Source of the DNA: Mucilaginibacter galii
GTDB taxonomy: Bacteria > Bacteroidota > Bacteroidia > Sphingobacteriales > Sphingobacteriaceae
Length of the DNA stretch: 64,000 nucleotides
Direction: 5' to 3'
NCBI RefSeq assembly: GCF_014635825.1
Contig: NZ_BMDO01000011.1
Coordinates: 1-64,000, forward strand
The notes below the pieces were generated by a model, which ran no database searches, was not told the origin of the DNA, and saw only the letters and a program-made list of their open reading frames with translations. This document shows, in pieces, positions 1 to 64,000 of this stretch (position 1 is its first letter; each line of letters begins with the position of its first letter). Both the position numbers and the translations under genes were made by a program.

Positions 1-313
1 CATTGTAAAATGTTTTGTTTTAATCCAGACTCTACTTTACTTAAAAATAGAAATCTGTTTTTCGATAGACCAGAAACGGCCTATCATTGTATCTTTATAC
101 AGTATTCTCAAGTAACTCTAAATCCCCATGTTTCCCTTATTGGAAAGAAAACATTTCGTTTCTCTTTTCTTTTCAGCAGTTCCGATATCTCTATCTCACT
201 ACTACGCTACATGTTACTTCTTAAAGAACTTTCATCGCCTCGCCTCACGGTTTAGCTTTTATGTTATCAGCCGTTGCGGCTGTAAACTTTTGTTTTTGTT
301 TCCCTTTTGATTG
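1..313 (-). other. rRNA operon leader, 16S gene just beyond left edge
   Basis: Read on the minus strand, this stretch starts after a TACCTTTG promoter box and ends in ACATTTTACAATG at the window edge. That ending is what normally stands immediately before the 16S start GAGAGTTTGATC in Sphingobacteriaceae. It has no credible gene: the short open frames on the plus strand here have no family features. An AGTTCTTTAAG element (minus, 218-230) resembles a boxA antitermination site. I infer that this is the transcribed spacer upstream of 16S, and that rRNA processing and antitermination signals lie in it. The 16S gene itself is not visible, so the call rests on the leader sequence and the promoters. 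Confidence 0.8.
218..230 (-). promoter_or_regulatory. boxA-like antitermination element
   Basis: The minus strand reads AGTTCTTTAAGAA, close to the rrn boxA core TGCTCTTTAA that loads NusB/NusE. It sits about 90 nt after the proximal promoter inside the rRNA leader, where such sites normally occur. The assignment is by similarity and position only. Confidence 0.45.
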
Positions 314-319
314 GGAGTG

Positions 320-350
320 CAAAGGTAAGTTTTAATTTCGTTTCTCCAAA
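320..350 (-). promoter_or_regulatory. rRNA operon promoter, proximal (P3)
   Basis: On the minus strand a TTTG (-33 element, 347-350) is followed after exactly 19 nt by TACCTTTG (-7 element, 320-327). Both match the Bacteroidota housekeeping sigma consensus TTTG...TAnnTTTG. It reads into the rRNA leader. The tRNA-Gln promoter in this window has the same 19-nt spacing. Confidence 0.8.
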
Positions 351-465
351 TTTTATTTGAAGATTTTTTATTTTTAATTTTCTCGTTTTTATACTCAAAA
401 ATTCAACTTTAAACCTCGCTTTTCTAAGAACTTATTTTCCGTCAGACTCGTTCGTCTTGGGGATG

Positions 466-497
466 CAAAGATGCAACTTTTTCACTATTCGTGTCAA
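466..497 (-). promoter_or_regulatory. rRNA operon promoter, middle (P2)
   Basis: The minus strand has TTG at 495-497, 21 nt of spacer, then CATCTTTG at 466-473, one base from TAnnTTTG. It reads toward the rRNA leader in tandem with the promoters on either side. It is weaker than its neighbours by consensus match. Confidence 0.5.
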
Positions 498-566
498 GTG
501 TTATTTTCACTTTTTTTTACGGCTCTTAAAACTTCAAATAACAACCTGCTGTCTATTGCAGGGCTT

Positions 567-599
567 CAAATATAGGTACATTTTTTTCTTTCAGCCAAA
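567..599 (-). promoter_or_regulatory. rRNA operon promoter, distal (P1)
   Basis: The minus strand has TTTG at 596-599, a 21-nt spacer, and TATATTTG at 567-574, a full match to the Bacteroidota consensus. It would be the most upstream of three tandem promoters. The 351-704 stretch otherwise holds no gene and separates the rRNA operon from the divergent methyltransferase gene. Confidence 0.6.
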
Positions 600-704
600 T
601 TGTTTTGAAATTTTATCAATTTCTATATAACAGGTTATATAAAAGGCAGTTCATTATAAATATCACAATTAAACAACATTAATTTAACCTGCTTTGATAA
701 TATG

Positions 705-712
705 TATCTTTG
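705..712 (+). promoter_or_regulatory. -7 box for RNA methyltransferase gene, possibly leaderless
   Basis: TATCTTTG matches TAnnTTTG exactly and ends 7 nt before the ATG at 719. Transcription should start at or next to the A of that ATG, so the mRNA may have no leader. No well-spaced -33 TTTG is visible. Confidence 0.5.
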
Positions 713-718
713 ATATAC

Positions 719-2131
719 ATGACTAACGATATTCATTTCCCTAAAGGATTTATTGATTCTTTGCATAACGTACCTGGTTTTAATGCCGAAACATTCACAA
801 CTACACATCAAAATAGCAATACACCTACCTCGGTAAGGGTTAATCCATACAAACCTGCGCCTTTTAATCATACACAGCCGGTGCCTTGGTGCAACAGCGG
901 TTTGTATTTAGATAGTCGCCCTTCTTTCACTTTCGATCCACTTTTTCATGCCGGCTGCTATTATGTACAGGAAGCATCGTCAATGTTTATTGACCATATT
1001 TTGCGCCACGTATATAATAAGGACTATGGACCTGTTAAAGTGCTTGATCTTTGTGCCGCGCCCGGTGGCAAAAGTACACTGATAAGTTCGGCCCTGGCAG
1101 ATGAGGATTTGTTAGTGGCAAACGAGATCATTAAAACCAGGGTACCTATATTAACAGACAACCTGAACCGCTGGGGTCGCACTAACGTAGTGGTTAGCAA
1201 TAACGACCCTAAGTCTTTTGCCCGGCTAAAAGGTTTCTTTGACATTATAGTAATTGATGCTCCCTGCTCAGGTTCGGGCATGTTTAGAAAAGACCCTGCT
1301 GCTATGGATGAATGGAGTGAAGGCAATGTGGCTTTATGCCAGCAGCGGCAGGAACGGATACTTGCCGACGTTTATCCGGCTTTAACAGAAGATGGTTACC
1401 TCATTTATTCTACCTGCTCTTACTCTTACGAGGAAGACGAGGCGGTACTAGATTGGCTTTGCGAAGAGTTTGAACTGGAAACGGTACAAATTCCTGTACA
1501 AACTGAATGGGGAATTATAGAAAGCCAGTCGGCCACGCATAAAGCATGGGGTTACCGCTTTTACCCCGACAAGCTAAAGGGCGAAGGCTTGTTTGCTGCC
1601 TGTTTGCGCAAGCGCGAAAATACCGGCCAATTGCAAAGCTTTCGTGCTAAAAATTCGCCTAAACCTAATTATAAGGAGATAGATCTGTTGAAGCCTTATG
1701 TAAACTGCTCCGCCGATCTGTACTTTTTCAAACTAAATGAGGATTGGCTGGCCATTAATAAGCATCACCGTGATAGCTTGGAAACGCTGCAGCATTTTTT
1801 ATACCTCAAAAAATCGGGCGTGCGTTTAGGCAAGTTGGCAGGTAAAGAACTTATACCCGACCATGAATTGGCCATTTGTTTGATGCTTAATAAGGATGCC
1901 TTCAATCAAATAGAACTTACCTACGACCAAGCTATTGCTTACCTGCGTCGGGATAATATTGAAGATTTAAACATTGATACTAAAGGCTGGGGACTGATGT
2001 GCTACCAGGGCTATCCCTTAGGATGGGCCAAATTGCTACCTAACAGGATAAATAATTACTATCCTAAAGAGATCAGAATCATGAGTCAAAAACAGAGTCA
2101 AGAACCAGGAACCAAGAGCCAAGACATGTAA
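719..2131 (+). CDS. RsmF/NOL1-NOP2-Sun family rRNA/tRNA cytosine-C5 methyltransferase
   Basis: This enzyme transfers a methyl group from SAM to C5 of a cytosine in rRNA or tRNA. The SAM-binding motif DLCAAPGGKS is at residues 110-119. The two cysteine motifs of the RNA m5C family are DAPCSGSGMFRKDP (180-193, Cys183) and STCS (231-234, Cys233). Residues ~290-455 form the RsmF-type C-terminal RNA-binding part. I take ATG 719 rather than the TTG at 710, because 710 lies inside the -7 box. The last ~15 residues (about 2082-2128) are encoded by a CAAGAGTCAAG-type dispersed repeat, so the native C terminus was probably different. The exact RNA target cannot be told from sequence. Confidence 0.9.
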   Translation: MTNDIHFPKGFIDSLHNVPGFNAETFTTTHQNSNTPTSVRVNPYKPAPFNHTQPVPWCNSGLYLDSRPSFTFDPLFHAGCYYVQEASSMFIDHILRHVYNKDYGPVKVLDLCAAPGGKSTLISSALADEDLLVANEIIKTRVPILTDNLNRWGRTNVVVSNNDPKSFARLKGFFDIIVIDAPCSGSGMFRKDPAAMDEWSEGNVALCQQRQERILADVYPALTEDGYLIYSTCSYSYEEDEAVLDWLCEEFELETVQIPVQTEWGIIESQSATHKAWGYRFYPDKLKGEGLFAACLRKRENTGQLQSFRAKNSPKPNYKEIDLLKPYVNCSADLYFFKLNEDWLAINKHHRDSLETLQHFLYLKKSGVRLGKLAGKELIPDHELAICLMLNKDAFNQIELTYDQAIAYLRRDNIEDLNIDTKGWGLMCYQGYPLGWAKLLPNRINNYYPKEIRIMSQKQSQEPGTKSQDM

Positions 2132-2175
2132 TTAAATCCTTACCAACGGTTCCTGTCTTACTAATGACCCCTTTT

Positions 2176-2547
2176 TTAATATTCTCCTGTAGATAACATC
2201 ACCAGCGTACAAGCCGACAGCGTTTCTATTCCCCGCTCCTTGGCCAGTCGGCGCAATTCGTCGTTCTCGGTTCCGGGATTAAAGATGATACGTTTAGGGT
2301 TAGTGGCCAAGATATAATCATATAAAGGTGGCTGGTGTTGCGGACCTATATATAAGGTAATGGTATCTATATCGGTATGCACCTCTTCGGCTTTCTCAAT
2401 TTCAACGCCGGCTACCTCTCCTTTTTTAATACCTATATTAATAATAGGATGCCCGGTACGCACCAAGCGGTTGGCGGCCAGGTAGGCGTAACGGCTGCTA
2501 TCGGGCGTGGCGCCAAGTATGAGGGTTTTCTTTTCTTTAACTAACAT
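2176..2547 (-). CDS. CoA-binding domain protein (YccU-like)
   Basis: This is a 123-residue single-domain Rossmann protein of the CoA_binding_2 family. The N-terminal KTLILGATPDSSRYAY is the nucleotide-binding turn, and the C-terminal FNPGTENDEL matches the family's conserved NPG(x)E segment. Its length is usual for the family. The start overlaps the end of the DinB gene upstream by 11 nt, which suggests co-translation. The family binds CoA in structures, but its physiological role is unsettled. No enzymatic residues can be claimed. Confidence 0.8.
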   Translation of the reverse strand: MLVKEKKTLILGATPDSSRYAYLAANRLVRTGHPIINIGIKKGEVAGVEIEKAEEVHTDIDTITLYIGPQHQPPLYDYILATNPKRIIFNPGTENDELRRLAKERGIETLSACTLVMLSTGEY

Positions 2548-3022
2548 GGTTCATTCGGTTTAATAACGCTATTTGGCCTGCATGATATATTTGATGCTGA
2601 ATAAATCCGTAAACCAACTCTTTATAAGTGGTTACCGGCTCGTTAAGCTCACGCTGATCATTGATCAATTCATCCCAACGCTCGTTGGGTAAAGCCTGCA
2701 TGGCTTTGATCAAATTACTGTTGGCCTCATCTAAATCTATAACCAACTGGTGCCAGCTTTGTTCGCCGGGGAGTGATGGCTCGGGCCAATCGCCACGGGC
2801 AGGCTCGGCAGCAGGGTTTCCTTGCAAGCGGCTAATTACCTCTTCGGTCCAGCCGGTCATGTGTACTATGATATGTGCTATGCTGTGAACGGAGCCTGGC
2901 GGCTTATTAAAAGCAGCCTGCCAGCTACCTTCGGTAATAATTTCGCTGATGGGGTTACCATACCAAGGCCTGCCCACAAAGGCAGTTTCCAATTCGTATT
3001 GAAGTTGTTGTGCGGTTGTCAT
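2537..3022 (-). CDS. DinB family protein
   Basis: This 161-residue protein is predicted to be a four-helix bundle of the DinB/YfiT type, a family that holds a metal with three histidines. Candidate ligands are His in the SIAHIIVHMTGW helix (about 45-56) and the HQIYHAGQIALL segment near residues 140-152. The latter is the hallmark C-terminal helix of DinB proteins. Members are often thiol-dependent transferases that use bacillithiol or mycothiol. The genome makes bacillithiol (bshC in this window), so such a role is possible here but is inference. It is first in a two-gene unit with the CoA-binding protein. Confidence 0.85.
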   Translation of the reverse strand: MTTAQQLQYELETAFVGRPWYGNPISEIITEGSWQAAFNKPPGSVHSIAHIIVHMTGWTEEVISRLQGNPAAEPARGDWPEPSLPGEQSWHQLVIDLDEANSNLIKAMQALPNERWDELINDQRELNEPVTTYKELVYGFIQHQIYHAGQIALLNRMNHVS

Positions 3023-3189
3023 GGTTTATATAGTACAATTATAATTCCATTTGGGCATAAGGTGTAACTAAATTACAGCTGATTTATCTATATCAAAAAC
3101 GCATTAAAACTTTTATCAACTATTTTAAAATGTTTTTTAAGCACAATCGTCTGCACTTGTAAATACATCATACATTGAATACTGCTCTA

Positions 3190-3756
3190 ATGCCCCAAGA
3201 TAGAAACAGCTTTACTCTGAAAGCCATCAAAGAATATGGCAGGAGCTTGCTGTCTTTCATAAGGCGGCGGGTGAAGAACGATGCCGATGCCGAAGACATA
3301 CTGCAGGATGTTTGGTATCAGTTGAGTTCGGTGGTCAACTCATCGCCGGTTGAACAAACCGGTGCCTGGCTGTACCGTGTGGCCCGTAATAAAATTACCG
3401 ATAGATACCGCAAGCATAGCGAATGGCTGCTTGATGACCTACTGCTTAACAGTGCAGATGGTGATAATGAAAACGATACGGCCGATTTAGGCACTATTAT
3501 GCTGAGTGAAACCAACACACCTGAAACGGAGTATTTGCGGAACCTTTTTTGGGAAGAGCTTTTTGTAGCCTTAGACGAACTTCCTCTTGATCAAAAGCAA
3601 GTATTTGTATGGCAGGAACTGGAGAACCAAAGCTTTGAAGAGATTGCCCGGCATACCGGTGTTAACATTAATACGCTGGTGTCGCGAAAGCGCTATGCGG
3701 TACTTCACCTGCGCAGGCGGCTCAAAGAGTTGTATGATGATATAGCAAACTACTAA
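3190..3756 (+). CDS. ECF-type RNA polymerase sigma factor
   Basis: This is a sigma-70 family factor with only regions 2 and 4. Region 2 is the segment with DAEDILQDVWYQL (core binding, about residues 33-45) and the GAWLYRVARNKITDRYRK helix (-10 recognition). Region 4 is at the C terminus, with LDQKQVFVWQELENQSFEEIA followed by TGVNINTLVSRKRYAVLHLR as the helix-turn-helix. I use ATG 3190; a TTG at 3175 would add five residues. The downstream gene is a small membrane protein 15 nt away, which could be a regulator or target of this factor. No recognised anti-sigma domain is present. Confidence 0.9.
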   Translation: MPQDRNSFTLKAIKEYGRSLLSFIRRRVKNDADAEDILQDVWYQLSSVVNSSPVEQTGAWLYRVARNKITDRYRKHSEWLLDDLLLNSADGDNENDTADLGTIMLSETNTPETEYLRNLFWEELFVALDELPLDQKQVFVWQELENQSFEEIARHTGVNINTLVSRKRYAVLHLRRRLKELYDDIANY

Positions 3757-3770
3757 AAAAAAACAACATC

Positions 3771-4160
3771 ATGAAAAGACGAATTTGGGCAAGCCCCTAC
3801 CGGTTTATATTTATCCCCATTATTGCAGCAGCATTCTTATCGCTCGTTAGCTTTATTGTAATGCAGCTTTGGAACAACCTGCTGCCGGCAATCCTGCATG
3901 TAAGTGTCATTACCTTTTGGCAGGCCATGGGCATATTTATATTATGTAAGATCCTTTTTGGCTTTGGACGCCCGGGCCGCTTTGGTGGTGGTGCTCCCTG
4001 GATGCGCGGACGTATGGCCGAACGCTTTAAAAACATGAGCCCCGAAGAACAGGCGCATTTTAAGGAACAATTTGGCCACCGCATGTGCCGCGACCGTAAG
4101 CCTTTTGGCCGCCGCGAATGGTTTGATGAAAGCAAGCCGGAGGAGAAATCAGCTGAATAA
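3771..4160 (+). CDS. small membrane protein, partner of ECF sigma factor
   Basis: The 129-residue product has two predicted membrane helices, about residues 9-31 and 40-62. A glycine/arginine-rich linker (GRPGRFGGG) and a soluble basic tail follow; the tail contains MSPEEQAHFKEQFGHRMC, which resembles the helical, metal- or protein-binding tails seen in many ECF-linked small proteins. It is 14 nt after the sigma gene in the same direction, so the two are almost certainly one operon. I do not recognise a named family. A role as membrane-bound regulator of the sigma factor is only inferred from position. Confidence 0.75.
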   Translation: MKRRIWASPYRFIFIPIIAAAFLSLVSFIVMQLWNNLLPAILHVSVITFWQAMGIFILCKILFGFGRPGRFGGGAPWMRGRMAERFKNMSPEEQAHFKEQFGHRMCRDRKPFGRREWFDESKPEEKSAE

Positions 4161-4198
4161 GGTTTTAATTCCCTTAAAGAGGTGCTGGTGATGGTGGT

Positions 4199-4271
4199 CC
4201 GAAGGAGGGGCGAGTTATAAAAACTTGAATGGTTTAATGACCCACCCCTACCCCTCCGAGGAGGGGATTGA
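4199..4271. repeat. GGAGGGG/CCCCTCC inverted repeat between convergent genes
   Basis: A GAAGGAGGGGCGAG segment and a CCCACCCCTACCCCTCCGAG...GGGGATTG segment lie between the small membrane protein gene and the convergent oxidoreductase gene. It is a degenerate member of the G/C-run inverted-repeat family seen at several other intergenic sites in the window. Confidence 0.5.
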
Positions 4272-4282
4272 TAAAATATATC

Positions 4283-5833
<1,551 letters not shown>

Positions 5834-5865
5834 TGTATATTGCCGGGTTTTTATCCTGGATGATG

Positions 5866-5873
5866 CAAAGATA
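5866..5873 (-). promoter_or_regulatory. -7 promoter box for FAD dehydrogenase gene
   Basis: The minus strand reads TATCTTTG, a perfect TAnnTTTG. Transcription would start near 5859, giving a leader of about 26 nt to ATG 5833. It supports the shorter start. No clear -33 TTTG lies at the usual distance. Confidence 0.55.
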
Positions 5874-6029
5874 CGCAATGTTGTGCAGGGTTGAAAAAGT
5901 GTTCGTGCGTGCACTTTTATTGTACGTTAGCGAACAGTTCACGAGCAGTAAAAAAACTCAACTATCTAAATATCAATTCATTACTTATTTGGTTCCAACT
6001 TTGGCATAGGTGTATCAAATACAGAAATC

Positions 6030-6590
6030 ATGATTACCGAACAAAGCTTGAATCGAATATGGGAAGGTTGCCTGCAACAGGAACGCAAGTCGCAAGAGAT
6101 GCTGTACAAAGCCCTGTCGCCCCGCATGTTAGCTGCTTGCATGCGCTATGCCACCGACCGCGACGAAGCCCAAGACATCATGCAGGAAGGTTTTATTAAA
6201 GTGTTTACCCAAATGCAACGCTACCGAGGCGAAGGCAGCCTGGAAGGCTGGATTCGCCGTATTATGGTAACTACGGCCATATCGCGCTACCGCAAACGGA
6301 AGCCCATGGTATTGACCGATGAACTGCCCGAAGGTGTAATATTGCACATGAGCTACAACGACAGTAGTTTGGAAACCAAAGAGTTACTATCCATGATAGA
6401 GCAGTTACCGTCCACTTACCGCCATGTATTTAACCTGTATGCCATTGAGGGTTACTCGCACCAGGAAATTGGCGAATCTTTAGGTATCAGCGAGTTATTA
6501 TCACGTACCACTTTGCACCGTGCTCGCGGCGTTTTGAAAGATAAACTGAACCGGCTAGAAAACAGGGAGCGATTATGCATGGCTTGTTAA
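6030..6590 (+). CDS. ECF-type RNA polymerase sigma factor
   Basis: This is a 186-residue sigma-70 family factor. Region 2 contains CMRYATDRDEAQDIMQEGFIKVF (core binding, about residues 37-59) and EGSLEGWIRRIMVTTAISRYRKRK (-10 reading). Region 4 contains LPSTYRHVFNLYAIEGYSHQEIGESLGIS followed by a TTLHRARGVLKDKL recognition helix. No anti-sigma gene follows: the next reading frame is the broken lipoprotein gene. It is close to the Bacteroidota ECF factors that act without a dedicated membrane anti-sigma partner. The two ECF genes of this region share only the general family layout. Confidence 0.9.
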   Translation: MITEQSLNRIWEGCLQQERKSQEMLYKALSPRMLAACMRYATDRDEAQDIMQEGFIKVFTQMQRYRGEGSLEGWIRRIMVTTAISRYRKRKPMVLTDELPEGVILHMSYNDSSLETKELLSMIEQLPSTYRHVFNLYAIEGYSHQEIGESLGISELLSRTTLHRARGVLKDKLNRLENRERLCMAC

Positions 6591-6733
6591 AGCGGTTTAA
6601 CGACATTTAACCGTTCATAATCTTTCATTAAATTAGATAATTCTTCAAAAAACACTCAAAAATCCTCATAAAACTTCAGGGTGTAATAAACGTTGTATTG
6701 CTGACTACTTTACCAGCCGTTAACCCACATTTT

Positions 6734-7419
6734 ATGTCGATGCCCAAACACCTCATCCTCCTGTTATTGCTCCCGGTCCTGTTAATATTCTGTAAAGAAA
6801 AAACTCCGCCGCGCATAGACCTTGCTAAACTTAACCTCAATGAAAAGGTGCGAACGCTGATACATTACCACAATAGAGTTTGGGCTGGTGTAAACACCGT
6901 TGGAACCTACCAGCCATTGTGGTAGAGGTGAGGCCGAGCAGCACTTACAGCTTCAACGGTATTCCGTTAGATAGCACGGAGGTTATATTTCAGTTAAACT
7001 CCCCTACCTTTCGTAAAGATACCAGCATGCACAATGGCGTAGGCCAGTATGTTGGCACGCGCGTTAAAAGCAACCAAGCGCTGGATAGTGTGATCAATAG
7101 CTACAAGGCCGATAGTGCTATTTACGGCTATCGCATTGGTATCAAGACCGCCCAAATGCAAGCCCGCATGTTAAAAGAACTCATTAAACTTTACGGCCCA
7201 GGCACCAAAAACCCTAACACCGACCATGGCCTGTACTGGAACCTCAAAAACAAACAACGGCTCATTTTATACGCGCCCGACTACGACAGGATCATCGTAC
7301 TCAACACCAATAACTTATCTAAAACCTGCTACCAGGATAACATGAACGGCGTTATTGATCTGGGTGGCTGCAACATTGATCAATACTTTGACGAGCTGTA
7401 TTTCAGGAAGAAGTTATGA
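6734..7419 (+). pseudogene. frameshifted lipoprotein-like gene
   Basis: The first part (from ATG 6734) encodes MSMPKHLILLLLLPVLLIFC, a hydrophobic leader ending in a cysteine. The Phe before Cys makes it a poor lipobox. About 40 mature residues follow, then a stop at 6923-6925. The rest lies in the -1 frame and runs to 7419 (VVEVRPSSTYSFNG ... QYFDELYFRKKL). In that frame a stop at 6874-6876 fixes the shift to 6877-6925, consistent with one lost base. The second part has no start of its own except TTG 6880, inside the overlap. It is either a broken gene or a sequencing error. No family is recognised. Confidence 0.6.
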
Positions 7420-7535
7420 GCAGCTAAACCTAAAGATGGCACCAACCTTGAAATATCAGGTAAATTTACGCTAAGCCCCAGCGTTTTTATTGCAGCATAC
7501 GTATTGGTTTATATATACCTTTAAACCACTGAAGT

Positions 7536-7730
7536 ATGCAACCTTTACCATGGACCAAAAAATCATTACCCGAAGGCTACCGCATTACCACCTGGAAAGA
7601 CGCCGCCGGAAACGATAAATACAGCGTTTTTTGGGGCGACGACAGGTTAATGTCGTTTGCCAGCAAACAGGACGCGTTTAATTACGCCTTACTGGTTCAC
7701 GAGCAGCAACAGCAGGGCAAGCATCTATAA
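7536..7730 (+). CDS. small conserved-looking hypothetical protein (64 aa)
   Basis: A 64-residue soluble protein, rich in Trp and charged residues, contains the segment GYRITTWKDAAGNDKYSVFWGDDRL followed by a helix ending in HEQQQQGKHL. The codon use resembles neighbouring genes, and both start and stop are clean. No family is recognised. It may be a single-copy housekeeping small protein; no partner is evident, as the gene after it is on the other strand. Confidence 0.6.
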   Translation: MQPLPWTKKSLPEGYRITTWKDAAGNDKYSVFWGDDRLMSFASKQDAFNYALLVHEQQQQGKHL

Positions 7731-7788
7731 ATGATGACAATCAAGAGGATAGATGATTGCACATGATAACAGATACCGCTGCATGCCC

Positions 7789-8040
7789 CTAAGGCTGCAA
7801 GCTTTCCAGCTTTTGGGCAATGGCCTGCAGCAAACCTATCTCCAGTTTATTATCCTTGCTGTTTACCTGTTCGGGGCTAATCAGGGCGCGGTAACATCCC
7901 TCCTCATCGGGCTCAAACTGCACCAGCAGGCCATCAATATCTACCGCCACCTTTTGCACATAACCGTAATTACGCACTTCGGCATCGTATTTTAACACCT
8001 CGCCTTTATAGGTCAACTCCACCAGGAAACGTTCATCCAT
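7789..8040 (-). CDS. hypothetical protein (83 aa)
   Basis: This small acidic protein starts MDERFLVELTYKGEVLKYDAEV, with an alternating strand pattern, and ends in a helix (NKLEIGLLQAIAQKLESL). Its sequence has the composition of a real protein and in-frame codon bias, while the overlapping plus-strand frame (7753-7995) looks like noise. It is convergent with the 64-residue gene. No family is recognised and no function can be given. Confidence 0.65.
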   Translation of the reverse strand: MDERFLVELTYKGEVLKYDAEVRNYGYVQKVAVDIDGLLVQFEPDEEGCYRALISPEQVNSKDNKLEIGLLQAIAQKLESLQP

Positions 8041-8157
8041 ATGGGTTAAATGCCGAATTAGGTAATTGTGTTTTGGCCTGATAACGTTTTACTGGTTCCT
8101 GTCAACATATTTTTTACCTGCTGACGCACTTAAGCCTACCAACTAACGGACTTTAAT

Positions 8158-8239
8158 GGCGTTCCCTGCGGGCCGGGTTATCCGCTCATACTGCACAAGC
8201 CTTAGCCACGTGGCCGGTATCCGCTACTACCCCTAACGC
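8158..8239 (-). repeat. Dispersed ~84 bp repeat, family A, copy 1
   Basis: On the minus strand the unit starts GCGTTAGGGGTAGTAGCGG, has AGCGGATA twice, and ends AACGCC, so the ends are mutually inverted (GGCGTT/AACGCC). The same unit recurs at 11816, 13440 and 33647. All copies are intergenic. The short minus-strand frame across it (8202-8396) is not a gene. Confidence 0.8.
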
Positions 8240-8241
8240 GG

Positions 8242-8353
8242 AAACTGTGTGAACAGGAGTTTGAAGAATTGGTAGAACTAACAGAATTGAATGCCACTAT
8301 TGCCGCAAGCGGGAAGTTTGCTGGTGAAAGTATACACCGAATGCAAGCGCCCT
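8242..8353 (+). pseudogene. possible coding remnant
   Basis: Directly after repeat copy 1, one plus-strand frame reads LCEQEFEELVELTELNATIA, then AASGKFAGESIHRMQAP and a stop at 8351-8353. It looks like the end of a helical protein, but it has no start: upstream it enters the repeat. It may be the surviving 3' end of a gene cut by the repeat. The alternative is chance. No family is recognised. Confidence 0.25.
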
Positions 8354-8365
8354 GAAAAGGAATTT

Positions 8366-8524
8366 TTAAACAATAACTAAAATAATTACCGCCCATACAG
8401 CCATGAAGAAGAAACCCGCAAAAACTTCGTCCTTATGTTTTTTAACTGTTTTGGTAATAAAGGTTAGGTAAAATACCCAGCCTAAAAATATTACTGCCAG
8501 TATTGGTGCCATTAAAGCTCTCAT
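8366..8524 (-). CDS. 52-residue two-helix membrane protein
   Basis: This short gene was found by reading the gap. It starts MRALMAPILAVIFLGWVFYL and ends FMAVWAVIILVIV. Two hydrophobic helices (about residues 5-24 and 37-52) are joined by a charged turn, TKTVKKHKDEV. The regular hydrophobic/charged layout and a TATATTTG promoter box 18 nt before the ATG support it. It is probably an inner-membrane peptide. No family or function is recognised. Confidence 0.6.
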   Translation of the reverse strand: MRALMAPILAVIFLGWVFYLTFITKTVKKHKDEVFAGFFFMAVWAVIILVIV

Positions 8525-8542
8525 TGCCTATTATTTATATAT

Positions 8543-8550
8543 CAAATATA
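8543..8550 (-). promoter_or_regulatory. -7 box for 52-residue membrane protein
   Basis: The minus strand reads TATATTTG (TAnnTTTG), ending 18 nt before the ATG at 8524. No clear -33 element is visible. Confidence 0.4.
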
Positions 8551-8713
8551 AAATGAATTTTCTTATAAATCATACTCTCTTCTGAGTTAAGCTTTTACCT
8601 TTGCACTCACCTCCGCTAACGTAGGTTTCAACCCTATTCGCTGCTACCCCAAAGTTTAAATCCCATAAGAATAGCTATGAGTGCCTTAACATACTATTTG
8701 GCCAAAAGCTATC

Positions 8714-8721
8714 TATATTTG
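8714..8721 (+). promoter_or_regulatory. -7 box for TPR gene, possibly leaderless
   Basis: TATATTTG ends 5 nt before the ATG at 8727, so transcription should start at or beside the start codon. A TTTG at 8697-8700 is only 13 nt upstream, closer than usual for a -33 element. Confidence 0.5.
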
Positions 8722-8726
8722 ACAAC

Positions 8727-9359
8727 ATGAATGCAACCACAAACAAGCCATCTGCCAAACGCCGCGCCTGGCTTACGGCTATCGTACTGGCTTTTATATT
8801 GCTGGCTGCATTGGGTTTCTATTTTGGTAATCGCTGGCTTAGCGGTAAAGCTCAGCATGAGTTGGGGATGTACTATTATAATAAAGCTACAAAAAGCCAT
8901 TTCTGGGGCGGCTCGCCCGAAACTGATATGGAAGAACTGGGCAAAGCGGCAGCCTATTTTGAACAGGCCAACGCTAAAGGCTATCACACCAAAGCCGCCT
9001 ACCTCAACATGGCGCAATATTACCAGGGCACCAGTAATTACAAACAGGAAGCGGCAGCCTACACCGGTTTACTAAAGCTCTATCCAGACAGCAGCAACTA
9101 TTATTACTACCGCGCCGGTTGCCGGCAAAGCATGAAAGATTACCAAGGTGCCCTGCAAGATTATAACGAAGCGCTAAAACACCCTGGTCTTCTTACTTAC
9201 CTTAAAGACACCTACTATATGAGGGGCGCGGTAAAATACATACTCAACCCCAAAGACAGCACTGCCGCCGAAACCGACCGGAAATTGGCCGCCAAATACA
9301 ATGAATATGGCACGGATACCTCGCCTTATAAAATCTTTTGGAAAGAAGCTGATCGTTAA
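8727..9359 (+). CDS. membrane-anchored TPR protein
   Basis: The 210-residue product has a short basic N terminus (KRRAW), one membrane helix (about 15-34, LTAIVLAFILLAALGFYFG) and a soluble domain of three or so TPR-like helix pairs. The last pairs are NMAQYYQGTSNYKQEAAAYTG, NYYYYRAGCRQSMKDYQGAL and TYYMRGAVKYILNPKDSTA. Such proteins act as scaffolds, probably facing the periplasm here. It stands alone on the plus strand, with a promoter box almost touching its start. Its partner is unknown. Confidence 0.75.
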   Translation: MNATTNKPSAKRRAWLTAIVLAFILLAALGFYFGNRWLSGKAQHELGMYYYNKATKSHFWGGSPETDMEELGKAAAYFEQANAKGYHTKAAYLNMAQYYQGTSNYKQEAAAYTGLLKLYPDSSNYYYYRAGCRQSMKDYQGALQDYNEALKHPGLLTYLKDTYYMRGAVKYILNPKDSTAAETDRKLAAKYNEYGTDTSPYKIFWKEADR

Positions 9360-9381
9360 TGTGCAGATGTTAACCTTCACT

Positions 9382-9431
9382 GCCGCAGGCTTTCAACCCG
9401 TGGCTTATATATAGCAAGTTTATTAACTTGC
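9382..9431. repeat. REP-like palindromic element, left flank of RAYT gene
   Basis: The CCGCAGGCTTTCAACCCGTGG segment is nearly the same as the one at 10022-10042 on the other side of the transposase gene. It is followed by a GCAAGTT-tatt-AACTTGC hairpin (9414-9431). The conserved head plus a variable palindrome is what REP elements mobilised by RAYT enzymes look like. Confidence 0.6.
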
Positions 9432-9438
9432 GTTAACC

Positions 9439-9987
9439 ATGAGTCGCAATTACAAATTCCACCATCCCGGGAACCCCCACTTCGTAACTATTACCACAGT
9501 TAACTGGATAGACGTTTTTACCCGGATAGTATATAAGGACATACTCATAGACAGTTTAAAATATTGTATAAGAAATAAAGGGCTTCAAGTACATGCGTGG
9601 GTTATTATGAGCAACCATGTACACCTCATTATTAGTCCTACTGCTCAAACCTTGCCCGAAATCATGCGCGACCTGAAAAGGCATACCGCTAAAACGTTGC
9701 TTAATGCCATAGCCGACCATCCGCAAGAAAGCCGAAAGGAATGGATGCTATGGCATTTTAAACGTGCCGGCCAGCACAACCCCAACAACGAAGACTACCA
9801 ATTTTGGCAGCAAGGCAGCCACCCTATCGAATTGTGGAGCAACGAAGTAATGCAGCAAAAGCTCGACTACCTGCATAACAACCCGGTTACCGCAGGCTGG
9901 GTAGACGAACCTCACCATTACCTGTACAGCAGTGCACGAGATTACGTTGGTGGCAAGGGATTGTTAGATATTGTGCTGATGGTTTGA
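9439..9987 (+). CDS. REP-associated tyrosine transposase (RAYT, Y1_Tnp family)
   Basis: This is a 182-residue single-strand DNA transposase of the IS200-like HUH class. The metal-binding HVH is at residues 60-62 in IMSNHVHLII. The C-terminal LDYLHNNPVTAGWV segment (142-155) is the family signature, and Tyr144 there or a nearby Tyr is a candidate nucleophile. RAYT enzymes cut at REP palindromes and are usually single-copy, domesticated genes. It lies between two REP-like elements with the same head sequence, consistent with those being its substrates. It is full length and shows no frameshift. Confidence 0.9.
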   Translation: MSRNYKFHHPGNPHFVTITTVNWIDVFTRIVYKDILIDSLKYCIRNKGLQVHAWVIMSNHVHLIISPTAQTLPEIMRDLKRHTAKTLLNAIADHPQESRKEWMLWHFKRAGQHNPNNEDYQFWQQGSHPIELWSNEVMQQKLDYLHNNPVTAGWVDEPHHYLYSSARDYVGGKGLLDIVLMV

Positions 9988-10021
9988 TAGATTATAAATT
10001 GAAAACACCTTTCTATTGCTA

Positions 10022-10130
10022 CCGCAGGTTTTCAACTCGTGGTACCTATGATGTAAGGTTTAACCTTACATCATAGGTACCACGAGTTACGCTACGCTAA
10101 ACTCGCGGCAGCGGGAACTCGCGGCAGCGG
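10022..10130. repeat. REP element cluster, right flank of RAYT gene
   Basis: The cluster begins with CCGCAGGTTTTCAACTCGTGG, continues into a perfect 55-bp palindrome (10034-10088), then ACGCTACGCTAAACTCGCGG and two tandem copies of AACTCGCGGCAGCGG. A partial copy of the second half recurs at 11877-11933. It lies directly after the transposase gene and is the most structured repeat block of the window. Confidence 0.75.
10034..10088. repeat. perfect 55-bp palindrome
   Basis: Bases 10034-10060 are the exact reverse complement of 10062-10088, with a single T at 10061 as centre. The arm begins AACTCGTGGTACC. It can form a 27-bp hairpin in single-stranded DNA or RNA. It is part of the REP cluster beside the RAYT gene. 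Confidence 0.9.
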
Positions 10131-10169
10131 GGGGTGCGCGCCAGCAAGGGGGCAGTGTTAATGCAATGA

Positions 10170-10523
10170 TTAATACAAATAAGGCACGTAAATTATTGCT
10201 GCACATAGGGCAGAAAAAAGGCATATAATAAGTACTGCCCCAGAAGCTAAATCTTTAACTTGTCCAATCAGGGCATCATGGTTGGTAGTTACCTTATCTG
10301 CTAATTTTTCTATAGCGGTATTAAATATCTCGGCCATCCATGCCAGTACAATTAATATCAGCGTAATAAGCCACTCTGTATGATTAACTTTTAATACGTA
10401 ATTTAATATGATTACGGCAATGGCTGCAACCAAATGAAAGCGCATACTGTGCTCATAACAGAAGGCTAACCAAATTCCCCGTATACCATATTTATAGCTT
10501 ATGAGGTGCTGTTTCATTATCAT
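10170..10523 (-). CDS. dgkA: diacylglycerol/undecaprenol kinase (DgkA family)
   Basis: This small integral-membrane kinase phosphorylates diacylglycerol or undecaprenol with ATP. Three membrane helices and the family signature MAEIFNTAIEKLADKV (about residues 61-76) are visible, with the catalytic and metal-binding Glu/Asn residues present. The N-terminal YGIRGIWLAFCYEHSMRFHL is also typical. I prefer the ATG at 10523: AGAGGAGA lies 6-13 nt upstream of it and would otherwise encode an odd KEEKN leader. Starts at 10544 or 10517 are possible. It is the last gene of a three-gene unit with a VanZ-like protein and a methyltransferase. Confidence 0.85.
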   Translation of the reverse strand: MIMKQHLISYKYGIRGIWLAFCYEHSMRFHLVAAIAVIILNYVLKVNHTEWLITLILIVLAWMAEIFNTAIEKLADKVTTNHDALIGQVKDLASGAVLIICLFSALCAAIIYVPYLY

Positions 10524-10549
10524 ATTTTTCTCCTCTTTCATCATTTAGT

Positions 10550-11053
10550 TTATTTAAAAACATGCGATAAATAAACAATACCGTAAGTAGCAAGACAAGC
10601 AACTGATTTTAAATTTAAAGGCATCATCCTGTTTTGCCGGTCGGCTTCTTCTTTATAAACGTTAATGCCTATCAACCAAAATATAGCCGAAACCCACAGA
10701 TCAGTATAGTCAAAGCGTCCGTTGGTAACATGGTAAAGCTGTAAAAATTCTAAACCAATACCATAGATCAATGGAATATAAGCGCACTTAAATTTCCATT
10801 TACCCAACCGTATAAAATATGGCCTTGACGTAATAGTTGCGCAAAATATCCATAAACCCTCAGGCAACGAATAAATTAAAATGTCGTTAAGCGGTAAAAA
10901 TTTAATAATACTTGTTTTTAACCCCAGGTAAGTTCGTTGCGAAAAGAAAAGAATTGCCATTTCATTAACAACGGTTTTATCTGTGCGGTAAAACAGATAG
11001 ATGAATAAACTAACAAATAACGATACCATGATTGCGTAGTACTTCTTTGTCAT
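10550..11053 (-). CDS. VanZ-like integral membrane protein
   Basis: The 167-residue protein has four or so membrane helices (about 6-22, 63-80, 90-105 and 120-130). The layout PEGLW ... GIGLEFLQLYHVTNGRFDYTDLWVSAIFW resembles the VanZ pattern E-x2-Q-x(n)-R-x2-D-x2-D, which is also found in lipid-active membrane proteins. The match is by eye and moderate. Its start lies inside the end of the upstream methyltransferase gene (44-nt overlap), and its stop is 5 nt before the longest dgkA start. Tight coupling with a kinase of lipid carriers suggests a membrane-lipid role, which is inference. Confidence 0.65.
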   Translation of the reverse strand: MTKKYYAIMVSLFVSLFIYLFYRTDKTVVNEMAILFFSQRTYLGLKTSIIKFLPLNDILIYSLPEGLWIFCATITSRPYFIRLGKWKFKCAYIPLIYGIGLEFLQLYHVTNGRFDYTDLWVSAIFWLIGINVYKEEADRQNRMMPLNLKSVACLATYGIVYLSHVFK

Positions 11054-11639
11054 CTTTTTGAAAAATTAAAAGTTTATAGTACGATCCTAAACCCAAGCCC
11101 ACTTCTTTTATGAGACTTAATTTGTTTAGGGAATTTACATCTTGAATGTGAAAAACAGATTTGAAGTGGAAGAACCGCGAGATAATGCTAAAAGCATAAT
11201 CAATATATTTGAGCCAGTTTTCGGGCGTAAAGTGATTTAGGATAAAGACTTTTCCCTTAGGCTTTAACACTCTCTCCACTTCTCTCATAAGTTGATCGGC
11301 ATCATCAACCACGGCAATAACATGCGATAGAACGACATAATCAAACTGATTACATTTAAATGCTAATGCTTTTCCATCCATTTGATAGAGCTCAACATCC
11401 GCACAATTTTGCTTGCGGGCAACCTCAAGCATTCCCGGAGAAATATCTATGCCTGTAATTTTATGCTTTTTGTAAGCCCGTAAATGAGCGCCGTTTCCTA
11501 CACCAATTTCAAGCAAAGCACCTCGTTGCTGTGCATTGATTTCTTGAACCAATACCTTTTTTTGCGACTTTAAAAACACATCAATCAGCGGATAAAAAGC
11601 TGAGAGATTATTATAAAACAAAGCGCTGTTCCTGCTCAT
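11010..11639 (-). CDS. class I SAM-dependent methyltransferase, PmtA/UbiE-like
   Basis: This is a Rossmann methyltransferase with motif I LLEIGVGNG (about residues 43-51), the acidic GIDISPGMLEVAR (motif II) and the post-motif FDYVVLSHVIAVV. The segment REVERVLKPKGKVFILNHF is typical of UbiE and of bacterial phosphatidylethanolamine N-methyltransferases. The association with dgkA and a membrane protein favours a lipid or quinone substrate. I use ATG 11639 (MSRNSALFYNN...); 18 more codons are open upstream to 11693 but read like non-coding sequence. It overlaps the VanZ-like gene by 44 nt, which suggests translational coupling. Confidence 0.8.
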   Translation of the reverse strand: MSRNSALFYNNLSAFYPLIDVFLKSQKKVLVQEINAQQRGALLEIGVGNGAHLRAYKKHKITGIDISPGMLEVARKQNCADVELYQMDGKALAFKCNQFDYVVLSHVIAVVDDADQLMREVERVLKPKGKVFILNHFTPENWLKYIDYAFSIISRFFHFKSVFHIQDVNSLNKLSLIKEVGLGLGSYYKLLIFQKDDKEVLRNHGIVIC

Positions 11640-11717
11640 ACATTGAATTGATAGCCGCACATGATGAAAAGTTAATTCTTGACGAATCAACAAGATTCAA
11701 TTTACTAACTACAAAGC

Positions 11718-11725
11718 CAAAGATA
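11718..11725 (-). promoter_or_regulatory. -7 box for methyltransferase/VanZ-like/dgkA operon
   Basis: The minus strand reads TATCTTTG, a perfect TAnnTTTG, 78 nt upstream of ATG 11639 and 24 nt upstream of the alternative ATG 11693. No other promoter-like site is visible inside the three-gene unit, whose genes overlap or nearly touch. Confidence 0.45.
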
Positions 11726-11815
11726 AAATTTACTTTTATTTTAAAAGTACTTTCATTAATAAACTATCAATACTGTATTGGTTTGTTTCAAATTTAATTG
11801 GTAAATCCCACTCCC

Positions 11816-11876
11816 GCGTTAGGGGTAGTAGCGGATACCGGCCAAGTGCGTAAGGCCTGCAGGCTTATGAGCGGAT
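11816..11876 (+). repeat. Dispersed repeat family A, copy 2 (3'-truncated)
   Basis: The first 61 bases match copies at 13440 and 8158 (minus), up to the second GAGCGGAT. There the sequence switches abruptly to the REP-like segment at 11877. It is in the same orientation as copy 3 at 13440, on the other side of the protease cassette. Confidence 0.8.
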
Positions 11877-11933
11877 TTAACCTTACATCATAAGTACCAC
11901 GAGTTACGCTACGCTAAACTCGCGGTAGCAGAG
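11877..11933 (+). repeat. partial REP element fused to family A repeat
   Basis: The segment TTAACCTTACATCATAAGTA, then CCACGAGTTACGCTACGC and TAAACTCGCGGTAGCAG, matches the right half of the REP cluster after the RAYT gene (10060-10116) with few changes. Only half of the palindrome is present, so it cannot form the long hairpin. The junction with the family A repeat is exact, at 11876/11877. Confidence 0.75.
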
Positions 11934-12017
11934 TCAGCCATCAATTATTGCACCTGTTTGTAACAAATGCAATAATAAAATATACCAATTATTTTAGTAT
12001 TTTTTATTGCATTTTAT

Positions 12018-12025
12018 TATATTTG
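12018..12025 (+). promoter_or_regulatory. -7 box for protease cassette
   Basis: TATATTTG matches TAnnTTTG, in a very AT-rich region upstream of the protease gene. The leader would be ~75-80 nt and includes a perfect 10-bp inverted repeat (TAAAATAAAA/TTTTATTTTA, 12056-12083), which could be an operator or RNA hairpin. Confidence 0.4.
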
Positions 12026-12109
12026 CTAACTCTAAGTTTAGTTATCCACACAGATTAAAATAAAATTATTTCGTTTTATTTTAGCAGGATACTAACCCAC
12101 CATTCAAAA

Positions 12110-12985
12110 GTGTCTCCTTCAGTTAACGATACCATCAAAGCCTTGCTTACACAAAAACTTGTGGAACTTGAGGCTGAATTAAACGCAGACGTAATTTCTT
12201 ACACAGGACAGATAGTCGATGGTGTTGAAACTCATTTATTAAAAATAGTTGAGGATTTGATAGCACATCAAGATAAAAAGGATACTTTATATGTAGTATT
12301 AACTACTGGCGGGGGTAGCGCAACTGCAGTTGAAAGGTATGTTAACATATTGAGACAGCATTATACTGAAGTAAATTTCATTGTCCCAGATTATGCATAT
12401 AGCGCTGGAACAATATTCTGCATGAGTGGTGACAATATTTACATGGATTACTCATCAGTATTGGGGCCTATTGATCCTCAAGTGCAAAACAAAGAAGGCA
12501 GATGGGTCGCCGCATTAGGATATTTAGATAAAATTAATGAGCTTATTGATAAAGCCCAAAAAAATACTCTAACAAATGCAGAGTTCTTAATATTGAAAGA
12601 CTTTGACTTGGCCGAATTGAAAGGATATGAACAAGCCAAAGAGTTAACTATATCCCTACTCAAAAAGTGGCTTGTTAATTATAAATTTAAAAACTGGAAT
12701 ACTCATGCTACAACCCCAGGTTTAATCGGTAGTCCTGTTACACTTGAACAGAAAGAAAGGCGTGCAGAAGAAATAGCAGACGATTTAAGCAACAATACTA
12801 AATGGAAGTCTCATGGACGTCCAATAAATATAGAAACATTACAAACAGAATTAAAGCTAAAAATAGAAGATTATACGCATGATAAACAAAAACGCGATAA
12901 AATTCGTTCTTATTATGATTTATTAGCCGATTTTAATAGTGGGGGCAATGATAAAATATTTGTACATACACGTATTTACATTTAA
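12110..12985 (+). CDS. SDH_sah/ClpP-fold serine protease-like protein
   Basis: The 291-residue protein matches the 'serine dehydrogenase proteinase' (SDH_sah) branch of the ClpP/SppA superfamily. Residues ~63-75 (LYVVLTTGGGSAT) are the first crotonase-fold strand with the glycine-rich oxyanion loop. The signature DYAYSAGTIFCMSGDNIYMD (~101-120) carries the candidate nucleophile Ser in SAGT, and the typical SSVLGPIDPQV follows. The C-terminal third is helical and charged. It starts with GTG at 12110. It forms a pair with the 71-residue gene 17 nt downstream. Codon use is much more AT-rich than the flanking genes. Family members occur in mobile and phage-related loci, but the target is unknown. 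Confidence 0.75.
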   Translation: MSPSVNDTIKALLTQKLVELEAELNADVISYTGQIVDGVETHLLKIVEDLIAHQDKKDTLYVVLTTGGGSATAVERYVNILRQHYTEVNFIVPDYAYSAGTIFCMSGDNIYMDYSSVLGPIDPQVQNKEGRWVAALGYLDKINELIDKAQKNTLTNAEFLILKDFDLAELKGYEQAKELTISLLKKWLVNYKFKNWNTHATTPGLIGSPVTLEQKERRAEEIADDLSNNTKWKSHGRPINIETLQTELKLKIEDYTHDKQKRDKIRSYYDLLADFNSGGNDKIFVHTRIYI

Positions 12986-13002
12986 TAGCAATCAAAATAC
13001 AT

Positions 13003-13218
13003 ATGGAAACAACAACTCAAAAATTACAAAATTTGATTAGCGATGAAAAAAAATCACAAGAAAATATCAATCAAATAAAAAATTTTCAACAGGCGCTTGA
13101 AAATTTTGAATCATTAGTTGAAAGCGGAATGGCAAAACACCGTGGGAACCAGCTCCTATCAATAGAAGATAGCTATTCACACACCAAAAATTATTCTTTC
13201 AATGCGAATTTCAAATAA
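13003..13218 (+). CDS. small helical partner of SDH_sah-like protease (71 aa)
   Basis: This is a 71-residue, highly charged protein. The N-terminal ~50 residues (KLQNLISDEKKSQENINQIK and following) are predicted to be one long coiled-coil-like helix, and the tail is short and polar. It begins 17 nt after the protease stop and shares its AT-rich composition, and a strong terminator follows, so the two form a complete transcription unit. I recognise no family. It could be an adaptor, inhibitor or substrate of the protease. That is inferred from position only. Confidence 0.65.
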   Translation: METTTQKLQNLISDEKKSQENINQIKNFQQALENFESLVESGMAKHRGNQLLSIEDSYSHTKNYSFNANFK

Positions 13219-13231
13219 TAGATTTAGATTA

Positions 13232-13280
13232 AACTAAAATAAAAAGCGGCCTGTTTACAGTGCCGCTTTTTATTTTAGTT
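13232..13280 (+). terminator. 19-bp-stem bidirectional terminator
   Basis: The stem AACTAAAATAAAAAGCGGC (13232-13250) pairs exactly with 13262-13280 around an 11-nt loop. It has a GC core with A/T flanks giving a U-run in either direction. It closes the protease cassette. Confidence 0.85.
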
Positions 13281-13439
13281 AATGTTCAGTGTTATCATCA
13301 CACGACTAAACCTTACCTCCACTGCGCTTCGGCCTTAGGAGAACAGAATTATACTCTCTTTCACATAATTATACAAGGTCAGCGATTCAGCCGATAGCCG
13401 ATGTTTTCATTGCACTATCACCGCACCTACATCGCCCCA
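13281..13439. other. intergenic region without recognised gene
   Basis: This lies between the cassette terminator and family A copy 3. I see only short frames on both strands and no promoter with two elements. A minus-strand stretch LTLYNYVKESIILFS ending in a stop could be a decayed coding end, but it has no start or family. Confidence 0.4.
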
Positions 13440-13523
13440 GGCGTTAGGGGTAGTAGCGGATACCGGCCGGGTGCGTAAGGCCTGCAGGCGTATGAGCGGA
13501 TAACCCGGCCCGGAGGGAACGCC
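13440..13523 (+). repeat. Dispersed repeat family A, copy 3 (full length)
   Basis: This is the best complete copy: GGCGTTAGGGG at the left end, AGCGGATA twice (~13455 and ~13496), a GGCCTGCAGGC palindrome in the middle, and GGGAACGCC at the right end. The ends form a GGCGTT/AACGCC inverted pair. It is in direct orientation to copy 2, with the protease cassette between them. Confidence 0.85.
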
Positions 13524-13604
13524 CAGAGGAAGAGTCGAGAGTATAGAATCAGGAATCAATACTTATCGCTTTTAGAAACACACCCCTACCCCCCTCAAGA
13601 GGGG

Positions 13605-13644
13605 AAATAAAAAAAGCAGGGTTTTCTTATGGAAAACCCTGCTT
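13605..13644 (-). terminator. terminator of acs
   Basis: AAGCAGGGTTTT pairs with AAAACCCTGCTT around CTTATGG (13614-13644). On the minus strand it is followed by a run of T. It lies 77 nt after the acs stop codon. Confidence 0.8.
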
Positions 13645-13720
13645 AACAATATATTCAATTCTGTCTATTCTATAAATTCTTAAAATTCCGGTTCAGACAA
13701 CGGGCAACAGACAACTACAA

Positions 13721-15622
13721 CTATAAAGCCCCTGCCTTAATTTCTTCTACCACGCCAGGGTCTAACAGGGTGCTGGTATCGCCTAAATTCCCGGTATCGC
13801 CTTCGGCTATTTTACGGAGGATGCGGCGCATAATTTTGCCGGAACGGGTTTTGGGCAAGCCGGTGACAAACTGTATTTTATCGGGTTTGGCAATGGCGCC
13901 TATAATGCGGGTTACGGTCATGAGGATATCCTTGCGGGTCAATTCATCATCGCCATGGTTGTTAGGACTAATCACGAAGGCATATACGCCCTGTCCCTTA
14001 ATATCGTGCGGGTAACCCACCACGGCCGATTCTACTACGCTGCTGTGCATGTTAATGGCGTTCTCCACCTCGGCCGTGCCAATGCGGTGGCCCGATACGT
14101 TGAGCACATCATCTACCCTGCCGGTAATGCGGTAATAGCCGTCTGCATCGCGCAGGCATCCATCGCCGGTAAAATACATATTTTCGTAAGTGGCAAAGTA
14201 AGTTTGGCGGCAGCGTTCGTGGTCGCCATAGGTGGTGCGCAGCATACCCGGCCAAGGGAATTTAATGCAGAGGTTACCGCTTACATCGTTGCCCTCAATT
14301 TCCTTACCGTTTTCATCTACCAAAATGGGCTGCACACCCGGCAGCGGCAAGCCGGCGTAACCCGGTTTAAGCGGCGTTACATTGGCAATGGGCGAGATCA
14401 TGAAACCACCGGTTTCGGTTTGCCACCAGGTATCTACAATAGGGCATTTACCGTGTCCTATTTTTTCGTCGAACCAGTGCCAGGCTTCCTCGTTCAGCGG
14501 TTCGCCTACGGAGCCTAACTTGGTAAGCGAGCTCAGGTTTTTACCGTTGAGCACATCTTCGCCAAAGCTCATGAGCGAGCGGATGGCAGTTGGCGCAGTG
14601 TATAAGATGTTGACTTTATGCTTTTCTACAATATCCCATAAACGGCCGGCATCGGGCCAGGTAGGTACGCCTTCAAACATGAGCGCGGTGGCACCTTGAG
14701 ATAACGGCCCGTATATAATATACGAGTGACCGGTGATCCAGCCAATATCGGCCGTGCAAAAATAGACTTCACCGGGCTGGTACTGGAAAGCGGTATCAAA
14801 GGTATAACCTGTATACACCATATAACCACCGCAGGTATGTACCACACCCTTAGGTTTACCGGTAGAACCCGAAGTATATAAAATGAACAGCATATCCTCA
14901 GCGTCCATTTCTTCGGCCGGGCAGGCAGGGTTGCCTTGCGTTTCTACTTTCTTTATTTCGTCTTCCCACCATACGTCACGTCCTTTGATCATACTTACCG
15001 GCGTGCGGCTGCGGGTCAATACAATAACACGCTTTACCGAAGGGCACTGTACCAGCGCATCATCAATTACGGATTTCAACGGCAGATCTTTAGCCCCGCG
15101 GAAACCGCCATCGGCCGTGATCACTACCTTACACTGTGCATCCTGAATACGATCGGCAATGGATTGTGCCGAAAAGCCGCCAAAAACCACCGAGTGTATG
15201 GCACCAACACGGGCGCAGGCCAGCACCGCTACCGAAAGCTCGGGCACCATAGGCATGTAGATACAAATACGGTCGCCTTTTTCAACGCCGTTATTTTTAA
15301 GCACGTTGGCAAACTGGCAAACTTTATCGTGCAGCTGGCGGTAGGTTAATACGCGGTGAGCTTCGGTAGGGTCGTTAGGTTCCCAAATGATGGCCGGGGT
15401 ATCGCCGTTGTTTTCGAGGTGACGGTCAAGGCAGTTCTCGGTAATATTGAGCTTGCCGCCTTCAAACCATTTAATATTGGGCTCTTTAAAGTTCCATTTC
15501 AGGGTAGTGTGCCACCTTTTACGCCACTGAAAGGTATCGGCTATATCTGCCCAAAACTGCTCGGGTTCTTCTACACTTTGTTTATATATTTGCTGGTATT
15601 GCTCAAAAGAGGTAACTTTCAT
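13721..15622 (-). CDS. acs: acetyl-CoA synthetase (AMP-forming)
   Basis: This enzyme converts acetate, ATP and CoA to acetyl-CoA, AMP and PPi. The 633-residue protein is full length for the family. The AMP-binding P-loop YTSGSTGKPKG is at 249-259. WWQTETGG and the YFTGDGCLRDADGYY region form the adenylate site. The regulatory/catalytic lysine is in PKTRSGKIMRR at about 596, the site acetylated in other bacteria. The N-terminal FQWRKRWHTTLKWNFKEPNIKWFEGGKLN is typical of acetate-specific members. It is monocistronic with its own terminator downstream. No GNAT acetylase or deacetylase gene is next to it. Confidence 0.97.
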   Translation of the reverse strand: MKVTSFEQYQQIYKQSVEEPEQFWADIADTFQWRKRWHTTLKWNFKEPNIKWFEGGKLNITENCLDRHLENNGDTPAIIWEPNDPTEAHRVLTYRQLHDKVCQFANVLKNNGVEKGDRICIYMPMVPELSVAVLACARVGAIHSVVFGGFSAQSIADRIQDAQCKVVITADGGFRGAKDLPLKSVIDDALVQCPSVKRVIVLTRSRTPVSMIKGRDVWWEDEIKKVETQGNPACPAEEMDAEDMLFILYTSGSTGKPKGVVHTCGGYMVYTGYTFDTAFQYQPGEVYFCTADIGWITGHSYIIYGPLSQGATALMFEGVPTWPDAGRLWDIVEKHKVNILYTAPTAIRSLMSFGEDVLNGKNLSSLTKLGSVGEPLNEEAWHWFDEKIGHGKCPIVDTWWQTETGGFMISPIANVTPLKPGYAGLPLPGVQPILVDENGKEIEGNDVSGNLCIKFPWPGMLRTTYGDHERCRQTYFATYENMYFTGDGCLRDADGYYRITGRVDDVLNVSGHRIGTAEVENAINMHSSVVESAVVGYPHDIKGQGVYAFVISPNNHGDDELTRKDILMTVTRIIGAIAKPDKIQFVTGLPKTRSGKIMRRILRKIAEGDTGNLGDTSTLLDPGVVEEIKAGAL

Positions 15623-15787
15623 AACTTATTTTAGACGTTTATATTTGGCGGCTGTAAGTTAAAATTTTTAGGGCAAATGCCTGATAAAAAAGATTTTGAA
15701 ATATTTTGAGAACGCTATTGAATTATTCACTTAATATCCTGATATTTGCACACTCTTTTAGAAAAAGACACTTAAAATAGTTTTGTC

Positions 15788-16021
15788 ATGTCAAGAATTT
15801 GTGATTTAACAGGAAAAAGCCCATTGAGTGGCCATAACGTTTCTAATTCAAACGTTAAGACTAACCGTAAGTTTTATCCTAACTTAAAAATCAAGAAGTT
15901 TTATATCCCTGAAGAAGATAAATGGATTACCCTTAAAGTATCTACTTCGGCCGTGAAAACCATCAGCAAAAATGGTATAACTGCTTGTTTGAATAAATTT
16001 GTAAAAAAAGGATACATTTAG
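15788..16021 (+). CDS. rpmB: 50S ribosomal protein L28
   Basis: The 77-residue L28 has the canonical N-terminal [18 protein letters not shown] and [31 protein letters not shown], ending KKGYI. Its length is usual for Bacteroidota. It heads the rpmB-rpmG-DUF4295 set that is conserved in this phylum. A TAGTTTTG box (15778-15785) ends 2 nt before the ATG, while a GATATTTG site farther up (15741-15748) would give an ~40-nt leader. Which is used cannot be decided. Confidence 0.97.
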
Positions 16022-16123
16022 TAGATAGTTATTGGTTGATAAGTTATTGGTTGATAAAGTTGTTTTCAGCATCTGCAATAACTCAGTAACCTAATAACTC
16101 AATAACCCAAACACCAACATCAA
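16022..16123. repeat. TTATTGGTTGAT/AATAACTCA inverted spacer repeat
   Basis: The rpmB-rpmG spacer has two copies of AGTTATTGGTTGATAA, then AATAACTCAGTAACC and AATAACTCAATAACC in inverted sense. A similar arrangement fills the next spacer (16307-16399). Together they can form hairpins between the ribosomal genes. Confidence 0.55.
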
Positions 16124-16306
16124 ATGGCTAAAAAAGGCAATAGAGTTCAGGTAATATTAGAGTGCACCGAGCATAAAGAAAGTGGTATGCCAGGTATGTC
16201 TCGTTACATTACTACCAAGAACAAGAAAAACACCACCGAGCGTTTAGAATTAAAAAAATTCAACCCGGTATTACGTAAAGTAACCACTCACAAAGAAATT
16301 AAGTAA
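16124..16306 (+). CDS. rpmG: 50S ribosomal protein L33
   Basis: The 60-residue L33 starts [18 protein letters not shown] and ends in [17 protein letters not shown]. Only one Cys (position 14) is present, so it is the zinc-free (C-minus) form. It follows rpmB by 102 nt and precedes the DUF4295 gene by 93 nt. Both gaps hold inverted repeats and no separate promoter that I can support, so joint transcription is likely. Confidence 0.97.
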
Positions 16307-16399
16307 TCAGTTATTGGTTGATTAGTTGATTGGATTAAGTAGTTGATTTTTTCAATACTCACTCATTCGCTCATTCAATAACTCAAACATTAACAAGAT
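16307..16399. repeat. TTATTGGTTGAT/TCAATAACTCA inverted spacer repeat
   Basis: This is a second copy of the spacer type at 16022-16123: TCAGTTATTGGTTGATTAG on the left and CATTCAATAACTCAAAC on the right. It lies between rpmG and the DUF4295 gene. Confidence 0.5.
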
Positions 16400-16564
16400 A
16401 TGGCAAAGAAAGTAGTTGCAACCCTGAAAACCGGTAAAGGTAAAGAGTACTCTAAAGTAATTACCATGATTAAGTCGCCTAAAACAGGTGCTTACTCATT
16501 CAAAGAAGCAATCGTTCATAACGACCACGTTAAGGATGCGATTGATTTGGCTAAAGCCCAGTAA
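16400..16564 (+). CDS. DUF4295 family small protein
   Basis: This 54-residue basic protein was found by reading the gap after rpmG. It starts MAKKVVATLKTGKGKEYSKV and continues ITMIKSPKTGAYSFKEAIV. The size, sequence and place after rpmB-rpmG match DUF4295, a Bacteroidota-only family that behaves as a ribosome-linked small protein. Start and stop are clean. The function is not established; a ribosomal role is inferred from the conserved neighbourhood. Confidence 0.9.
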   Translation: MAKKVVATLKTGKGKEYSKVITMIKSPKTGAYSFKEAIVHNDHVKDAIDLAKAQ

Positions 16565-16618
16565 TTCATCTTTAGTAGAGATATAGAAGCCGTCTTGTTT
16601 TCAAGAGGGCTTTTTTTT

Positions 16619-16781
16619 GGCCCGTCCCAAACCCTCCCCGGGAGGGAGGGCTTTATGCAATACGCAACTCAAACTTTGACATTACATCAATAAGATATTG
16701 AGTATCTTAGCATCTTGTTTAAACAATATAAAATACCTGTAATTCAAAGCCCTCCCTCCCGGGGAGGGTTTGGGAGCGGCC
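16619..16781. repeat. MITE-like element with ~36-bp terminal inverted repeats
   Basis: The left end (GGCCCGTCCCAAACCCTCCC...) and right end (...GGGAGGGTTTGGGAGCGGCC) are inverted copies of ~36 bp with two mismatches. They surround ~90 bp of unrelated AT-rich DNA. There is no coding content. It sits immediately before ftsY, whose ATG is 12 nt after it, so the promoter of ftsY may be inside. Relatives lie at 17765, 21052, 53621 and 55022. Confidence 0.65.
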
Positions 16782-16792
16782 ACATATAATTT

Positions 16793-17758
16793 ATGGGATT
16801 ATTTGATTTTTTTAAGAAGAAAGAAAGCACACCTCAACAGCAAGAGGCGTTAGATACCGGTTTGGAGAAAACCAAGGACAACTTTTTTTCTAAGATAACC
16901 AAGGTCATAGCCGGTAAATCTACCGTTGATGATGATGTGCTGGATGATCTGGAAGAAGTGCTGGTAACCTCGGATGTAGGCGTAACCACTACCCTCAAGA
17001 TCATAGAGCGTATACAGGCTCGCGTAGCACGCGATAAATATGTAAGCACCTCCGAACTAAACACCCTGCTGCGCGATGAGATACAAAACCTCCTGGCCGA
17101 AAACAACAGCAACGATTTCAATAGCTTTGAGTACGGCAATCAAAAGCCGTATGTAATTATGGTAGTAGGAGTTAACGGCGTGGGTAAAACTACCACCATT
17201 GGCAAGTTGGCTCACCAGTTAAAGCAGGCCGGCAACAAGGTGGTTTTAGGCGCCGCCGATACTTTCCGCGCTGCTGCGGTAGACCAAATACAACTTTGGG
17301 GCGAACGTGTAGGCGTGCGCGTGGTGGCCCAGGCCATGGGGTCAGACCCAGCCTCGGTAGCTTATGATACCCTGCGTTCGGCCGTATCTAACGGCGATGA
17401 TGTAGCTATTATTGATACCGCAGGTCGCTTGCATAATAAGGTAGGCCTCATGAACGAGCTTACCAAAATTAAGAACGTGATGGAAAAGGTAATTCCCGGT
17501 GCCCCGCACGAAATTTTGCTGGTGCTGGATGCTTCTACCGGCCAAAACGCCATTGAGCAATGCAAGCAGTTTACCGAAGCTACCAACGTTAATGCCCTAG
17601 CCCTAACAAAGCTCGATGGCACGGCCAAAGGCGGTGTAGTGATAGGCATATCCGATCAGTTTAAAATCCCGGTTAAATACATCGGCGTAGGCGAAGGCAT
17701 GAATGATTTGCAGTTGTTTGACCGTAAGGGGTTTGTGAATAGCCTCTTTAATAAATAG
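16793..17758 (+). CDS. ftsY: signal recognition particle receptor FtsY
   Basis: FtsY is the membrane-associated SRP GTPase that docks ribosome-SRP complexes at the translocon. The short N terminus ([14 protein letters not shown]) has an amphipathic, membrane-binding character and lacks the long acidic domain of enterobacteria. The NG domain shows G1 [18 protein letters not shown], the [14 protein letters not shown] insertion motif, DTAGR and [11 protein letters not shown]. The length of 321 is normal for the phylum. It lies between two G/C-run inverted repeats and upstream of rimO. Confidence 0.97.
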
Positions 17759-17764
17759 TAAAAA

Positions 17765-17861
17765 CAGCCCCTCCCAAACCCTCCCCCGGGAGGGAGGGCT
17801 TTAAAATAATATACAAGTTCTTAAAAGTCTCCCCTCCCGGGGGAGATTTAGAGGGGGCTTC
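17765..17861. repeat. CCCTCCC/GGGAGGG inverted repeat pair between ftsY and rimO
   Basis: CCCCTCCCAAACCCTCCCCC...GGGAGGGCTTT (17765-17801) is followed after ~20 nt by a shorter CTCCCCTCCCGGGGGAG unit reading the other way. It is the same family as the MITE-like element upstream of ftsY. Confidence 0.65.
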
Positions 17862-17878
17862 GATAAGATAAGTGTTAT

Positions 17879-19213
17879 ATGAATACCAAAATAGCAAGTA
17901 AGCCCATCCTAACCGCCAAGCCCCGTGTAAACGTGGTTACTTTAGGCTGTTCTAAAAACATATACGACTCCGAAGTATTGATGGGTCAGCTCAAGGGACA
18001 GGCGTTTGATGTAGTTCACGAGGCCGAGCAGGTGAACAGCAATGATATTATTGTAATTAACACCTGCGGCTTTATCGATAACGCCAAGCAGGAGTCTATC
18101 GACACCATATTGCAATACAGCGAGCTAAAGGAACAAGGCAAAGTAGGTAAAGTAATTGTTACCGGTTGCCTATCTGAACGTTACAAACCCGAACTGGAAG
18201 CCGAAATTACCAACGTAGATGCTTACTTTGGCACTAACGATCTGCAAAACTTACTGCAAAGCGTTGGCGCTAACTATAAATATGAATTACTGGGCGAGCG
18301 TATGCTCACCACCCCGTCGCACTTTGCATACTTTAAAATAGCCGAGGGCTGTAACCGTCCTTGCTCTTTCTGCGCTATCCCGTTAATGCGCGGCAAGCAC
18401 GTGAGCACACCAATGGATCAGCTGGTGCAGCAGGCTACCAGCCTGGCCAAGCAAGGCACCAAAGAGCTCATCCTGCTTGCACAGGATCTCACCTATTACG
18501 GCCTGGATATTTACGGCAAACGTAATCTGGACGAATTGCTGCGCCGCTTAAGCGATGTAGATGGCATTGAGTGGATCCGTTTGCAGTATGCTTACCCATC
18601 AGGCTTTCCTATGGAAATACTGGATGCCATGAACGAGCGCAGTAATATTTGCAAATACCTGGATATGCCGTTGCAGCACATTACCGATAATATGCTGAAA
18701 TCGATGCGCCGCGGTACCACCAAGCAAAAAACCATTGACCTGGTAAATGCCATTCGCGATAAAGTACCGGGCATAGCCATGCGTACCACACTAATTACCG
18801 GTTACCCCGGCGAAACCTTGCAGGATTTTGAAGAGATGTATAACTGGGTTGAAGAAACTGAGTTTGACCGTTTGGGTTGCTTTACCTATTCGCATGAGGA
18901 AAAAACACATGCCCACAGCCTCATTGATGATGTGCCCGAAGAAATAAAGCAAGAGCGTGTAGAAGCCATTATGGAACTGCAGCAAGGAATCTCTTACGAA
19001 AAGAACCAGGAAAAAATTGGCAACACTTTCAAAGTATTGATCGATAAAATTGACGGTGGTTATTTAACCGGCCGTACCGAATATGATTCGCCGGAGGTGG
19101 ATAACGAGGTATTGATAGACGCTACACAACAATATGCTACCGTGGGTAGTTTTGTGAATGTAAAGATTGATAGTGCTGAGGACTTTGACCTTTATGGACA
19201 AATTGTAAAATAA
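17879..19213 (+). CDS. rimO: ribosomal protein S12 methylthiotransferase RimO
   Basis: This radical-SAM enzyme adds a methylthio group to the conserved Asp of S12 (D89 in E. coli). The N-terminal UPF0004 domain holds the auxiliary [4Fe-4S] with Cys24, Cys63 and Cys97. The radical-SAM motif CNRPCSFC has Cys158, 162 and 165. A C-terminal TRAM-like domain (IGNTFKVLIDKIDGGYLTGR...) starts at about 380. The VTLGCSKNIYDSE start segment separates RimO from MiaB, which has LGCQMN. It is 120 nt after ftsY, an arrangement common in Bacteroidota. Confidence 0.96.
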   Translation: MNTKIASKPILTAKPRVNVVTLGCSKNIYDSEVLMGQLKGQAFDVVHEAEQVNSNDIIVINTCGFIDNAKQESIDTILQYSELKEQGKVGKVIVTGCLSERYKPELEAEITNVDAYFGTNDLQNLLQSVGANYKYELLGERMLTTPSHFAYFKIAEGCNRPCSFCAIPLMRGKHVSTPMDQLVQQATSLAKQGTKELILLAQDLTYYGLDIYGKRNLDELLRRLSDVDGIEWIRLQYAYPSGFPMEILDAMNERSNICKYLDMPLQHITDNMLKSMRRGTTKQKTIDLVNAIRDKVPGIAMRTTLITGYPGETLQDFEEMYNWVEETEFDRLGCFTYSHEEKTHAHSLIDDVPEEIKQERVEAIMELQQGISYEKNQEKIGNTFKVLIDKIDGGYLTGRTEYDSPEVDNEVLIDATQQYATVGSFVNVKIDSAEDFDLYGQIVK

Positions 19214-19247
19214 TATACCTACATAGGAGCGTTATCAATAATGCTCC

Positions 19248-19255
19248 TACTTTTG
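19248..19255 (+). promoter_or_regulatory. -7 box for bshC, possibly leaderless
   Basis: TACTTTTG matches TAnnTTTG and ends 6 nt before the ATG at 19262. This argues against the upstream in-frame ATG at 19241, which precedes the box. Confidence 0.5.
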
Positions 19256-19261
19256 AAAGCT

Positions 19262-20863
19262 ATGGACGCTACCTGTATTGATTATCAAGAGACCGGCTAT
19301 TTCTCTAAAACGGTTATCGACTATTTAGACGATATACCCGAGCTCAAATCATTCTACAGTTACCGCCCCGATCTAAAAGGCTTCTCTGAATTACTTGAAA
19401 ACAAACAGGTAACAGCCAACCGAGAGCTGCTTGCTCAGGTATTAACAGAACAATACACCAAATCTGGTAATCCCGAACTACCTTTCCTGTCGACAGTACA
19501 AGCCAACATTGACCTGCTTAAACAGGATAACGCTTATACTATTACCACCGGTCACCAGTTAAATGTGTTTACAGGTCCTCTATATTTTCTCTACAAAATT
19601 GTAACGGCTATTAAGCTGTGCCGACAGTTAGAGGAAGCTTATCCTGACAAAAAATTTGTACCAGTATACTGGATGGCTTCAGAAGATCATGATTTTGCCG
19701 AGATCAACTATACCAACATTGGCCACAAAAAAATTCAGTGGAACGAGCAGGTAAGCGGTGCCACCGGCAGGCTTAATATTAAAACCTTTCGGGAGTGCTT
19801 AAACCAATACAAGGGTGTTTTAGGGTTGGAAGGCCATGCTGCCGATTTAGCCGCCATAGTAGAAACCGCCTACGGCCAACATCAAACCCTGGCCGATGCC
19901 ATGCGCTACCTGGTTAACGCCCTGTTTGGCCAATACGGCTTGGTTATTATCGATGCCGACGATGCGCGCCTAAAAAAAGAGTTCGCAGGCATCATCAAGC
20001 AAGATATTATTGAGCAAAACAGCTTTAAGCTTATTACCCAAAGCAATACGCTGCTGCAAACCTTGGGCGTGCATACCCAGGTGAACCCACGGGAGATCAA
20101 CTTTTTTTACCTGCAAAATAACCTTCGCGAGCGACTGGTGCAAGAAGGGGAACAATATCATGTGTTGAATACTGAGATCCGTTTTTCGAAAGAAGAATTG
20201 GAGCAGGAAATTGATGCACACCCCGAGCGCTTTAGCCCTAACGTGGTAATGCGCCCTATGTACCAGGAATACATATTGCCTAACCTGGCTTATATTGGCG
20301 GTGGTGCCGAAGTGGTTTACTGGCTGCAATTGAAAGCCAACTTTGATTATTATGGTGTTACTTTCCCTATCTTAATACTACGCAACTCGGGCTTGGTTAT
20401 CCGTAAGGAAACTACGGCCAAAGTGCAGAAAATGGAATTGACCGCTGCACAGTTATTTAAAGATACCGATACTATTAAAAACGAATGGGTAAAAACGCAT
20501 ACCCAGCATGATCTTTCGCTTAAAGAAGAGTGGCGCGAATTGCAATGCATTTTTGAAAAGCTAAAGCTGCGTGCCCACAAAATAGATCCTACTTTAAGCC
20601 CCTCTACCAGTGCAGTACAGGCCCGCTTAAAAAAGGCCATTGATAACCTCGAAACCAAGCTGGTTAAAGCTGAAAAGCGCAATTACGATACCCGCCTGCA
20701 GCAGATCGAAGCGATAAAACAGGAGATTTTCCCTAAGAATAGCCTACAGGAACGCAGCGAGAATTTCGGATTACTTTATGTAAAATGGGGACAGCTTTTT
20801 ATAGATGAGCTCATCCGCAATTTTGAACCGCTGGACTTTAAATTTACCGTACTTTCAGAGTAG
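19262..20863 (+). CDS. bshC: bacillithiol biosynthesis cysteine-adding enzyme BshC
   Basis: BshC is the last enzyme of bacillithiol synthesis and joins cysteine to glucosaminyl-malate. Typical segments are the N-terminal SFYSYRPDLKGFSELL, TITTGHQLNVFTGPLYFLYKI (~97-117) and FVPVYWMASEDHDFAEINYT (Rossmann core), and the coiled-coil at ~425-480 that mediates dimers in the family. The 533-residue length is standard. I chose ATG 19262, because the 7 extra codons lie across the promoter box. The convergent neighbour is a bacilliredoxin, which uses the same thiol. Confidence 0.95.
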   Translation: MDATCIDYQETGYFSKTVIDYLDDIPELKSFYSYRPDLKGFSELLENKQVTANRELLAQVLTEQYTKSGNPELPFLSTVQANIDLLKQDNAYTITTGHQLNVFTGPLYFLYKIVTAIKLCRQLEEAYPDKKFVPVYWMASEDHDFAEINYTNIGHKKIQWNEQVSGATGRLNIKTFRECLNQYKGVLGLEGHAADLAAIVETAYGQHQTLADAMRYLVNALFGQYGLVIIDADDARLKKEFAGIIKQDIIEQNSFKLITQSNTLLQTLGVHTQVNPREINFFYLQNNLRERLVQEGEQYHVLNTEIRFSKEELEQEIDAHPERFSPNVVMRPMYQEYILPNLAYIGGGAEVVYWLQLKANFDYYGVTFPILILRNSGLVIRKETTAKVQKMELTAAQLFKDTDTIKNEWVKTHTQHDLSLKEEWRELQCIFEKLKLRAHKIDPTLSPSTSAVQARLKKAIDNLETKLVKAEKRNYDTRLQQIEAIKQEIFPKNSLQERSENFGLLYVKWGQLFIDELIRNFEPLDFKFTVLSE

Positions 20864-20885
20864 GTCTAATCTTTTCACTCCTCCG

Positions 20886-20908
20886 TCATGCCGATGAATA
20901 TCGGCATC
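20886..20908. repeat. GTCATGCCGA hairpin element
   Basis: GTCATGCCGATGAATATCGGCATCTC forms a short hairpin (ATGCCGAT/ATCGGCAT). It resembles the larger GTCATGCTGAAC...GTTCGGCATGAC inverted repeat at 59417. It lies between the convergent bshC and bacilliredoxin genes. Confidence 0.4.
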
Positions 20909-20996
20909 TCATCAAGAAAGGCAACATCGAATTCACTTATTAACTGTCATAGGGGATCCCAACAACGCTTGGCATATTATACTCTAAATAGTATCT

Positions 20997-21040
20997 AAAA
21001 AAAAAGAAAACCGCCATCAGCTTTAAGGCCAATGGCGGTT
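20997..21040 (-). terminator. terminator of bacilliredoxin gene
   Basis: AACCGCCAT (21009-21017) pairs with ATGGCGGTT (21032-21040). On the minus strand the stem is followed by TTTTCTTTTTTTTT. It lies ~47 nt after the stop codon, beyond a CCCTCCC-family hairpin. Confidence 0.75.
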
Positions 21041-21051
21041 CAAATGTATTT

Positions 21052-21088
21052 AAAGCCCTCCCTCCCGGGGAGGGTTTGGGAGGGGCTT
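21052..21088. repeat. CCCTCCC/GGGAGGG hairpin touching a stop codon
   Basis: AAAGCCCTCCCTCCCGGGGA...GGGTTTGGGAGGGGCTT matches the right end of the MITE-like element at 16746-16781. Its last bases overlap the bacilliredoxin stop codon (21087-21089). Confidence 0.65.
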
Positions 21089-21497
21089 AGCAGTATTGAT
21101 CAAAAGCATCCATCAGGTTATCCGCAATCATTTGTGCCGGGCGACCTTCAATTTGATGACGTTCTATCATATGTACCAACTCACCGTTTTTGAACAATGC
21201 CATAGCTGGCGATGATGGTGGGTAAGGCAACATGTAACGGCGTGCTTCGTTAACAGCATCTGCTTCCATACCGGCAAATACGGTTACCAATTTATCGGGG
21301 CGTTTGCCGTTTTGAGCAGCCATTTTAGCAGCCGGACGAGCCATAGCAGCAGCACAACCACAAACCGAGTTTACCATTACAAATACGGTTCCTTCGCTTT
21401 CAACGGCATTTTTAACTTCCTCAGCATCTTTCAATTCCTGAAAGCCGGCGTTGGTTAAATCGGCCCGCATTGGAGCCACTAAATATTCTGGATACAT
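21087..21497 (-). CDS. bacilliredoxin (BrxA/BrxB, YphP/YqiW family)
   Basis: The 136-residue thioredoxin-fold protein removes bacillithiol from mixed disulfides on proteins. The active site is the CGC motif at residues 46-48 (NSVCGCAAAMARPA), and the family start YPEYLVAPMRADLTNAGFQEL is intact. The length is exactly that of BrxA/B, and the C-terminal Cys136 is conserved in many members. Brx-A and Brx-B cannot be told apart by eye. It converges with bshC, so synthesis and use of bacillithiol are adjacent. Confidence 0.93.
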   Translation of the reverse strand: MYPEYLVAPMRADLTNAGFQELKDAEEVKNAVESEGTVFVMVNSVCGCAAAMARPAAKMAAQNGKRPDKLVTVFAGMEADAVNEARRYMLPYPPSSPAMALFKNGELVHMIERHQIEGRPAQMIADNLMDAFDQYC

Positions 21498-21683
21498 GGT
21501 AGTAATTTTAAATTATCAATTACAAAAATACTTAAACGCTGCTTAAAAAAATTACCTTGTCAAAATATTAACATTTTGCTGACGTTTACCATAGACCAAA
21601 CTGAATGTAGCCGGTATATTAAAGCCCTGCTAACATTAAGTAAGTGTTAATCCCCCTTGATTAATTAAATTTTTAACTATTGC

Positions 21684-22568
21684 ATGAACTTTAAATCCTC
21701 AAATTTAAGTAGCGAACGTGTTGTGGATGGAAACCGGCTCAACAAAAAAGTACAAATTAAGGCCGCCTACATCAATCGCTTAAAAGCAGTTACTGCTCTA
21801 TGTTTTGCCCTTATTGTTACCTTACTGGTCACCATTTTTCAACTCCGCGAACGTAACTATAAGCACCAGGCCGAAAATGCCCGCCTGAACGCCAAGGTGA
21901 CCGCCATGCAAACCCAAATTGACGATGAGGCGGCCAAGCTTGATTTGATATCGGCCGAGAAGGACAGCACGAGCAACAAAGCGCTGACTTATATTGAAGG
22001 CATCCAATCTAAATTAGGTAAGATCAATAACTATTTAACCAAGCGCGGCCTGCATGGCATCTCTTTTAAAACGGTTAAAACCGCTGCTAAAGCAAAAGAT
22101 AAAGAGAACGGCTACGTACAGCTTTACAAAAAGTATAATCGTTACCTTGATAAACTGGTAGATAACATTGCGCTGATGCCCATGGGTTACCCGCGTGTAA
22201 GCGATTTCACCTCGCTATTTGGACAGCGCAACAACCCATTTAATAGCGAAGGCGGCGAGTTTCACCCCGGTCTTGATTTTAAAGGCAAAACCGGCGATCC
22301 GGTTAAATGCACCGCCAGCGGAAGGGTAATTTTTACCGGCCGGGCCGGAGGTTACGGCAACTGCGTACGCATACGTCACACTAATAATTTGGAAACCTGG
22401 TATGGCCACCTATCGCGCATTACAGTTAAAGAAGGCCAGCAGGTTATGCTTGGCCAACTCATAGGCAAGGTAGGATCTACCGGCCGCTCCACCGGCCCGC
22501 ACCTGCATTACGAAGTACGCCGCAACGGTAAAGCGGTTAACCCCAAGCAATATTTGAGCTTAAATTAG
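21684..22568 (+). CDS. M23 family metallopeptidase, membrane-anchored
   Basis: The 294-residue protein has a cytosolic N terminus, one membrane helix (~34-53) and a coiled coil (~55-90, with ENARLNAKVTAMQTQIDDEA). A linker and a C-terminal LytM-type M23 domain follow. The zinc ligands His194 and Asp198 (HPGLD) and the HxH at 273-275 (GPHLHYEV) are present, as is the active-site His242 (WYGHLS), so it looks catalytically competent. It should cut peptidoglycan cross-bridges in the periplasm, as for envelope remodelling or division. It is monocistronic and followed by an inverted repeat. Confidence 0.92.
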   Translation: MNFKSSNLSSERVVDGNRLNKKVQIKAAYINRLKAVTALCFALIVTLLVTIFQLRERNYKHQAENARLNAKVTAMQTQIDDEAAKLDLISAEKDSTSNKALTYIEGIQSKLGKINNYLTKRGLHGISFKTVKTAAKAKDKENGYVQLYKKYNRYLDKLVDNIALMPMGYPRVSDFTSLFGQRNNPFNSEGGEFHPGLDFKGKTGDPVKCTASGRVIFTGRAGGYGNCVRIRHTNNLETWYGHLSRITVKEGQQVMLGQLIGKVGSTGRSTGPHLHYEVRRNGKAVNPKQYLSLN

Positions 22569-22570
22569 GG

Positions 22571-22717
22571 TTAGAATCAAGAATACAGAGTCAAGAGTAC
22601 AGAATTAAACTTATCTAGTAAGGGTGACAGAAGCAACCTTTCTTATCATTTACAATTGTAATGTCACGGTAATTTTCACTCTATATTCTTGACTCTGTAT
22701 TCCTGACTCTCATTCCT
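22571..22717. repeat. GTTAGAATCAAGAATACAGAGTCAAG inverted repeat
   Basis: The left arm 22569-22606 (GTTAGAATCAAGAATACAG..., GAGTCAAGAGTACAGAAT) is an imperfect reverse copy of the right arm 22681-22719 (ATTCTTGACTCTGTATTCC..., CTCATTCCTAAC). About 75 bp of unrelated DNA lies between them. Related CAAGAGTCAAG tracts occur at 2090-2125, 13529-13558 and 33738-33766. Confidence 0.6.
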
Positions 22718-22722
22718 AACAC

Positions 22723-22753
22723 TTGTTTACCACCTCATTATTAATTACTTTTG
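22723..22753 (+). promoter_or_regulatory. promoter of ahcY
   Basis: TTG at 22723-22725 and TACTTTTG at 22746-22753 are separated by 20 nt, matching the Bacteroidota consensus. The expected start is near 22760, giving a leader of ~13 nt to ATG 22773. Confidence 0.7.
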
Positions 22754-22772
22754 CATCTCAAAATCATTCCAT

Positions 22773-24089
22773 ATGTCATCAGTAGAAACAAGCTACGTAC
22801 AATCAAAAGTTAAAGACATGTCGCTGGCCGAATGGGGCCGCAAAGAAATAGGCCTGGCCGAAGCAGAAATGCCAGGCTTAATGGCGCTGCGTGCCGAGTT
22901 TGGCGCTTCTAAACCATTGGCTGGTGCCCGCATTGCCGGTTGCCTGCACATGACCATTCAAACTGCTGTTTTAATTGAAACCTTAGTAGAACTGGGTGCC
23001 GAAGTTACCTGGTCGAGCTGCAATATTTTCTCTACACAAGACCACGCTGCTGCGGCCATTGCTGCTGCAGGTATCCAGGTTTATGCCTGGAAAGGTTTAT
23101 CTGAAGAAGATTTTAACTGGTGTATAGAGCAAACTTTATTTTTTGGTGAAGACCGCAAGCCATTAAACATGATATTGGATGATGGCGGCGATTTAACCAA
23201 CATGGTGTTAGATCAGTTTCCTGAATTAGTTGCCGAAATTAAAGGTCTGTCAGAAGAAACCACTACCGGTGTACACCGCTTATACGAGCGCGTTAAAAAT
23301 GGCACCCTGCTTATGCCGGCTATCAACGTTAACGACTCTGTTACCAAATCAAAATTCGATAACAAATATGGTTGCCGCGAATCTTTGGTTGATGCCATCC
23401 GCCGTGCTACCGATGTAATGATGGCTGGTAAAGTAGCTGTTGTTTGCGGTTATGGTGATGTAGGTAAAGGTTCGGCCGATTCACTGCGTAATGCAGGTGT
23501 TCGTGTTATTGTTACCGAAATTGACCCTATCTGTGCGCTGCAAGCTGCTATGGAAGGTTTTGAAGTGAAAAAATTAGGCACTGCCATAGCTGAAGCCGAC
23601 ATTGTGGTAACCGCTACAGGTAACTGCAACATTGTACGCGAAGAACATTTCCGCGCCTTGAAAGATAAAGCCATCGTTTGTAACATTGGCCACTTCGATA
23701 ACGAAATTGATATGGCCTGGTTAAACGGCACTTATGGCGATAGCAAAATTGAAATTAAACCACAGGTTGATAAATATACCATTGAAGGTAAAGACGTAAT
23801 TGTATTAGCCGAAGGCCGTTTGGTAAATTTAGGTTGTGCAACAGGTCACCCAAGCTTTGTAATGTCTAACTCGTTCACTAACCAAACGTTAGCACAATTA
23901 GAGTTATGGACAAATGCAGCTGCTTACGAAAACAAGGTATACACTCTACCTAAACACTTAGACGAAAAAGTTGCCCGTTTACACTTAGCCAAAATTGGTG
24001 TAGAACTGGAAGTACTTGACCAATACCAAGCCGAATACATTGGCGTAACAGTTGAAGGTCCGTTTAAACCGGAGTATTACAGATATTAA
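22773..24089 (+). CDS. ahcY: adenosylhomocysteinase
   Basis: This enzyme hydrolyses S-adenosylhomocysteine to adenosine and homocysteine and thereby relieves product inhibition of methyltransferases. The NAD+-binding glycine-rich loop [10 protein letters not shown] is at 226-235. Substrate residues are in DDGGDLT (136-142) and [13 protein letters not shown] (185-197). The C-terminal PFKPEYYRY is the tail that closes the neighbouring subunit's NAD site. It lacks the ~40-residue insert of some bacterial members. It is monocistronic, with a good promoter and a terminator. Confidence 0.98.
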
Positions 24090-24109
24090 TCTGCAGTTAT
24101 AACATAATA

Positions 24110-24148
24110 GAAAAGGGGTATGATTCGTGATCATCCCCCTTTCTTTTT
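24110..24148 (+). terminator. terminator of ahcY
   Basis: GAAAAGGGG-TATGAT-tcgtg-ATCAT-CCCCCTTTC forms a nested hairpin followed by CTTTTTT. It lies ~20 nt after the stop codon. Confidence 0.85.
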
Positions 24149-24165
24149 TATAATGTTTGAGTAAC

Positions 24166-24498
24166 TTATACTTCCTTCTCAACTACTACCGCAGTGCCAT
24201 AGGCTAATACCTCGGTAATACCCTGCATTACCTCATTGGCATCGTAACGCATGTTAATAATAGCATTGGCACCAATAGCAGCAGCGTGTTGTATCAACAA
24301 CTGGTAAGCTTCCTCGCGGGTACGCTCACACAGCTCCACATAAATAGATAGGCGGCCACCAAATAACGACTGCAAGCCACCTGCAATATTACCCAGTGCA
24401 CTGCGGCTGCGTACGGTAATGCCACGCACCACACCCAGGTGCTTTACTACTTTGTAGCCGTCTAAACCGGTGCTGGTGGTAATTAATGAAGTATCCAT
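24166..24498 (-). CDS. YbjQ/UPF0145 family protein
   Basis: The 110-residue protein of the YbjQ (DUF74) family forms pentamers in known structures. Conserved segments are TSTGLDGYKVVKHLGVVRGI, NIAGGLQSLFGGRLSIYVEL and the C-terminal AIGANAIINMRYDANEV. The family is sometimes described as heavy-metal-binding, but no clear metal cluster of Cys/His is present here and no activity is proven. It is monocistronic and converges with ahcY. Confidence 0.92.
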   Translation of the reverse strand: MDTSLITTSTGLDGYKVVKHLGVVRGITVRSRSALGNIAGGLQSLFGGRLSIYVELCERTREEAYQLLIQHAAAIGANAIINMRYDANEVMQGITEVLAYGTAVVVEKEV

Positions 24499-24706
24499 AA
24501 TCTATAATTTTAATTTATAGATGAAGATAAGCTTTGATTGTTACGCATCAACAATAATATCATTGTATTTCGGGGGTTTAAGTTGATAGTATTTATCTAA
24601 GCACATCCTTATTAAGTGTTGAGTTTCGGGGAGAAATGTTAAAGAATGTGAAATAAAATCTTAGTGTTGATATGGCTTTTAACTTGGCCTGAAATTTCAA
24701 ATTAAC

Positions 24707-25282
24707 ATGAAGCCATTTCTTATTCTCACCCTCTGCGTATTAAGCACTGCAATTTTTCAAGGCTGTAAAAAAGACAGTACAGACGCAGATACCACGACCA
24801 CCACAACCGAAACACCCATACTGCAGGCCTACATAGGCGGCACTGTATGGACACCCGATACGCTAACCACCACCCTGGTGCACAATGCCGCAACCAGCAG
24901 CAAAGTGCTTACCTGCACCGGTACCAAGAGCCAGAAAAGAATTGTATTTTCCATTAAGCAGTCGAGCGCCGTTAATGATAGCAGCTTCCCTGTGGCTACT
25001 TATAATGTAGATGGCAGCAGCAATGTAAATATGTCTTACTATACCCAACAGCTAACCACGGCCGGTCTTTACGATTTTGTACTTTATGGAACCGCACAAG
25101 CCGGATCGGGCACTATTACCATTACTTCGGTAGATACGGCCAATAAAACCATAACCGGCACTTACAGCTTTATCTCAAGTAAATTAAACTATGATGCTGA
25201 GGGCAACTATGAATCAATTACGTTGGCTGCCATTACTACGGGCGTATTTAATGCCATGCCATACACGTTTGCCAGTAACTAA
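24707..25282 (+). CDS. secreted lipoprotein (191 aa), DUF6252-like
   Basis: The signal peptide MKPFLILTLCVLSTAIFQGC ends in a lipobox with Cys20; KKD follows, then a Thr-rich spacer. The mature part (~45-191) is all-beta in appearance, with AYIGGTVWTPDTLTTTLV and a run of TITSVDTANKTITGTYSF typical of small Bacteroidota lipoproteins grouped near DUF6252. It is probably anchored in the outer membrane. The function is unknown. It stands alone; the gene after it is on the other strand and begins 4 nt beyond its stop. Confidence 0.8.
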   Translation: MKPFLILTLCVLSTAIFQGCKKDSTDADTTTTTTETPILQAYIGGTVWTPDTLTTTLVHNAATSSKVLTCTGTKSQKRIVFSIKQSSAVNDSSFPVATYNVDGSSNVNMSYYTQQLTTAGLYDFVLYGTAQAGSGTITITSVDTANKTITGTYSFISSKLNYDAEGNYESITLAAITTGVFNAMPYTFASN

Positions 25283-25285
25283 ACA

Positions 25286-26014
25286 CTACAAATACAATTG
25301 CACCATCTGCCGCCAAAAGCGCGGTAGATGGGCGTTGCCTTCCCACTCATAAAAACTGTGGTCTATATCTTTTTCGTGGAGTATATGGCTAAACTGCAAA
25401 GTGCTGGGGTAAAACGGATCTTCTTTACCAATAGCTATAACTATTTCCATTAGCCGTATAGCCTTTAGGCGGGCATATTGTTCCAAATCGGCCATGTAAT
25501 GCTGCGGCGTATTCAGGAAAATTTGCTGGTTACGAAAGCCATCAAACAGGTCGTCATAATTTTCCAACTGCATGGTAAGGTCATACCGCCCGCTCAGGCT
25601 TACTACCTTGCTAAATACCTGCGGGTGGCGTAAAGCAATATTCATGGCATGAAAAGCACCCATGCTGCAACCGGCTACCTGTGTATCGGTAATACCAATA
25701 TGCTTTTGCATAAATGGCACAACTTCCTCAAGTATGTAATTTTCATACTGCAGGTGTCGGTTTATGCGTTGCGAAGGTTCAATGTCTTTATTATAAAAGC
25801 TTTCGGCATCAATGCTGTCCACACAAAACAGCATGAGTTCGCCCTTATTTATACGCTCGCGCACGCCGCCAACTACGCCCCAGTCTTCATAATCGTAAAA
25901 GCGGGCCATACGCGTTGGGAAAAACAGGATAGCACGGCCGGCATGGCCAAAAACCAATAGTTCCATGTCGCGTTGCAAATTGCTGCTAAACCATTTATGA
26001 TAGGCTCTTTCCAT
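25286..26014 (-). CDS. esterase (alpha/beta hydrolase, putative esterase family)
   Basis: This 242-residue single-domain hydrolase resembles the esterase D/antigen 85 group. The nucleophile elbow is GCSMG at 115-119 with Ser117. IGKEDPFYP near residue 200 and GNAHLPRFW near 230 supply the probable Asp and His. No signal peptide is present, so it is cytosolic. It is followed by, and divergent in function from, the SGNH hydrolase gene upstream on the same strand (62-nt gap), so the two could form an ester-hydrolase unit. The substrate cannot be read from sequence. Confidence 0.85.
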   Translation of the reverse strand: MERAYHKWFSSNLQRDMELLVFGHAGRAILFFPTRMARFYDYEDWGVVGGVRERINKGELMLFCVDSIDAESFYNKDIEPSQRINRHLQYENYILEEVVPFMQKHIGITDTQVAGCSMGAFHAMNIALRHPQVFSKVVSLSGRYDLTMQLENYDDLFDGFRNQQIFLNTPQHYMADLEQYARLKAIRLMEIVIAIGKEDPFYPSTLQFSHILHEKDIDHSFYEWEGNAHLPRFWRQMVQLYL

Positions 26015-26075
26015 TGTTGGCTTTGTGTTAGCGTGAATATCTGAACTCTAATGTTACCTGCACATGAAATAGCTG

Positions 26076-26675
26076 TTATTCATTAGCGGCTATACTACTA
26101 CTAATGAGGTGGGCCCAAACGGTGTATCCGGCCGCACTTAAATGTAAACCATCGTCGCCAAAATACTGTTTGTCGGGTAGGCCGTCAGCATTCAGCATAG
26201 CTTTAAAAATATTGATGAACCGCCAGTTATCTTCCTGCTTTATAATTTCGCTCTCAATTAAATTGTTGGCGTATTTAAATTTATCGGCTATTTGCCAGCG
26301 ACTGGGGCTGGGCTTTAACGAAACGTAATAACAAGGTATGCTGCCACCAAACCTGTTGCGCACTTTTACCACCAGTTCCTGGAAAAACAGGAACACTTCT
26401 TCCGGACTGCGTCCATCGCCCAAATCATTATCGCCAGCGTAAACCACCAGGCGCTTGGGGTTAAACGGCATCATCAACCTGTCGAAAAACCACACACAGG
26501 CAGCCAGTGTAGAACCGCCGAAGCCCAGGTTAACCGGCTTTAGGTGAGCCATATCCTGGTAAAGTGTGTTCCATAACCGTATGCTCGAACTGCCGTAAAA
26601 AACCGTTTCGGGTTCATAGCAGGTTTTCAAACTTTCTTTCTCTAAGGCTTTCACCTCATCTTCGTACCAATACAT
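26076..26675 (-). CDS. SGNH/GDSL hydrolase
   Basis: This is a 199-residue SGNH-fold esterase without a signal peptide. Block I is FYGSSSIRLW (nucleophile ~Ser30), block II is NLGFGGST with the oxyanion Gly, block III is YAGDNDLGDG with Asn, and block V is DGLHLSAAGYTVW with the catalytic Asp and His. All four catalytic blocks are present. Related proteins act on acylated sugars or lysophospholipids. It is 62 nt upstream of the esterase gene, in the same direction. Confidence 0.9.
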   Translation of the reverse strand: MYWYEDEVKALEKESLKTCYEPETVFYGSSSIRLWNTLYQDMAHLKPVNLGFGGSTLAACVWFFDRLMMPFNPKRLVVYAGDNDLGDGRSPEEVFLFFQELVVKVRNRFGGSIPCYYVSLKPSPSRWQIADKFKYANNLIESEIIKQEDNWRFINIFKAMLNADGLPDKQYFGDDGLHLSAAGYTVWAHLISSSIAANE

Positions 26676-26908
26676 GGTGTAATATTATAAAAAATGCTTT
26701 AGTATTTTGTGCACCATTGCAGGCTGCAAAATCAACAATTTAAACTCAAAAAGTTCTGTTGAGTGTCTAAATAAATAGTTCACTAATCCCTCTCTACCCT
26801 CCCGATGGAGGGAATTACGCTATGTTAAATGCGAACAAACTATTGCCGAATAAACTTTATCATCACTTTCGCTCGAGGCCATGGAGGAATTTACCCAACA
26901 ATGCAAAA
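26676..26908. other. intergenic region without recognised gene
   Basis: It holds a weak CCCTCTCTACCCTCCCGATGG-GGG half-hairpin near 26790 and no supported gene on either strand. Confidence 0.4.
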
Positions 26909-26943
26909 CAAAAGAGGTGCCTGCTTAGCAAGCACCTCTTTAA
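26909..26943 (-). terminator. terminator of hsp20 gene
   Basis: AAAGAGGTGC (26911-26920) pairs with GCACCTCTTT (26932-26941). It lies ~22 nt past the Hsp20 stop codon and ends in a T-rich run on the minus strand. Confidence 0.8.
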
Positions 26944-26964
26944 AAAGGAGATCATAAAAACAAC

Positions 26965-27405
26965 TTACTTAATGTCGATCTGACGACTTACCGCTTTCGC
27001 TTCTTCTTTTTTGGCTACATCAATTTGCAGTACGCCATCATTGTAAACGGCCTCAATACGGCTATCGTCGGCAGTTTTGGGCAGGGTAAACGAGCGTACG
27101 AACGAGGTATAGCTAAACTCGCGCTTATTGTACTTCTTGTGGGTTTCGTTGTTTTCAGCACGTTGCTCAACCGATACGGTTAGCATGTTGCGCTCGGTAG
27201 AAATTTTAAAATCTTGTTTGCGTAAGCCCGGGGCCGCCAGTTCAATGTGGTAAGCTTCGGGTGTTTCGCTGATGTTCACGGCCGGTACGCGCGATGTCAT
27301 GCGGTCGGCCACGAAGGCATCGTTAAAGAAGTTTTCAAAAATGTCGGTAAAACCCGGCATTAAAGCATTGTTGCTTTTGTCACTATTCCATTTAACCAAA
27401 CTCAT
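26965..27405 (-). CDS. Hsp20/alpha-crystallin small heat-shock protein
   Basis: This ATP-independent holdase has 146 residues. The alpha-crystallin domain spans about 42-135: AYHIELAAPGLRKQDFKISTE, then the FVRSFTLPKTADDSRIEAVYNDGVLQIDVAKK strands that form the dimer. It ends with the IxI-like QIDIK motif that occupies the neighbour's groove. A TAGGAGGAAC Shine-Dalgarno site (27412-27421) lies 8 nt before the ATG. That is rare in this phylum and suggests high expression. It is monocistronic. Confidence 0.95.
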   Translation of the reverse strand: MSLVKWNSDKSNNALMPGFTDIFENFFNDAFVADRMTSRVPAVNISETPEAYHIELAAPGLRKQDFKISTERNMLTVSVEQRAENNETHKKYNKREFSYTSFVRSFTLPKTADDSRIEAVYNDGVLQIDVAKKEEAKAVSRQIDIK

Positions 27406-27413
27406 AGCTTGTT

Positions 27414-27418
27414 CCTCC
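27414..27418 (-). promoter_or_regulatory. strong Shine-Dalgarno site of hsp20
   Basis: The minus strand reads TAGGAGGAAC, with GGAGG 8 nt before the ATG. Most genes in this window lack a visible SD, so it stands out and fixes the start at 27405. Confidence 0.75.
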
Positions 27419-27607
27419 TAAAATTTGTTTTAAATTGAATGAACTATAAATTAATTAACTGATTTACAACCATACGTAATCAACACCTGTGCCAAAGGTA
27501 TTAACCAATATAGATCCCCAAAAACTGACGTATGAAAAATATTTTTCTGAAAAACTTTCAGTTTTAGATGCCATTTTTTCGCAACGTAAGCCTTTTTTTC
27601 AGTTTGT

Positions 27608-27672
27608 AACTGACAGTTCAATTAAATAACTGATATACCAGTTGTAAAACTGAACTACAAGTTATATATTTG
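27608..27672 (+). promoter_or_regulatory. promoter and phased operator of blaI-M56 operon
   Basis: A TTG (27642-27644) and TATATTTG (27665-27672) are 20 nt apart and end 4 nt before the ATG. AACTG half-sites start at 27608, 27628 and 27648, exactly 20 bp apart. Inverted CAGTT partners are at 27614 and 27639. Such repeated half-sites over the promoter are what a dimeric MecI/BlaI repressor would bind. Confidence 0.6.
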
Positions 27673-27676
27673 AAAT

Positions 27677-28036
27677 ATGGAACCGTTGACTAAGGCAGAA
27701 GAACGCGTAATGCAGGCATTATGGGATTTAAAGACCGCTTTCGTAAAAGATGTCATTGCCAAACTAACCGATGAGCCAAAGCCGCCCTACAACACCATTT
27801 CATCGGTAGTTAGGCAGTTGGAGAAAAAAGGATATGTGGGGTATAAAGCTTACGGCAAAACTTACGAGTACTTCCCACTCATTACCAAGAGTGCTTACCG
27901 TAAGAATGCTTTTTTCAAACTGTTTACCAATTACTTTGACCACTCGGCCGAGGCGCTGCTGAGCTTTATGGTGAAAGAGAAAAGCCTGACTGCAAAAGAG
28001 CTTAAAGAGATCAAAAAATTGATAGACAAACAATAA
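27677..28036 (+). CDS. BlaI/MecI/CopY family transcriptional repressor
   Basis: The 119-residue winged-helix repressor starts MEPLTKAEERVMQALWDLKTAFVKDVI and contains KPPYNTISSVVRQLEKKGYVGYKAYGKTYEYFPL, the recognition helix and wing of the Penicillinase_R family. The C-terminal helices mediate dimerisation. In this family the repressor is inactivated by cleavage, often by a partner M56 protease, which here is encoded 5 nt downstream. It probably represses its own operon through the AACTG/CAGTT sites over its promoter. Confidence 0.95.
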   Translation: MEPLTKAEERVMQALWDLKTAFVKDVIAKLTDEPKPPYNTISSVVRQLEKKGYVGYKAYGKTYEYFPLITKSAYRKNAFFKLFTNYFDHSAEALLSFMVKEKSLTAKELKEIKKLIDKQ

Positions 28037-28041
28037 CCGCT

Positions 28042-29343
28042 ATGGAAATACTGACTAACCTGGGTAAAATATCCATCTGCATGGCGGTGTGTTACCTACC
28101 CTACTATTTTGTATTTAGGAAGTATACCTTTTTCACGCTTAACCGGTGGTATTTGCTATCGTCGTTAATGGTTAGTTTGCTTATACCCTTCATCCATATT
28201 AAAACTACTCATGCGAATGGCTTTAACAGGAAAATATCCATCGAAGAAATGAGGGAAACCGGCGCTATCATTGAGAATATATTGGTACCTGCTAAACACC
28301 TGGCCATCAACTGGCTGCAAGTTACCCAGTGGATATATATTTCGGTAACAGTTATACTGGCAGCAAGGCTATTGTTTACAGTTGTTTTGATACTTTATAA
28401 AGCACTAAAACACGGAAAGGTGGTAAACGGGCAACGCGTAATTTACCACCTTTCGGGTCATAACTCTTCATTTTTTAATATTTTATTCTTAGATATAAAC
28501 GGATTAACCGAAGATGAACGGCAAACCGTTTTGGCTCACGAACAGGCCCACGTACGCTTAGCACATTCGGCCGATAATTTATTTACAGCAGTGCTCAAAG
28601 TTGTCTTTTGGTTCAATCCTTTCATTTACCTCATGGCTAACAGCCTGCGTCAAAATCACGAATTTGAGGTAGATGCCTTAATAGCCTCCAAACAAAATCC
28701 TAAAACCTACGCCGGACTATTATATAGGATGTCGGCTTGCAATAAGTTACAGATATTGAACCAGTTTAACTCGGGCGGCTTAAAAAGCCGGGTTAATATG
28801 CTATTTAAAAGCAAAACCCACACGAACCGCAAATTGCAATACCTTGTTGCGTTGTTGTTTTTGGGCATCTTCAGTTCAGGCTTTATATTGGAGGGCAAAA
28901 CTATCACCGATAAATTACCGCATATAGGCAACGTACTGCTACGTAAATTCGCCAAACCCGGCCCTCCCGCCACCAGCACTTTTCGCATGAGCAAGGAAGT
29001 GTATTTGCCCATTGCAAAGCGTGATACCGCACCCACACCTAAGCGTAGTGACATTACGAAAGATACCACCCGCATAAACGCCTGGGCCAATGACTCTACT
29101 TATGTAGATGTAGAAAAAGGCATTACCCATTTATACGGCGATGCGCATGTTACTTATGGCAATATCCAGATCATAGCCGGTTACATCAGAATCAATAAAA
29201 CCAACGGTACCATATTTGCCAAACATGCCAAAATAGAAAGCCTCAAACCTTCATTTAAAGAGAATGCCTTAACTGCCGATTCGCTCACTTTCAATTTGAA
29301 AACCCGCAGGGCTATCACCTTTAATGCCACAGAAGTACAGTAG
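28042..29343 (+). CDS. BlaR1-like M56 peptidase with C-terminal LptA/OstA-like domain
   Basis: This is a membrane metalloprotease and signal transducer. Four membrane helices (~10-25, 37-53, 97-118 and 185-200, by eye) flank the zinc motif HEQAH at 166-170, with HEFEVDALI (206-214) as the third ligand region. A fifth helix is at ~266-284. After a linker, residues ~353-430 read like an OstA/LptA beta-jellyroll: YVDVEKGITHLYGDAHVTYG, then IIAGYIRINKTNGTIFAKHA and LTADSLTFNLKTRRAIT. The usual BlaR1 C terminus is a penicillin-binding domain, which is absent. It probably senses an envelope signal and triggers BlaI loss. Confidence 0.85.
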   Translation: MEILTNLGKISICMAVCYLPYYFVFRKYTFFTLNRWYLLSSLMVSLLIPFIHIKTTHANGFNRKISIEEMRETGAIIENILVPAKHLAINWLQVTQWIYISVTVILAARLLFTVVLILYKALKHGKVVNGQRVIYHLSGHNSSFFNILFLDINGLTEDERQTVLAHEQAHVRLAHSADNLFTAVLKVVFWFNPFIYLMANSLRQNHEFEVDALIASKQNPKTYAGLLYRMSACNKLQILNQFNSGGLKSRVNMLFKSKTHTNRKLQYLVALLFLGIFSSGFILEGKTITDKLPHIGNVLLRKFAKPGPPATSTFRMSKEVYLPIAKRDTAPTPKRSDITKDTTRINAWANDSTYVDVEKGITHLYGDAHVTYGNIQIIAGYIRINKTNGTIFAKHAKIESLKPSFKENALTADSLTFNLKTRRAITFNATEVQ

Positions 29344-29425
29344 TCGGCTTTAAAGTTTTTAAATAAGCAGGGCCTGTCTGCAATAAACTTAAAGTTGTGC
29401 AGTTTCATAAAAACACAACCTTACT

Positions 29426-30112
29426 ATGCCATCACTTATTTGCAAAACCCTGGGGCTTATTTTTTCGCTTACGCTTTTACATTCGTTTGTTTTTGCACAA
29501 ACCAGCACTCTATTTAAAACCAACCAGCGCTTTGGTTCAGCTGCTACCTTTAACTTAGATACTGGCAAAATCTTAAAGAAAGCCAGAAAACACCTTAACC
29601 GGCCCGATACCACGCACAAACCGGCCATAGCCGTTAGGAGGTCGGCCGTAATACCGGGCTGGGGACAAGTGTACAACCGCACCTGGTGGAAACTTCCTAT
29701 TGTTTACACTACGCTGGGCTTATTCGGCAGATCGGTGGTGGTGAGCCAGCGCAGTTATAAACAATATCTTGAAGTTTATAAGTTGGTGAATGACCCAACC
29801 CGCCCGCGCCCGCCCGTAGGCGACCCGGTACGCACCTTATACGAACAAAACAGCGGGTCTACCCCAAGCCGCCTTGATAATATACAAAGCAATTACCAGC
29901 GCAATATGCAATTAAGCGTACTTAGCTTTATAGGCTTTTGGGGCGTACAGGTCATAGATGCTTACATTGACGCCAAGTTCATTCACTCGTATAGTATTGA
30001 CCGCAATTTGAGCGTTGATATTACGCCGGGTATTGCTATAACCCAAGCAAACTATCCCACTGGTAATGCTCCATTGGTTACTCCAGTTATGAAGTTACTA
30101 GTGACTATATAG
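29426..30112 (+). CDS. DUF5683 domain protein
   Basis: The signal peptide is MPSLICKTLGLIFSLTLLHSFVFAQ. A spacer follows, then the DUF5683 core (~70-228): RRSAVIPGWGQVYNRTWWKLPIVY, a hydrophobic segment TLGLFGRSVVV, and LSFIGFWGVQVIDAYIDAKF. The PGWGQ-YN motif is the family hallmark. It is probably an inner-membrane or periplasmic protein with two membrane-associated segments. In Bacteroidota the gene is often near cell-wall or chromosome-partition genes. Here it follows the BlaI-M56 operon by 82 nt. Confidence 0.88.
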   Translation: MPSLICKTLGLIFSLTLLHSFVFAQTSTLFKTNQRFGSAATFNLDTGKILKKARKHLNRPDTTHKPAIAVRRSAVIPGWGQVYNRTWWKLPIVYTTLGLFGRSVVVSQRSYKQYLEVYKLVNDPTRPRPPVGDPVRTLYEQNSGSTPSRLDNIQSNYQRNMQLSVLSFIGFWGVQVIDAYIDAKFIHSYSIDRNLSVDITPGIAITQANYPTGNAPLVTPVMKLLVTI

Positions 30113-30115
30113 CAA

Positions 30116-33100
30116 TCATCTGATAATGGTAAGACTTCCCGAAAACAAATTACAGCCCGAACCAAGATTAATAATATAAAAATAAGTACCTATCGGTAAG
30201 GGCTGCCCGTTACGCGTACCATCAAAAGCTGATGCATATCCTCTTGACTCAAAAACTTTTTGCCCATTGCGGTTAAAGAGTTGAACCTGCGCCGCAGGGT
30301 AATTTTCCATTCCTTTAATTTGCCATAGATCATTTATCCCGTCGCCATTAGGCGTAATGGTATTGGGTATGGTGGTGCCTGAAACACCTACCGCAACCAG
30401 TACTTCGGTACGCTGGCTTTCACAACTACCCAATAAGCGGCTTATGTAAATGCTTCGGCTATCTTTTACATTAACAGTTAACCTGCTGCTTTTTTGTTCG
30501 GCAATAACCTTATTGCCGGTTTTGCTATCATAAATACGGTAAGTATACCCCGTACCCGGATTGGCAACATTAACCACAGCCTGCCCCGGCCCGCAAAGCT
30601 GAATGTTAGAAGCCACCACAGGAGCAGCTAAAGCCGATGTTTGGTTTTGTATGGTATACGTATGGCTCACCATGTCGCAGCCGGTGGCATCTGTTACCTG
30701 CAATTCGTAAGTACCTTCGGTCACGTTAATTAATGCAGCGGTTGAGGCTATTTGTCCACCTGCGCTGTTGAGCCATTTATAGGTATAAGGCTGCTTTCCA
30801 CCTGTAATAGCCACATTTTGAATACTGCCTAACTTTTGCGTGCACTGGTCATCTGTTTTCACTTCCGAATTAAGTGTAATTTCCATAGGTGCAATACGGC
30901 TAATGGCATATGCCAGATAGGCGCTCTCGCAACCGTTATCATCAGTCACGTAGAGTTGATAAGTACCGGCATCCAAATTTTGCAACAACGCATTATGCCC
31001 GATGGTTACCCCGCTATTATTCTCCCAGCGTACTGCCTTTGGTTGTTGAGTGTCGAAGATCACTTGTATACTGCCATTATCTTGGTTGCAATAAGCTGGG
31101 GTTAACACTTTAGTAGATGTATAACCACTATTGATTTGTTGTTTAACAATAGTATACTCCATGCTTACTTTACTACAAGTAGCATTTAAAGCCACCAAAT
31201 GGTACTTACCCGGCCCAACATTGCTTAAATTTAAAGTAGTGCCCACCAGTTGGTCGTTGTTATCCCGCCATTCGTACGTACTGGCCCCTATAGTATTTAT
31301 ACCGGTAATGCTTCCATTGTTATTATTGCAGGTAGTATTGGTTTGGTTAACGCCCGATACATCAATGATAATGCTATTGGTCTCCGTTATTTCAAATGCC
31401 GATGAGTACACCGGCCCGCAGTCCGAATCATCGTTCACCTGCAAGATATACTTCCCGGCGGGCTGATTTTTCAGGTCTTTAGTAGTAGCTACCACTTGGT
31501 TTTGAGCATTTTTCCAGCTGTATTTGAGTGTTCCTGTGCCACCTGTAATAGTTAAGTTAATTACACCGCCGGTACTTTGATTACACGGGGTAGATTGGAT
31601 GGAGGCGGTGGTTTCGTCGATATTGGGGCCGGTGGTGTTCTTGATGGTAATGGGGCCATATTCTGTTGTGCAACTTGAGGAACTAACTTTAATTGTATAA
31701 TTTCCTGCAGCCAAGTTTGTGATGTCTCTTGTCTGAGCAACTTGTTTACCGTCCTGATCAAACCATGCATAAGTTAACTGACTACCACTGGAGGTTGATG
31801 CAAAAAGATTTGTGATGCTACCATTTGACTTACCACACTCCGAATTCTTTACTGCTATAAAAGAGCTATATATCTGTGGTCTTGCATCTTGTATGGTAAA
31901 ATAATCAGATTCGACTGTGCAAAACTCACCAATAATTAACTTATATCTACCAGGAACAGCATTCTTCAATTCTAATTCAGTAGAAACGATTTCTCCTTTC
32001 TCATTAATCCATTTTATCTTTTCTGTATTACTTACCTCTATACCTGCTATTTTACCACTTTGTCCACAATCAAAATTAGTTACCACTACTTTGGCTGCGT
32101 TAATCAAAGGTTTAGTGAAGTGGGATGACTGCTTTAGTACGTGTGCATTAGCAATAATACTTCGTGTATAAGATTTTGTAAAATTATATTGCCATTCGCC
32201 TGTAGACGATGCGATTGTATTGCCGATAAAGGTTTCAGGAGAACAATTCGTACAGTCATCACTGGCAAAAACATCAACCGAGGCACCTGGAGTTGCAAGC
32301 CCTTTTATATACGAAGCTGTAAGCTGTGAAGTTGTTATTGTAGGAATGGTAATTAACCCATTGGCGCTGTATTCTTTATATGTTACACATTTGAAAGAGT
32401 TACGGAGCACTTTAACATATTTCGAATTCCAGTTAACTATCCCAGTAGTTGTATAGGCTATCTTGTTTCCATCGTCAGGATTCTCACTTCCTATCACTAC
32501 TTCTGCATTTACACTTTCCAGAAAAACTGCAACCCCGTCGCCGGGATGAGCCTTTTTTAAATTAAGTGGTATGATACCACTTTTATCAATTCCAAACCAG
32601 TTGTGCTCAATGTTTATATTTCCATCTACAGAATAGAACTTTATAGCCCCGGTAGAAAAATGGGTCATGAGATTATCTCTAAATAAGAACTTAACCTTCG
32701 GTTGAACATCTGTAGTGTTAATAATACTACCTGATACTACGATACTGGTACCATCGAAAGAATGATCGGTTGTTACGCCATCACTATAAATAGAAAAATA
32801 GTTATTAATTATATTAAATGCACTTGTTGTTTGTGTTTGCTTAAGTGTAATGGTAAGTCCACTAATAAATGTATTAGTTTTATTAGTGCCTCCTATATTA
32901 ACATTAGTTACTTCATTTAAATCAATTCCGCCTGAACAAACAGCCTGAAAAGCATATGGACTTTGGCCGAACAAATTATCTGCAAACTCAATCCCATCTA
33001 TATTTTTAAAACGCAGATTTCCATAGTTATACCCATTAAAAACATTTCCTTTATTTTGACCGCCAATTATGATATTTTTTGCATTTGTAATTTGCATGGT

Positions 33101-33541
33101 TGTATGAGCCGCCGCATCTGGATCGGAAATGCATGGATTAGAAGTATCTAAAAAATATAGTCCATAAAATTCCACCTGCTCTACATCTTTCCCTTTAAAT
33201 AATATAATTGTGATTTTGTTACGAAGCGTTTTGAGGATAACCTTAGCGCTGCTTAAACCTAATTTCGCTCCATTTTGAGTTGATCCGTCAATTGATAAAT
33301 TTGAACTTAAATCGGGTAAATCACTTGTCAAATTAATCGTGCGCCCGGCCTCGCTCACATCCGGCAAATTAAAGTTGATATAATCCTTTTCTGTATTGCC
33401 ATTAGCGGCCGCTTTGGTCAAAGCTTCGCGCAGTGTGCCGGGGCCTGCATCGGCATTACTAATTACCACAAAAGTTTCGGCGAGGGATACCGTTGCACAA
33501 CAAAGTGTAAGAAATAGTGATAAATATATACGCAGCAACAT
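30116..33541 (-). CDS. large T9SS-exported protein with beta-helix and gliding-type C-terminal domain
   Basis: From ATG 33541 the protein has 1141 residues. A signal peptide (MLLRIYLSLFLTLCCATVSLAE) is followed by a right-handed beta-helix region (to ~440) that starts FVVISNADAGPGTLREAL, as in many T9SS cargo proteins. Then come about five SprB-like ~75-residue repeats with patterns such as CGQSNGSI-type N-x-G-S-I and YTYKWLNSAGG. The C terminus is the type B sorting domain: NTITPNGDGINDLWQIKGMENYPAAQVQLFNRNGQKVFES ... PIGTYFYIINL. It should be secreted to the cell surface. The 18 codons above the chosen start are not signal-like. The ligand is unknown. Confidence 0.9.
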   Translation of the reverse strand: MLLRIYLSLFLTLCCATVSLAETFVVISNADAGPGTLREALTKAAANGNTEKDYINFNLPDVSEAGRTINLTSDLPDLSSNLSIDGSTQNGAKLGLSSAKVILKTLRNKITIILFKGKDVEQVEFYGLYFLDTSNPCISDPDAAAHTTMQITNAKNIIIGGQNKGNVFNGYNYGNLRFKNIDGIEFADNLFGQSPYAFQAVCSGGIDLNEVTNVNIGGTNKTNTFISGLTITLKQTQTTSAFNIINNYFSIYSDGVTTDHSFDGTSIVVSGSIINTTDVQPKVKFLFRDNLMTHFSTGAIKFYSVDGNINIEHNWFGIDKSGIIPLNLKKAHPGDGVAVFLESVNAEVVIGSENPDDGNKIAYTTTGIVNWNSKYVKVLRNSFKCVTYKEYSANGLITIPTITTSQLTASYIKGLATPGASVDVFASDDCTNCSPETFIGNTIASSTGEWQYNFTKSYTRSIIANAHVLKQSSHFTKPLINAAKVVVTNFDCGQSGKIAGIEVSNTEKIKWINEKGEIVSTELELKNAVPGRYKLIIGEFCTVESDYFTIQDARPQIYSSFIAVKNSECGKSNGSITNLFASTSSGSQLTYAWFDQDGKQVAQTRDITNLAAGNYTIKVSSSSCTTEYGPITIKNTTGPNIDETTASIQSTPCNQSTGGVINLTITGGTGTLKYSWKNAQNQVVATTKDLKNQPAGKYILQVNDDSDCGPVYSSAFEITETNSIIIDVSGVNQTNTTCNNNNGSITGINTIGASTYEWRDNNDQLVGTTLNLSNVGPGKYHLVALNATCSKVSMEYTIVKQQINSGYTSTKVLTPAYCNQDNGSIQVIFDTQQPKAVRWENNSGVTIGHNALLQNLDAGTYQLYVTDDNGCESAYLAYAISRIAPMEITLNSEVKTDDQCTQKLGSIQNVAITGGKQPYTYKWLNSAGGQIASTAALINVTEGTYELQVTDATGCDMVSHTYTIQNQTSALAAPVVASNIQLCGPGQAVVNVANPGTGYTYRIYDSKTGNKVIAEQKSSRLTVNVKDSRSIYISRLLGSCESQRTEVLVAVGVSGTTIPNTITPNGDGINDLWQIKGMENYPAAQVQLFNRNGQKVFESRGYASAFDGTRNGQPLPIGTYFYIINLGSGCNLFSGSLTIIR

Positions 33542-33646
33542 GGTTTGGTTGTTGCTTACTAAACTACAAAAAATTAGGTATTTATATATATCCACAAGTT
33601 AGAAGTCAGCATTCAGGGACAATACAATTAACACGACTTGTTTTCA

Positions 33647-33728
33647 GCGTTAAGGATAGGAGCGGATACCGGCCCGTGGCTAAGGCCTGTGCGGTATGAG
33701 CGGATAAGCCAGCCCCGAAGGTAACGCC
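33647..33728 (+). repeat. Dispersed repeat family A, copy 4
   Basis: It runs GCGTTAAGGATAGGAGCGG..., ...GGCCTGTGCGGTATGAGCGG and ends GGTAACGCC. It is more diverged from copy 3 than copy 1 is. It lies between the T9SS gene and the helicase gene, just before a CAAGAGTCAAG tract (33738-33766). Confidence 0.75.
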
Positions 33729-33877
33729 CTTAAAAGGGAGTCAAGAGTACAAAGCCAAGAGTCAAGACACTTATCCTTTCTCCATACGTCTACAATTTTG
33801 GGTCCTCACTCTTTTTGCAAAACTCCTTCCTCCCCAAATCCTTTCTCCATACTAAATTCCTTGGCTTTCCGTATCTT

Positions 33878-33885
33878 TACTTTTG
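33878..33885 (+). promoter_or_regulatory. -7 box for helicase gene, possibly leaderless
   Basis: TACTTTTG ends 2 nt before ATG 33888 and 5 nt before ATG 33891. Transcription starting 6-7 nt downstream would give a leaderless mRNA starting at 33891. Confidence 0.5.
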
Positions 33886-33890
33886 TGATG

Positions 33891-36800
33891 ATGCAGTCCC
33901 CTTCCGAAAAATACAATCAAAAATTTCAAGATATACTGGCCCAGTTAAACGCCGAACAGCTGGCCGCCGTGAACAAGGTAGATGGCCCCGTTTTGGTGGT
34001 AGCCGGCCCCGGTACCGGTAAAACGCAGATACTGGCCGCCCGTATTGGCAAGATATTATTAGAGACCGATGCCCAGCCCAACGAGATCTTGTGTTTGACC
34101 TATACCGATGCCGGTGCTGTGGCCATGCGCAAGCGTTTGTTTGAGTTTATTGGCCCTGATGCTTACCGCATTAGCATTTATACGTTTCATGCGTTTTGCA
34201 ACGATATTATCCAGGAAAACCTCGATTACTTTGGCAAGCTAAGCCTGGAACCGCTGACCGACCTGGACAGCGCCATGCTTTTCCGCGAACTGGTGGATGA
34301 GTTTGATAAAGACCACCTGCTCAAGCGCTTCACCGGCGATATTTACTACGACGTGCCCCGCCTTAAAAGCCTGTTCAGCACCATGAAACGTGAGAACTGG
34401 CAGCTGGATATGATTGAGAAAGCAGTGCAGGAATACCTGGACGATTTGCCTAACCGCGAGGAGTTTATTTACAAACGTCCCAACGCCGCCAAAGGCATCC
34501 AAAAAGGCGATGTTAAGCAAAAAGACATTGATGCCGCCAAAGAGGTAATGGCTAAACTGCTTTGCGCCGTGGGCGAATTTGCCAATTACGAGGCCAAAAT
34601 GAAAACACGCGGCAGTTATGATTATGACGACATGATCATTTGGGTGCTGCGCGCTTTCCGCGATAATGAAGACCTGCTGCGCCGTTACCAGGAACGTTTT
34701 CAGTACATTTTGGTAGATGAGTTTCAGGATACCAGCGGTTCGCAAAACGAGCTCCTCAAATTCATGCTCACCTACTGGGATACCCCCAACGTTTTTGTGG
34801 TGGGCGATGATGACCAGTCTATCTTCCGTTTTCAGGGTGCCAACATGAAGAACATTCTCGATTTTGCAGGCGATTATGTAGACACCCTGCACACGGTGGT
34901 GTTGAAGCAAAACTACCGCTCCAACCAAGCCATCCTGGATATATCGCGGATGCTCATCAGCAATAACCAGGAAAGGTTGACGAGTCAGCTACGCTTAGAT
35001 AAGAACTTGCAGGCGGCCCATCCACGCTTTGAACTGGAAGCGGTGGAGCCTGTGATTTGCGAGTATGCCAACCCCGACCAGGAACTGGTAGACGTGGCCA
35101 TCCAGATTGAAGACCTGATTACCCAGGGCACCGACCCGGCCGAAATTGCCGTGATTTACCGTAACCACAGCCAGGTAGACCAACTGATCCATTACCTTGA
35201 TGCCCGCAAAATTGCGGTGAACACTAAGCGCAAGATCGACATTTTGACCCTGCCTTTTGGCGAGAAGATCATCAATATTTTGCAGTACCTCACCATGGAA
35301 ATGGATTCGCCCTATAGCGGCGATGAATTACTGTTCGAGATACTGCATTACGATTTTTTCAGCATCCCGCCTATCGAAATTGCCAAGGCCAGCATAGCGG
35401 TATCTAAAGCCAACTATAATGTGGCCCTTAACGAGCAAAAGACCTCTATTCGCCGTTACGTAAGCGAGTTGAAACCTGCAAGGCAAGGCAACCTGTTCGA
35501 CGCGCCCGATGCACAGGCCGAAATGCGCCAGCTCATCGACGGCATTAACGAATTGCTCAAAGCCTCGGTAAGCCTCAGCTTACAACAGTTGTTTCAGCAG
35601 GTAATAACCACGCTGGGCATTTTGCGCTACGTAATGCAGCAGCCCGATAAGGGCTGGCACATGGAAGTGCTCACCAGCCTGTTCAACTTTGTGCGCGATG
35701 AAGCGCGCCGCACACCTGACGTGAAGCTGAAAGATGTAATGCAGACCGTGGAAACCATGAAGAAGCACAACATCCGCATGGAACTGCACCAGGTGATCCA
35801 CCCCGAAAACGGCGTTAATTTTTTAACTGCGCATGGTTCTAAGGGACTGGAGTTTGAGCATGTTTTCCTCATTGGCTGCAACAAAAAAATATGGGATGCC
35901 AAGGGCCGCAACACGGGCTTTAGCTTCCCCGATACGCTGATGCAAACCAGTGGCGACGACAGCGCCCAGCAGGAAGAATCGCGCCGGTTATTTTACGTGG
36001 CCATTACCCGGGCCAGGCAGTGTTTAAGCATATCGTACAGCACTAAAGACCGCAATGCCAAAGACCAGGAAGCCTCGCAGTTTGTGGGCGAAATACTGGC
36101 CACCACTCCCCTGCAGGTGCAATACCCGCAGGTAAACGAAGATGCGCTGCTGGCCTGGTTTGCCACCCAGTTTAGCGAAGCCGATAAGCCGGTGGTGCAA
36201 CTGCTGGATAAGAATTACATTAACCAGCTGCTGCAAGGCTACGTGCTGTCGGTTACGCACTTGAATAGTTATCTGGATTGTCCGCTGAAGTTTTACTTTC
36301 AAAATTTGATACGGGTGCCAGCAGGTAAAAGTCCGGCTATGGCCTTTGGGTCGGCGGTGCACCATGCTTTGTACAAGGTGTTCGACCGCATGACCAAGAG
36401 CGACAGCCAGTTTCCGCCGGTAGAAGATTTTATGCGCGAGTTTCGCTGGTTCATGTTCCGTAACCGCGATGCCTTTACCAAGGAAGAATTTAGCCTGCGG
36501 ATGGATTATGGCGACAAGATACTCCCTGCCTACTATGAGCAAAACCTCTATCAATGGAACAAGGTGGCCAAGGTGGAGTTTGCCATGCGCAACCTCACCA
36601 TTAACGGCATCCCGGTAAAAGGCCATTTAGATAAGATAGAATTTGACGGCCGCCAGGTGACCATTGTAGATTATAAAACCGGCAAACTCAAATACGCTAA
36701 AGACAAACTGCAGCGCCCCACCGCCGACAACCCCAACGGCGGCGACTACTGGCGCCAGGCCGTTTTCTACAAAATGCTCATCGACAACGACCGCAGTAAA

Positions 36801-37046
36801 GACTGGCACGTAATGAGCACCGTTTTTGAATTTATAGAACCCATAGACGGCCAGTATCACAAAGAAAAAATTGTAGCAGCCCCCGACGACGTAACCACCG
36901 TAACCCGCCAGCTCACCGAAACATACACCAAAATTATGGCCCACGATTTTGCGACCGGCTGTGGCAAGCAAGACTGCGACTGGTGCCACTTTGTAAGGAG
37001 TAATTTTAAACAACCGGGGAAGATATTGGAGAGTGTGGAGGATTAA
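33891..37046 (+). CDS. UvrD/PcrA-type helicase fused to PD-(D/E)XK nuclease with Fe-S staple
   Basis: This superfamily 1A helicase has Walker A GPGTGKT (39-45), LVDEFQDTSGSQ (motif II), DDQSIFRFQGA (III), YRSNQAI (IV), TAHGSKGLEFEHVFLIG (V) and FYVAITRARQCL (VI). The C-terminal ~270 residues are a RecB/AddB-type nuclease: GHLDKIEFDGRQVTIVDYKTG carries the D-x(n)-D-x-K core. A Cys in SYLDCPLKFYF and the CGKQDCDWC near the end (final ~20 residues) form the four-cysteine iron-sulfur staple of AddB-like enzymes. It starts at ATG 33891 or 33888, as the upstream codons lie before the promoter. It probably works in recombinational repair. The subfamily has no established symbol. Confidence 0.92.
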   Translation: MQSPSEKYNQKFQDILAQLNAEQLAAVNKVDGPVLVVAGPGTGKTQILAARIGKILLETDAQPNEILCLTYTDAGAVAMRKRLFEFIGPDAYRISIYTFHAFCNDIIQENLDYFGKLSLEPLTDLDSAMLFRELVDEFDKDHLLKRFTGDIYYDVPRLKSLFSTMKRENWQLDMIEKAVQEYLDDLPNREEFIYKRPNAAKGIQKGDVKQKDIDAAKEVMAKLLCAVGEFANYEAKMKTRGSYDYDDMIIWVLRAFRDNEDLLRRYQERFQYILVDEFQDTSGSQNELLKFMLTYWDTPNVFVVGDDDQSIFRFQGANMKNILDFAGDYVDTLHTVVLKQNYRSNQAILDISRMLISNNQERLTSQLRLDKNLQAAHPRFELEAVEPVICEYANPDQELVDVAIQIEDLITQGTDPAEIAVIYRNHSQVDQLIHYLDARKIAVNTKRKIDILTLPFGEKIINILQYLTMEMDSPYSGDELLFEILHYDFFSIPPIEIAKASIAVSKANYNVALNEQKTSIRRYVSELKPARQGNLFDAPDAQAEMRQLIDGINELLKASVSLSLQQLFQQVITTLGILRYVMQQPDKGWHMEVLTSLFNFVRDEARRTPDVKLKDVMQTVETMKKHNIRMELHQVIHPENGVNFLTAHGSKGLEFEHVFLIGCNKKIWDAKGRNTGFSFPDTLMQTSGDDSAQQEESRRLFYVAITRARQCLSISYSTKDRNAKDQEASQFVGEILATTPLQVQYPQVNEDALLAWFATQFSEADKPVVQLLDKNYINQLLQGYVLSVTHLNSYLDCPLKFYFQNLIRVPAGKSPAMAFGSAVHHALYKVFDRMTKSDSQFPPVEDFMREFRWFMFRNRDAFTKEEFSLRMDYGDKILPAYYEQNLYQWNKVAKVEFAMRNLTINGIPVKGHLDKIEFDGRQVTIVDYKTGKLKYAKDKLQRPTADNPNGGDYWRQAVFYKMLIDNDRSKDWHVMSTVFEFIEPIDGQYHKEKIVAAPDDVTTVTRQLTETYTKIMAHDFATGCGKQDCDWCHFVRSNFKQPGKILESVED

Positions 37047-37072
37047 TTAAGGCAGACAGAGTTTGCTTGTAT

Positions 37073-37103
37073 AGTCGTCCGTAGTCAGAGACTACGGACG
37101 ACT
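37073..37103. repeat. perfect 13-bp inverted repeat after helicase gene
   Basis: AGTCGTCCGTAGT (37073-37085) and its exact reverse complement (37091-37103) flank CAGAG. There is no T-run, so it is not a classical terminator. It marks the border between the core helicase gene and the AT-rich three-gene cluster. Confidence 0.7.
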
Positions 37104-37203
37104 GGGGAGAATAAGAGGAGATCAATATTAATCTTATTTTAGTTATCCGTATCGTATAATATTGGATTTGAAAATATTATTCATAGTTTTAAGAAACTTA
37201 AAT

Positions 37204-37584
37204 ATGGAAAAATACCGATACCCTGCTTTAAATGTCACAAGGCGCATATCTAATACCCTTTATTTAAGTAAAAACACCCCTGTTCAACAAATAACAGAAA
37301 AACACGAGGGAAATGTCCCTGCTCATGGCACCTATGGTCAATTGCTTTTTGATGAGAGATGGCGGACAAAACGCTTAGATATATTAGCAAGAGATAGAAA
37401 CCAGTGCATAATATGTAATAATACACAAGAACTACAAGTCCATCATAGGCAGTACCATTATATTAAGGCTGAAAGTCAATTCAAGCCGCCTTGGGATTAT
37501 CCCGAAAATCTGTTAATAACATTGTGTAAGAAATGCCATAACAGAGGTCATAATAAATTCAAAGTACCAACCTTATCTATTTAA
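37204..37584 (+). CDS. HNH endonuclease-like protein, first gene of accessory cluster
   Basis: The 126-residue protein has ~45 unique N-terminal residues. Then comes the pattern YGQLLFDERWRTKRLDILARDRNQC of Bacteroidota HNH proteins, and the zinc/HNH core: CIIC, QVHHRQY (the HH catalytic pair), and LCKKCHNRGH. All catalytic and zinc-binding residues look intact. I use ATG 37204; a TTG at 37162 would add 14 non-conserved residues. The next gene starts 2 nt after its stop with GTG, so the genes are translationally coupled. It would cut DNA; its trigger is unknown. Confidence 0.8.
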   Translation: MEKYRYPALNVTRRISNTLYLSKNTPVQQITEKHEGNVPAHGTYGQLLFDERWRTKRLDILARDRNQCIICNNTQELQVHHRQYHYIKAESQFKPPWDYPENLLITLCKKCHNRGHNKFKVPTLSI

Positions 37585-37586
37585 TA

Positions 37587-38213
37587 GTGAGTATATTCAA
37601 CTTTTTAAAACGTGACGAAGTTGAGCTAAATTCTCAACAAGTTGAACCAATATCTTCATCAGAGTATGAGAAACCTCTCCCTGAAATTGAGGAAAACATA
37701 TTTGTTGAAGCTAATTTATCACAACCAGAAACGGCTCAAACCTCTAAATTTTATACAAATACACCTAAACCAATAATGGACATTTCCAATAATAATATAA
37801 TTGATAATAATATTGCACTACTGTATACTTTTTTAGATCGCAACCACGAAGCAAAGGGCTATGACGATGCCTTATTAAATCCTGATACAAGCCATCTTGA
37901 TCAAAATCTTGATGCACTGAAAAATGAATTAGTACGTACTATTAATAAGGTAAAAACATTTTATGAAGATTTCATTCAAGAAACGGAATATCATATACTG
38001 AGCAGAGGCCGTAGTGGCATGGTAGATATTGTTGAAGAATTGGAAATGAAAAAGCGAACAGCCATTGGCCACATGGAAAAAGTTAATAAAATTGAGAAAG
38101 ACGCAGAAAATAATATCGGGGACTGCAAAGGAATTTTATTAAGCTATACTCGAGGATTTAAAAATGGGTTGGCTGCGATTTCCCATCATAATATTCTCAC
38201 AAAAAGGTTTTAG
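37587..38213 (+). CDS. unrecognised helical protein, second gene of accessory cluster
   Basis: The 208-residue acidic protein starts with GTG (MSIFNFLKRDEVE). About 75 disordered, Ser/Pro/Glu-rich residues lead to a helical C-terminal part (~80-205) with KNELVRTINKVKTFYEDFIQ, VDIVEELEMKKRTAIGHMEKV and a final GLAAISHHN-type helix. There is no signal peptide and no membrane helix. I do not recognise the family. The start is 2 nt after the HNH stop, and its own stop is 3 nt before the membrane-protein gene. It may be an adaptor that links nuclease and membrane component; this is inferred from gene order only. Confidence 0.75.
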   Translation: MSIFNFLKRDEVELNSQQVEPISSSEYEKPLPEIEENIFVEANLSQPETAQTSKFYTNTPKPIMDISNNNIIDNNIALLYTFLDRNHEAKGYDDALLNPDTSHLDQNLDALKNELVRTINKVKTFYEDFIQETEYHILSRGRSGMVDIVEELEMKKRTAIGHMEKVNKIEKDAENNIGDCKGILLSYTRGFKNGLAAISHHNILTKRF

Positions 38214-38216
38214 TAC

Positions 38217-39221
38217 ATGAAAAATTGGTGGACAAAATTTGGGTGCTTTCTTACTGGTTACAATTACAATATTTTAATGGCTTCCAGTGAAGTAGCGATG
38301 AAAGCATTAAAGAGATACACCTCTGCTATGCTAATCGTTTGTGTACTTTGGTCTTTTATAGGCTTTGTTTTTACAGATCGATATCTAAGCGGTGGGATTT
38401 GGGGTTCTCTCCTCGGCGGAGGGGTACTATGCTTCATAATTATTCAAATCGAAAGGCAAATAATACTTTCAACCAATGTAAATAAGTTGATGTATTATTT
38501 CAGAGTAATAATCGCTCTTGCGATGGGATTGATTGGTTCAATTATAATTGATCAAATAATTTTCCAAAAAGATATAGAGTTAGGGAAAATTGAAACCTTA
38601 AATAAAAAGGTCAGTAGAATATTACCAGAAAGAGCAAAAGAATTAAAAAGCCAGATTACGCAACTTCAAGAATCTATAACTGCGAAAGATGATGAAATAA
38701 AAAGAATAACAAAAGATGTTACATTGAACAAGACTGTACAATCGGTCACAACACAAAGTGTCTTAAAACCAGTGATTACAACCAGTCACGATTCATCTAA
38801 TGCTACAAAAGAGTCCGTCAAAATGGTCAAGGAGAATACAGTGTCAATGACATCTATACTTAACCCTAATATTGCTTTGTTAGCTCCCCTTAATAAACAA
38901 CTTGCAGATCTAAGAGCTGATAAGTCTGTAAAAGAGTCTTCTTTAATTGAACTAAGGACAAAATTAGAAGCAGAAATTAAAGGAAATACCGGATTTTTAG
39001 ATGAATTAATAGTGATGGTTGATCTAATAAAAGGCTCTCGTGTAGCATTAATTATCTGGATTTTATGGTTAACATTCTTAATGGGAATAGAACTATTTGT
39101 ACTGGTTAGTAAGCGTGGTGATGAAGAAAACGATTATGATCTAACTATTAAACATCACATGGCTTTACAAAAACGAAAATTAGTACTGATGGCACGTTCG
39201 ATAGAAACATCCACAATTTAG
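38217..39221 (+). CDS. DUF4407-like membrane protein with long coiled coil
   Basis: The 334-residue protein has three membrane helices (~36-53, 61-78 and 95-113), a ~150-residue, mostly coiled-coil segment (~115-265, with KELKSQITQLQESITAKDDE and LNKQLADLRADKSVKESSLI) and a fourth helix (~273-295). A short charged tail follows. The layout and segments such as GSIIIDQIIFQKDIELGKIE resemble DUF4407. The coiled coil should lie outside the inner membrane if the termini are inside. It is third in the tight HNH-unknown-DUF4407 operon. It could be an envelope sensor. The function of the family is not known. Confidence 0.75.
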   Translation: MKNWWTKFGCFLTGYNYNILMASSEVAMKALKRYTSAMLIVCVLWSFIGFVFTDRYLSGGIWGSLLGGGVLCFIIIQIERQIILSTNVNKLMYYFRVIIALAMGLIGSIIIDQIIFQKDIELGKIETLNKKVSRILPERAKELKSQITQLQESITAKDDEIKRITKDVTLNKTVQSVTTQSVLKPVITTSHDSSNATKESVKMVKENTVSMTSILNPNIALLAPLNKQLADLRADKSVKESSLIELRTKLEAEIKGNTGFLDELIVMVDLIKGSRVALIIWILWLTFLMGIELFVLVSKRGDEENDYDLTIKHHMALQKRKLVLMARSIETSTI

Positions 39222-39379
39222 TGTTCCCCGTCGCCGCTGTCCGTGGGCCCTTATGCTGGCGCACGCCTGTGGCGTGTGATAACTAAGTAACATCTCTCGC
39301 TCACGCAAGCATTTTAGTAAACTCTGTTTAAAAACATAAGTTACAACCTTTTACCACCATTAAACACTACATTCATACT
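39222..39379. other. intergenic boundary region after accessory cluster
   Basis: GC-rich 39230-39290 contrasts with the AT-rich genes before it. It contains a CACGCC-tgt-GGCGTG hairpin (39262-39276) without a T-run. No gene or clear promoter is visible. Confidence 0.4.
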
Positions 39380-39745
39380 ATGAAAACTCTTCCAATAGTT
39401 TTAGTAGCGGTGGTTGCCTTAGAGCATCTGTATATTTTATGGATAGAAATGTTTGCCTGGGAAACTAAGGGAAAAAGCACTTTCACCTCGCTGCCTGAGC
39501 ATTTGTTTACACCTACTAAAGGGCTGGCTGCCAATCAGGGATTGTATAACGGCTTCTTGTCGGCAGGGCTTATTTGGTCTTTGCTCATCAGCGATAATGT
39601 TTGGGCTAAAAATGTAGCCCTATTTTTCTTATCGTGCGTTATCATTGCAGCTACTTATGGGGCCATCAGCGTTTCTAAATCTATTATGTTAAAACAAGGT
39701 TTACCTGCTATATTGGCGCTGTTGGCTGTTCTGTTCCTTAGTTAG
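39380..39745 (+). CDS. DUF1304 family membrane protein
   Basis: The 121-residue protein has four membrane helices. The family pattern IVLVAVVALEHLYILWIEMFAWET at the N terminus and TKGLAANQGLYNGFLSAGLIW (~51-71) are clear DUF1304 features. The length is standard. It is an inner-membrane protein without known activity. Base composition returns to that of the core genes here, so it lies outside the accessory cluster. It is followed by a WG-repeat gene 81 nt away. Confidence 0.9.
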   Translation: MKTLPIVLVAVVALEHLYILWIEMFAWETKGKSTFTSLPEHLFTPTKGLAANQGLYNGFLSAGLIWSLLISDNVWAKNVALFFLSCVIIAATYGAISVSKSIMLKQGLPAILALLAVLFLS

Positions 39746-39826
39746 TTTTAAAGCCTAAGTTTAATGCAATTGGGTTTAGCCGTTGTACATTTCCTTAGCA
39801 TACAAAATCTACTTACCTTGTAACCT

Positions 39827-40936
39827 ATGAAAAAGCTGCTGCTATTCTTGGTTGTCTGTCTACTATACACTAAAGTTAACGCCCAGCAAAACTTGTGGTA
39901 TAGCTACTACGATAAAAAAACCGAACTCACCGGCTATAAAGATGCGCAGGGCAAAATCAAAATACCGGCTAAGTTTAGCTTATTTACCCATACCGGCGTT
40001 TTCAGAAACATTGTACCGGTAAATGAGCAAGCCTCCAATAACAAATTCATCAATTATTACCTGCTTAAAAATGGCAAAAAGGTGGGCAAAGACACCCTCT
40101 ACGTTTGGGATTTCACCACCGATTGCGAAAGCGAGGAGAAGATCAGGTTTTATGATAAAAAGACAGATAAAGTAGGCTTCTTTAACAAGAACGGCAAGGT
40201 AGTTATCCCCGCAGTTTATAATTCGGCCCAACCCTTTTATAACGGACTGGCATTGACCATACGCAACGGCAAAAGAATGTGTTATGAAAACAAACCCTAT
40301 GATGCGGCCAACCCTTGCGAGCATTGGTTTTGGAACGGTACTACAGCCATCATTAACAGTAAAAACCAAATCCTGGTAGATAATCTGCAAGATGATGTCA
40401 TATGGCACATGAACTTTTATTCGCTAAAAGTGGGCAGCCAGCCTTTAGATACCGCTATTTATGTAAACCTGAAGGGCGTTAACGGGCAATACTATTCGTT
40501 TATTGACTATGATAAAGAGTTTAAGCACTGGTTTTATAAAAGCTATTTACCCCAATTAAATGCAGGCAGCTTACAGGCCAACACTTTTAGTAAGGTCATG
40601 GTAGATGAGCGGCACAAAAAGTCGGGAGATAAGCCCATAGCCTTGGCAACGTTTACTAAACGGTATTCGGCATTAGTGCTTAAGAAATTGCAGGCCATTA
40701 AGCAAGGTAAGCGTTCGGCATACATTAGCCATGAAGACCTTTATGCCCTATCGTATGATAACGCAGTATTCAAACCCTATTATACCGATTGCGGCATGCC
40801 CAACAAAGAGCGCTACCCCGTTTATAGTGTACTGACAGAAACTTTAAATAAAAACAAAACCCTGAACAGCCAGGAAAGCTTTATTTTTCTACGTACCGCG
40901 AAGGGCTACAAACTGATAGGAATGACAGTTAATTAA
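39827..40936 (+). CDS. WG-repeat-like secreted protein
   Basis: The signal peptide is MKKLLLFLVVCLLYTKVNAQ. The first ~190 residues contain degenerate WG repeats such as LTGYKDAQGKIKIPAKFSLF and KVGFFNKNGKVVIPAVYNSA, with the typical G-x-x-(N/D)-x-x-G-K-x-x-I-P core. The C-terminal half (~200-369) is unique and carries no recognised motif. WG-repeat proteins are generally binding scaffolds. Location is likely periplasmic or outer-membrane. No partner gene is obvious. Confidence 0.75.
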   Translation: MKKLLLFLVVCLLYTKVNAQQNLWYSYYDKKTELTGYKDAQGKIKIPAKFSLFTHTGVFRNIVPVNEQASNNKFINYYLLKNGKKVGKDTLYVWDFTTDCESEEKIRFYDKKTDKVGFFNKNGKVVIPAVYNSAQPFYNGLALTIRNGKRMCYENKPYDAANPCEHWFWNGTTAIINSKNQILVDNLQDDVIWHMNFYSLKVGSQPLDTAIYVNLKGVNGQYYSFIDYDKEFKHWFYKSYLPQLNAGSLQANTFSKVMVDERHKKSGDKPIALATFTKRYSALVLKKLQAIKQGKRSAYISHEDLYALSYDNAVFKPYYTDCGMPNKERYPVYSVLTETLNKNKTLNSQESFIFLRTAKGYKLIGMTVN

Positions 40937-40991
40937 GCTATAAAATCTTAAACATAAACAATAACGACGTCTATACTTACCGCCCTGCTGC

Positions 40992-42452
40992 TTATTTTTG
41001 ATAAGTCCACTCCAAACCGTTGGTACGAAAAGGCACCGTGGGCAAACCGGCACTGTTCGCTAAGTTAGGCTGGGCAACTTCTGTCCAGGCAAAACGGGCA
41101 GCAGCAGGTTTGCTGATGGATGGATTTGACAGGATAACGGTATTGCCTGCTATCTGCGCTTGCGCATCGGCAAACTGGCCGTCGGTACCGGCTATGCTGA
41201 AAAAGTCGGGAGCCTTGCCATCGGTGGTTTTCAATCCATCGGCATTGGCAAAATGAAGGATAATTTTGTCTCCTTTCACTTCCATACGCTCATAAACAGG
41301 CCCGCTATAAGTTATCTTTTTAAAGCCGTAATCTTTAGCTAAGGCCAGGTTAGCCAAGCGGCGGCCTACCTCCCATTTGTATGGCGGATGGATATTCTTC
41401 AAATCGTCAACCAAATCGGTAATGGTGATGATCCCCGTGTTTGAAATACGGGTAGACTGGATCTGCTGCTCCCAAAACAGGGGAAGCGTTTCGGTAGTAT
41501 GCGGTATTTTATCCTTACGTTTGGTGTAGTAGTAAGGTGCTATCAGCACCGAGTAAAACGACATTTTATCATTCCCCCATTGTTTACGCCAGCTATCCAC
41601 AAGGGCTTGCATTTTGTCGGCGTAGCGCATGCCGGGTTCGTTGAGCATGGCATTGCTTTCGCCCTGGTACCACAATACGCCATGCAGCGCAAACGGAGCC
41701 AGCGGCTCAATCATACTTTTATAATACTTTCCCGGTGCCATGCTGTCCATCTGCATTTTATCACCATCGGCTGCTTCTTTAGCAAAGGCAGGCAATGCGG
41801 CATAGCCCGATGGTGGTGTCCATGGTTCAATGCGGCTGCCACCCCATGAGGAGGCTATAATACCAACCGGCACCTTCAATTTTTCCTGAATATTTTTAGC
41901 AAAGTAATAACCCACAGCCGAAGTTTGCGCCAGTGCTTCGCCCTGGCATTCGTTCCAACCGGTGGTGGTAACGTCGGGAAAGCTCAGCTTTTTTTCTACC
42001 TTGAACAGGCGGATGTTGGGGTTAATTTTGGTAAGCTCCAATTCGGCACTATCAACTCCTTTGGCAGGCTTGGCGTAACCTTTCATGAGCTTCATGGTGT
42101 ATTCCATATTAGATTGGCCCGAGCACAGCCAAACCTCACCCACTAAAATATTTTGAAGTTTAATGGTAGCCGTATCCGAAGTAATGGTCATTACCTGCGG
42201 TGAAGTATTGGCCTTTAGCGGGTTTAGAACCACTTTAAAATAACCGGCACCATCGGCCACAGCGCCTTTAGCCTGGCCACCGAACGCTACTTTTACGGCT
42301 TTGCCCGGATTTACCCAGCCCCAAACCGGCACGGGCTGATTACGCTGCAAAACCATATTGCTGCCCAGTACGTTGGGCAGGCGCACTTGTGCAAATGCAG
42401 TGGCAGAAAATAATGCTAAAAAGGATACGGCAAGCGTTTTAAACTTTAACAT
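40992..42452 (-). CDS. sialate O-acetylesterase-type SGNH hydrolase
   Basis: The 486-residue exported esterase begins with signal peptide MLKFKTLAVSFLALFSATAFAQ. The N-terminal beta domain starts VRLPNVLGSNMVLQRNQPVPVWGW, typical of sialic acid-specific 9-O-acetylesterases. The SGNH core contains LCSGQSNMEYTM (nucleophile Ser in GQSN), SWGGSRIEPW, and LWYQGESNA. It removes acetyl groups from sialic acid or other acetylated glycans such as xylan. No other glycan-utilisation (SusC/D) genes are adjacent, so the actual substrate is open. Confidence 0.92.
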   Translation of the reverse strand: MLKFKTLAVSFLALFSATAFAQVRLPNVLGSNMVLQRNQPVPVWGWVNPGKAVKVAFGGQAKGAVADGAGYFKVVLNPLKANTSPQVMTITSDTATIKLQNILVGEVWLCSGQSNMEYTMKLMKGYAKPAKGVDSAELELTKINPNIRLFKVEKKLSFPDVTTTGWNECQGEALAQTSAVGYYFAKNIQEKLKVPVGIIASSWGGSRIEPWTPPSGYAALPAFAKEAADGDKMQMDSMAPGKYYKSMIEPLAPFALHGVLWYQGESNAMLNEPGMRYADKMQALVDSWRKQWGNDKMSFYSVLIAPYYYTKRKDKIPHTTETLPLFWEQQIQSTRISNTGIITITDLVDDLKNIHPPYKWEVGRRLANLALAKDYGFKKITYSGPVYERMEVKGDKIILHFANADGLKTTDGKAPDFFSIAGTDGQFADAQAQIAGNTVILSNPSISKPAAARFAWTEVAQPNLANSAGLPTVPFRTNGLEWTYQK

Positions 42453-42527
42453 AGGTAAACAAAAGGCAGTTATAATTTATAGTTAAATGTAGCGGTTTAA
42501 TTTAAATCCCGCACATTCAGTTCGCAA

Positions 42528-44135
42528 TTAATCCATATTTTGAAGCCATGTACGGGCTTTATCAACGCTGGTGAAGAACTGGGCAGTCACCTTACCCATG
42601 GTTATATCGATGCTTTTATGAGCCGACATGCGGCTGAAGGTGCTGGGCGAATAGATCCATGCGAAATGCTTTAAACCGGCTTCCTGCATGGCCGGGAACC
42701 AAAACTCACCGCCCCAATCGGCCGCTTCAGACCAGTTGCCCGTTACGTAGGTATTATCATTCAGCACTTTCGAACAGTTATTCTTCTTCAGCAAATCGAG
42801 CATGATCATGCAGCCCTTTTTTACTGAATCAAAGTTCTGATAGCCCAACCAGTTCACATCCAGCCATTGGTGCTCAGGCAAATACCTCATTTCAATGAAG
42901 TTGCCTTTATAATAAGTTTGATTATCGGTTTCAATGTCAATAAACTCCTGCTTACCATTAATAGGGAGCAAGAAAAAAAACGTTGAGCCCTCCCCTGGTG
43001 TGCTCTCAATCCAAAAACTACCGTTGTGCCGTTTAATAATTTCGGAGGAGATAAACAGTCCTAAACCCAGTCCCTGAAAACGCATAGACGTATTATCCAC
43101 CCTGTAATAGCGATCAAAAAGCTTGGTAAGGTTTTCGGGCTCAATGCCGATACCGAAATCCTGTACCGAAACAATGAGATTATTTTGCTTTAATTCGGAA
43201 CGAACAACAACCCTATCGCTGTTTGGAGAATACTTAATAGCGTTGGCAATCAAATTGTTAATCACCTGCTCTATGCGTAGCCTGTCGCCCTTGTATACCA
43301 CCTCATCGTTACGCTCAATGATTATATGGTATTTTTGATTGGCCTGCTGAATATTTTCTACCGTTTCGGTAAGGGCGGTACTAAACTCGAAAGGTTCGAG
43401 GTTATAATTCATCTTCCCGGCGTTGATCTTGGAAACGTCGAGCAGATCATTGATCAGGCTTTCTAAACGTACCAACTGGGCTGCCGATTTATTGATAAAG
43501 TTATAAGCCTTGTCTTCGGGCATAATGCCTTTAAGCGCCAGCTGCATAAACGCTTTTACCGAAGTAAGCGGCGTTTTAAGCTCGTGGCTGGCAATGCTCA
43601 AAAATTCATCTTTCTGGCGTTCGGCCTGCTTTTGCTCATGAATATCGGTAGTGATACCAAACCATTTGATCACCTTACCATTGTGGTTTTTCAGGGGCAG
43701 CGCTTTGCCCAGTTGCCAGCGGTACGTGTTATCTAACCCACGCCTGAAACGGTATTGAATTTCGTAATTAGTGCCGTGCTGTATAGATTGAGCCCAAACC
43801 TGGCTTGTGCGCTCAATATCATCGGCGTGTACAATGCTGTACCAGTTATTTCCAAGAGATTGTTGGGCAGGCAACCCTGTATACTCGGTATACCGCTTAT
43901 TTAAATAATCTATATTTCCGTGCGGGTCGGCGGTCCAAACTATAACTGGCACATTATCGGCAATCAGCTTAAATTGTGCCAGACCGGCCAGTAAATTATC
44001 CGCCTGTGTGTCTGCATCCGTTCTACAAGTGGCCGCTGCTGAAGAAAGCAATTGATTTTCGGCAGTAAGGCGTTCAACTTCCCGCTTTAAACGTTCAATT
44101 TCTGCGGCCTGCTGGTTAGTATCGGGTTCGGACAT
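42528..44135 (-). CDS. PAS sensor histidine kinase with C-terminal STAS-like domain
   Basis: The 535-residue cytosolic hybrid-type sensor starts with an N-terminal coiled coil (~8-35) and a PAS domain (~50-170, VIVWTADPHGNIDYLNKRYTEYTG). The HisKA motif SIASHELKTPLTSVKAFM has His184. The HATPase carries NLIANAIKYS (N box), DFGIGIEPENLTKLFDRYYR (G1) and GLGLGLFISSEII (G2). After ~400 comes an extra ~135-residue domain (YLPEHQWLDVNWLGYQNFDS ... FWFPAMQEAGLKHFAWIYSPS) that resembles stand-alone STAS/SpoIIAA-like proteins of Bacteroidota. No response regulator gene is adjacent. Confidence 0.9.
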   Translation of the reverse strand: MSEPDTNQQAAEIERLKREVERLTAENQLLSSAAATCRTDADTQADNLLAGLAQFKLIADNVPVIVWTADPHGNIDYLNKRYTEYTGLPAQQSLGNNWYSIVHADDIERTSQVWAQSIQHGTNYEIQYRFRRGLDNTYRWQLGKALPLKNHNGKVIKWFGITTDIHEQKQAERQKDEFLSIASHELKTPLTSVKAFMQLALKGIMPEDKAYNFINKSAAQLVRLESLINDLLDVSKINAGKMNYNLEPFEFSTALTETVENIQQANQKYHIIIERNDEVVYKGDRLRIEQVINNLIANAIKYSPNSDRVVVRSELKQNNLIVSVQDFGIGIEPENLTKLFDRYYRVDNTSMRFQGLGLGLFISSEIIKRHNGSFWIESTPGEGSTFFFLLPINGKQEFIDIETDNQTYYKGNFIEMRYLPEHQWLDVNWLGYQNFDSVKKGCMIMLDLLKKNNCSKVLNDNTYVTGNWSEAADWGGEFWFPAMQEAGLKHFAWIYSPSTFSRMSAHKSIDITMGKVTAQFFTSVDKARTWLQNMD

Positions 44136-44173
44136 AAGTTAAGTACTTCGCTCTAAAATGCTTGCGGAATAAT

Positions 44174-44181
44174 CAAAGATA
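44174..44181 (-). promoter_or_regulatory. -7 box for sensor kinase gene
   Basis: The minus strand reads TATCTTTG (TAnnTTTG), 38 nt before ATG 44135. No -33 element at the usual spacing is seen. Confidence 0.4.
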
Positions 44182-44366
44182 TTTAATTTAACAAACGTTA
44201 AATACTACCCAGTTATACCCGAAAAGCATATAATTAACTATCAATAATTTAGATTGTTTGTTAAAAATGGGCTTCTCGTCAATTTAATAGCAGGCAACAT
44301 CAGTGAGCACAATCAGCCCTGATAAGGAGGATTTATCTTACCCTAAATACATCCCCAGTTGATAGA

Positions 44367-45158
44367 TTAATAATCCTTATTAAGCAGCTTTTCCAGCTCG
44401 GCGAAGCTGATATTCATCTTCACACGGCCTTGCTTGGCGTAAGATATTTCACCGGTTTCTTCAGATACGATGATGGCCGTGGCATCATTAGCTTCGGTAA
44501 CACCAATGCCGGCCCGGTGGCGTAAACCAAACTGCGGGGGCAGATCGGTATTATCGGTAAGAGGTAAAATGCAACTGGCCGATTTGATCTTGTTCCCCGA
44601 TATAATAACGGCACCATCATGCAATGGTCCGTTCTTTTGAAAAATACTTTCGATAAGGCGCTTTGATATTTTAGCCTCCATTACCTCGCAGCTGTTTTGG
44701 TAGATCTGTTCGTCGTAGTCTTTCACAAAAACAATGAGTGCGCCTGTATGGGTTTGCTTCATGCTTTTGCAAGCATCTATAATAGGCTTAATGCGCTTGT
44801 AGTTATCTTTTTCCACATCGGTTTTACCCAAAAAATACCGCCACCAGGCGCGGTTACGTTGTAGTGAGGCATTGCGGCCTACCAGTAATAAAAATCGCCT
44901 TATCTCTTGCTGAAAAACCACAATGACCGCTATAATACCCACGTTCATAAAGTTGCCCAGAATGCCGGTAAGCAGGCGCATGTTTAAGGCCCTCACCACA
45001 AAATACAGCAGGCAAACCATAGCTAAACCAATAAATATATTGGCGGCAATGGTACCCCGTATCAGGTTGTAAAGCTGATAGATGAGCAAGGCTACCAGCA
45101 GTACATCGAGTACATCGAAGAGGTTAAATTTAAACAGGTTAAAGTCTATCGACTGCAT
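44367..45158 (-). CDS. cdaA: diadenylate cyclase CdaA
   Basis: This enzyme makes c-di-AMP from two ATP. Three N-terminal membrane helices (~17-33, 40-56 and 72-84) are followed by the DAC domain with the catalytic DGA (181-183 in LHDGAVII) and RHR (213-215 in FGLRHRAGIGV) motifs. SEETGEISYAKQGRV follows, and the length of 263 matches CdaA. In Firmicutes the gene is paired with cdaR and glmM; here neither is next to it, and the neighbours (sensor kinase, secreted protein) are unrelated. It is monocistronic in appearance. Confidence 0.96.
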   Translation of the reverse strand: MQSIDFNLFKFNLFDVLDVLLVALLIYQLYNLIRGTIAANIFIGLAMVCLLYFVVRALNMRLLTGILGNFMNVGIIAVIVVFQQEIRRFLLLVGRNASLQRNRAWWRYFLGKTDVEKDNYKRIKPIIDACKSMKQTHTGALIVFVKDYDEQIYQNSCEVMEAKISKRLIESIFQKNGPLHDGAVIISGNKIKSASCILPLTDNTDLPPQFGLRHRAGIGVTEANDATAIIVSEETGEISYAKQGRVKMNISFAELEKLLNKDY

Positions 45159-45321
45159 GAACGAAGTTAGGCATTTTTACGGAATTGGCAGTGAGACGCC
45201 GTAAGCACAAAGTAAAATGGCATGAAATAAAACGATTAACAGGGCATACTCTTTAAAGTGATGCCCTGCTAAATGCGCTTACTTATCCGAAAGAATTCGG
45301 CGTAATGAAGTTGCTGAAATA

Positions 45322-46014
45322 TTACTGACCAGTTGTTTCCAACTTAGGCACTACCCTTTTCTCGGGCGGCAGGGCCATGTATTTCTTATAAGAATCGTTG
45401 ATGTAAACCGCCATAGATTCGGCATTGTTGCTGGTTACAAACTCGTACGTTGGGCGGTATAAGTTCATAAATGCATCCAAATCCTGTCCTTTTAACGGCA
45501 CTATACTGCTTACGTAGGTACGTGTAAATGCCGAGTCGATACGGCGTTCTTTCACCTCTTGTGCAAAGTATTTTTTAAGACGGCGGGCATCTTTGGCTTC
45601 TTTACCAAACCAGGTGGTTGGCGACAATACGTAAACCTTACTTTTTTGATATACCGACGGGTATTCGGCCCTTGGGTCAAACCTTTCGCCGCGCACGTTT
45701 ACCTGGCCCAGCGTTATACCTAAACGAGCCATAGTAATGTATTTAAATTTCATATCGGCAACGTAAAGCGTATCTGAAACGTAGCCGGGCGATGAAATAA
45801 TTAAGGTGTTGCCCATTATCCCCCTGATCTCAAAATTACCGTTATCATCACTCAGGGCTGCCTGGCTGTTGTTGGTATTCTTGATAAAAACGTTGCTCAT
45901 TTTGGCGTTGGTACCACTTTCGATAACCTGGCCCTTAATTACATTTTGTTGTGCTTGTGCACCCATGCCTATAAGGCAAAGGCAAATCATTATCAGGTAG
46001 GTTGTGGCTCTCAT
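45322..46014 (-). CDS. secreted carboxypeptidase-regulatory-like domain protein
   Basis: The signal peptide is MRATTYLIMICLCLIGMGAQAQQ. A ~75-residue CarboxypepD_reg-like beta sandwich (VIKGQVIESGTNAKMSNVFIKNTNNSQA ... LIISSPGYVSDTLY) follows, as at the N terminus of many TonB-dependent receptors, but here without a barrel. The C-terminal ~120 residues are helical with no recognised motif. It is probably periplasmic. Proteins of this plan are common in Bacteroidota and lack a defined role. Confidence 0.85.
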   Translation of the reverse strand: MRATTYLIMICLCLIGMGAQAQQNVIKGQVIESGTNAKMSNVFIKNTNNSQAALSDDNGNFEIRGIMGNTLIISSPGYVSDTLYVADMKFKYITMARLGITLGQVNVRGERFDPRAEYPSVYQKSKVYVLSPTTWFGKEAKDARRLKKYFAQEVKERRIDSAFTRTYVSSIVPLKGQDLDAFMNLYRPTYEFVTSNNAESMAVYINDSYKKYMALPPEKRVVPKLETTGQ

Positions 46015-46264
46015 AGGTATAATGTATCAGTTATATAGCAATAAAACCGCGTTACAGCAGCATAGTTTTCATTTGAAATGTTAAAATTTAGGCTTTATGG
46101 ACCAAAAGCATCAAATAAGGCTTTCAACATTATGTAATCGACAACTCACTCATGCCGCCTGACAGACACAGGTAATGCATAACAAGTGGCCGAAGTGATC
46201 TTACAGGCAAAGTAAATACAATGGCGGCAATAACGCAACCTAATACACTTACCGATTTTTACAC

Positions 46265-46492
46265 TTATTCAAATGTTTTGATCAACGGATCGTTAAAATG
46301 ATCGTTAAACCACTCATCAAACAACTGGTTCACTTCCAGCTCTGGGTGCTTACCGGCATAAGTAGCAAATTGTGTGGCAATAAATTTAACATCGGCGGTT
46401 AATAGCTGGCTAAGTGTATCGGCACTTTCGCCGTTCACTTCTCCCTTTAATTGCCCGTCAATTTTCTCTTTTATTCTGTCTTGTAAAGTCAT
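46265..46492 (-). CDS. small hypothetical protein (75 aa)
   Basis: From ATG 46492 the protein reads MTLQDRIKEKIDGQLKGEVN, then a helical, acidic stretch ending DEWFNDHFNDPLIKTFE. Ten more codons are open upstream, but the MTLQDRIKEK start looks more natural. It is soluble and has no signal. It is flanked by unrelated genes and by 200-300 bp gaps on both sides. No family is recognised. Confidence 0.65.
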   Translation of the reverse strand: MTLQDRIKEKIDGQLKGEVNGESADTLSQLLTADVKFIATQFATYAGKHPELEVNQLFDEWFNDHFNDPLIKTFE

Positions 46493-46691
46493 AATGGTTG
46501 CGTTTAAGTACTGAGTTAACAAATAAGAAGCCAGAGAACAATTGCAGCAACTGATAATAGCGATAATTATACAGGCAGATGCTGTAATAGTTTACCGGTT
46601 TACAAAAGCACCTTTTACCGAGTGCTTAATAATTGCAAATGGCACATTTACTTAAATGACTTATTTGATCCATTATAATATCCCTGCCAAA

Positions 46692-46731
46692 TAAAAAAAG
46701 GCTGCTTCCCATTGTTGGGAAGCAGCCTTTT
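46692..46731 (-). terminator. terminator of M1 peptidase gene
   Basis: AAAGGCTGCTTCCC (46697-46710) pairs exactly with GGGAAGCAGCCTTT (46717-46730) around ATTGTT. On the minus strand TTTTTTT follows. It lies ~38 nt after the stop. Confidence 0.9.
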
Positions 46732-46768
46732 AAGTCATTGATCAAAATCGCCGGTTAGCGATGTTGAT

Positions 46769-48751
46769 TTATTTTTTCCAAACGTTATTGCTCTCGTTAA
46801 AGTCGGGCAATACTTTATCAGGGTCATAGGTAACGCTTTCAATTTCTGAAGTAGATGGGTACCTGAAAGTCCAGGTGTTGTTGCGTTCCCAAATTTCTAC
46901 CGGCAATTTAATACGTTCTGTTTTACCACCTTTTTGTTTAATTTCCAGGATAACCGGCATGGCCATTTTCTCCAGGTTATCTAAAGTGATCATGGCACCT
47001 TGTGAGGCATCGCCGCTTACATACTTCACGTCGCGAACGCCTACATCTAAACGCCAGTTGTTGGTAAACCAGCCTCTCCAAAACCACTGCAAACTTTCGC
47101 CAGATACATTTTCCATAGTACGGAAGAAATCATCGGGTGTTGGGTGTTTAAAGGCCCAACGCTCAACATAGGTACGGAAAGCAAAATCGAAACGCTCGGG
47201 ACCTAAGATCTGCTCGCGCAGCAAGGTTAAACCGGCACCCGGTTTTGAGTATAGTAAAGTACCGTTGTTACGTTCTTTAATACCGGCCGGCGTATTCAGG
47301 ATAGCCTCAGTAGTTGGGCGGGTGTAAAAATCACCTGCACGGTGCATATCGGTTGGGCGGGTTGGTTTGTACTCGCCGTTGTTAAATGCATCGGTGCTCA
47401 GGGTGTTAATGAAGGTATTGAAGCCCTCATCCATCCAGCCGTATAAGCGCTCGTTTGAACCCACGATCATTGGGAACCAGGTATGGCCAAACTCATGATC
47501 GTTTACCCCCCAAAGGCCCGAGCCTTTAGCACGCGCACCGCAAAATACGATACCCGGATACTCCATACCACCTACAATACCGGCTACGGTTGAGGCTACA
47601 GGGTAAGGAAACTCAAACCATTTATTAGAGTAATGCTCAATAGCTTTTTTAGTATACTCGGTTGAACGCCCCCAGGCGGCATCACCATTGCTTTCTTCAG
47701 GATAAGCCGATACCGAAATACATTTTTTGCCACTTGGCAAATTAATCTTGGCAGCATCAACAATAAAGGCGGCCGAAGAAGACCAGGCCACATCGCGTGC
47801 GTTCTTGATTTTAAAGCGCCAGGTTAGCTCAGATTTACCTGAAGGACGCGAAGCTGCATTAGTTACCTCGGCAGCACTACGGATAATTACTGCTTTTTCG
47901 CTTTGTGCGGCTTGTGCCCAGCGTTTTTGCTGCTCGGCAGTATATACCTCGCCCGGGTTTTGCAATTCGCCCGATGCCAGTACTATGTGGTTTGATGGTG
48001 CAGTAATGGCTACATCAAAATCGCCATACTCCAGGTAAAACTCACCCGGACCTGTATATGGCACGGTGTTCCATCCCATTACATCATCATACACGCACAT
48101 GCGCGGATACCATTGCGCAACGGTAAATATTTTACCATTTTTGGTTTGCAGGATACCGGTACGGTCAGACCCATAATCGGGCTCAACAAAAGAGTATTCG
48201 ATGTTTACCTTTACCTGCCCGCCATTGGGTGCAACTTCTTTGGTTAAAAAGATTTGCATGCGGGTATCGTTGATCATGTACTTTACATCGGTACCATTTA
48301 CTTTTACCGACTTAATTTTGTAACCGGCATCAAACACCTGTCCGCGGCCGCCGTTACGGCTACCACTTGGCGGAATGATGGCGCTACCGCGCGAATCTTG
48401 CTTAAACAGGTTCTGGTCTAACTGCATCCATAAAAAGCCCAGTTTTTGCGGACTGTTATTGGTGTAGGTTAAAGCCTCGGTACCGGTAATTTCGTTGGAT
48501 TTATCGTTAAGGCGGGCGGTTAACTGGTAATCGGCCCGGTTTTGCCAGTAGCGTGCCCCCGGCTCGCCGCTGGCGGCTCTAAAATCGTTCCCATTCTTGG
48601 TGTAGAACAAAGGCCCGAAAGCTTCCTGGTAATTATATTTGGAAACAGGAGCATTGGGATCTACCTGTTGCTGCTGTTGCCCCTGGGCGTTGGCCAGCCC
48701 GGTAACAGCCATCAAAGCCAGAGAAAGACCGGCTAAAAAGTTGTATCTCAT
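46769..48751 (-). CDS. M1 family metallopeptidase (aminopeptidase)
   Basis: This exported gluzincin has 660 residues: signal peptide [22 protein letters not shown], a Gln-rich linker, the N-terminal beta domain, then the peptidase with a GGMEYPG exopeptidase-type motif (394-400; GAMEN in classical M1). The zinc motif HEFGH is at 419-423, with the third ligand Glu442 in WMDEGFNTF. All catalytic residues are present. It should trim peptides in the periplasm. It is monocistronic with a strong terminator. Confidence 0.93.
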
Positions 48752-48848
48752 GTGTTAAATTTTATTGCGCACTAAAAAGCAATAATAAGATTATTTAGGC
48801 TATTGTACTTACAGGTAAACCGATTGTTACCAAATTATATTTGCCTGC

Positions 48849-49196
48849 CTATTTGCCAAAGTGTTGAGCATAGGCCTTCTCATCAAAACCAAAAGACAAA
48901 AAGCCGTTGTCTTCAATAACCGGGCGTTTGATCATACTGGTTTTTTGCTGCAATAATGGTAACGCTTCCGCAGCAGAATGCACGCTTTCCTTGGTTTCGG
49001 CATCCAGGCCGCGCCAGGTAAGGCCCTGCTTGTTTAAAAACTTTTCGTAACCTGCTTTGTCGTTCCACTCGGCCAGCTTTTCGGCGCTTACGCCAAGCTT
49101 TTTAAAATCGTGAAATTCGTAGTTAACGTTGTGCTGCTTTAGCCAGTCTATGGCTTTTTTAACGGTGTTGCAGTTGGTAATGCCGTATACTTTCAT
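48849..49196 (-). CDS. ArsC/Spx-like thioredoxin-fold protein (YffB group)
   Basis: The 115-residue protein of the ArsC/Spx superfamily starts MKVYGITNCNTVKKAIDWLK. It has one Cys (Cys9) in CNTV instead of the CxxC of Spx, plus the ArsC-type DFKKLG and TSMIKRPVIED with the conserved Arg. It resembles E. coli YffB more than classical arsenate reductases, so reduction of arsenate is unproven. It is 12 nt upstream of the TonB-dependent receptor stop on the same strand, and so lies just after that gene in transcription order. Confidence 0.88.
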   Translation of the reverse strand: MKVYGITNCNTVKKAIDWLKQHNVNYEFHDFKKLGVSAEKLAEWNDKAGYEKFLNKQGLTWRGLDAETKESVHSAAEALPLLQQKTSMIKRPVIEDNGFLSFGFDEKAYAQHFGK

Positions 49197-49208
49197 GCGG
49201 CTAAGTTA

Positions 49209-51635
49209 TTAATTTCTGCCGCCACCGCTTACATCGTCGTTGCTGATGCTGCGCTTGCTCTTCTTCAGTTCGCCACCCAGGCTGCCAAATTTATAATTGA
49301 AGCTGATGTTAATAGCACGGGCATACTGGTTATTGAGCGTAAGCTGGTACGAGGTAGGCGTGCGGATGGTATTATCTATTGTGCGGAACTTTTGAAAAGG
49401 TGTATTGGCGTATACGGATATAGTTGCTTTTTTATTCCAAAACTCTTTAGAAGCACTGGCCGAATAACCTAACCAATAGTTATCGCGCCCTTGAAGCAAC
49501 ACGTAGCGACTATCAAAATCAACATTGGCACCCAGGCGGTAGCCGTTATCAAACTTATAGCTTAAACCACCAAAGCTATGACCCTGGTAGCCTTTGGCGT
49601 TATACAATACCCCGTTTACATAGCCTTTAAGCCATACATGCACCAACTGGCTATTGAGGTTAAAGTTAAGTTTAGAAGTAAACGGATAATTGATGTTCAG
49701 GTCGGCGCCAAGGCGTTTGTTAGAGCCTACGTTATCGTAGGTACTTACACTAACAGCTGTTGCTGTATTAATGGTGGTAATACTTTCTACCGTGTTGTTG
49801 GCAAACTTATAGTTTACGCCGAAGTTGAACGACCCTTTCTTGAAGTTGCTGTATGTAAGCTCAACGCTATGGTTTACCACCGGGCGCAGGTTAGGATTAC
49901 CCACCTCAATAAACTGCGGGTTTTGGCTGTTTACAAACGGGTTTAGCTGCCATATACCGGGGCGTTGTATACGGTCGGTATAGCCCAGGTTTAAGCTGCT
50001 ACTAGTAAATGAGCGCTGTATAGATAACGAAGGAATTAAGTTAGAATACTTTTGATCTACCACGTTGTTGGCATTCACCGTAGTGTGCTCCAGGCGTAAA
50101 CCTCCCTTGGCTACCCACTTATCGTTAAACTTATATTGGTAAGAATTATAAACGCTGTATACGTTTTGCTGGTAATCGAATACCTGGCTTTGCCGGGCAT
50201 CAGTTACGTAGGCATTGGTGTTTGCTGTGAGTGTATCGTTGCGGCTATCGCTAAAATTATTCCGGAAAATGGCTTTGGCACCAGCTTCCAAATTTAGTTT
50301 TTTAAACGGCTGCACGTAATCTAACTGTGCGGTATGTTCATTAGCTCCCGAGTTGTTAAACTGCTGGTAATTGGGCTGTGTGTACCTTACCCGTTCTGTA
50401 AAACTAATATCGTTGAATTGAATATTCTTGTTGGAATTGTACTTGTACGATGCCGTGAGGGTTTGTTCTTTATTCTTTTTAAAGCCTAATTGGTAATCTA
50501 AGCCCGCGCTTAAACCGCGGTAAGTGTTATCGCTATTATTGAACGACCTGTACGCATTGCGTCTACTGGCATCGGTGCTCTCTAAATTAGAGAACTGCAT
50601 AGCATCCGAGTAATTGTTGCCTTTATAATATTCAAACGAGCCTGTAAATAAATTTAAACTGTCGGCCTCGTAGCTTAACTCTGTACTGGCGTATGTATTG
50701 TTACCGGAGTTAGTGCGGTTACCATTTTGGTTAAGGGTTGATATGGGCGTGCCATCTTCCTTAAAGTTATTGTTTAAGTTACTGTAGTCGGTGGTAAGAT
50801 TGTTGCGCTTGTTGTAACCGGCATATCCGCCTAAACCAAACTTCCCTTTTTTGTAGGTTAGGTTTAAATTAACGCCTGGTCCCCATAAGTTACTGTAGCG
50901 GGTATTAATGCTGCCGTTATAACCCTGGTCAATATTCTTTTTGGTAATAATGTTGATGATACCCGCCAAACCCTCGGCATCGTACTTGGCCGGTGGCGTA
51001 GTAATCACCTCTATCTTTTCAATATTACTGGCCGGCATAGCCCTGAACACATCGCTCGGACTTTTAGCAATTAGTGCCGACGGTTTGCCGTTGATAAGGA
51101 TCTTGAAGTTGGTATTTCCCTGTAATTTGATCTGGTCAGTAGCATCTACAGATAGCAGGGGCACTTTGCGCATCATGTCCAGTACGGTGAGTACCTTATT
51201 TTCGGGGTCGGCCTGCACGTCGAAGGCTATGCGGTCTACCTCGCGTTTCATGAGGGGCCTAACAGCCGAAACGGTAACTTCTTTCAATTGGCCCGAAGCC
51301 GCCGAAATAAACAAACGACCAACATCTTTTACGCCTTTTAAATCGGTAAGGGTAATGGTCTTACCGGCATAGCCTACGTTGACCAGTGCCAATTTATACG
51401 ATTTTTCGGCCAGGCCTGTTAATATAAACGTACCATCGTCTTTAGAGAAAGTACTTTTTACAGGCTGATTGGTGGTGGCATCTACCAGGGCAATGGTCAC
51501 ATAGCCTAAAGGTTGATTATTGGCCGAATCTATGACTGAACCTTTTACGGTAGCGGTAGACGGTGTTGTAGTTTGCGCAAAAGAAAACGCAGTAATACAA
51601 ATAAAAGTTGTTAAGGTCAGTATAAATTTATTCAT
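49209..51635 (-). CDS. TonB-dependent receptor, OMP_b-brl_3 type
   Basis: The 808-residue outer-membrane protein starts with signal peptide MNKFILTLTTFICITAFSFAQ. A carboxypeptidase-regulatory-like domain (~28-105) is next, then a plug domain (~115-235, with LDMMRKVPLLSVDATDQIKL and IEKIEVITTPPAKYDAEGLAGIINIIT). The beta-barrel has FNPGVNYKF-type strands and ends in FNYKFGSLGGELKKSKRS. It lacks the terminal aromatic residue usual in barrels, since a ~20-residue basic tail follows. No SusD partner is present, so a general uptake or signalling receptor is more likely than a glycan transporter. Confidence 0.9.
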   Translation of the reverse strand: MNKFILTLTTFICITAFSFAQTTTPSTATVKGSVIDSANNQPLGYVTIALVDATTNQPVKSTFSKDDGTFILTGLAEKSYKLALVNVGYAGKTITLTDLKGVKDVGRLFISAASGQLKEVTVSAVRPLMKREVDRIAFDVQADPENKVLTVLDMMRKVPLLSVDATDQIKLQGNTNFKILINGKPSALIAKSPSDVFRAMPASNIEKIEVITTPPAKYDAEGLAGIINIITKKNIDQGYNGSINTRYSNLWGPGVNLNLTYKKGKFGLGGYAGYNKRNNLTTDYSNLNNNFKEDGTPISTLNQNGNRTNSGNNTYASTELSYEADSLNLFTGSFEYYKGNNYSDAMQFSNLESTDASRRNAYRSFNNSDNTYRGLSAGLDYQLGFKKNKEQTLTASYKYNSNKNIQFNDISFTERVRYTQPNYQQFNNSGANEHTAQLDYVQPFKKLNLEAGAKAIFRNNFSDSRNDTLTANTNAYVTDARQSQVFDYQQNVYSVYNSYQYKFNDKWVAKGGLRLEHTTVNANNVVDQKYSNLIPSLSIQRSFTSSSLNLGYTDRIQRPGIWQLNPFVNSQNPQFIEVGNPNLRPVVNHSVELTYSNFKKGSFNFGVNYKFANNTVESITTINTATAVSVSTYDNVGSNKRLGADLNINYPFTSKLNFNLNSQLVHVWLKGYVNGVLYNAKGYQGHSFGGLSYKFDNGYRLGANVDFDSRYVLLQGRDNYWLGYSASASKEFWNKKATISVYANTPFQKFRTIDNTIRTPTSYQLTLNNQYARAINISFNYKFGSLGGELKKSKRSISNDDVSGGGRN

Positions 51636-51809
51636 AGATTAATTGTGATGGCATAGGCCAGCCGCCCCGTATACAGTGCGCACATCCATAAGATGCGATA
51701 AAAACACAAAACGTTACAGTAGCGGTAAAATATAATTGCAAAATACCCCGAAAACATCAAATTATTGACACTTTGAAGGAGTTTTAACAAACATTTAACT
51801 TTTAGGTAC

Positions 51810-52370
51810 TCACTTGTTAAAACGCGTCATGGTGAGTTCGGTACCTGCGGTAGCAAAACTTTTGATCATCTCTATCGATCTGTCTATCAGGGCAGGAAGC
51901 TCGGGCTTTTCATCCTCGTCAAAACCTCCCAGCACATAATCTACCTGGCGACCCTTAGGGTAATTGTCGTCTATACCAAAGCGCAAGCGGGCGTAGTTAT
52001 TGTGGCTCAGCACTTGTTCAATATTTTTTAAGCCATTGTGGCCGGCCGCACTTCCCTTAGGCTTTAAGCGGAGGGTACCTAAAGGCAGGGCCAGGTCATC
52101 AACCAGCACCAGCACATTTTCCAACGGCACTTTCAATTGTTGCATCCAGTGGTTGAGCGCTTTGCCGCTCAGGTTCATATAAGTAGTTGGTTTAATTAAG
52201 CACAGCGTGCGCCCTTTATAATTTACCTCGGTATAATAAGCCAGCCGCATATTATGAAACTGGGTCTTTTCCTGTTTAGCCAGTTCATCAAGTATCATAA
52301 AACCAATGTTATGACGGGTGTCTTTATACTCGGGGCCAATGTTGCCAAGGCCAACTATTAGGTATTTCAT
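51810..52370 (-). CDS. pth: peptidyl-tRNA hydrolase
   Basis: This enzyme recycles peptidyl-tRNA released prematurely from ribosomes. The 186-residue protein has the active-site His in KDTRHNIGF (residue 20), NLSG with Asn (TYMNLSGKALN), the metal-free catalytic Asp in VLVDDLALPLGTLRLKPKGSAAGHNGLKNIE, and the C-terminal helix. All conserved residues are present. The order prs-rplY-pth is usual in Bacteroidota; here a four-helix-bundle gene has been inserted between rplY and pth. Confidence 0.97.
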   Translation of the reverse strand: MKYLIVGLGNIGPEYKDTRHNIGFMILDELAKQEKTQFHNMRLAYYTEVNYKGRTLCLIKPTTYMNLSGKALNHWMQQLKVPLENVLVLVDDLALPLGTLRLKPKGSAAGHNGLKNIEQVLSHNNYARLRFGIDDNYPKGRQVDYVLGGFDEDEKPELPALIDRSIEMIKSFATAGTELTMTRFNK

Positions 52371-52404
52371 TTTAGACTTGGGGATTTATAGACTTATTGA
52401 GGAT

Positions 52405-52430
52405 GGACTTGTTGAAGAAGGACATTGAGA
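52405..52430. repeat. left inverted arm flanking four-helix-bundle gene
   Basis: GACTTGTTGAAGAAGGACATTGAG is an approximate reverse-complement match to 52928-52954 on the other side of the inserted gene. It is embedded in a purine-rich tract (52375-52445). Confidence 0.55.
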
Positions 52431-52460
52431 AGAAGATTTTAGGATGAAAGACTCTGTAAA

Positions 52461-52823
52461 TTATGTTGCCTTGACAACATTGACGAAAGCCATGATCTGT
52501 TTTTGCAAGATTTGAACTTTACCAATAAGGCGTTCGATATGGTGAACATCAATCAAGCCACATTGACCTGAAATTACCAATTGAGTTTCTAATTCGTAAG
52601 CCGACCCTAAACTTGTGCTGAGAAAATAGACAAATTCCTTTGGGGAGTTTTTGGCAGAGCCTTCTGCAATATTTGAAGATACGGATACTGCGGCACGAAA
52701 CATTTGACTGGATATTCCATACTTATGCTCAGACGGTAACGATTGCGTAAGCCGATACACTTCCTTCGCCAAATCAACAGCATCTTTCCAAATGTTTAAT
52801 TGCCTGAAATTATGCTTTACCAT
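52461..52823 (-). CDS. four-helix-bundle protein (23S rRNA IVP-like family)
   Basis: The 120-residue protein matches the four-helix-bundle/IVP family: FRQLNIWKDAVDLAKEVYRL, SEHKYGISSQMFRAAVSVSSNIAEGSAKNSPKEFVYFLSTSLGSAYELETQL. Its homologues sit in intervening sequences of 23S rRNA genes or as stand-alone genes scattered in genomes, and they form pentamers. Here it interrupts the conserved rplY-pth neighbourhood and is flanked by inverted purine-rich tracts, so it looks like an insertion. The role is unknown. Confidence 0.93.
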   Translation of the reverse strand: MVKHNFRQLNIWKDAVDLAKEVYRLTQSLPSEHKYGISSQMFRAAVSVSSNIAEGSAKNSPKEFVYFLSTSLGSAYELETQLVISGQCGLIDVHHIERLIGKVQILQKQIMAFVNVVKAT

Positions 52824-52927
52824 TACTCAATCAGCTAATTTTATGTTCAAACGTAATACGCGAAAATAAAAACATTCCATTACTCTGTAGAACAATCGCT
52901 AATGCCACTAACTAAAAAAAGTCCCTC

Positions 52928-52954
52928 CTCCAAAAGTCCTTCTTCTCCAAGTCA
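52928..52954. repeat. right inverted arm flanking four-helix-bundle gene
   Basis: CTCCAAAAGTCCTTCTTCTCCAAGTC on the plus strand reads GACTTGGAGAAGAAGGACTTTTGGAG on the minus strand, matching the left arm at 52405-52430. Confidence 0.55.
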
Positions 52955-52994
52955 AAAAAAAAGGCAGTGGCTTTAACAAAGCACTGCCTTTTTA
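52955..52994 (-). terminator. terminator of rplY
   Basis: AAAAAGGCAGTG (52958-52969) pairs with CACTGCCTTTTT (52982-52993). On the minus strand it ends in a T-run. It lies ~18 nt past the rplY stop and makes rplY independent of the genes after it. Confidence 0.85.
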
Positions 52995-53011
52995 TTAAAT
53001 CAAAAAGAAAC

Positions 53012-53596
53012 TTATTTCTTACCTGAAGCAGCTTCTTGCTCGGCTTGACGCAGGGCACGTGAAGTGGTGATAGATAAGATAGTGTCTTCTGGAGTGTTAG
53101 TAATAGTTAGATTTGGAAGTTTGATGTCTCTAACACGAACTGAACTACCTACCTCTAAACCTTCTATGCTTACTTCAATAGTATCCAAATGATCTTTAGG
53201 TAAAGCTTTGATACGCAGTTTACGTAACTTTTGCGTTAATTTACCACCCATTTTAACACCTGGCGATGTACCGGTTAATAAAATCGGAATTTCAATAGTT
53301 ACCGGTTTGCTCTCGTCCAGTAACAAAAAGTCAACGTGCAGGATCTCGTCGGTTAACGGGTGAAACTGCATGTCTTTGATGATGGCTTGTGAAGCAACAC
53401 CGGCCACGTCTAAATCGATGAATTGAACAACGGGTGTGTAAACAACCGGTTTCAAATCAGCTGCGGACACTGAAAAGTGGGTTTGTGTAGCACCACCGTA
53501 AAGTACTGCAGGCACTTGACCTTGATAACGCAGTTCTTTAGCGTCGCGTTTCCCTACGTTCTCTCTTGGAGAACCGCTAATAGCAATTGATTTCAT
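53012..53596 (-). CDS. rplY: 50S ribosomal protein L25/general stress protein Ctc
   Basis: The 194-residue long form of L25 has the 5S-rRNA-binding N-terminal domain (MKSIAISGSPRENVGKRDAK, then ELRYQGQVPAVLYGG) and the C-terminal TL5/CTC beta domain (TIEIPILLTGTSPGVKMGGKL, then RKLRIKALPKDHLDTIEVSIEGLEVG). I chose ATG 53596; the 16 codons upstream lack conservation-like content and run into a spacer repeat. It follows prs in the same direction, with a G/C-run inverted repeat between them. Confidence 0.96.
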   Translation of the reverse strand: MKSIAISGSPRENVGKRDAKELRYQGQVPAVLYGGATQTHFSVSAADLKPVVYTPVVQFIDLDVAGVASQAIIKDMQFHPLTDEILHVDFLLLDESKPVTIEIPILLTGTSPGVKMGGKLTQKLRKLRIKALPKDHLDTIEVSIEGLEVGSSVRVRDIKLPNLTITNTPEDTILSITTSRALRQAEQEAASGKK

Positions 53597-53620
53597 TTTC
53601 TTGTTTTGTTTTAACTTGTT

Positions 53621-53720
53621 AAACCTCTCCCCAACCCTCTCCAAAGGAGAGGGAGTAAGATAAGGGTATCGTTATTCTCTTAAAGTCCTCCCTTTTGGGG
53701 GGGATTTAGGAGGGGTTTTA
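53621..53720. repeat. CCTCTCC/GGAGAGG and CCTCCC/GGGAGG inverted repeats between prs and rplY
   Basis: Two hairpins face each other: AAACCTCTCCCCAACCC...GGAGAGGGAG and AGTCCTCCC...GGAGGGGTTTT. They are family members of the elements around ftsY. They could form a terminator-like structure between the two genes. Confidence 0.55.
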
Positions 53721-54665
53721 ATCTATTTTAAACAACTGGCTAATAGAACCATGCTCATTTACATTAGCAATGGCTTTACCAAACAGCTCGGCAGTTGATA
53801 ACACTTTTATTTTGCTGCATTCCTGTTTCAAAGGAATGGTATCGGTAACGATCAACTCGGTTAAAGCCGAGTTTTGTATGGTTTCATACGCATTACCCGA
53901 TAATACCGGGTGCGTACATACGGCACGTACACTGCGGGCGCCACGCTCCATAATTAAACCTGCGGCTTTAGCCAATGTACCGGCGGTATCCACAATATCA
54001 TCAATCAGTACAATGTCCTGCCCGGTTACATCACCAATAATGGTCATGCTTTCAATTTCGTTGGCACGCTTACGGCGCTTATCGCATATAACTACCTCGG
54101 CGTTAAAAAACTTGGCAAAGGTACGGGCACGGTAAGAACCACCCATATCCGGCGATGCTATTGTCAAGTTTGGCAAGGCCAGGCTTTTAATGTAAGGCAC
54201 AAAAATGATCGAAGCATCTAAATGATCGACCGGGATGTCAAAAAACGCCTGTATTTGTGCAGCATGCAAATCCATGGTCATTACGCGGTTGGCGCCCGCT
54301 GCGGTTAACAGGTTAGCTACCAGCTTAGCACCAATGGCCACACGCGGCTTATCTTTACGATCCTGACGCGCTAAACCGAAATAAGGGATTACCGCAGTTA
54401 CATAATGGGCCGATGCACGACGGGCGGCATCTATCATCATGAGCAGTTCCATCAGGTTATCTGTTGGTGGGTTGGTGCTTTGTATAAAGAATACATCGCA
54501 GCCCCGTACCGATTCGTTAATGTGCGGCTGAAACTCTCCGTCGCTGAATTTCGAAATGGTCATATCGCCCAGTTCGCGGCCATCGTATGATCTTGCAATT
54601 TTGGTACCCAGATCTTTAGCTGCCGGGCCTGCAAATACTTTAACTGAGTTGAACTGTAACGGCAT
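53718..54665 (-). CDS. prs: ribose-phosphate pyrophosphokinase
   Basis: This enzyme makes PRPP from ribose-5-phosphate and ATP, for nucleotide and histidine/tryptophan synthesis. The 315-residue class I enzyme shows the flexible loop DRKDKPR, the metal-binding MTMDLHAAQIQAFFDIPVD, and the PRPP loop DIVLIDDIVDTAGTLAKAA. All catalytic motifs are present. The gene starts 191 nt after tRNA-Gln on the same strand and precedes rplY. Confidence 0.97.
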   Translation of the reverse strand: MPLQFNSVKVFAGPAAKDLGTKIARSYDGRELGDMTISKFSDGEFQPHINESVRGCDVFFIQSTNPPTDNLMELLMMIDAARRASAHYVTAVIPYFGLARQDRKDKPRVAIGAKLVANLLTAAGANRVMTMDLHAAQIQAFFDIPVDHLDASIIFVPYIKSLALPNLTIASPDMGGSYRARTFAKFFNAEVVICDKRRKRANEIESMTIIGDVTGQDIVLIDDIVDTAGTLAKAAGLIMERGARSVRAVCTHPVLSGNAYETIQNSALTELIVTDTIPLKQECSKIKVLSTAELFGKAIANVNEHGSISQLFKID

Positions 54666-54856
54666 ATCTTGATTTCGAATTTCGAACTTTCAATTTCGAA
54701 TTTAAATTCCAAACAAGTTCAAAGGGCAAATTACTACCCTCCCTTGTTTATCCTGTAAATTCTTTAATTCTGAAAATTCCGGTTCAGACAAATAAACATT
54801 GCTATAAATGAAAAATTCGAATTTCGACATTCCGAAATTCGAATTTCTCTTTTGTG

Positions 54857-54927
54857 TTGTCCGACCAGGATTCGAACCTAGACAAACGGTACCAAAAACC
54901 GTCGTACTACCTTTATACTATCGGACA
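54857..54927 (-). tRNA. tRNA-Gln (anticodon TTG)
   Basis: On the minus strand the acceptor arms TGTCCGA and TCGGACA pair over 7 bp with discriminator A. The anticodon arm is ACGGT-TTTTGGT-ACCGT, which puts TTG at 34-36. The T-loop is GGTTCGAATCC. The CCA end is not encoded. It has its own well-matched promoter upstream and prs downstream. Confidence 0.93.
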
Positions 54928-54967
54928 ATCCGCTTTCAGATTTGTTATCCTCTTCCGAAATCGAATG

Positions 54968-54998
54968 CAAATGTAAGGTGAAAATCTGAAGCTGCAAA
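54968..54998 (-). promoter_or_regulatory. promoter of tRNA-Gln
   Basis: The minus strand has TTTG (54995-54998), a 19-nt spacer, and TACATTTG (54968-54975). The spacing is identical to that of the proximal rRNA promoter, and both elements are perfect matches. Confidence 0.8.
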
Positions 54999-55021
54999 AA
55001 TATTTTTCAAAAAAAATAAGA

Positions 55022-55121
55022 GCCCCTCCCAACCCTCCCCGGGAGGGAGGGCTTTAGAAAGCTCAACATAATTGATAGTCAATAACTCCCTCCCTCCCGG
55101 GGAGGGCTGGGGAGGGGCTTT
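55022..55121. repeat. CCCTCCC/GGGAGGG inverted repeat pair upstream of DUF2723 gene
   Basis: GCCCCTCCCAACCCTCCCC...GGGAGGGCTTT (55022-55056) is followed after ~28 nt by the inverted copy ACTCCCTCCCTCCCGGGGAG...GGGGCTTT (55085-55121). It has the same layout as the MITE-like element before ftsY, but with a shorter centre. Confidence 0.65.
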
Positions 55122-55205
55122 AATTTCAACTAATTAACTTAACTAAGCAGAGTTTTATTAATTTCGTCAGCTTAAATTTTGTAAAGCAAATTGTAGAGTT
55201 TGGAC

Positions 55206-58200
55206 ATGAATTATACCAAGATCAATAACCTTTTTGGCTGGCTGGCTTTCTTAATTGCCGCCATTACTTACACTCTAACCCTGGAGCCCTACACCAGTTT
55301 TTGGGATTGCGGCGAATTTATTGCCTGCGCTTACCGCCTGCAGGTAGCCCACCAACCGGGTGCACCCCTGTTTACCATGATTGGTAAAGTATTTTCGCTC
55401 CTTTCTTTTGGCGATGTTACCCGCGTAGCTTTCTGGACCAATATGGCATCGGCCCTAGCCAGTGCAGCCACTATTTTGTTCCTGTTTTGGAGCATAACCA
55501 TGCTGGCTAAAAAAATATTAGTTAAAAAAGTGGAAGATATGACCACCACCAACATGATCCTTATTATAGGCTCGGGTTTGGTAGGTGCACTGGCTTATAC
55601 TTTCTCTGATACGTTTTGGTTCTCTGCGGTAGAGTCGGAGGTTTATGCGCAATCATCGTTATGTACGGCCATTGTATTTTGGGCCATCCTTAAATTTGAT
55701 GCCCATGCCGATGAGCCCGGTGCCGACCGCTGGATCGTTTTTATTGCCTACATCATGGGCTTATCTATAGGTATTCACTTGTTAAACTTGCTGGTAATAC
55801 CGGTTATTGCCCTAATTATATACTTCCGCCGCGCTAAAACAGTTACCAATTGGGGTACCATTGCTTCATTTGCCGTAGGTATTGTAGTATTAGGTTTAGT
55901 GCTTTGGGGCATTATCCAGTTTACGGTTAAAGGTGCTGCCTTTGCCGATCTTCTTTTTGTAAACAGCTTAGGCTTTAGCTTTAACAGTGGTGCTATTGTG
56001 TTTTATCTGTTGTTGATCACAACTTTGGTGGCCGGTATTTACTACTCGGTTACACAATCAAAAGGCGCTTTAATTGCTGCCATTGCCGCCTTTATTATTG
56101 CCTTAACCATTAGTAGCGGTATTGTAGGCTTAATTGCCGCCATTGCCGTTTTAGCTTTGCTGGAGTATGTTTTAAAAGTACGCCAAAAACGCTACTCGTT
56201 AAATATGGTGCTGTTATGTACCATGTTCATTTTGTTAGGTTATAGCTCTTTTGTGATGATCATAGTGCGTGCCAAGGCAGGTACTAATCTTAACAACAGC
56301 GATCCACAAGATGCATTTGCGCTGAACAGTTACTTAAACCGCGACCAGTATGGCGAAACTCCATTAATTTACGGTCAGTATTTTGATGGCAAAGCGGTTG
56401 AACAAACCGAAGGGGCTACTATTTACCGCCGCGGCGCTACTAAGTATGAAATAGCGGGTAAAAAAACCAATACCGTTTATGATCATAACACGCTTTTCCC
56501 ACGCATGTATGATGATAAACCCGGTCAGGCTGCTTTTTACCGCCAGTGGATGGGGATGACGCCTGAAGAAGCCCCTACCATGAAACATAACCTGGGTTTC
56601 TTCTTTAGCTGGCAAATACAGCAAATGTATAACCGCTATTTCTTATGGAACTTTTGGGGCCGCAGTAACGATATGGATGGCCAGAACGACAGTAACGGCA
56701 CCGATGGTAACTGGATTAGCGGTATAAACGTAGGTAAACCTCTGCCTTATACGGTTACCCAAAGCAAGGCTTATAACCGCCTGTTTGCTCTGCCTTTCAT
56801 AATTGGTATTTTAGGATTGATCTACCATTTTAGAAACAACAAGCGCGATGCCGGAGTAGTAGCCGTATTATTCTTTTTTACCGGTTTAGCCATTGTGCTT
56901 TACCTCAACCAAAACCCATTGCAACCGCGCGAGCGTGATTATGCGTACGTAGGCTCTTTCTATGTGTTTGCCATTTGGATTGGTTTAGGCGTATTGTTCC
57001 TGGCCGATCTGTTTAATAAGGTTAAATCTATCAGCCCTAAAACAGGTGCTACCATAGCCACGGTGCTTTGCTTATTAGCTGCACCGGTACTCATGGCCAG
57101 CCAGGAATGGGATGACCACGACCGCTCTACCAAAACTACCCCGCGCGATATGGCCAGCAATTACCTCAATAGCTGCGCACCTAACGCCATCTTGTTTACC
57201 TATGGCGATAATGATACCTACCCGCTTTGGTACGCACAAGAGGTAGAAGGTATACGCCCCGATGTACGCATTGTGAACTTAAGCTTATTGGGTACCGATT
57301 GGTATATACGCCAGATGAAGCAGCAAATGAATGCTTCGGCACCGTTGCCTATTACCATGCCTAACGAAAAGTTTGCAGCCGGTGTGCGCGACGTTATTTA
57401 CTGGAACGACCAGATGAACGTAAAGGATACTACGGAACTGAAAGAAGTGTTCGACTTTTTAACGTCGGATAACCCGGAGGCCAAAGTGCAGTACGAAAAT
57501 GGCATGTCGCTAAACTACCTGCCTACCAAAAACTTTAAAATGACCATCAACGCCGATGAGTTGATTAAAACAGGTACGGTAAGCGCTGCTCAAAAAGACC
57601 TGATCGTGCCGGCCATGACCTGGAAATACGCATCTAACTATGTAACTAAGGATAACCTGGCCCTGATAGATATTTTAGCACACAACAACTGGAAACGCCC
57701 TGTTTATTTTGCCATTACCGTAGGTAACGAAAACATGATGGGCCTGGATAAGTACATGCACGATGAAGGCTTTGCCTACCACCTGCAGCCCTTAAAAGCC
57801 GATACTGCTGCCGACGCGCCCGAGCCGGTAAACAGCCTGGTAATGTACAACAATATGATGACTAAGTTTAAGTATGGCAATATGAAAAATGCCCGCTACC
57901 TTGATCATGAGTCGACCACCATGTTCTACCCTATTATCATTAAACAATTTAACTCGCTTGCGGCTAACCTGGCTAAAGACGGCCATACCGATTTAGCCGT
58001 TAACGCCTTAAAACGTTATGACGAAGTAATACCGGCCAGCATCCCGTTTGGCGAAGTAGCCCTGCGTAAATATTACATTACCACCACCGCTTACCAATTG
58101 GGGCAAACCCAGTTAGGCAGCAAGTGGATTAACCAGTTAGACGATTTTGTAAAGAACTCGTTAGACTATAATGCCACCGTAATGCAAAACGGCGGCGGCG

Positions 58201-58361
58201 AAGTTAACCAGCGCGACGTGCAGTTAGGTATGTACATGCTGAACGGATTAATGGAGTTAACCAATACCAACCACCAAACGGCATTATTTAAGAAGCTAAG
58301 CGCCCAATACAAAGGCTACGAAGCCAAATTTGGCAACGTACTTGGCGGACAAGGACAATAA
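55206..58361 (+). CDS. DUF2723 family multi-pass membrane protein
   Basis: The ~1051-residue protein begins MNYTKINNLFGWLAFLIAAI, then TLEPYTSFWDCGEFIACAYRLQVAHQPGAPLFTM, the DUF2723 signature. This resembles the first loop of GT-C protein O-mannosyltransferases, with a candidate catalytic Asp in FWDCGEF. About 12 membrane helices run to ~625, followed by a ~400-residue soluble C-terminal domain with helical repeats. It is often single or in tandem pairs in Bacteroidota and is probably a glycosyltransferase that acts at the periplasmic face; substrate unknown. ATG 55206 is preferred to TTG 55200. A strong terminator follows. Confidence 0.92.
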   Translation: MNYTKINNLFGWLAFLIAAITYTLTLEPYTSFWDCGEFIACAYRLQVAHQPGAPLFTMIGKVFSLLSFGDVTRVAFWTNMASALASAATILFLFWSITMLAKKILVKKVEDMTTTNMILIIGSGLVGALAYTFSDTFWFSAVESEVYAQSSLCTAIVFWAILKFDAHADEPGADRWIVFIAYIMGLSIGIHLLNLLVIPVIALIIYFRRAKTVTNWGTIASFAVGIVVLGLVLWGIIQFTVKGAAFADLLFVNSLGFSFNSGAIVFYLLLITTLVAGIYYSVTQSKGALIAAIAAFIIALTISSGIVGLIAAIAVLALLEYVLKVRQKRYSLNMVLLCTMFILLGYSSFVMIIVRAKAGTNLNNSDPQDAFALNSYLNRDQYGETPLIYGQYFDGKAVEQTEGATIYRRGATKYEIAGKKTNTVYDHNTLFPRMYDDKPGQAAFYRQWMGMTPEEAPTMKHNLGFFFSWQIQQMYNRYFLWNFWGRSNDMDGQNDSNGTDGNWISGINVGKPLPYTVTQSKAYNRLFALPFIIGILGLIYHFRNNKRDAGVVAVLFFFTGLAIVLYLNQNPLQPRERDYAYVGSFYVFAIWIGLGVLFLADLFNKVKSISPKTGATIATVLCLLAAPVLMASQEWDDHDRSTKTTPRDMASNYLNSCAPNAILFTYGDNDTYPLWYAQEVEGIRPDVRIVNLSLLGTDWYIRQMKQQMNASAPLPITMPNEKFAAGVRDVIYWNDQMNVKDTTELKEVFDFLTSDNPEAKVQYENGMSLNYLPTKNFKMTINADELIKTGTVSAAQKDLIVPAMTWKYASNYVTKDNLALIDILAHNNWKRPVYFAITVGNENMMGLDKYMHDEGFAYHLQPLKADTAADAPEPVNSLVMYNNMMTKFKYGNMKNARYLDHESTTMFYPIIIKQFNSLAANLAKDGHTDLAVNALKRYDEVIPASIPFGEVALRKYYITTTAYQLGQTQLGSKWINQLDDFVKNSLDYNATVMQNGGGEVNQRDVQLGMYMLNGLMELTNTNHQTALFKKLSAQYKGYEAKFGNVLGGQGQ

Positions 58362-58384
58362 ATAAAAGAAAATCACACTTTAGG

Positions 58385-58415
58385 AAGCCGGTATGATTTT
58401 CATACCGGCTTTTTT
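58385..58415 (+). terminator. terminator of DUF2723 gene
   Basis: AAGCCGGTATGA pairs with TCATACCGGCTT around TTT, followed by a T-run. The same terminator sequence recurs in degenerate form at 59374. Confidence 0.9.
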
Positions 58416-58448
58416 GTTACTTAATCAAATCATTTATAACTGATATCA

Positions 58449-59246
58449 ATGGACAAGAAAAGAATCCTGATAGTAGGATTAGAACACTCGGAAGTTAAAG
58501 CAATTAAACAAGATTTAGGCTTTGAGTACTTAATAGTACATTATGAAGTACTTCCAAAAGTAAAATTAGAAGAAGGCATATTATTTGTTGAAAGCGCTAC
58601 TTCTCCTGGAAAATTTCTTTCGGTTGATAAGGTTATATTTCATGGTATCTATGAAAATGATTTTGATTTCATCACACTTTTAGCACTTTGGAACGGCCCC
58701 TGCTTGCCCGGAGCGTTAGGCATGATGGACTTACGCCAGCGTATACCTGGATTAGTAAGATCTTTAAGGGTATCTAAATTTTCGGGTATTAAGCGTGGAA
58801 TGGTTATAGGCTGCCAAGAATATACTGCATCAACCGAAGTTGTAGCAAAGTGGGGTATTTGGCATTGCGGCGAAGATAAAAGTAAATTCAACGGCGACTG
58901 GACGAGTACTGAGACCTCAGTAATCGAAGAGTTTATAATGGGCGAAGCAGTAAGAATTATGTTGGTAGGCGATCAGTACTGGCAAATTAAGCTAACGGGA
59001 GAAAGCTGGTTAAAATCTATCCACAATGAGGGCTCATGGGAGATGGAGGTAGACGAAGAGCTTTTACTAGACAGTCAAAATATAGCTAAGCATTTTGGCT
59101 TACAAACTGTGGGTGTTGATTACATGGTGGGTATAAATGGTAAAAGATACTTGCTTGAAGTTAACCACATTCCTAATGTCACCGTATTTCCGTTTGTAAA
59201 TAAAGCATTTATTGAGTTTTCAAAAAACTGGGTACTGGGACAATAA
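58449..59246 (+). CDS. ATP-grasp fold protein
   Basis: The 265-residue protein has a Rossmann-like N terminus (RILIVGLEHSEVKAIKQDLG), a middle segment with GIKRGMVIGCQEYTASTEVV, and the ATP-grasp C-terminal signature VGVDYMVGINGKRYLLEVNHIPNVTVF, where the Glu and Asn bind Mg-ATP. It resembles RimK-like ligases, so it probably joins an amino acid or peptide to an unknown acceptor. It has no operon partner. It is flanked by the real and a degenerate copy of the DUF2723 3' end, which suggests it replaced or displaced something. The substrate is unknown. Confidence 0.75.
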   Translation: MDKKRILIVGLEHSEVKAIKQDLGFEYLIVHYEVLPKVKLEEGILFVESATSPGKFLSVDKVIFHGIYENDFDFITLLALWNGPCLPGALGMMDLRQRIPGLVRSLRVSKFSGIKRGMVIGCQEYTASTEVVAKWGIWHCGEDKSKFNGDWTSTETSVIEEFIMGEAVRIMLVGDQYWQIKLTGESWLKSIHNEGSWEMEVDEELLLDSQNIAKHFGLQTVGVDYMVGINGKRYLLEVNHIPNVTVFPFVNKAFIEFSKNWVLGQ

Positions 59247-59301
59247 TAAAATCTGTGGAAATGTGGCTTGCTAACCAAACATCACTGTCAAAAAAGCTAA
59301 C

Positions 59302-59373
59302 TACCCAATAAAGACTGTGAAGCCAAATTTGGCAACGTGCTTGGCGGGCCATAAGTTTTTTTGAATATTCAGG
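59302..59373 (+). pseudogene. remnant of a DUF2723 3' end
   Basis: ACCCAATAAAGACTGTGAAGCC continues AAATTTGGCAACGTGCTTGGCGGGC, a close copy of the last ~45 bp of the DUF2723 gene (58311-58361), and leads to the same terminator. No open frame or start remains. Confidence 0.7.
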
Positions 59374-59404
59374 AAGCCGGTATTGAAAGATACCGGCTTT
59401 TTTA
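59374..59404 (+). terminator. terminator, degenerate copy of the DUF2723 terminator
   Basis: AAGCCGGTAT pairs with ATACCGGCTT around TGAAAG, followed by TTTTTT. It now also ends the ATP-grasp transcript. Confidence 0.85.
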
Positions 59405-59416
59405 TTACCATAACCT

Positions 59417-59526
59417 GTCATGCTGAACTCGTTTCAGCATCCCACAGATATGTTAGAGGCTTGAATCGGAGACGCAGCAACCGGTTACTTAGCGCTTGGG
59501 ATGCCGAAACAAGTTCGGCATGACAG
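59417..59526. repeat. TGTCATGCTGAAC...GTTCGGCATGACA inverted repeat
   Basis: TGTCATGCTGAACTCGTTTC, then AGCATCCCA on the left, and TGGGATGCCGAAACAAGTTC, then GGCATGACAG on the right. The ~27-bp arms with few mismatches are separated by ~50 bp. It is an intergenic element between a terminator and the aldo/keto reductase gene. A shorter relative is at 20886. Confidence 0.7.
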
Positions 59527-59723
59527 ACTGTTTACTAATTTTCTTGTTGTCGTTATCTCTGTAATACTACTTATACACGCTATATCAATCAACCCCTCCA
59601 CACCATCACAACATGAACTCAAGACAAATTTGAACCTTACAGGCTCTTTACATGAGCCGTACAAGCAACTAAATTGAGCCGTAGACGCAACCAATATGTT
59701 TTCTGAATATTGATCTTTGTTTC

Positions 59724-60695
59724 ATGAAAAACATTACAAAAATCCAATTGGGTAAAAACGGACCGCTCGTGTCTAAACTTGGTTTAGGCTGCATGCGTAT
59801 GTCTTCTATCTGGGGCGGTCCTACCCCTCCCGAAACAGAAAGCATTGCTACCATTCATGAAGCTTTAGATCATGGTATTAACTTTATAAACACGGGCGAC
59901 TTTTACGGTGCCGGCCATAATGAAATGCTGATTGGTAAAGCCATTAAAGGCAGGCGCGATGATGCTTTTATCAGCGTAAAATTCGGTGCCATATTTCACA
60001 ACGGCCAGTGGCTGGGTATGGATCTTCGCCCCATGGCTATCAAGAATTTTATTAATTACTCATTAACCCGTTTAGGTGTTGAGACCATTGACCTGTACCA
60101 GCCCAGCCGCATGGATAACAGCGTACCGTTGGAAGACATTATAGGAACGGTTGCCGACCTGGTTAAAGAAGGTAAAGTACGCAACATTGGCGTATCGGAA
60201 ATTACGGCTGACCAGCTTCGTAAAGCCAACGACATTAACCCAATAAGCGCGCTTGAAATAGGTTATTCGCTGGCCGAGCGCGGGATAGAAAACGACCTGT
60301 TGCCGGTAGCCAAAGAATTAGGCATTGGCATAGTGGCTTTCGCCAATACGGCCGAAGGTTTATTAACCGGTGAAATGAAAGCACCGCTTGAGCAAAATGA
60401 TTACCGTAACCATTTCTCTCGTTTTCAAGGTGAAAATTTAATTCATAACTTAGAAAAAGTTGAGGTCTTGAAGCAATTAGCCGCCGGTAAAGGCTGTACG
60501 CCAACACAAGTTGCCATTGCCTGGGTAAAAGAGCAAGGCGATCTTATTATGCCTTTGGTAAGTATGAGCCGCAGGGCTCGCCTGCCTGAAAATATTGCAG
60601 CGATGGATATAGTTTTTACACCCGAAGAAATGAATACCTTAAACACTACTTTTGCAATAGGCGCTATACATGGCGGTACTTACTTACAACGCTAA
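59724..60695 (+). CDS. aldo/keto reductase (atypical, no catalytic His)
   Basis: The 323-residue TIM-barrel NADPH-dependent reductase has Asp59 and Tyr61 in INTGDFYG and Lys86 in ISVKFG. The usual catalytic His of YYQHR-type members is replaced: the segment reads DLYQPSRMD (123-131), with Pro where His stands, as in a known AKR subgroup. The NADPH loop PLVSMSRRARLPENI is near 275. The AraC-type regulator gene starts at the base directly after its stop codon, so the pair forms one operon. It probably reduces an aldehyde or ketone; substrate unknown. Confidence 0.9.
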   Translation: MKNITKIQLGKNGPLVSKLGLGCMRMSSIWGGPTPPETESIATIHEALDHGINFINTGDFYGAGHNEMLIGKAIKGRRDDAFISVKFGAIFHNGQWLGMDLRPMAIKNFINYSLTRLGVETIDLYQPSRMDNSVPLEDIIGTVADLVKEGKVRNIGVSEITADQLRKANDINPISALEIGYSLAERGIENDLLPVAKELGIGIVAFANTAEGLLTGEMKAPLEQNDYRNHFSRFQGENLIHNLEKVEVLKQLAAGKGCTPTQVAIAWVKEQGDLIMPLVSMSRRARLPENIAAMDIVFTPEEMNTLNTTFAIGAIHGGTYLQR

Positions 60696-61529
60696 ATGAC
60701 CAGTCCTGAAGAAATTCTCCCGGGTGTTATCTTTTATTCTTACCTCTCTGCCGAGCGGAAAGAGAAAGCCTGTTTATGGAACCACCATACCTTAATACTA
60801 CAGGTTTCAGGTAAGTTGGTCTTAGAAACAGCTGAGCAAACTATTTCGATGAACGGAGGAGAAGTGTTGCTCATTGGCAAAAACCAGTTGGGTACGCTTG
60901 CTAAAACACCGCTTCCCGGTGGCAATTATGAAACCATCGTCATATCCCTGCAAGAGGATCTGCTGCGCAAGATCGTGTTAGAAGAAAAGCTTGGAGCAGA
61001 TGGAAAGTATACCGGTTCACCAAATATTTTAATTCCGACTAACGAATTTCTTCAGGGTTACTTTCAATCAATTGTGCCCTATGCCCGTAGCTCGGGGGCG
61101 GCTATGACAGACGAAATGGGCATCCTGAAAGTTAAAGAAGGGATTAAACTACTATTGCTTGCCCTACCCGTGCTTCGCAACTTTTTATTCGACTTTTCAG
61201 AACCTTATAAGATCGATTTAGAGAAGTTTATGCTTAGCAACTTTCATTTCAATGTTCCTGTTGAAAAGTTTGCACAGCTTACCGGCCGTAGCCTGGCAGC
61301 CTTTAAACGGGACTTCCTGAAAACATTCGGTGCCCCGCCCCGCCATTGGTTGCAAGACAAACGACTGAACGCAGCAAAGCACCTCATGGAAACCAAAAAC
61401 TTAAAACCCTCGGCCATCTACCTTAATTTGGGCTTCGAAAGCCTTTCACATTTCTCCTACTCTTTCAAGAAAAAGTTTGGCAGAGCGCCTACTGAGCTGA
61501 TTCCTATCCACACAGCATCATTAGGGTAA
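60696..61529 (+). CDS. AraC family transcriptional regulator
   Basis: The 277-residue protein has an N-terminal cupin-like sensing domain (~20-120, ILQVSGKLVLETAEQTISMN) and the C-terminal AraC DNA-binding domain with two helix-turn-helices. The first is FNVPVEKFAQLTGRSLAAFKRDFLKTFGAPPRHWL. The second is LKPSAIYLNLGFESLSHFSYSFKKKFGRAPTEL. It starts one base after the reductase stop, so it is co-translated and likely controls the reductase. The inducer is unknown. Confidence 0.93.
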   Translation: MTSPEEILPGVIFYSYLSAERKEKACLWNHHTLILQVSGKLVLETAEQTISMNGGEVLLIGKNQLGTLAKTPLPGGNYETIVISLQEDLLRKIVLEEKLGADGKYTGSPNILIPTNEFLQGYFQSIVPYARSSGAAMTDEMGILKVKEGIKLLLLALPVLRNFLFDFSEPYKIDLEKFMLSNFHFNVPVEKFAQLTGRSLAAFKRDFLKTFGAPPRHWLQDKRLNAAKHLMETKNLKPSAIYLNLGFESLSHFSYSFKKKFGRAPTELIPIHTASLG

Positions 61530-61559
61530 CGATAAGATAAGTTAGATTTTGAATCGTAT

Positions 61560-62876
61560 TTACTTCCCGTTCAACCTTTCAATAAGCAGTGACGAAAAGC
61601 TTTTTACACCAACTTTAATACATTCTTCATCAACGTTAAAATTAGGTGCATGATTCATGGCCACTATTCCCTTTTTAGCATTAGAGCCACCCAGAAAAAA
61701 GTACACACCCGGTACCTTTTGCTGGAAATAAGCAAAATCATCATTAAAATAGGGCACCTGTCCATAGTCACGTGCAACGGAATAATCACCATAGTTTTTC
61801 TTCAGTATTGCAATCGCCTTTTCGGTTAGCTTTTCATCATTAACTACTGTCGGGTTTTCCTGTATAAATGAAACGGCAAGCAATTTTTCTGCATACCTTG
61901 ATTCCTTAATTATTTGTTCAATCTCCGGGATTATCTTCCCAAGACGCGATTGATCTGTTTCATATAAATAGGTATCTAAATACCGTTCGTTGTTTTTCGC
62001 ATAAACTTTAAAGTGCTCATCCATAATCAGGTAATCTTTAAAGATTGTATTGGGATTCATCAATCCGGTGGATGAGTCACTTATATGTTGTATCTCCCAC
62101 GGCTTAGCATGATTTTGTACACGTGACAACGAACTGTGTATCTCGTCGCCAAGCGCTTTAGCTTCTTCTTCAGTTACCTCATTTTTTAGCCTAATTCTGA
62201 TTCGCCGTTGGTAAGCAAACATTTCGTTGGGTTTAACCATAATTTGCCCAACCGGCAAGGCAGTTACATGTAAGCTATAAATTTCTGACGGATTGATCCT
62301 GGAGAATAAACCATTGTCGATCATTTTTTTCGCTCCCTTAAAGGTTTCCTCTTCCGGTTGAAATATAAAGTATACCGTTCCCTTTAGCAATTGCCGCCGT
62401 TTAGCAAGCACTTCGGCTATCCCAAGCCCGATAGCTAAATGTACATCATGACCGCATCCATGCTGCACACCTTTTATTTTAGACTTAAAAATTACCGAGT
62501 CTGGAAAGTCACCGGGTAAAGCATCCATGTCAGCTCGCCAAGCAATCTTTCTTCCGCCTTTCTTCCCTCCCTTTAAAATACCGACAATGCTATGTGCATA
62601 GATGCTTGTATCAACCTCAATTCCTAACCTGATTAAATATTGCTTTATGATCTGCTGCGTGCGTTTTTCGTTTCCTGCCAACTCAGGGTTAGCATGAAGA
62701 TCCCGGCGAATACTTACCAGCTTGTCATAAATTCTGTCAGTTTCTGAACTGACCAAATTATGGGCTAAATCTCCTTTGGGTGTTGTTCGGGCTAAGTTCT
62801 TAAAGGCTTGATTATCGCTCTGCGCGAAAACGGAGAAATTAAAAATAAACAGAAGTATTGACAGGGTAATTTTCAT
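61560..62876 (-). CDS. M20 family amidohydrolase (peptidase M20D)
   Basis: The 438-residue exported enzyme begins with signal peptide MKITLSILLFIFNFSVFAQ. The metal site is WRADMDALP, then VQHGCGHDVHLAIGLG, followed by FIFQPEEETFKGAKKM (catalytic Glu) and the dimerisation domain at ~240-340. The C-terminal YFFLGGSNAKKG...NHAPNFNVDEECI contributes the last ligand. It should remove acyl or amino groups from N-acyl amino acids or dipeptides in the periplasm. It is convergent with the AraC gene. Confidence 0.92.
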   Translation of the reverse strand: MKITLSILLFIFNFSVFAQSDNQAFKNLARTTPKGDLAHNLVSSETDRIYDKLVSIRRDLHANPELAGNEKRTQQIIKQYLIRLGIEVDTSIYAHSIVGILKGGKKGGRKIAWRADMDALPGDFPDSVIFKSKIKGVQHGCGHDVHLAIGLGIAEVLAKRRQLLKGTVYFIFQPEEETFKGAKKMIDNGLFSRINPSEIYSLHVTALPVGQIMVKPNEMFAYQRRIRIRLKNEVTEEEAKALGDEIHSSLSRVQNHAKPWEIQHISDSSTGLMNPNTIFKDYLIMDEHFKVYAKNNERYLDTYLYETDQSRLGKIIPEIEQIIKESRYAEKLLAVSFIQENPTVVNDEKLTEKAIAILKKNYGDYSVARDYGQVPYFNDDFAYFQQKVPGVYFFLGGSNAKKGIVAMNHAPNFNVDEECIKVGVKSFSSLLIERLNGK

Positions 62877-63118
62877 AAGTTGACTTTGGCTCTTATGACA
62901 ACATAGAAATTGATAACGTTACACTATTTCACGAATAGTATCCTTTGCCAAATAGCGAAGCCAAACCGGTGCAACATTTTTTGCATTATTTTGATCCATT
63001 CGCGTCAAATTCAAATCGCCTTTTCACCAAAAATAATGCACGGAGTCTACCTCAGTTTCCACAGATATGGCACCCTAAAACCATGAGGAAAAAATGAAGT
63101 TCTCTGAAGTTTTAACAC

Positions 63119-63151
63119 AAAAAAAGCTGCATTTTTAAGATGCAGCTTTTA
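63119..63151 (-). terminator. terminator of accA
   Basis: AAAAGCTGCAT (63122-63132) pairs with ATGCAGCTTTT (63140-63150). On the minus strand a T-run follows. It lies ~22 nt past the accA stop. Confidence 0.85.
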
Positions 63152-63172
63152 TATGTATCATGATTGATAGTT

Positions 63173-64000
63173 CTAATTCTCTTCTCCCGCAGGCGCGGCA
63201 GAAATGGTTGGCTCATCTTCAATAACCACACCCATTGCACAGAACTTATCTATACGCTCGGTAACCAATTGGTCAATGTTGCGGTCTTTCAGGTTTTTTA
63301 TGTCTTTAATGAGCTGCTTTTTTAACGTAAAACCCATAGTAACAGGGTCTTGGTGTGCACCGCCCAGTGGTTCTTTAATAATACCGTCAATCAGCTTGTT
63401 CTTGAACATTTCGCTCGAGGTTAGCTTTAACACTTCGGCGGCACGCTCTTTATAATCCCAGCTGCGCCATAAAATAGATGAGCACGATTCTGGGGAAATT
63501 ACTGAGTACCAGGTATGTTCGAGCATGTAAACCTTATCACCAATGCCAATACCAATGGCACCACCCGAAGCGCCTTCGCCAATAATTACGCAAATAACCG
63601 GCACTTTAAGCACCGACATTTCCATAATATTCTTAGCAATAGCCTCGCCTTGTCCACGTTCTTCAGCTTCTAAGCCCGGGAAAGCGCCGGGAGTATCTAT
63701 CAGGGTAATTACTGGTTTGTTAAACTTTTCGGCCATTTTCATGAGGCGCAGAGCCTTGCGATAGCCCTCGGGGTTGGCCATACCAAAGTTGCGGTATTGC
63801 CTGTCTTTGGTGTTACGCCCTTTTTGATGACCTATGAACATGGCAGTTTGTCCGCCAATAGAACCCCAGCCTCCTATAATAGCTTTATCATCGCCAAAGT
63901 TGCGGTCGCCGTGCAGTTCAATAAAGTCATCACACATCATCTCAATATACTGTAAAGTATACGGGCGATCGGGGTGACGCGATATTTGCACCTTTTGCCA
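63173..64000 (-). CDS. accA: acetyl-CoA carboxylase carboxyltransferase subunit alpha (5' end outside window)
   Basis: This is the alpha subunit of the carboxyltransferase that moves CO2 from biotin to acetyl-CoA, the first step of fatty-acid synthesis. The visible 276 codons begin [20 protein letters not shown], so the frame continues beyond the right edge: ~40 N-terminal residues are missing. The crotonase-fold motifs [21 protein letters not shown] and [19 protein letters not shown] and the C-terminal [18 protein letters not shown] are intact. Internal GTG at 63991 is not the start. The terminator follows at 63119. Confidence 0.96.

Follow-up and report, generated by a model that had tools for sequence, protein, structure and literature searches.

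In Zorya type II, a membrane complex works with a separate HNH nuclease, ZorE, which ZorAB reportedly directs to the membrane in the course of infection and which is mainly a nickase (PMC11890865). SNIPE, which joins DUF4041 and GIY-YIG, is described as a membrane-held nuclease that cuts phage DNA during injection (PMC13190303). The three-gene operon analyzed here lies in a 64,000-nt stretch of Mucilaginibacter galii DNA (the window). It resembles Zorya type II in having a putative membrane complex and a separate HNH nuclease, but has a proposed adaptor protein where Zorya has a MotAB-like motor. In a PADLOC scan at E ≤ 1, none of the three proteins matched ZorA, ZorB or ZorE, as the first-pass annotation had anticipated for ZorA and ZorB, and membership in Zorya type II was rejected for lack of these homologues. 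The only matches of that scan were HEase for the HNH protein (E 0.021) and LeoA for the DUF4407 protein (E 0.00029, in its coiled-coil part); the middle protein matched nothing. The likeness to SNIPE is that the nuclease would be held at the cell membrane; SNIPE, however, unites the anchor region and a nuclease of another fold in one protein. Membership in SNIPE was rejected, since a Pfam search of the three proteins at E ≤ 1 found neither DUF4041 nor GIY-YIG. CBASS with TIR-STING is approached through one relative of the middle–DUF4407 gene pair (L037), which sits behind caspase-like and TIR-STING genes; the set in the window has an HNH gene instead. The operon is best read as a probable nuclease defence tethered to the membrane, with a plan like that of Zorya type II and SNIPE and no detected homology to either. 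If so, it would be another, unrelated way to aim a nuclease at DNA entering through the membrane, as those two systems do.

The features of the operon, in window coordinates, are as follows:
37204..37584, + strand: HNH nuclease gene, 126 aa; every strong match of the subfamily in 201 genomes falls within this operon
37405..37551, + strand: HNH core, residues 68-116, with four cysteines and H80, H81, H112 and H116 invariant
37587..38213, + strand: middle gene, 208 aa, GTG start, proposed membrane adaptor
37587..37613, + strand: start of the middle protein, MSIFNFLKR, hydrophobic/basic and FtsY-like, proposed membrane anchor
37686..37709, + strand: short motif IEENIFVE, residues 34-41, in a disordered tail, proposed HNH docking site
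37890..38201, + strand: helical domain of the middle protein, model residues 102-205 (block pLDDT of 87-94 for residues 111-170 only)
38217..39221, + strand: gene for the DUF4407 membrane protein (334 aa), a proposed sensor with four predicted transmembrane helices
38562..39050, + strand: coiled-coil arm formed by the loop that joins helices 3 and 4, placed outside the inner membrane by prediction with moderate confidence
about 38733-38861, + strand: beta-hairpin tip of the arm, residues 173-215, from the model with moderate confidence

The three genes share one strand with gaps of 2 and 3 nt, and the operon stretch has a GC content of 33.7% against 43.0% for the whole window, which confirms the first-pass description of tightly packed, AT-rich genes. 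The operon lies 10.6 GC points below its flanks, an extreme among the HNH–middle–DUF4407 triads measured. Low GC as a general mark of triad import was dropped, since only 25 of 42 triads fall below their own flanks, with a median of −1 point (L139 and L189 were left out, and L130 is represented by its middle gene only). A promoter and terminator scan found promoter-like sites about as frequently as in shuffled sequence.

For the triad search, we used middle-protein alignments as the query, fetched the surroundings of the matches and scanned them in six frames. The middle protein was matched in 55 of 400 genomes of the order and in 6 or 7 of 395 genomes of the class, where the count includes the genome of the window itself (G000, 4.86 Mb) and some chance matches or remnants. 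HNH, middle and DUF4407 genes stood in the same order on one strand in 44 loci, the window included, and a 45th triad was found on the 1.07-Mb plasmid pPP1 of Persicobacter psychrovividus NBRC 101262 (L198). By genome, the order sample of 400 included 37 with the triad, 17 with an HNH-less pair only and one (G020) with another arrangement. We dropped the DUF4407 remnant at L131 (G420), a broken locus, and two matches (L044 and L187) that lie within reading frames as long as 1149 and 1872 aa and that we took as chance. Spacing was measured at 41 triad loci: a few nucleotides separate neighbouring genes, or their longest readings overlap, and the sole wide gap (185 nt) belongs to L123:7758-8332 (G541), where a frameshift splits the middle gene of an otherwise complete triad. 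Because the identical order recurs in 45 loci, the arrangement is more than chance, and the three-gene operon is real; this supports the candidate system of an HNH nuclease, an unknown protein and a DUF4407 protein that had been proposed from the letters of the window. Judged by titles and the beginnings of abstracts, none of the papers retrieved describes an HNH–adaptor–DUF4407 set, and a search combining defence, HNH, adaptor and Bacteroidota returned no matching defence paper, so that the operon is undescribed as far as these searches reach.

The genomic contexts of the triads vary among genomes, and the co-occurrence of the three genes at different genomic positions, which the first-pass annotation had put forward for checking, thus holds in many genomes. 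On the DUF4407 tree, the window's genus has its triads distributed over distinct supported clades, and a Cyclobacteriaceae copy (L006) stands among Sphingobacteriaceae copies, a join that long branches underlie according to a warning of the program; gene tree and taxonomy disagree. The patchy distribution, the differing contexts, the tree and the plasmid copy together suggest that the triad spreads horizontally.

The HNH nuclease had been called intact, and the alignment agrees: C68, C71, H80, H81, C108, C111, H112 and H116 are identical in 44 of 44 HNH sequences, the window's included. We assigned roles to these residues on the assumption that they follow the HNH (beta-beta-alpha metal) fold, whose feature set (HH, paired zinc cysteines and the two final histidines) is present in the window protein; the N that the name HNH refers to varies within this subfamily. 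Its Pfam HNH score (PF01844 superfamily) is 19.5 bits, just below the cut-off of 21.4, with profile positions 1-47 of 47 aligned. Using the HNH alignment as the query, we obtained matches in 22 of 201 genomes of the order at E ≤ 1e-8. Nineteen of them, at E ≤ 1.4e-30, lie without exception next to a middle gene, which ties the HNH subfamily to the operon within this 201-genome sample, and the remaining three (E 3e-12 to 7e-11) lie in frames of 230-301 aa that belong to other, longer HNH proteins. The notion that the three genes never stand together elsewhere fails, since the triad recurs and the HNH subfamily is bound to it. Solved structures gave no meaningful match for the HNH, middle or DUF4407 family.

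The third protein, first described as DUF4407-like, is a true DUF4407 protein (PF14362, E 7.3e-42, 144.1 bits against a cut-off of 31.3), a Pfam domain of unknown function. Hydropathy gives it four membrane helices, and the structure model (pLDDT 72.6) agrees, placing helices at the four predicted membrane segments together with a coiled-coil hairpin and its beta-hairpin tip. The coiled coil of about 150 residues expected between helices 3 and 4 is recovered as a predicted arm, the two helices being separated by 163 residues. Four helices were predicted in 60 of 61 DUF4407 proteins, and in 58 of these 60 the basic residues favour both ends inside, which would leave the long arm outside. Fold comparison of the model returned no match at E ≤ 0.001. 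A search of phage records with the DUF4407 protein had no match; among viral contigs, one middle–DUF4407 pair was found, at a contig end (L073), and a second viral-contig scan found none. Of the 149 genomes that represent the genus, 146 have a DUF4407 match, and the matches listed are mostly of a longer kind, like the second DUF4407 gene of the window's own genome (G000:C12:87779-88687, L140, about 372 aa). Papers naming DUF4407 made no link to defence in their titles or the beginnings of their abstracts. A role of the operon in defence would give a function to part of a family found nearly throughout the genus.

DUF4407 genes also occur in other settings. A different operon consists of a longer DUF4407 gene (428-448 aa) with genes for a protein of about 185 aa, a second membrane-type protein and a protein of about 540 aa (L134:7724-12709, L135:7830-12795 and L133:8006-12415), with Hachiman genes near L133 and L134. 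At L137:8657-12155 (G095), four overlapping genes include one for a caspase-like protein (by eye) and one for a DUF4407-type protein. The middle and DUF4407 genes form a pair without HNH at 19 loci of one genus (g25), mostly in a few recurrent chromosomal contexts, and two genomes (G633 and G634) hold both a triad and such a pair. Since its recurrent contexts resemble those of a resident gene pair, the pair must have a role without the nuclease.

As the first-pass annotation had stated, the middle protein belongs to no recognised family: every match was below cut-off (Pfam DUF5606, E 0.012; NCBIfam, E 0.0065; PDB profiles, E 0.054), in addition to the empty PADLOC result. Its model is weak overall (pLDDT 59.6), and fold comparison found no match at E ≤ 0.001; the top entry, Vipp1 (E 0.47), may be there by chance on account of a long helical hairpin. 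The N-terminal tail is poorly conserved and has no structure in the model. Within this tail, the HNH-linked middle proteins carry a stretch resembling IxExxFIE (I-x-E-x-x-F-I-E), which was present in 41 of 44 HNH-linked proteins against 0 of 20 HNH-less ones, the pattern having been composed after viewing the alignment. Shuffled tails fitted the pattern in 0-7% of cases. The 44 include L073, whose HNH gene would lie past the contig end, and exclude L123 with its split middle gene; the 20 are those of the 19 HNH-less pairs and that of the TIR-STING-linked L037. By eye, the three that miss the pattern (L073, L139 and L189) carry near-variants, and the Persicobacter protein has VKTLFID at this position. 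The HNH-less proteins are closely related and the HNH label changes two or three times on the DUF4407 tree, so that the contrast reflects a few events and not 20 independent ones. The tail motif goes with the presence of HNH, a new observation, and because a short word is conserved in a loose tail across diverged operons, it may be the docking site of the HNH nuclease. The wiring would be directly testable by a few point mutations.

A short hydrophobic/basic start was found in 58 of 64 middle proteins by a loose pattern that was made after the fact and had no control. The start in the window, MSIFNFLKR, can be set beside the ten-residue start of the FtsY encoded in the same window, which was identified by its match to a solved FtsY (E 6e-137). 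FtsY starts of this kind bind lipid, and by analogy we propose that the start of the middle protein is a membrane anchor.

At L037 (G020; L037:7277-11361), the gene order is caspase-like (PF00656), small protein, TIR-STING (PF20300 and PF10137), middle protein and DUF4407. The middle protein is short and has no motif, and 152 nt separate its gene from the TIR-STING gene at this single locus. A CD-NTase of the SMODS profile, the one kind covered by the search, was not found in the G020 genome, and the literature search returned no paper naming both TIR-STING and DUF4407. It is conceivable, although we consider it doubtful, that the middle–DUF4407 pair is a modular membrane immune receptor wired to different effectors: in most lineages HNH, by way of the docking motif, and in L037 a TIR-STING/caspase arm, where a membrane sensor would take the place of a cyclic-nucleotide synthase in switching STING.

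Known defence genes near the triads, which the first-pass annotation had suggested looking for, were found at part of the loci; for most triads, none was identified in the stretch fetched. PDC-M16A (E 3e-299), PDC-M16B (E 3e-225) and a reverse transcriptase stand alongside the triad at L129, a DRT-type reverse transcriptase and an NsnB/AriA-type ATPase at L128, an SspH-like gene (E 2e-51) and a weaker Orf5/SspE-like gene (E 2e-19) at L083, PDC-S37 at L091 and Cas9 (PADLOC and Pfam) at L101, and a CRISPR array of about 60 units is near L189. Genes for HamA and a HamB-type helicase (Hachiman) lie 14-17 kb off in G149 and G062, HamA being confirmed in both and HamB in G149. Furthermore, WYL/WCX regulators adjoin all four class-sample triads outside the window's family (L128, L129, L130 and L189), and none was recognised by eye at L006 (Cyclobacteriaceae) or L198 (Persicobacter). 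A WYL regulator family is reported to be found at the same genomic locations as phage defence systems and islands (PMC9122601).

At E ≤ 1e-40, 87 PADLOC families were matched among 107 triad neighbours against none among 77 control neighbours, which were taken from other positions (next to a core helicase and to the HNH-less pair); at E ≤ 1e-10, the same 107 matched 261 families against 3 for 32 pair neighbours. The pool held 167 de-duplicated proteins of at least 220 aa at 40 triad loci, from which 106 were used together with one WYL protein of L129; the 61 left out by eye were mostly housekeeping-like and include all from L094-L098, L125 and L126. At the stricter threshold, six neighbours were identified singly (one each at L091, L128, L101 and L083 and two at L129), and Cas1 was taken from the family list. 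These seven of 107 against 0 of 77 correspond to p 0.021, or p 0.068 if all left-out proteins are counted as negative, and the roughly 12 of 107 suggested by the family list to p 0.001, or p 0.010 with the same count. Many of the matched families overlap and the list includes the RmuC protein, a housekeeping protein; since the neighbours were also hand-selected, the contrast is no more than supportive of defence.

Several other genes recur beside the 44 triads, counted with no baseline: a TPR-histidine kinase (Pfam) at 20, a response regulator (by eye) at 20 and an unknown protein at 17 (e.g. L038:4040-5692 and its neighbours). The TPR-histidine kinase set is also near the longer-DUF4407 operon and appears to be an island marker. 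SNase-like (8 of 44), small secreted Cys-rich (11) and DUF4236-type (7) genes were recognised by eye, and HSDR_N genes stand beside 8 triads (by Pfam for L005); examples of these four kinds are at L084, L088, L093 and L099. Weak DUF4258 matches (E 2e-5 and 4e-4) lie at L129:2046-2504 and L189:7036-7371, just upstream of these two distant triads and next to the WYL gene.

On balance, we lean modestly towards a defence operon of three genes that is accessory, spreads horizontally and acts against incoming DNA, most likely that of phage, by a membrane-sensor/adaptor/HNH mechanism. This reading draws on the conserved operon, the tie of the HNH subfamily to it, the intact HNH residues, the motif, the patchy distribution and the defence genes at some copies. 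In the mechanism that we propose, the DUF4407 protein in the inner membrane would sense the envelope or the entering genome through its outward coiled-coil arm. The middle protein would be a peripheral membrane adaptor whose FtsY-like start binds lipid and whose helical domain contacts DUF4407, while the HNH nuclease would be held through the IxExxFIE motif. Either in response to a signal or simply because of where it sits, the nuclease would cut DNA entering at the membrane, and the cell would presumably be protected from phage.

Among the findings that speak against the defence reading are the resident-like HNH-less pair in g25 and the secreted nuclease-like genes (by eye) that recur beside triads. 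Instead of defence, the pair could have a resident envelope function in taking up DNA, controlling conjugation or coping with envelope stress, with HNH as a processing nuclease. The near-universal DUF4407 matches of the genus, the resident look of the pair in g25 and the SNase-like and Cys-rich genes near triads fit such a role, but the triad itself is patchy and its contexts differ, defence systems are among its neighbours and were absent from the control neighbours at E ≤ 1e-40, and four triads have WYL regulators; we therefore consider a resident role improbable. A membrane-sequestered toxin (addiction) module, in which middle and DUF4407 proteins hold an HNH toxin at the membrane as its antidote and the unit maintains itself or its island with no phage defence, would account for a tightly packed operon with a small nuclease tied to it, for the copy on pPP1 and for the mobilisation-like genes (by eye) beside L038. 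Nevertheless, the presumed antidote is kept without the nuclease at the 19 loci of one genus, and a four-helix protein with a long outward arm would exceed what an antidote needs, and we judge this module to be just as unlikely. That the pair occurs without HNH could also mean that a lone-acting, soluble, restriction-like HNH nuclease simply stands beside an unrelated membrane pair; this is hard to reconcile with 19 of 19 strong HNH matches adjoining a middle gene and with a tail motif that goes with HNH, and we give it very little credence.

The first-pass annotation had also noted a helicase gene and a 13-bp inverted repeat before the operon; both are present upstream and neither is part of the system. 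Eighteen of the 19 genus genomes searched, the window's own among them, gave a match to the UvrD/PD-(D/E)XK helicase, with variable genes behind it, and the helicase was rejected as a system part: it is a core gene and merely a neighbour. Fourteen relatives were compared for a clean empty site, one of which ends right after the helicase. The genomes of the 13 readable ones contain no middle gene, and the insertion site could not be framed, because neither the DUF1304 gene nor the WG gene follows the helicase in any of the 13. The arms of the inverted repeat measure 14 bp, not 13 (37073-37086 and 37090-37103, with a 3-nt loop), and it was rejected as a functional part of the operon, nothing having been found in support. 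Elsewhere in the window, 9439-9987 encodes a protein that by eye resembles a REP-type Y1 transposase and is possibly linked to perfect repeats such as the one at 37073-37103.
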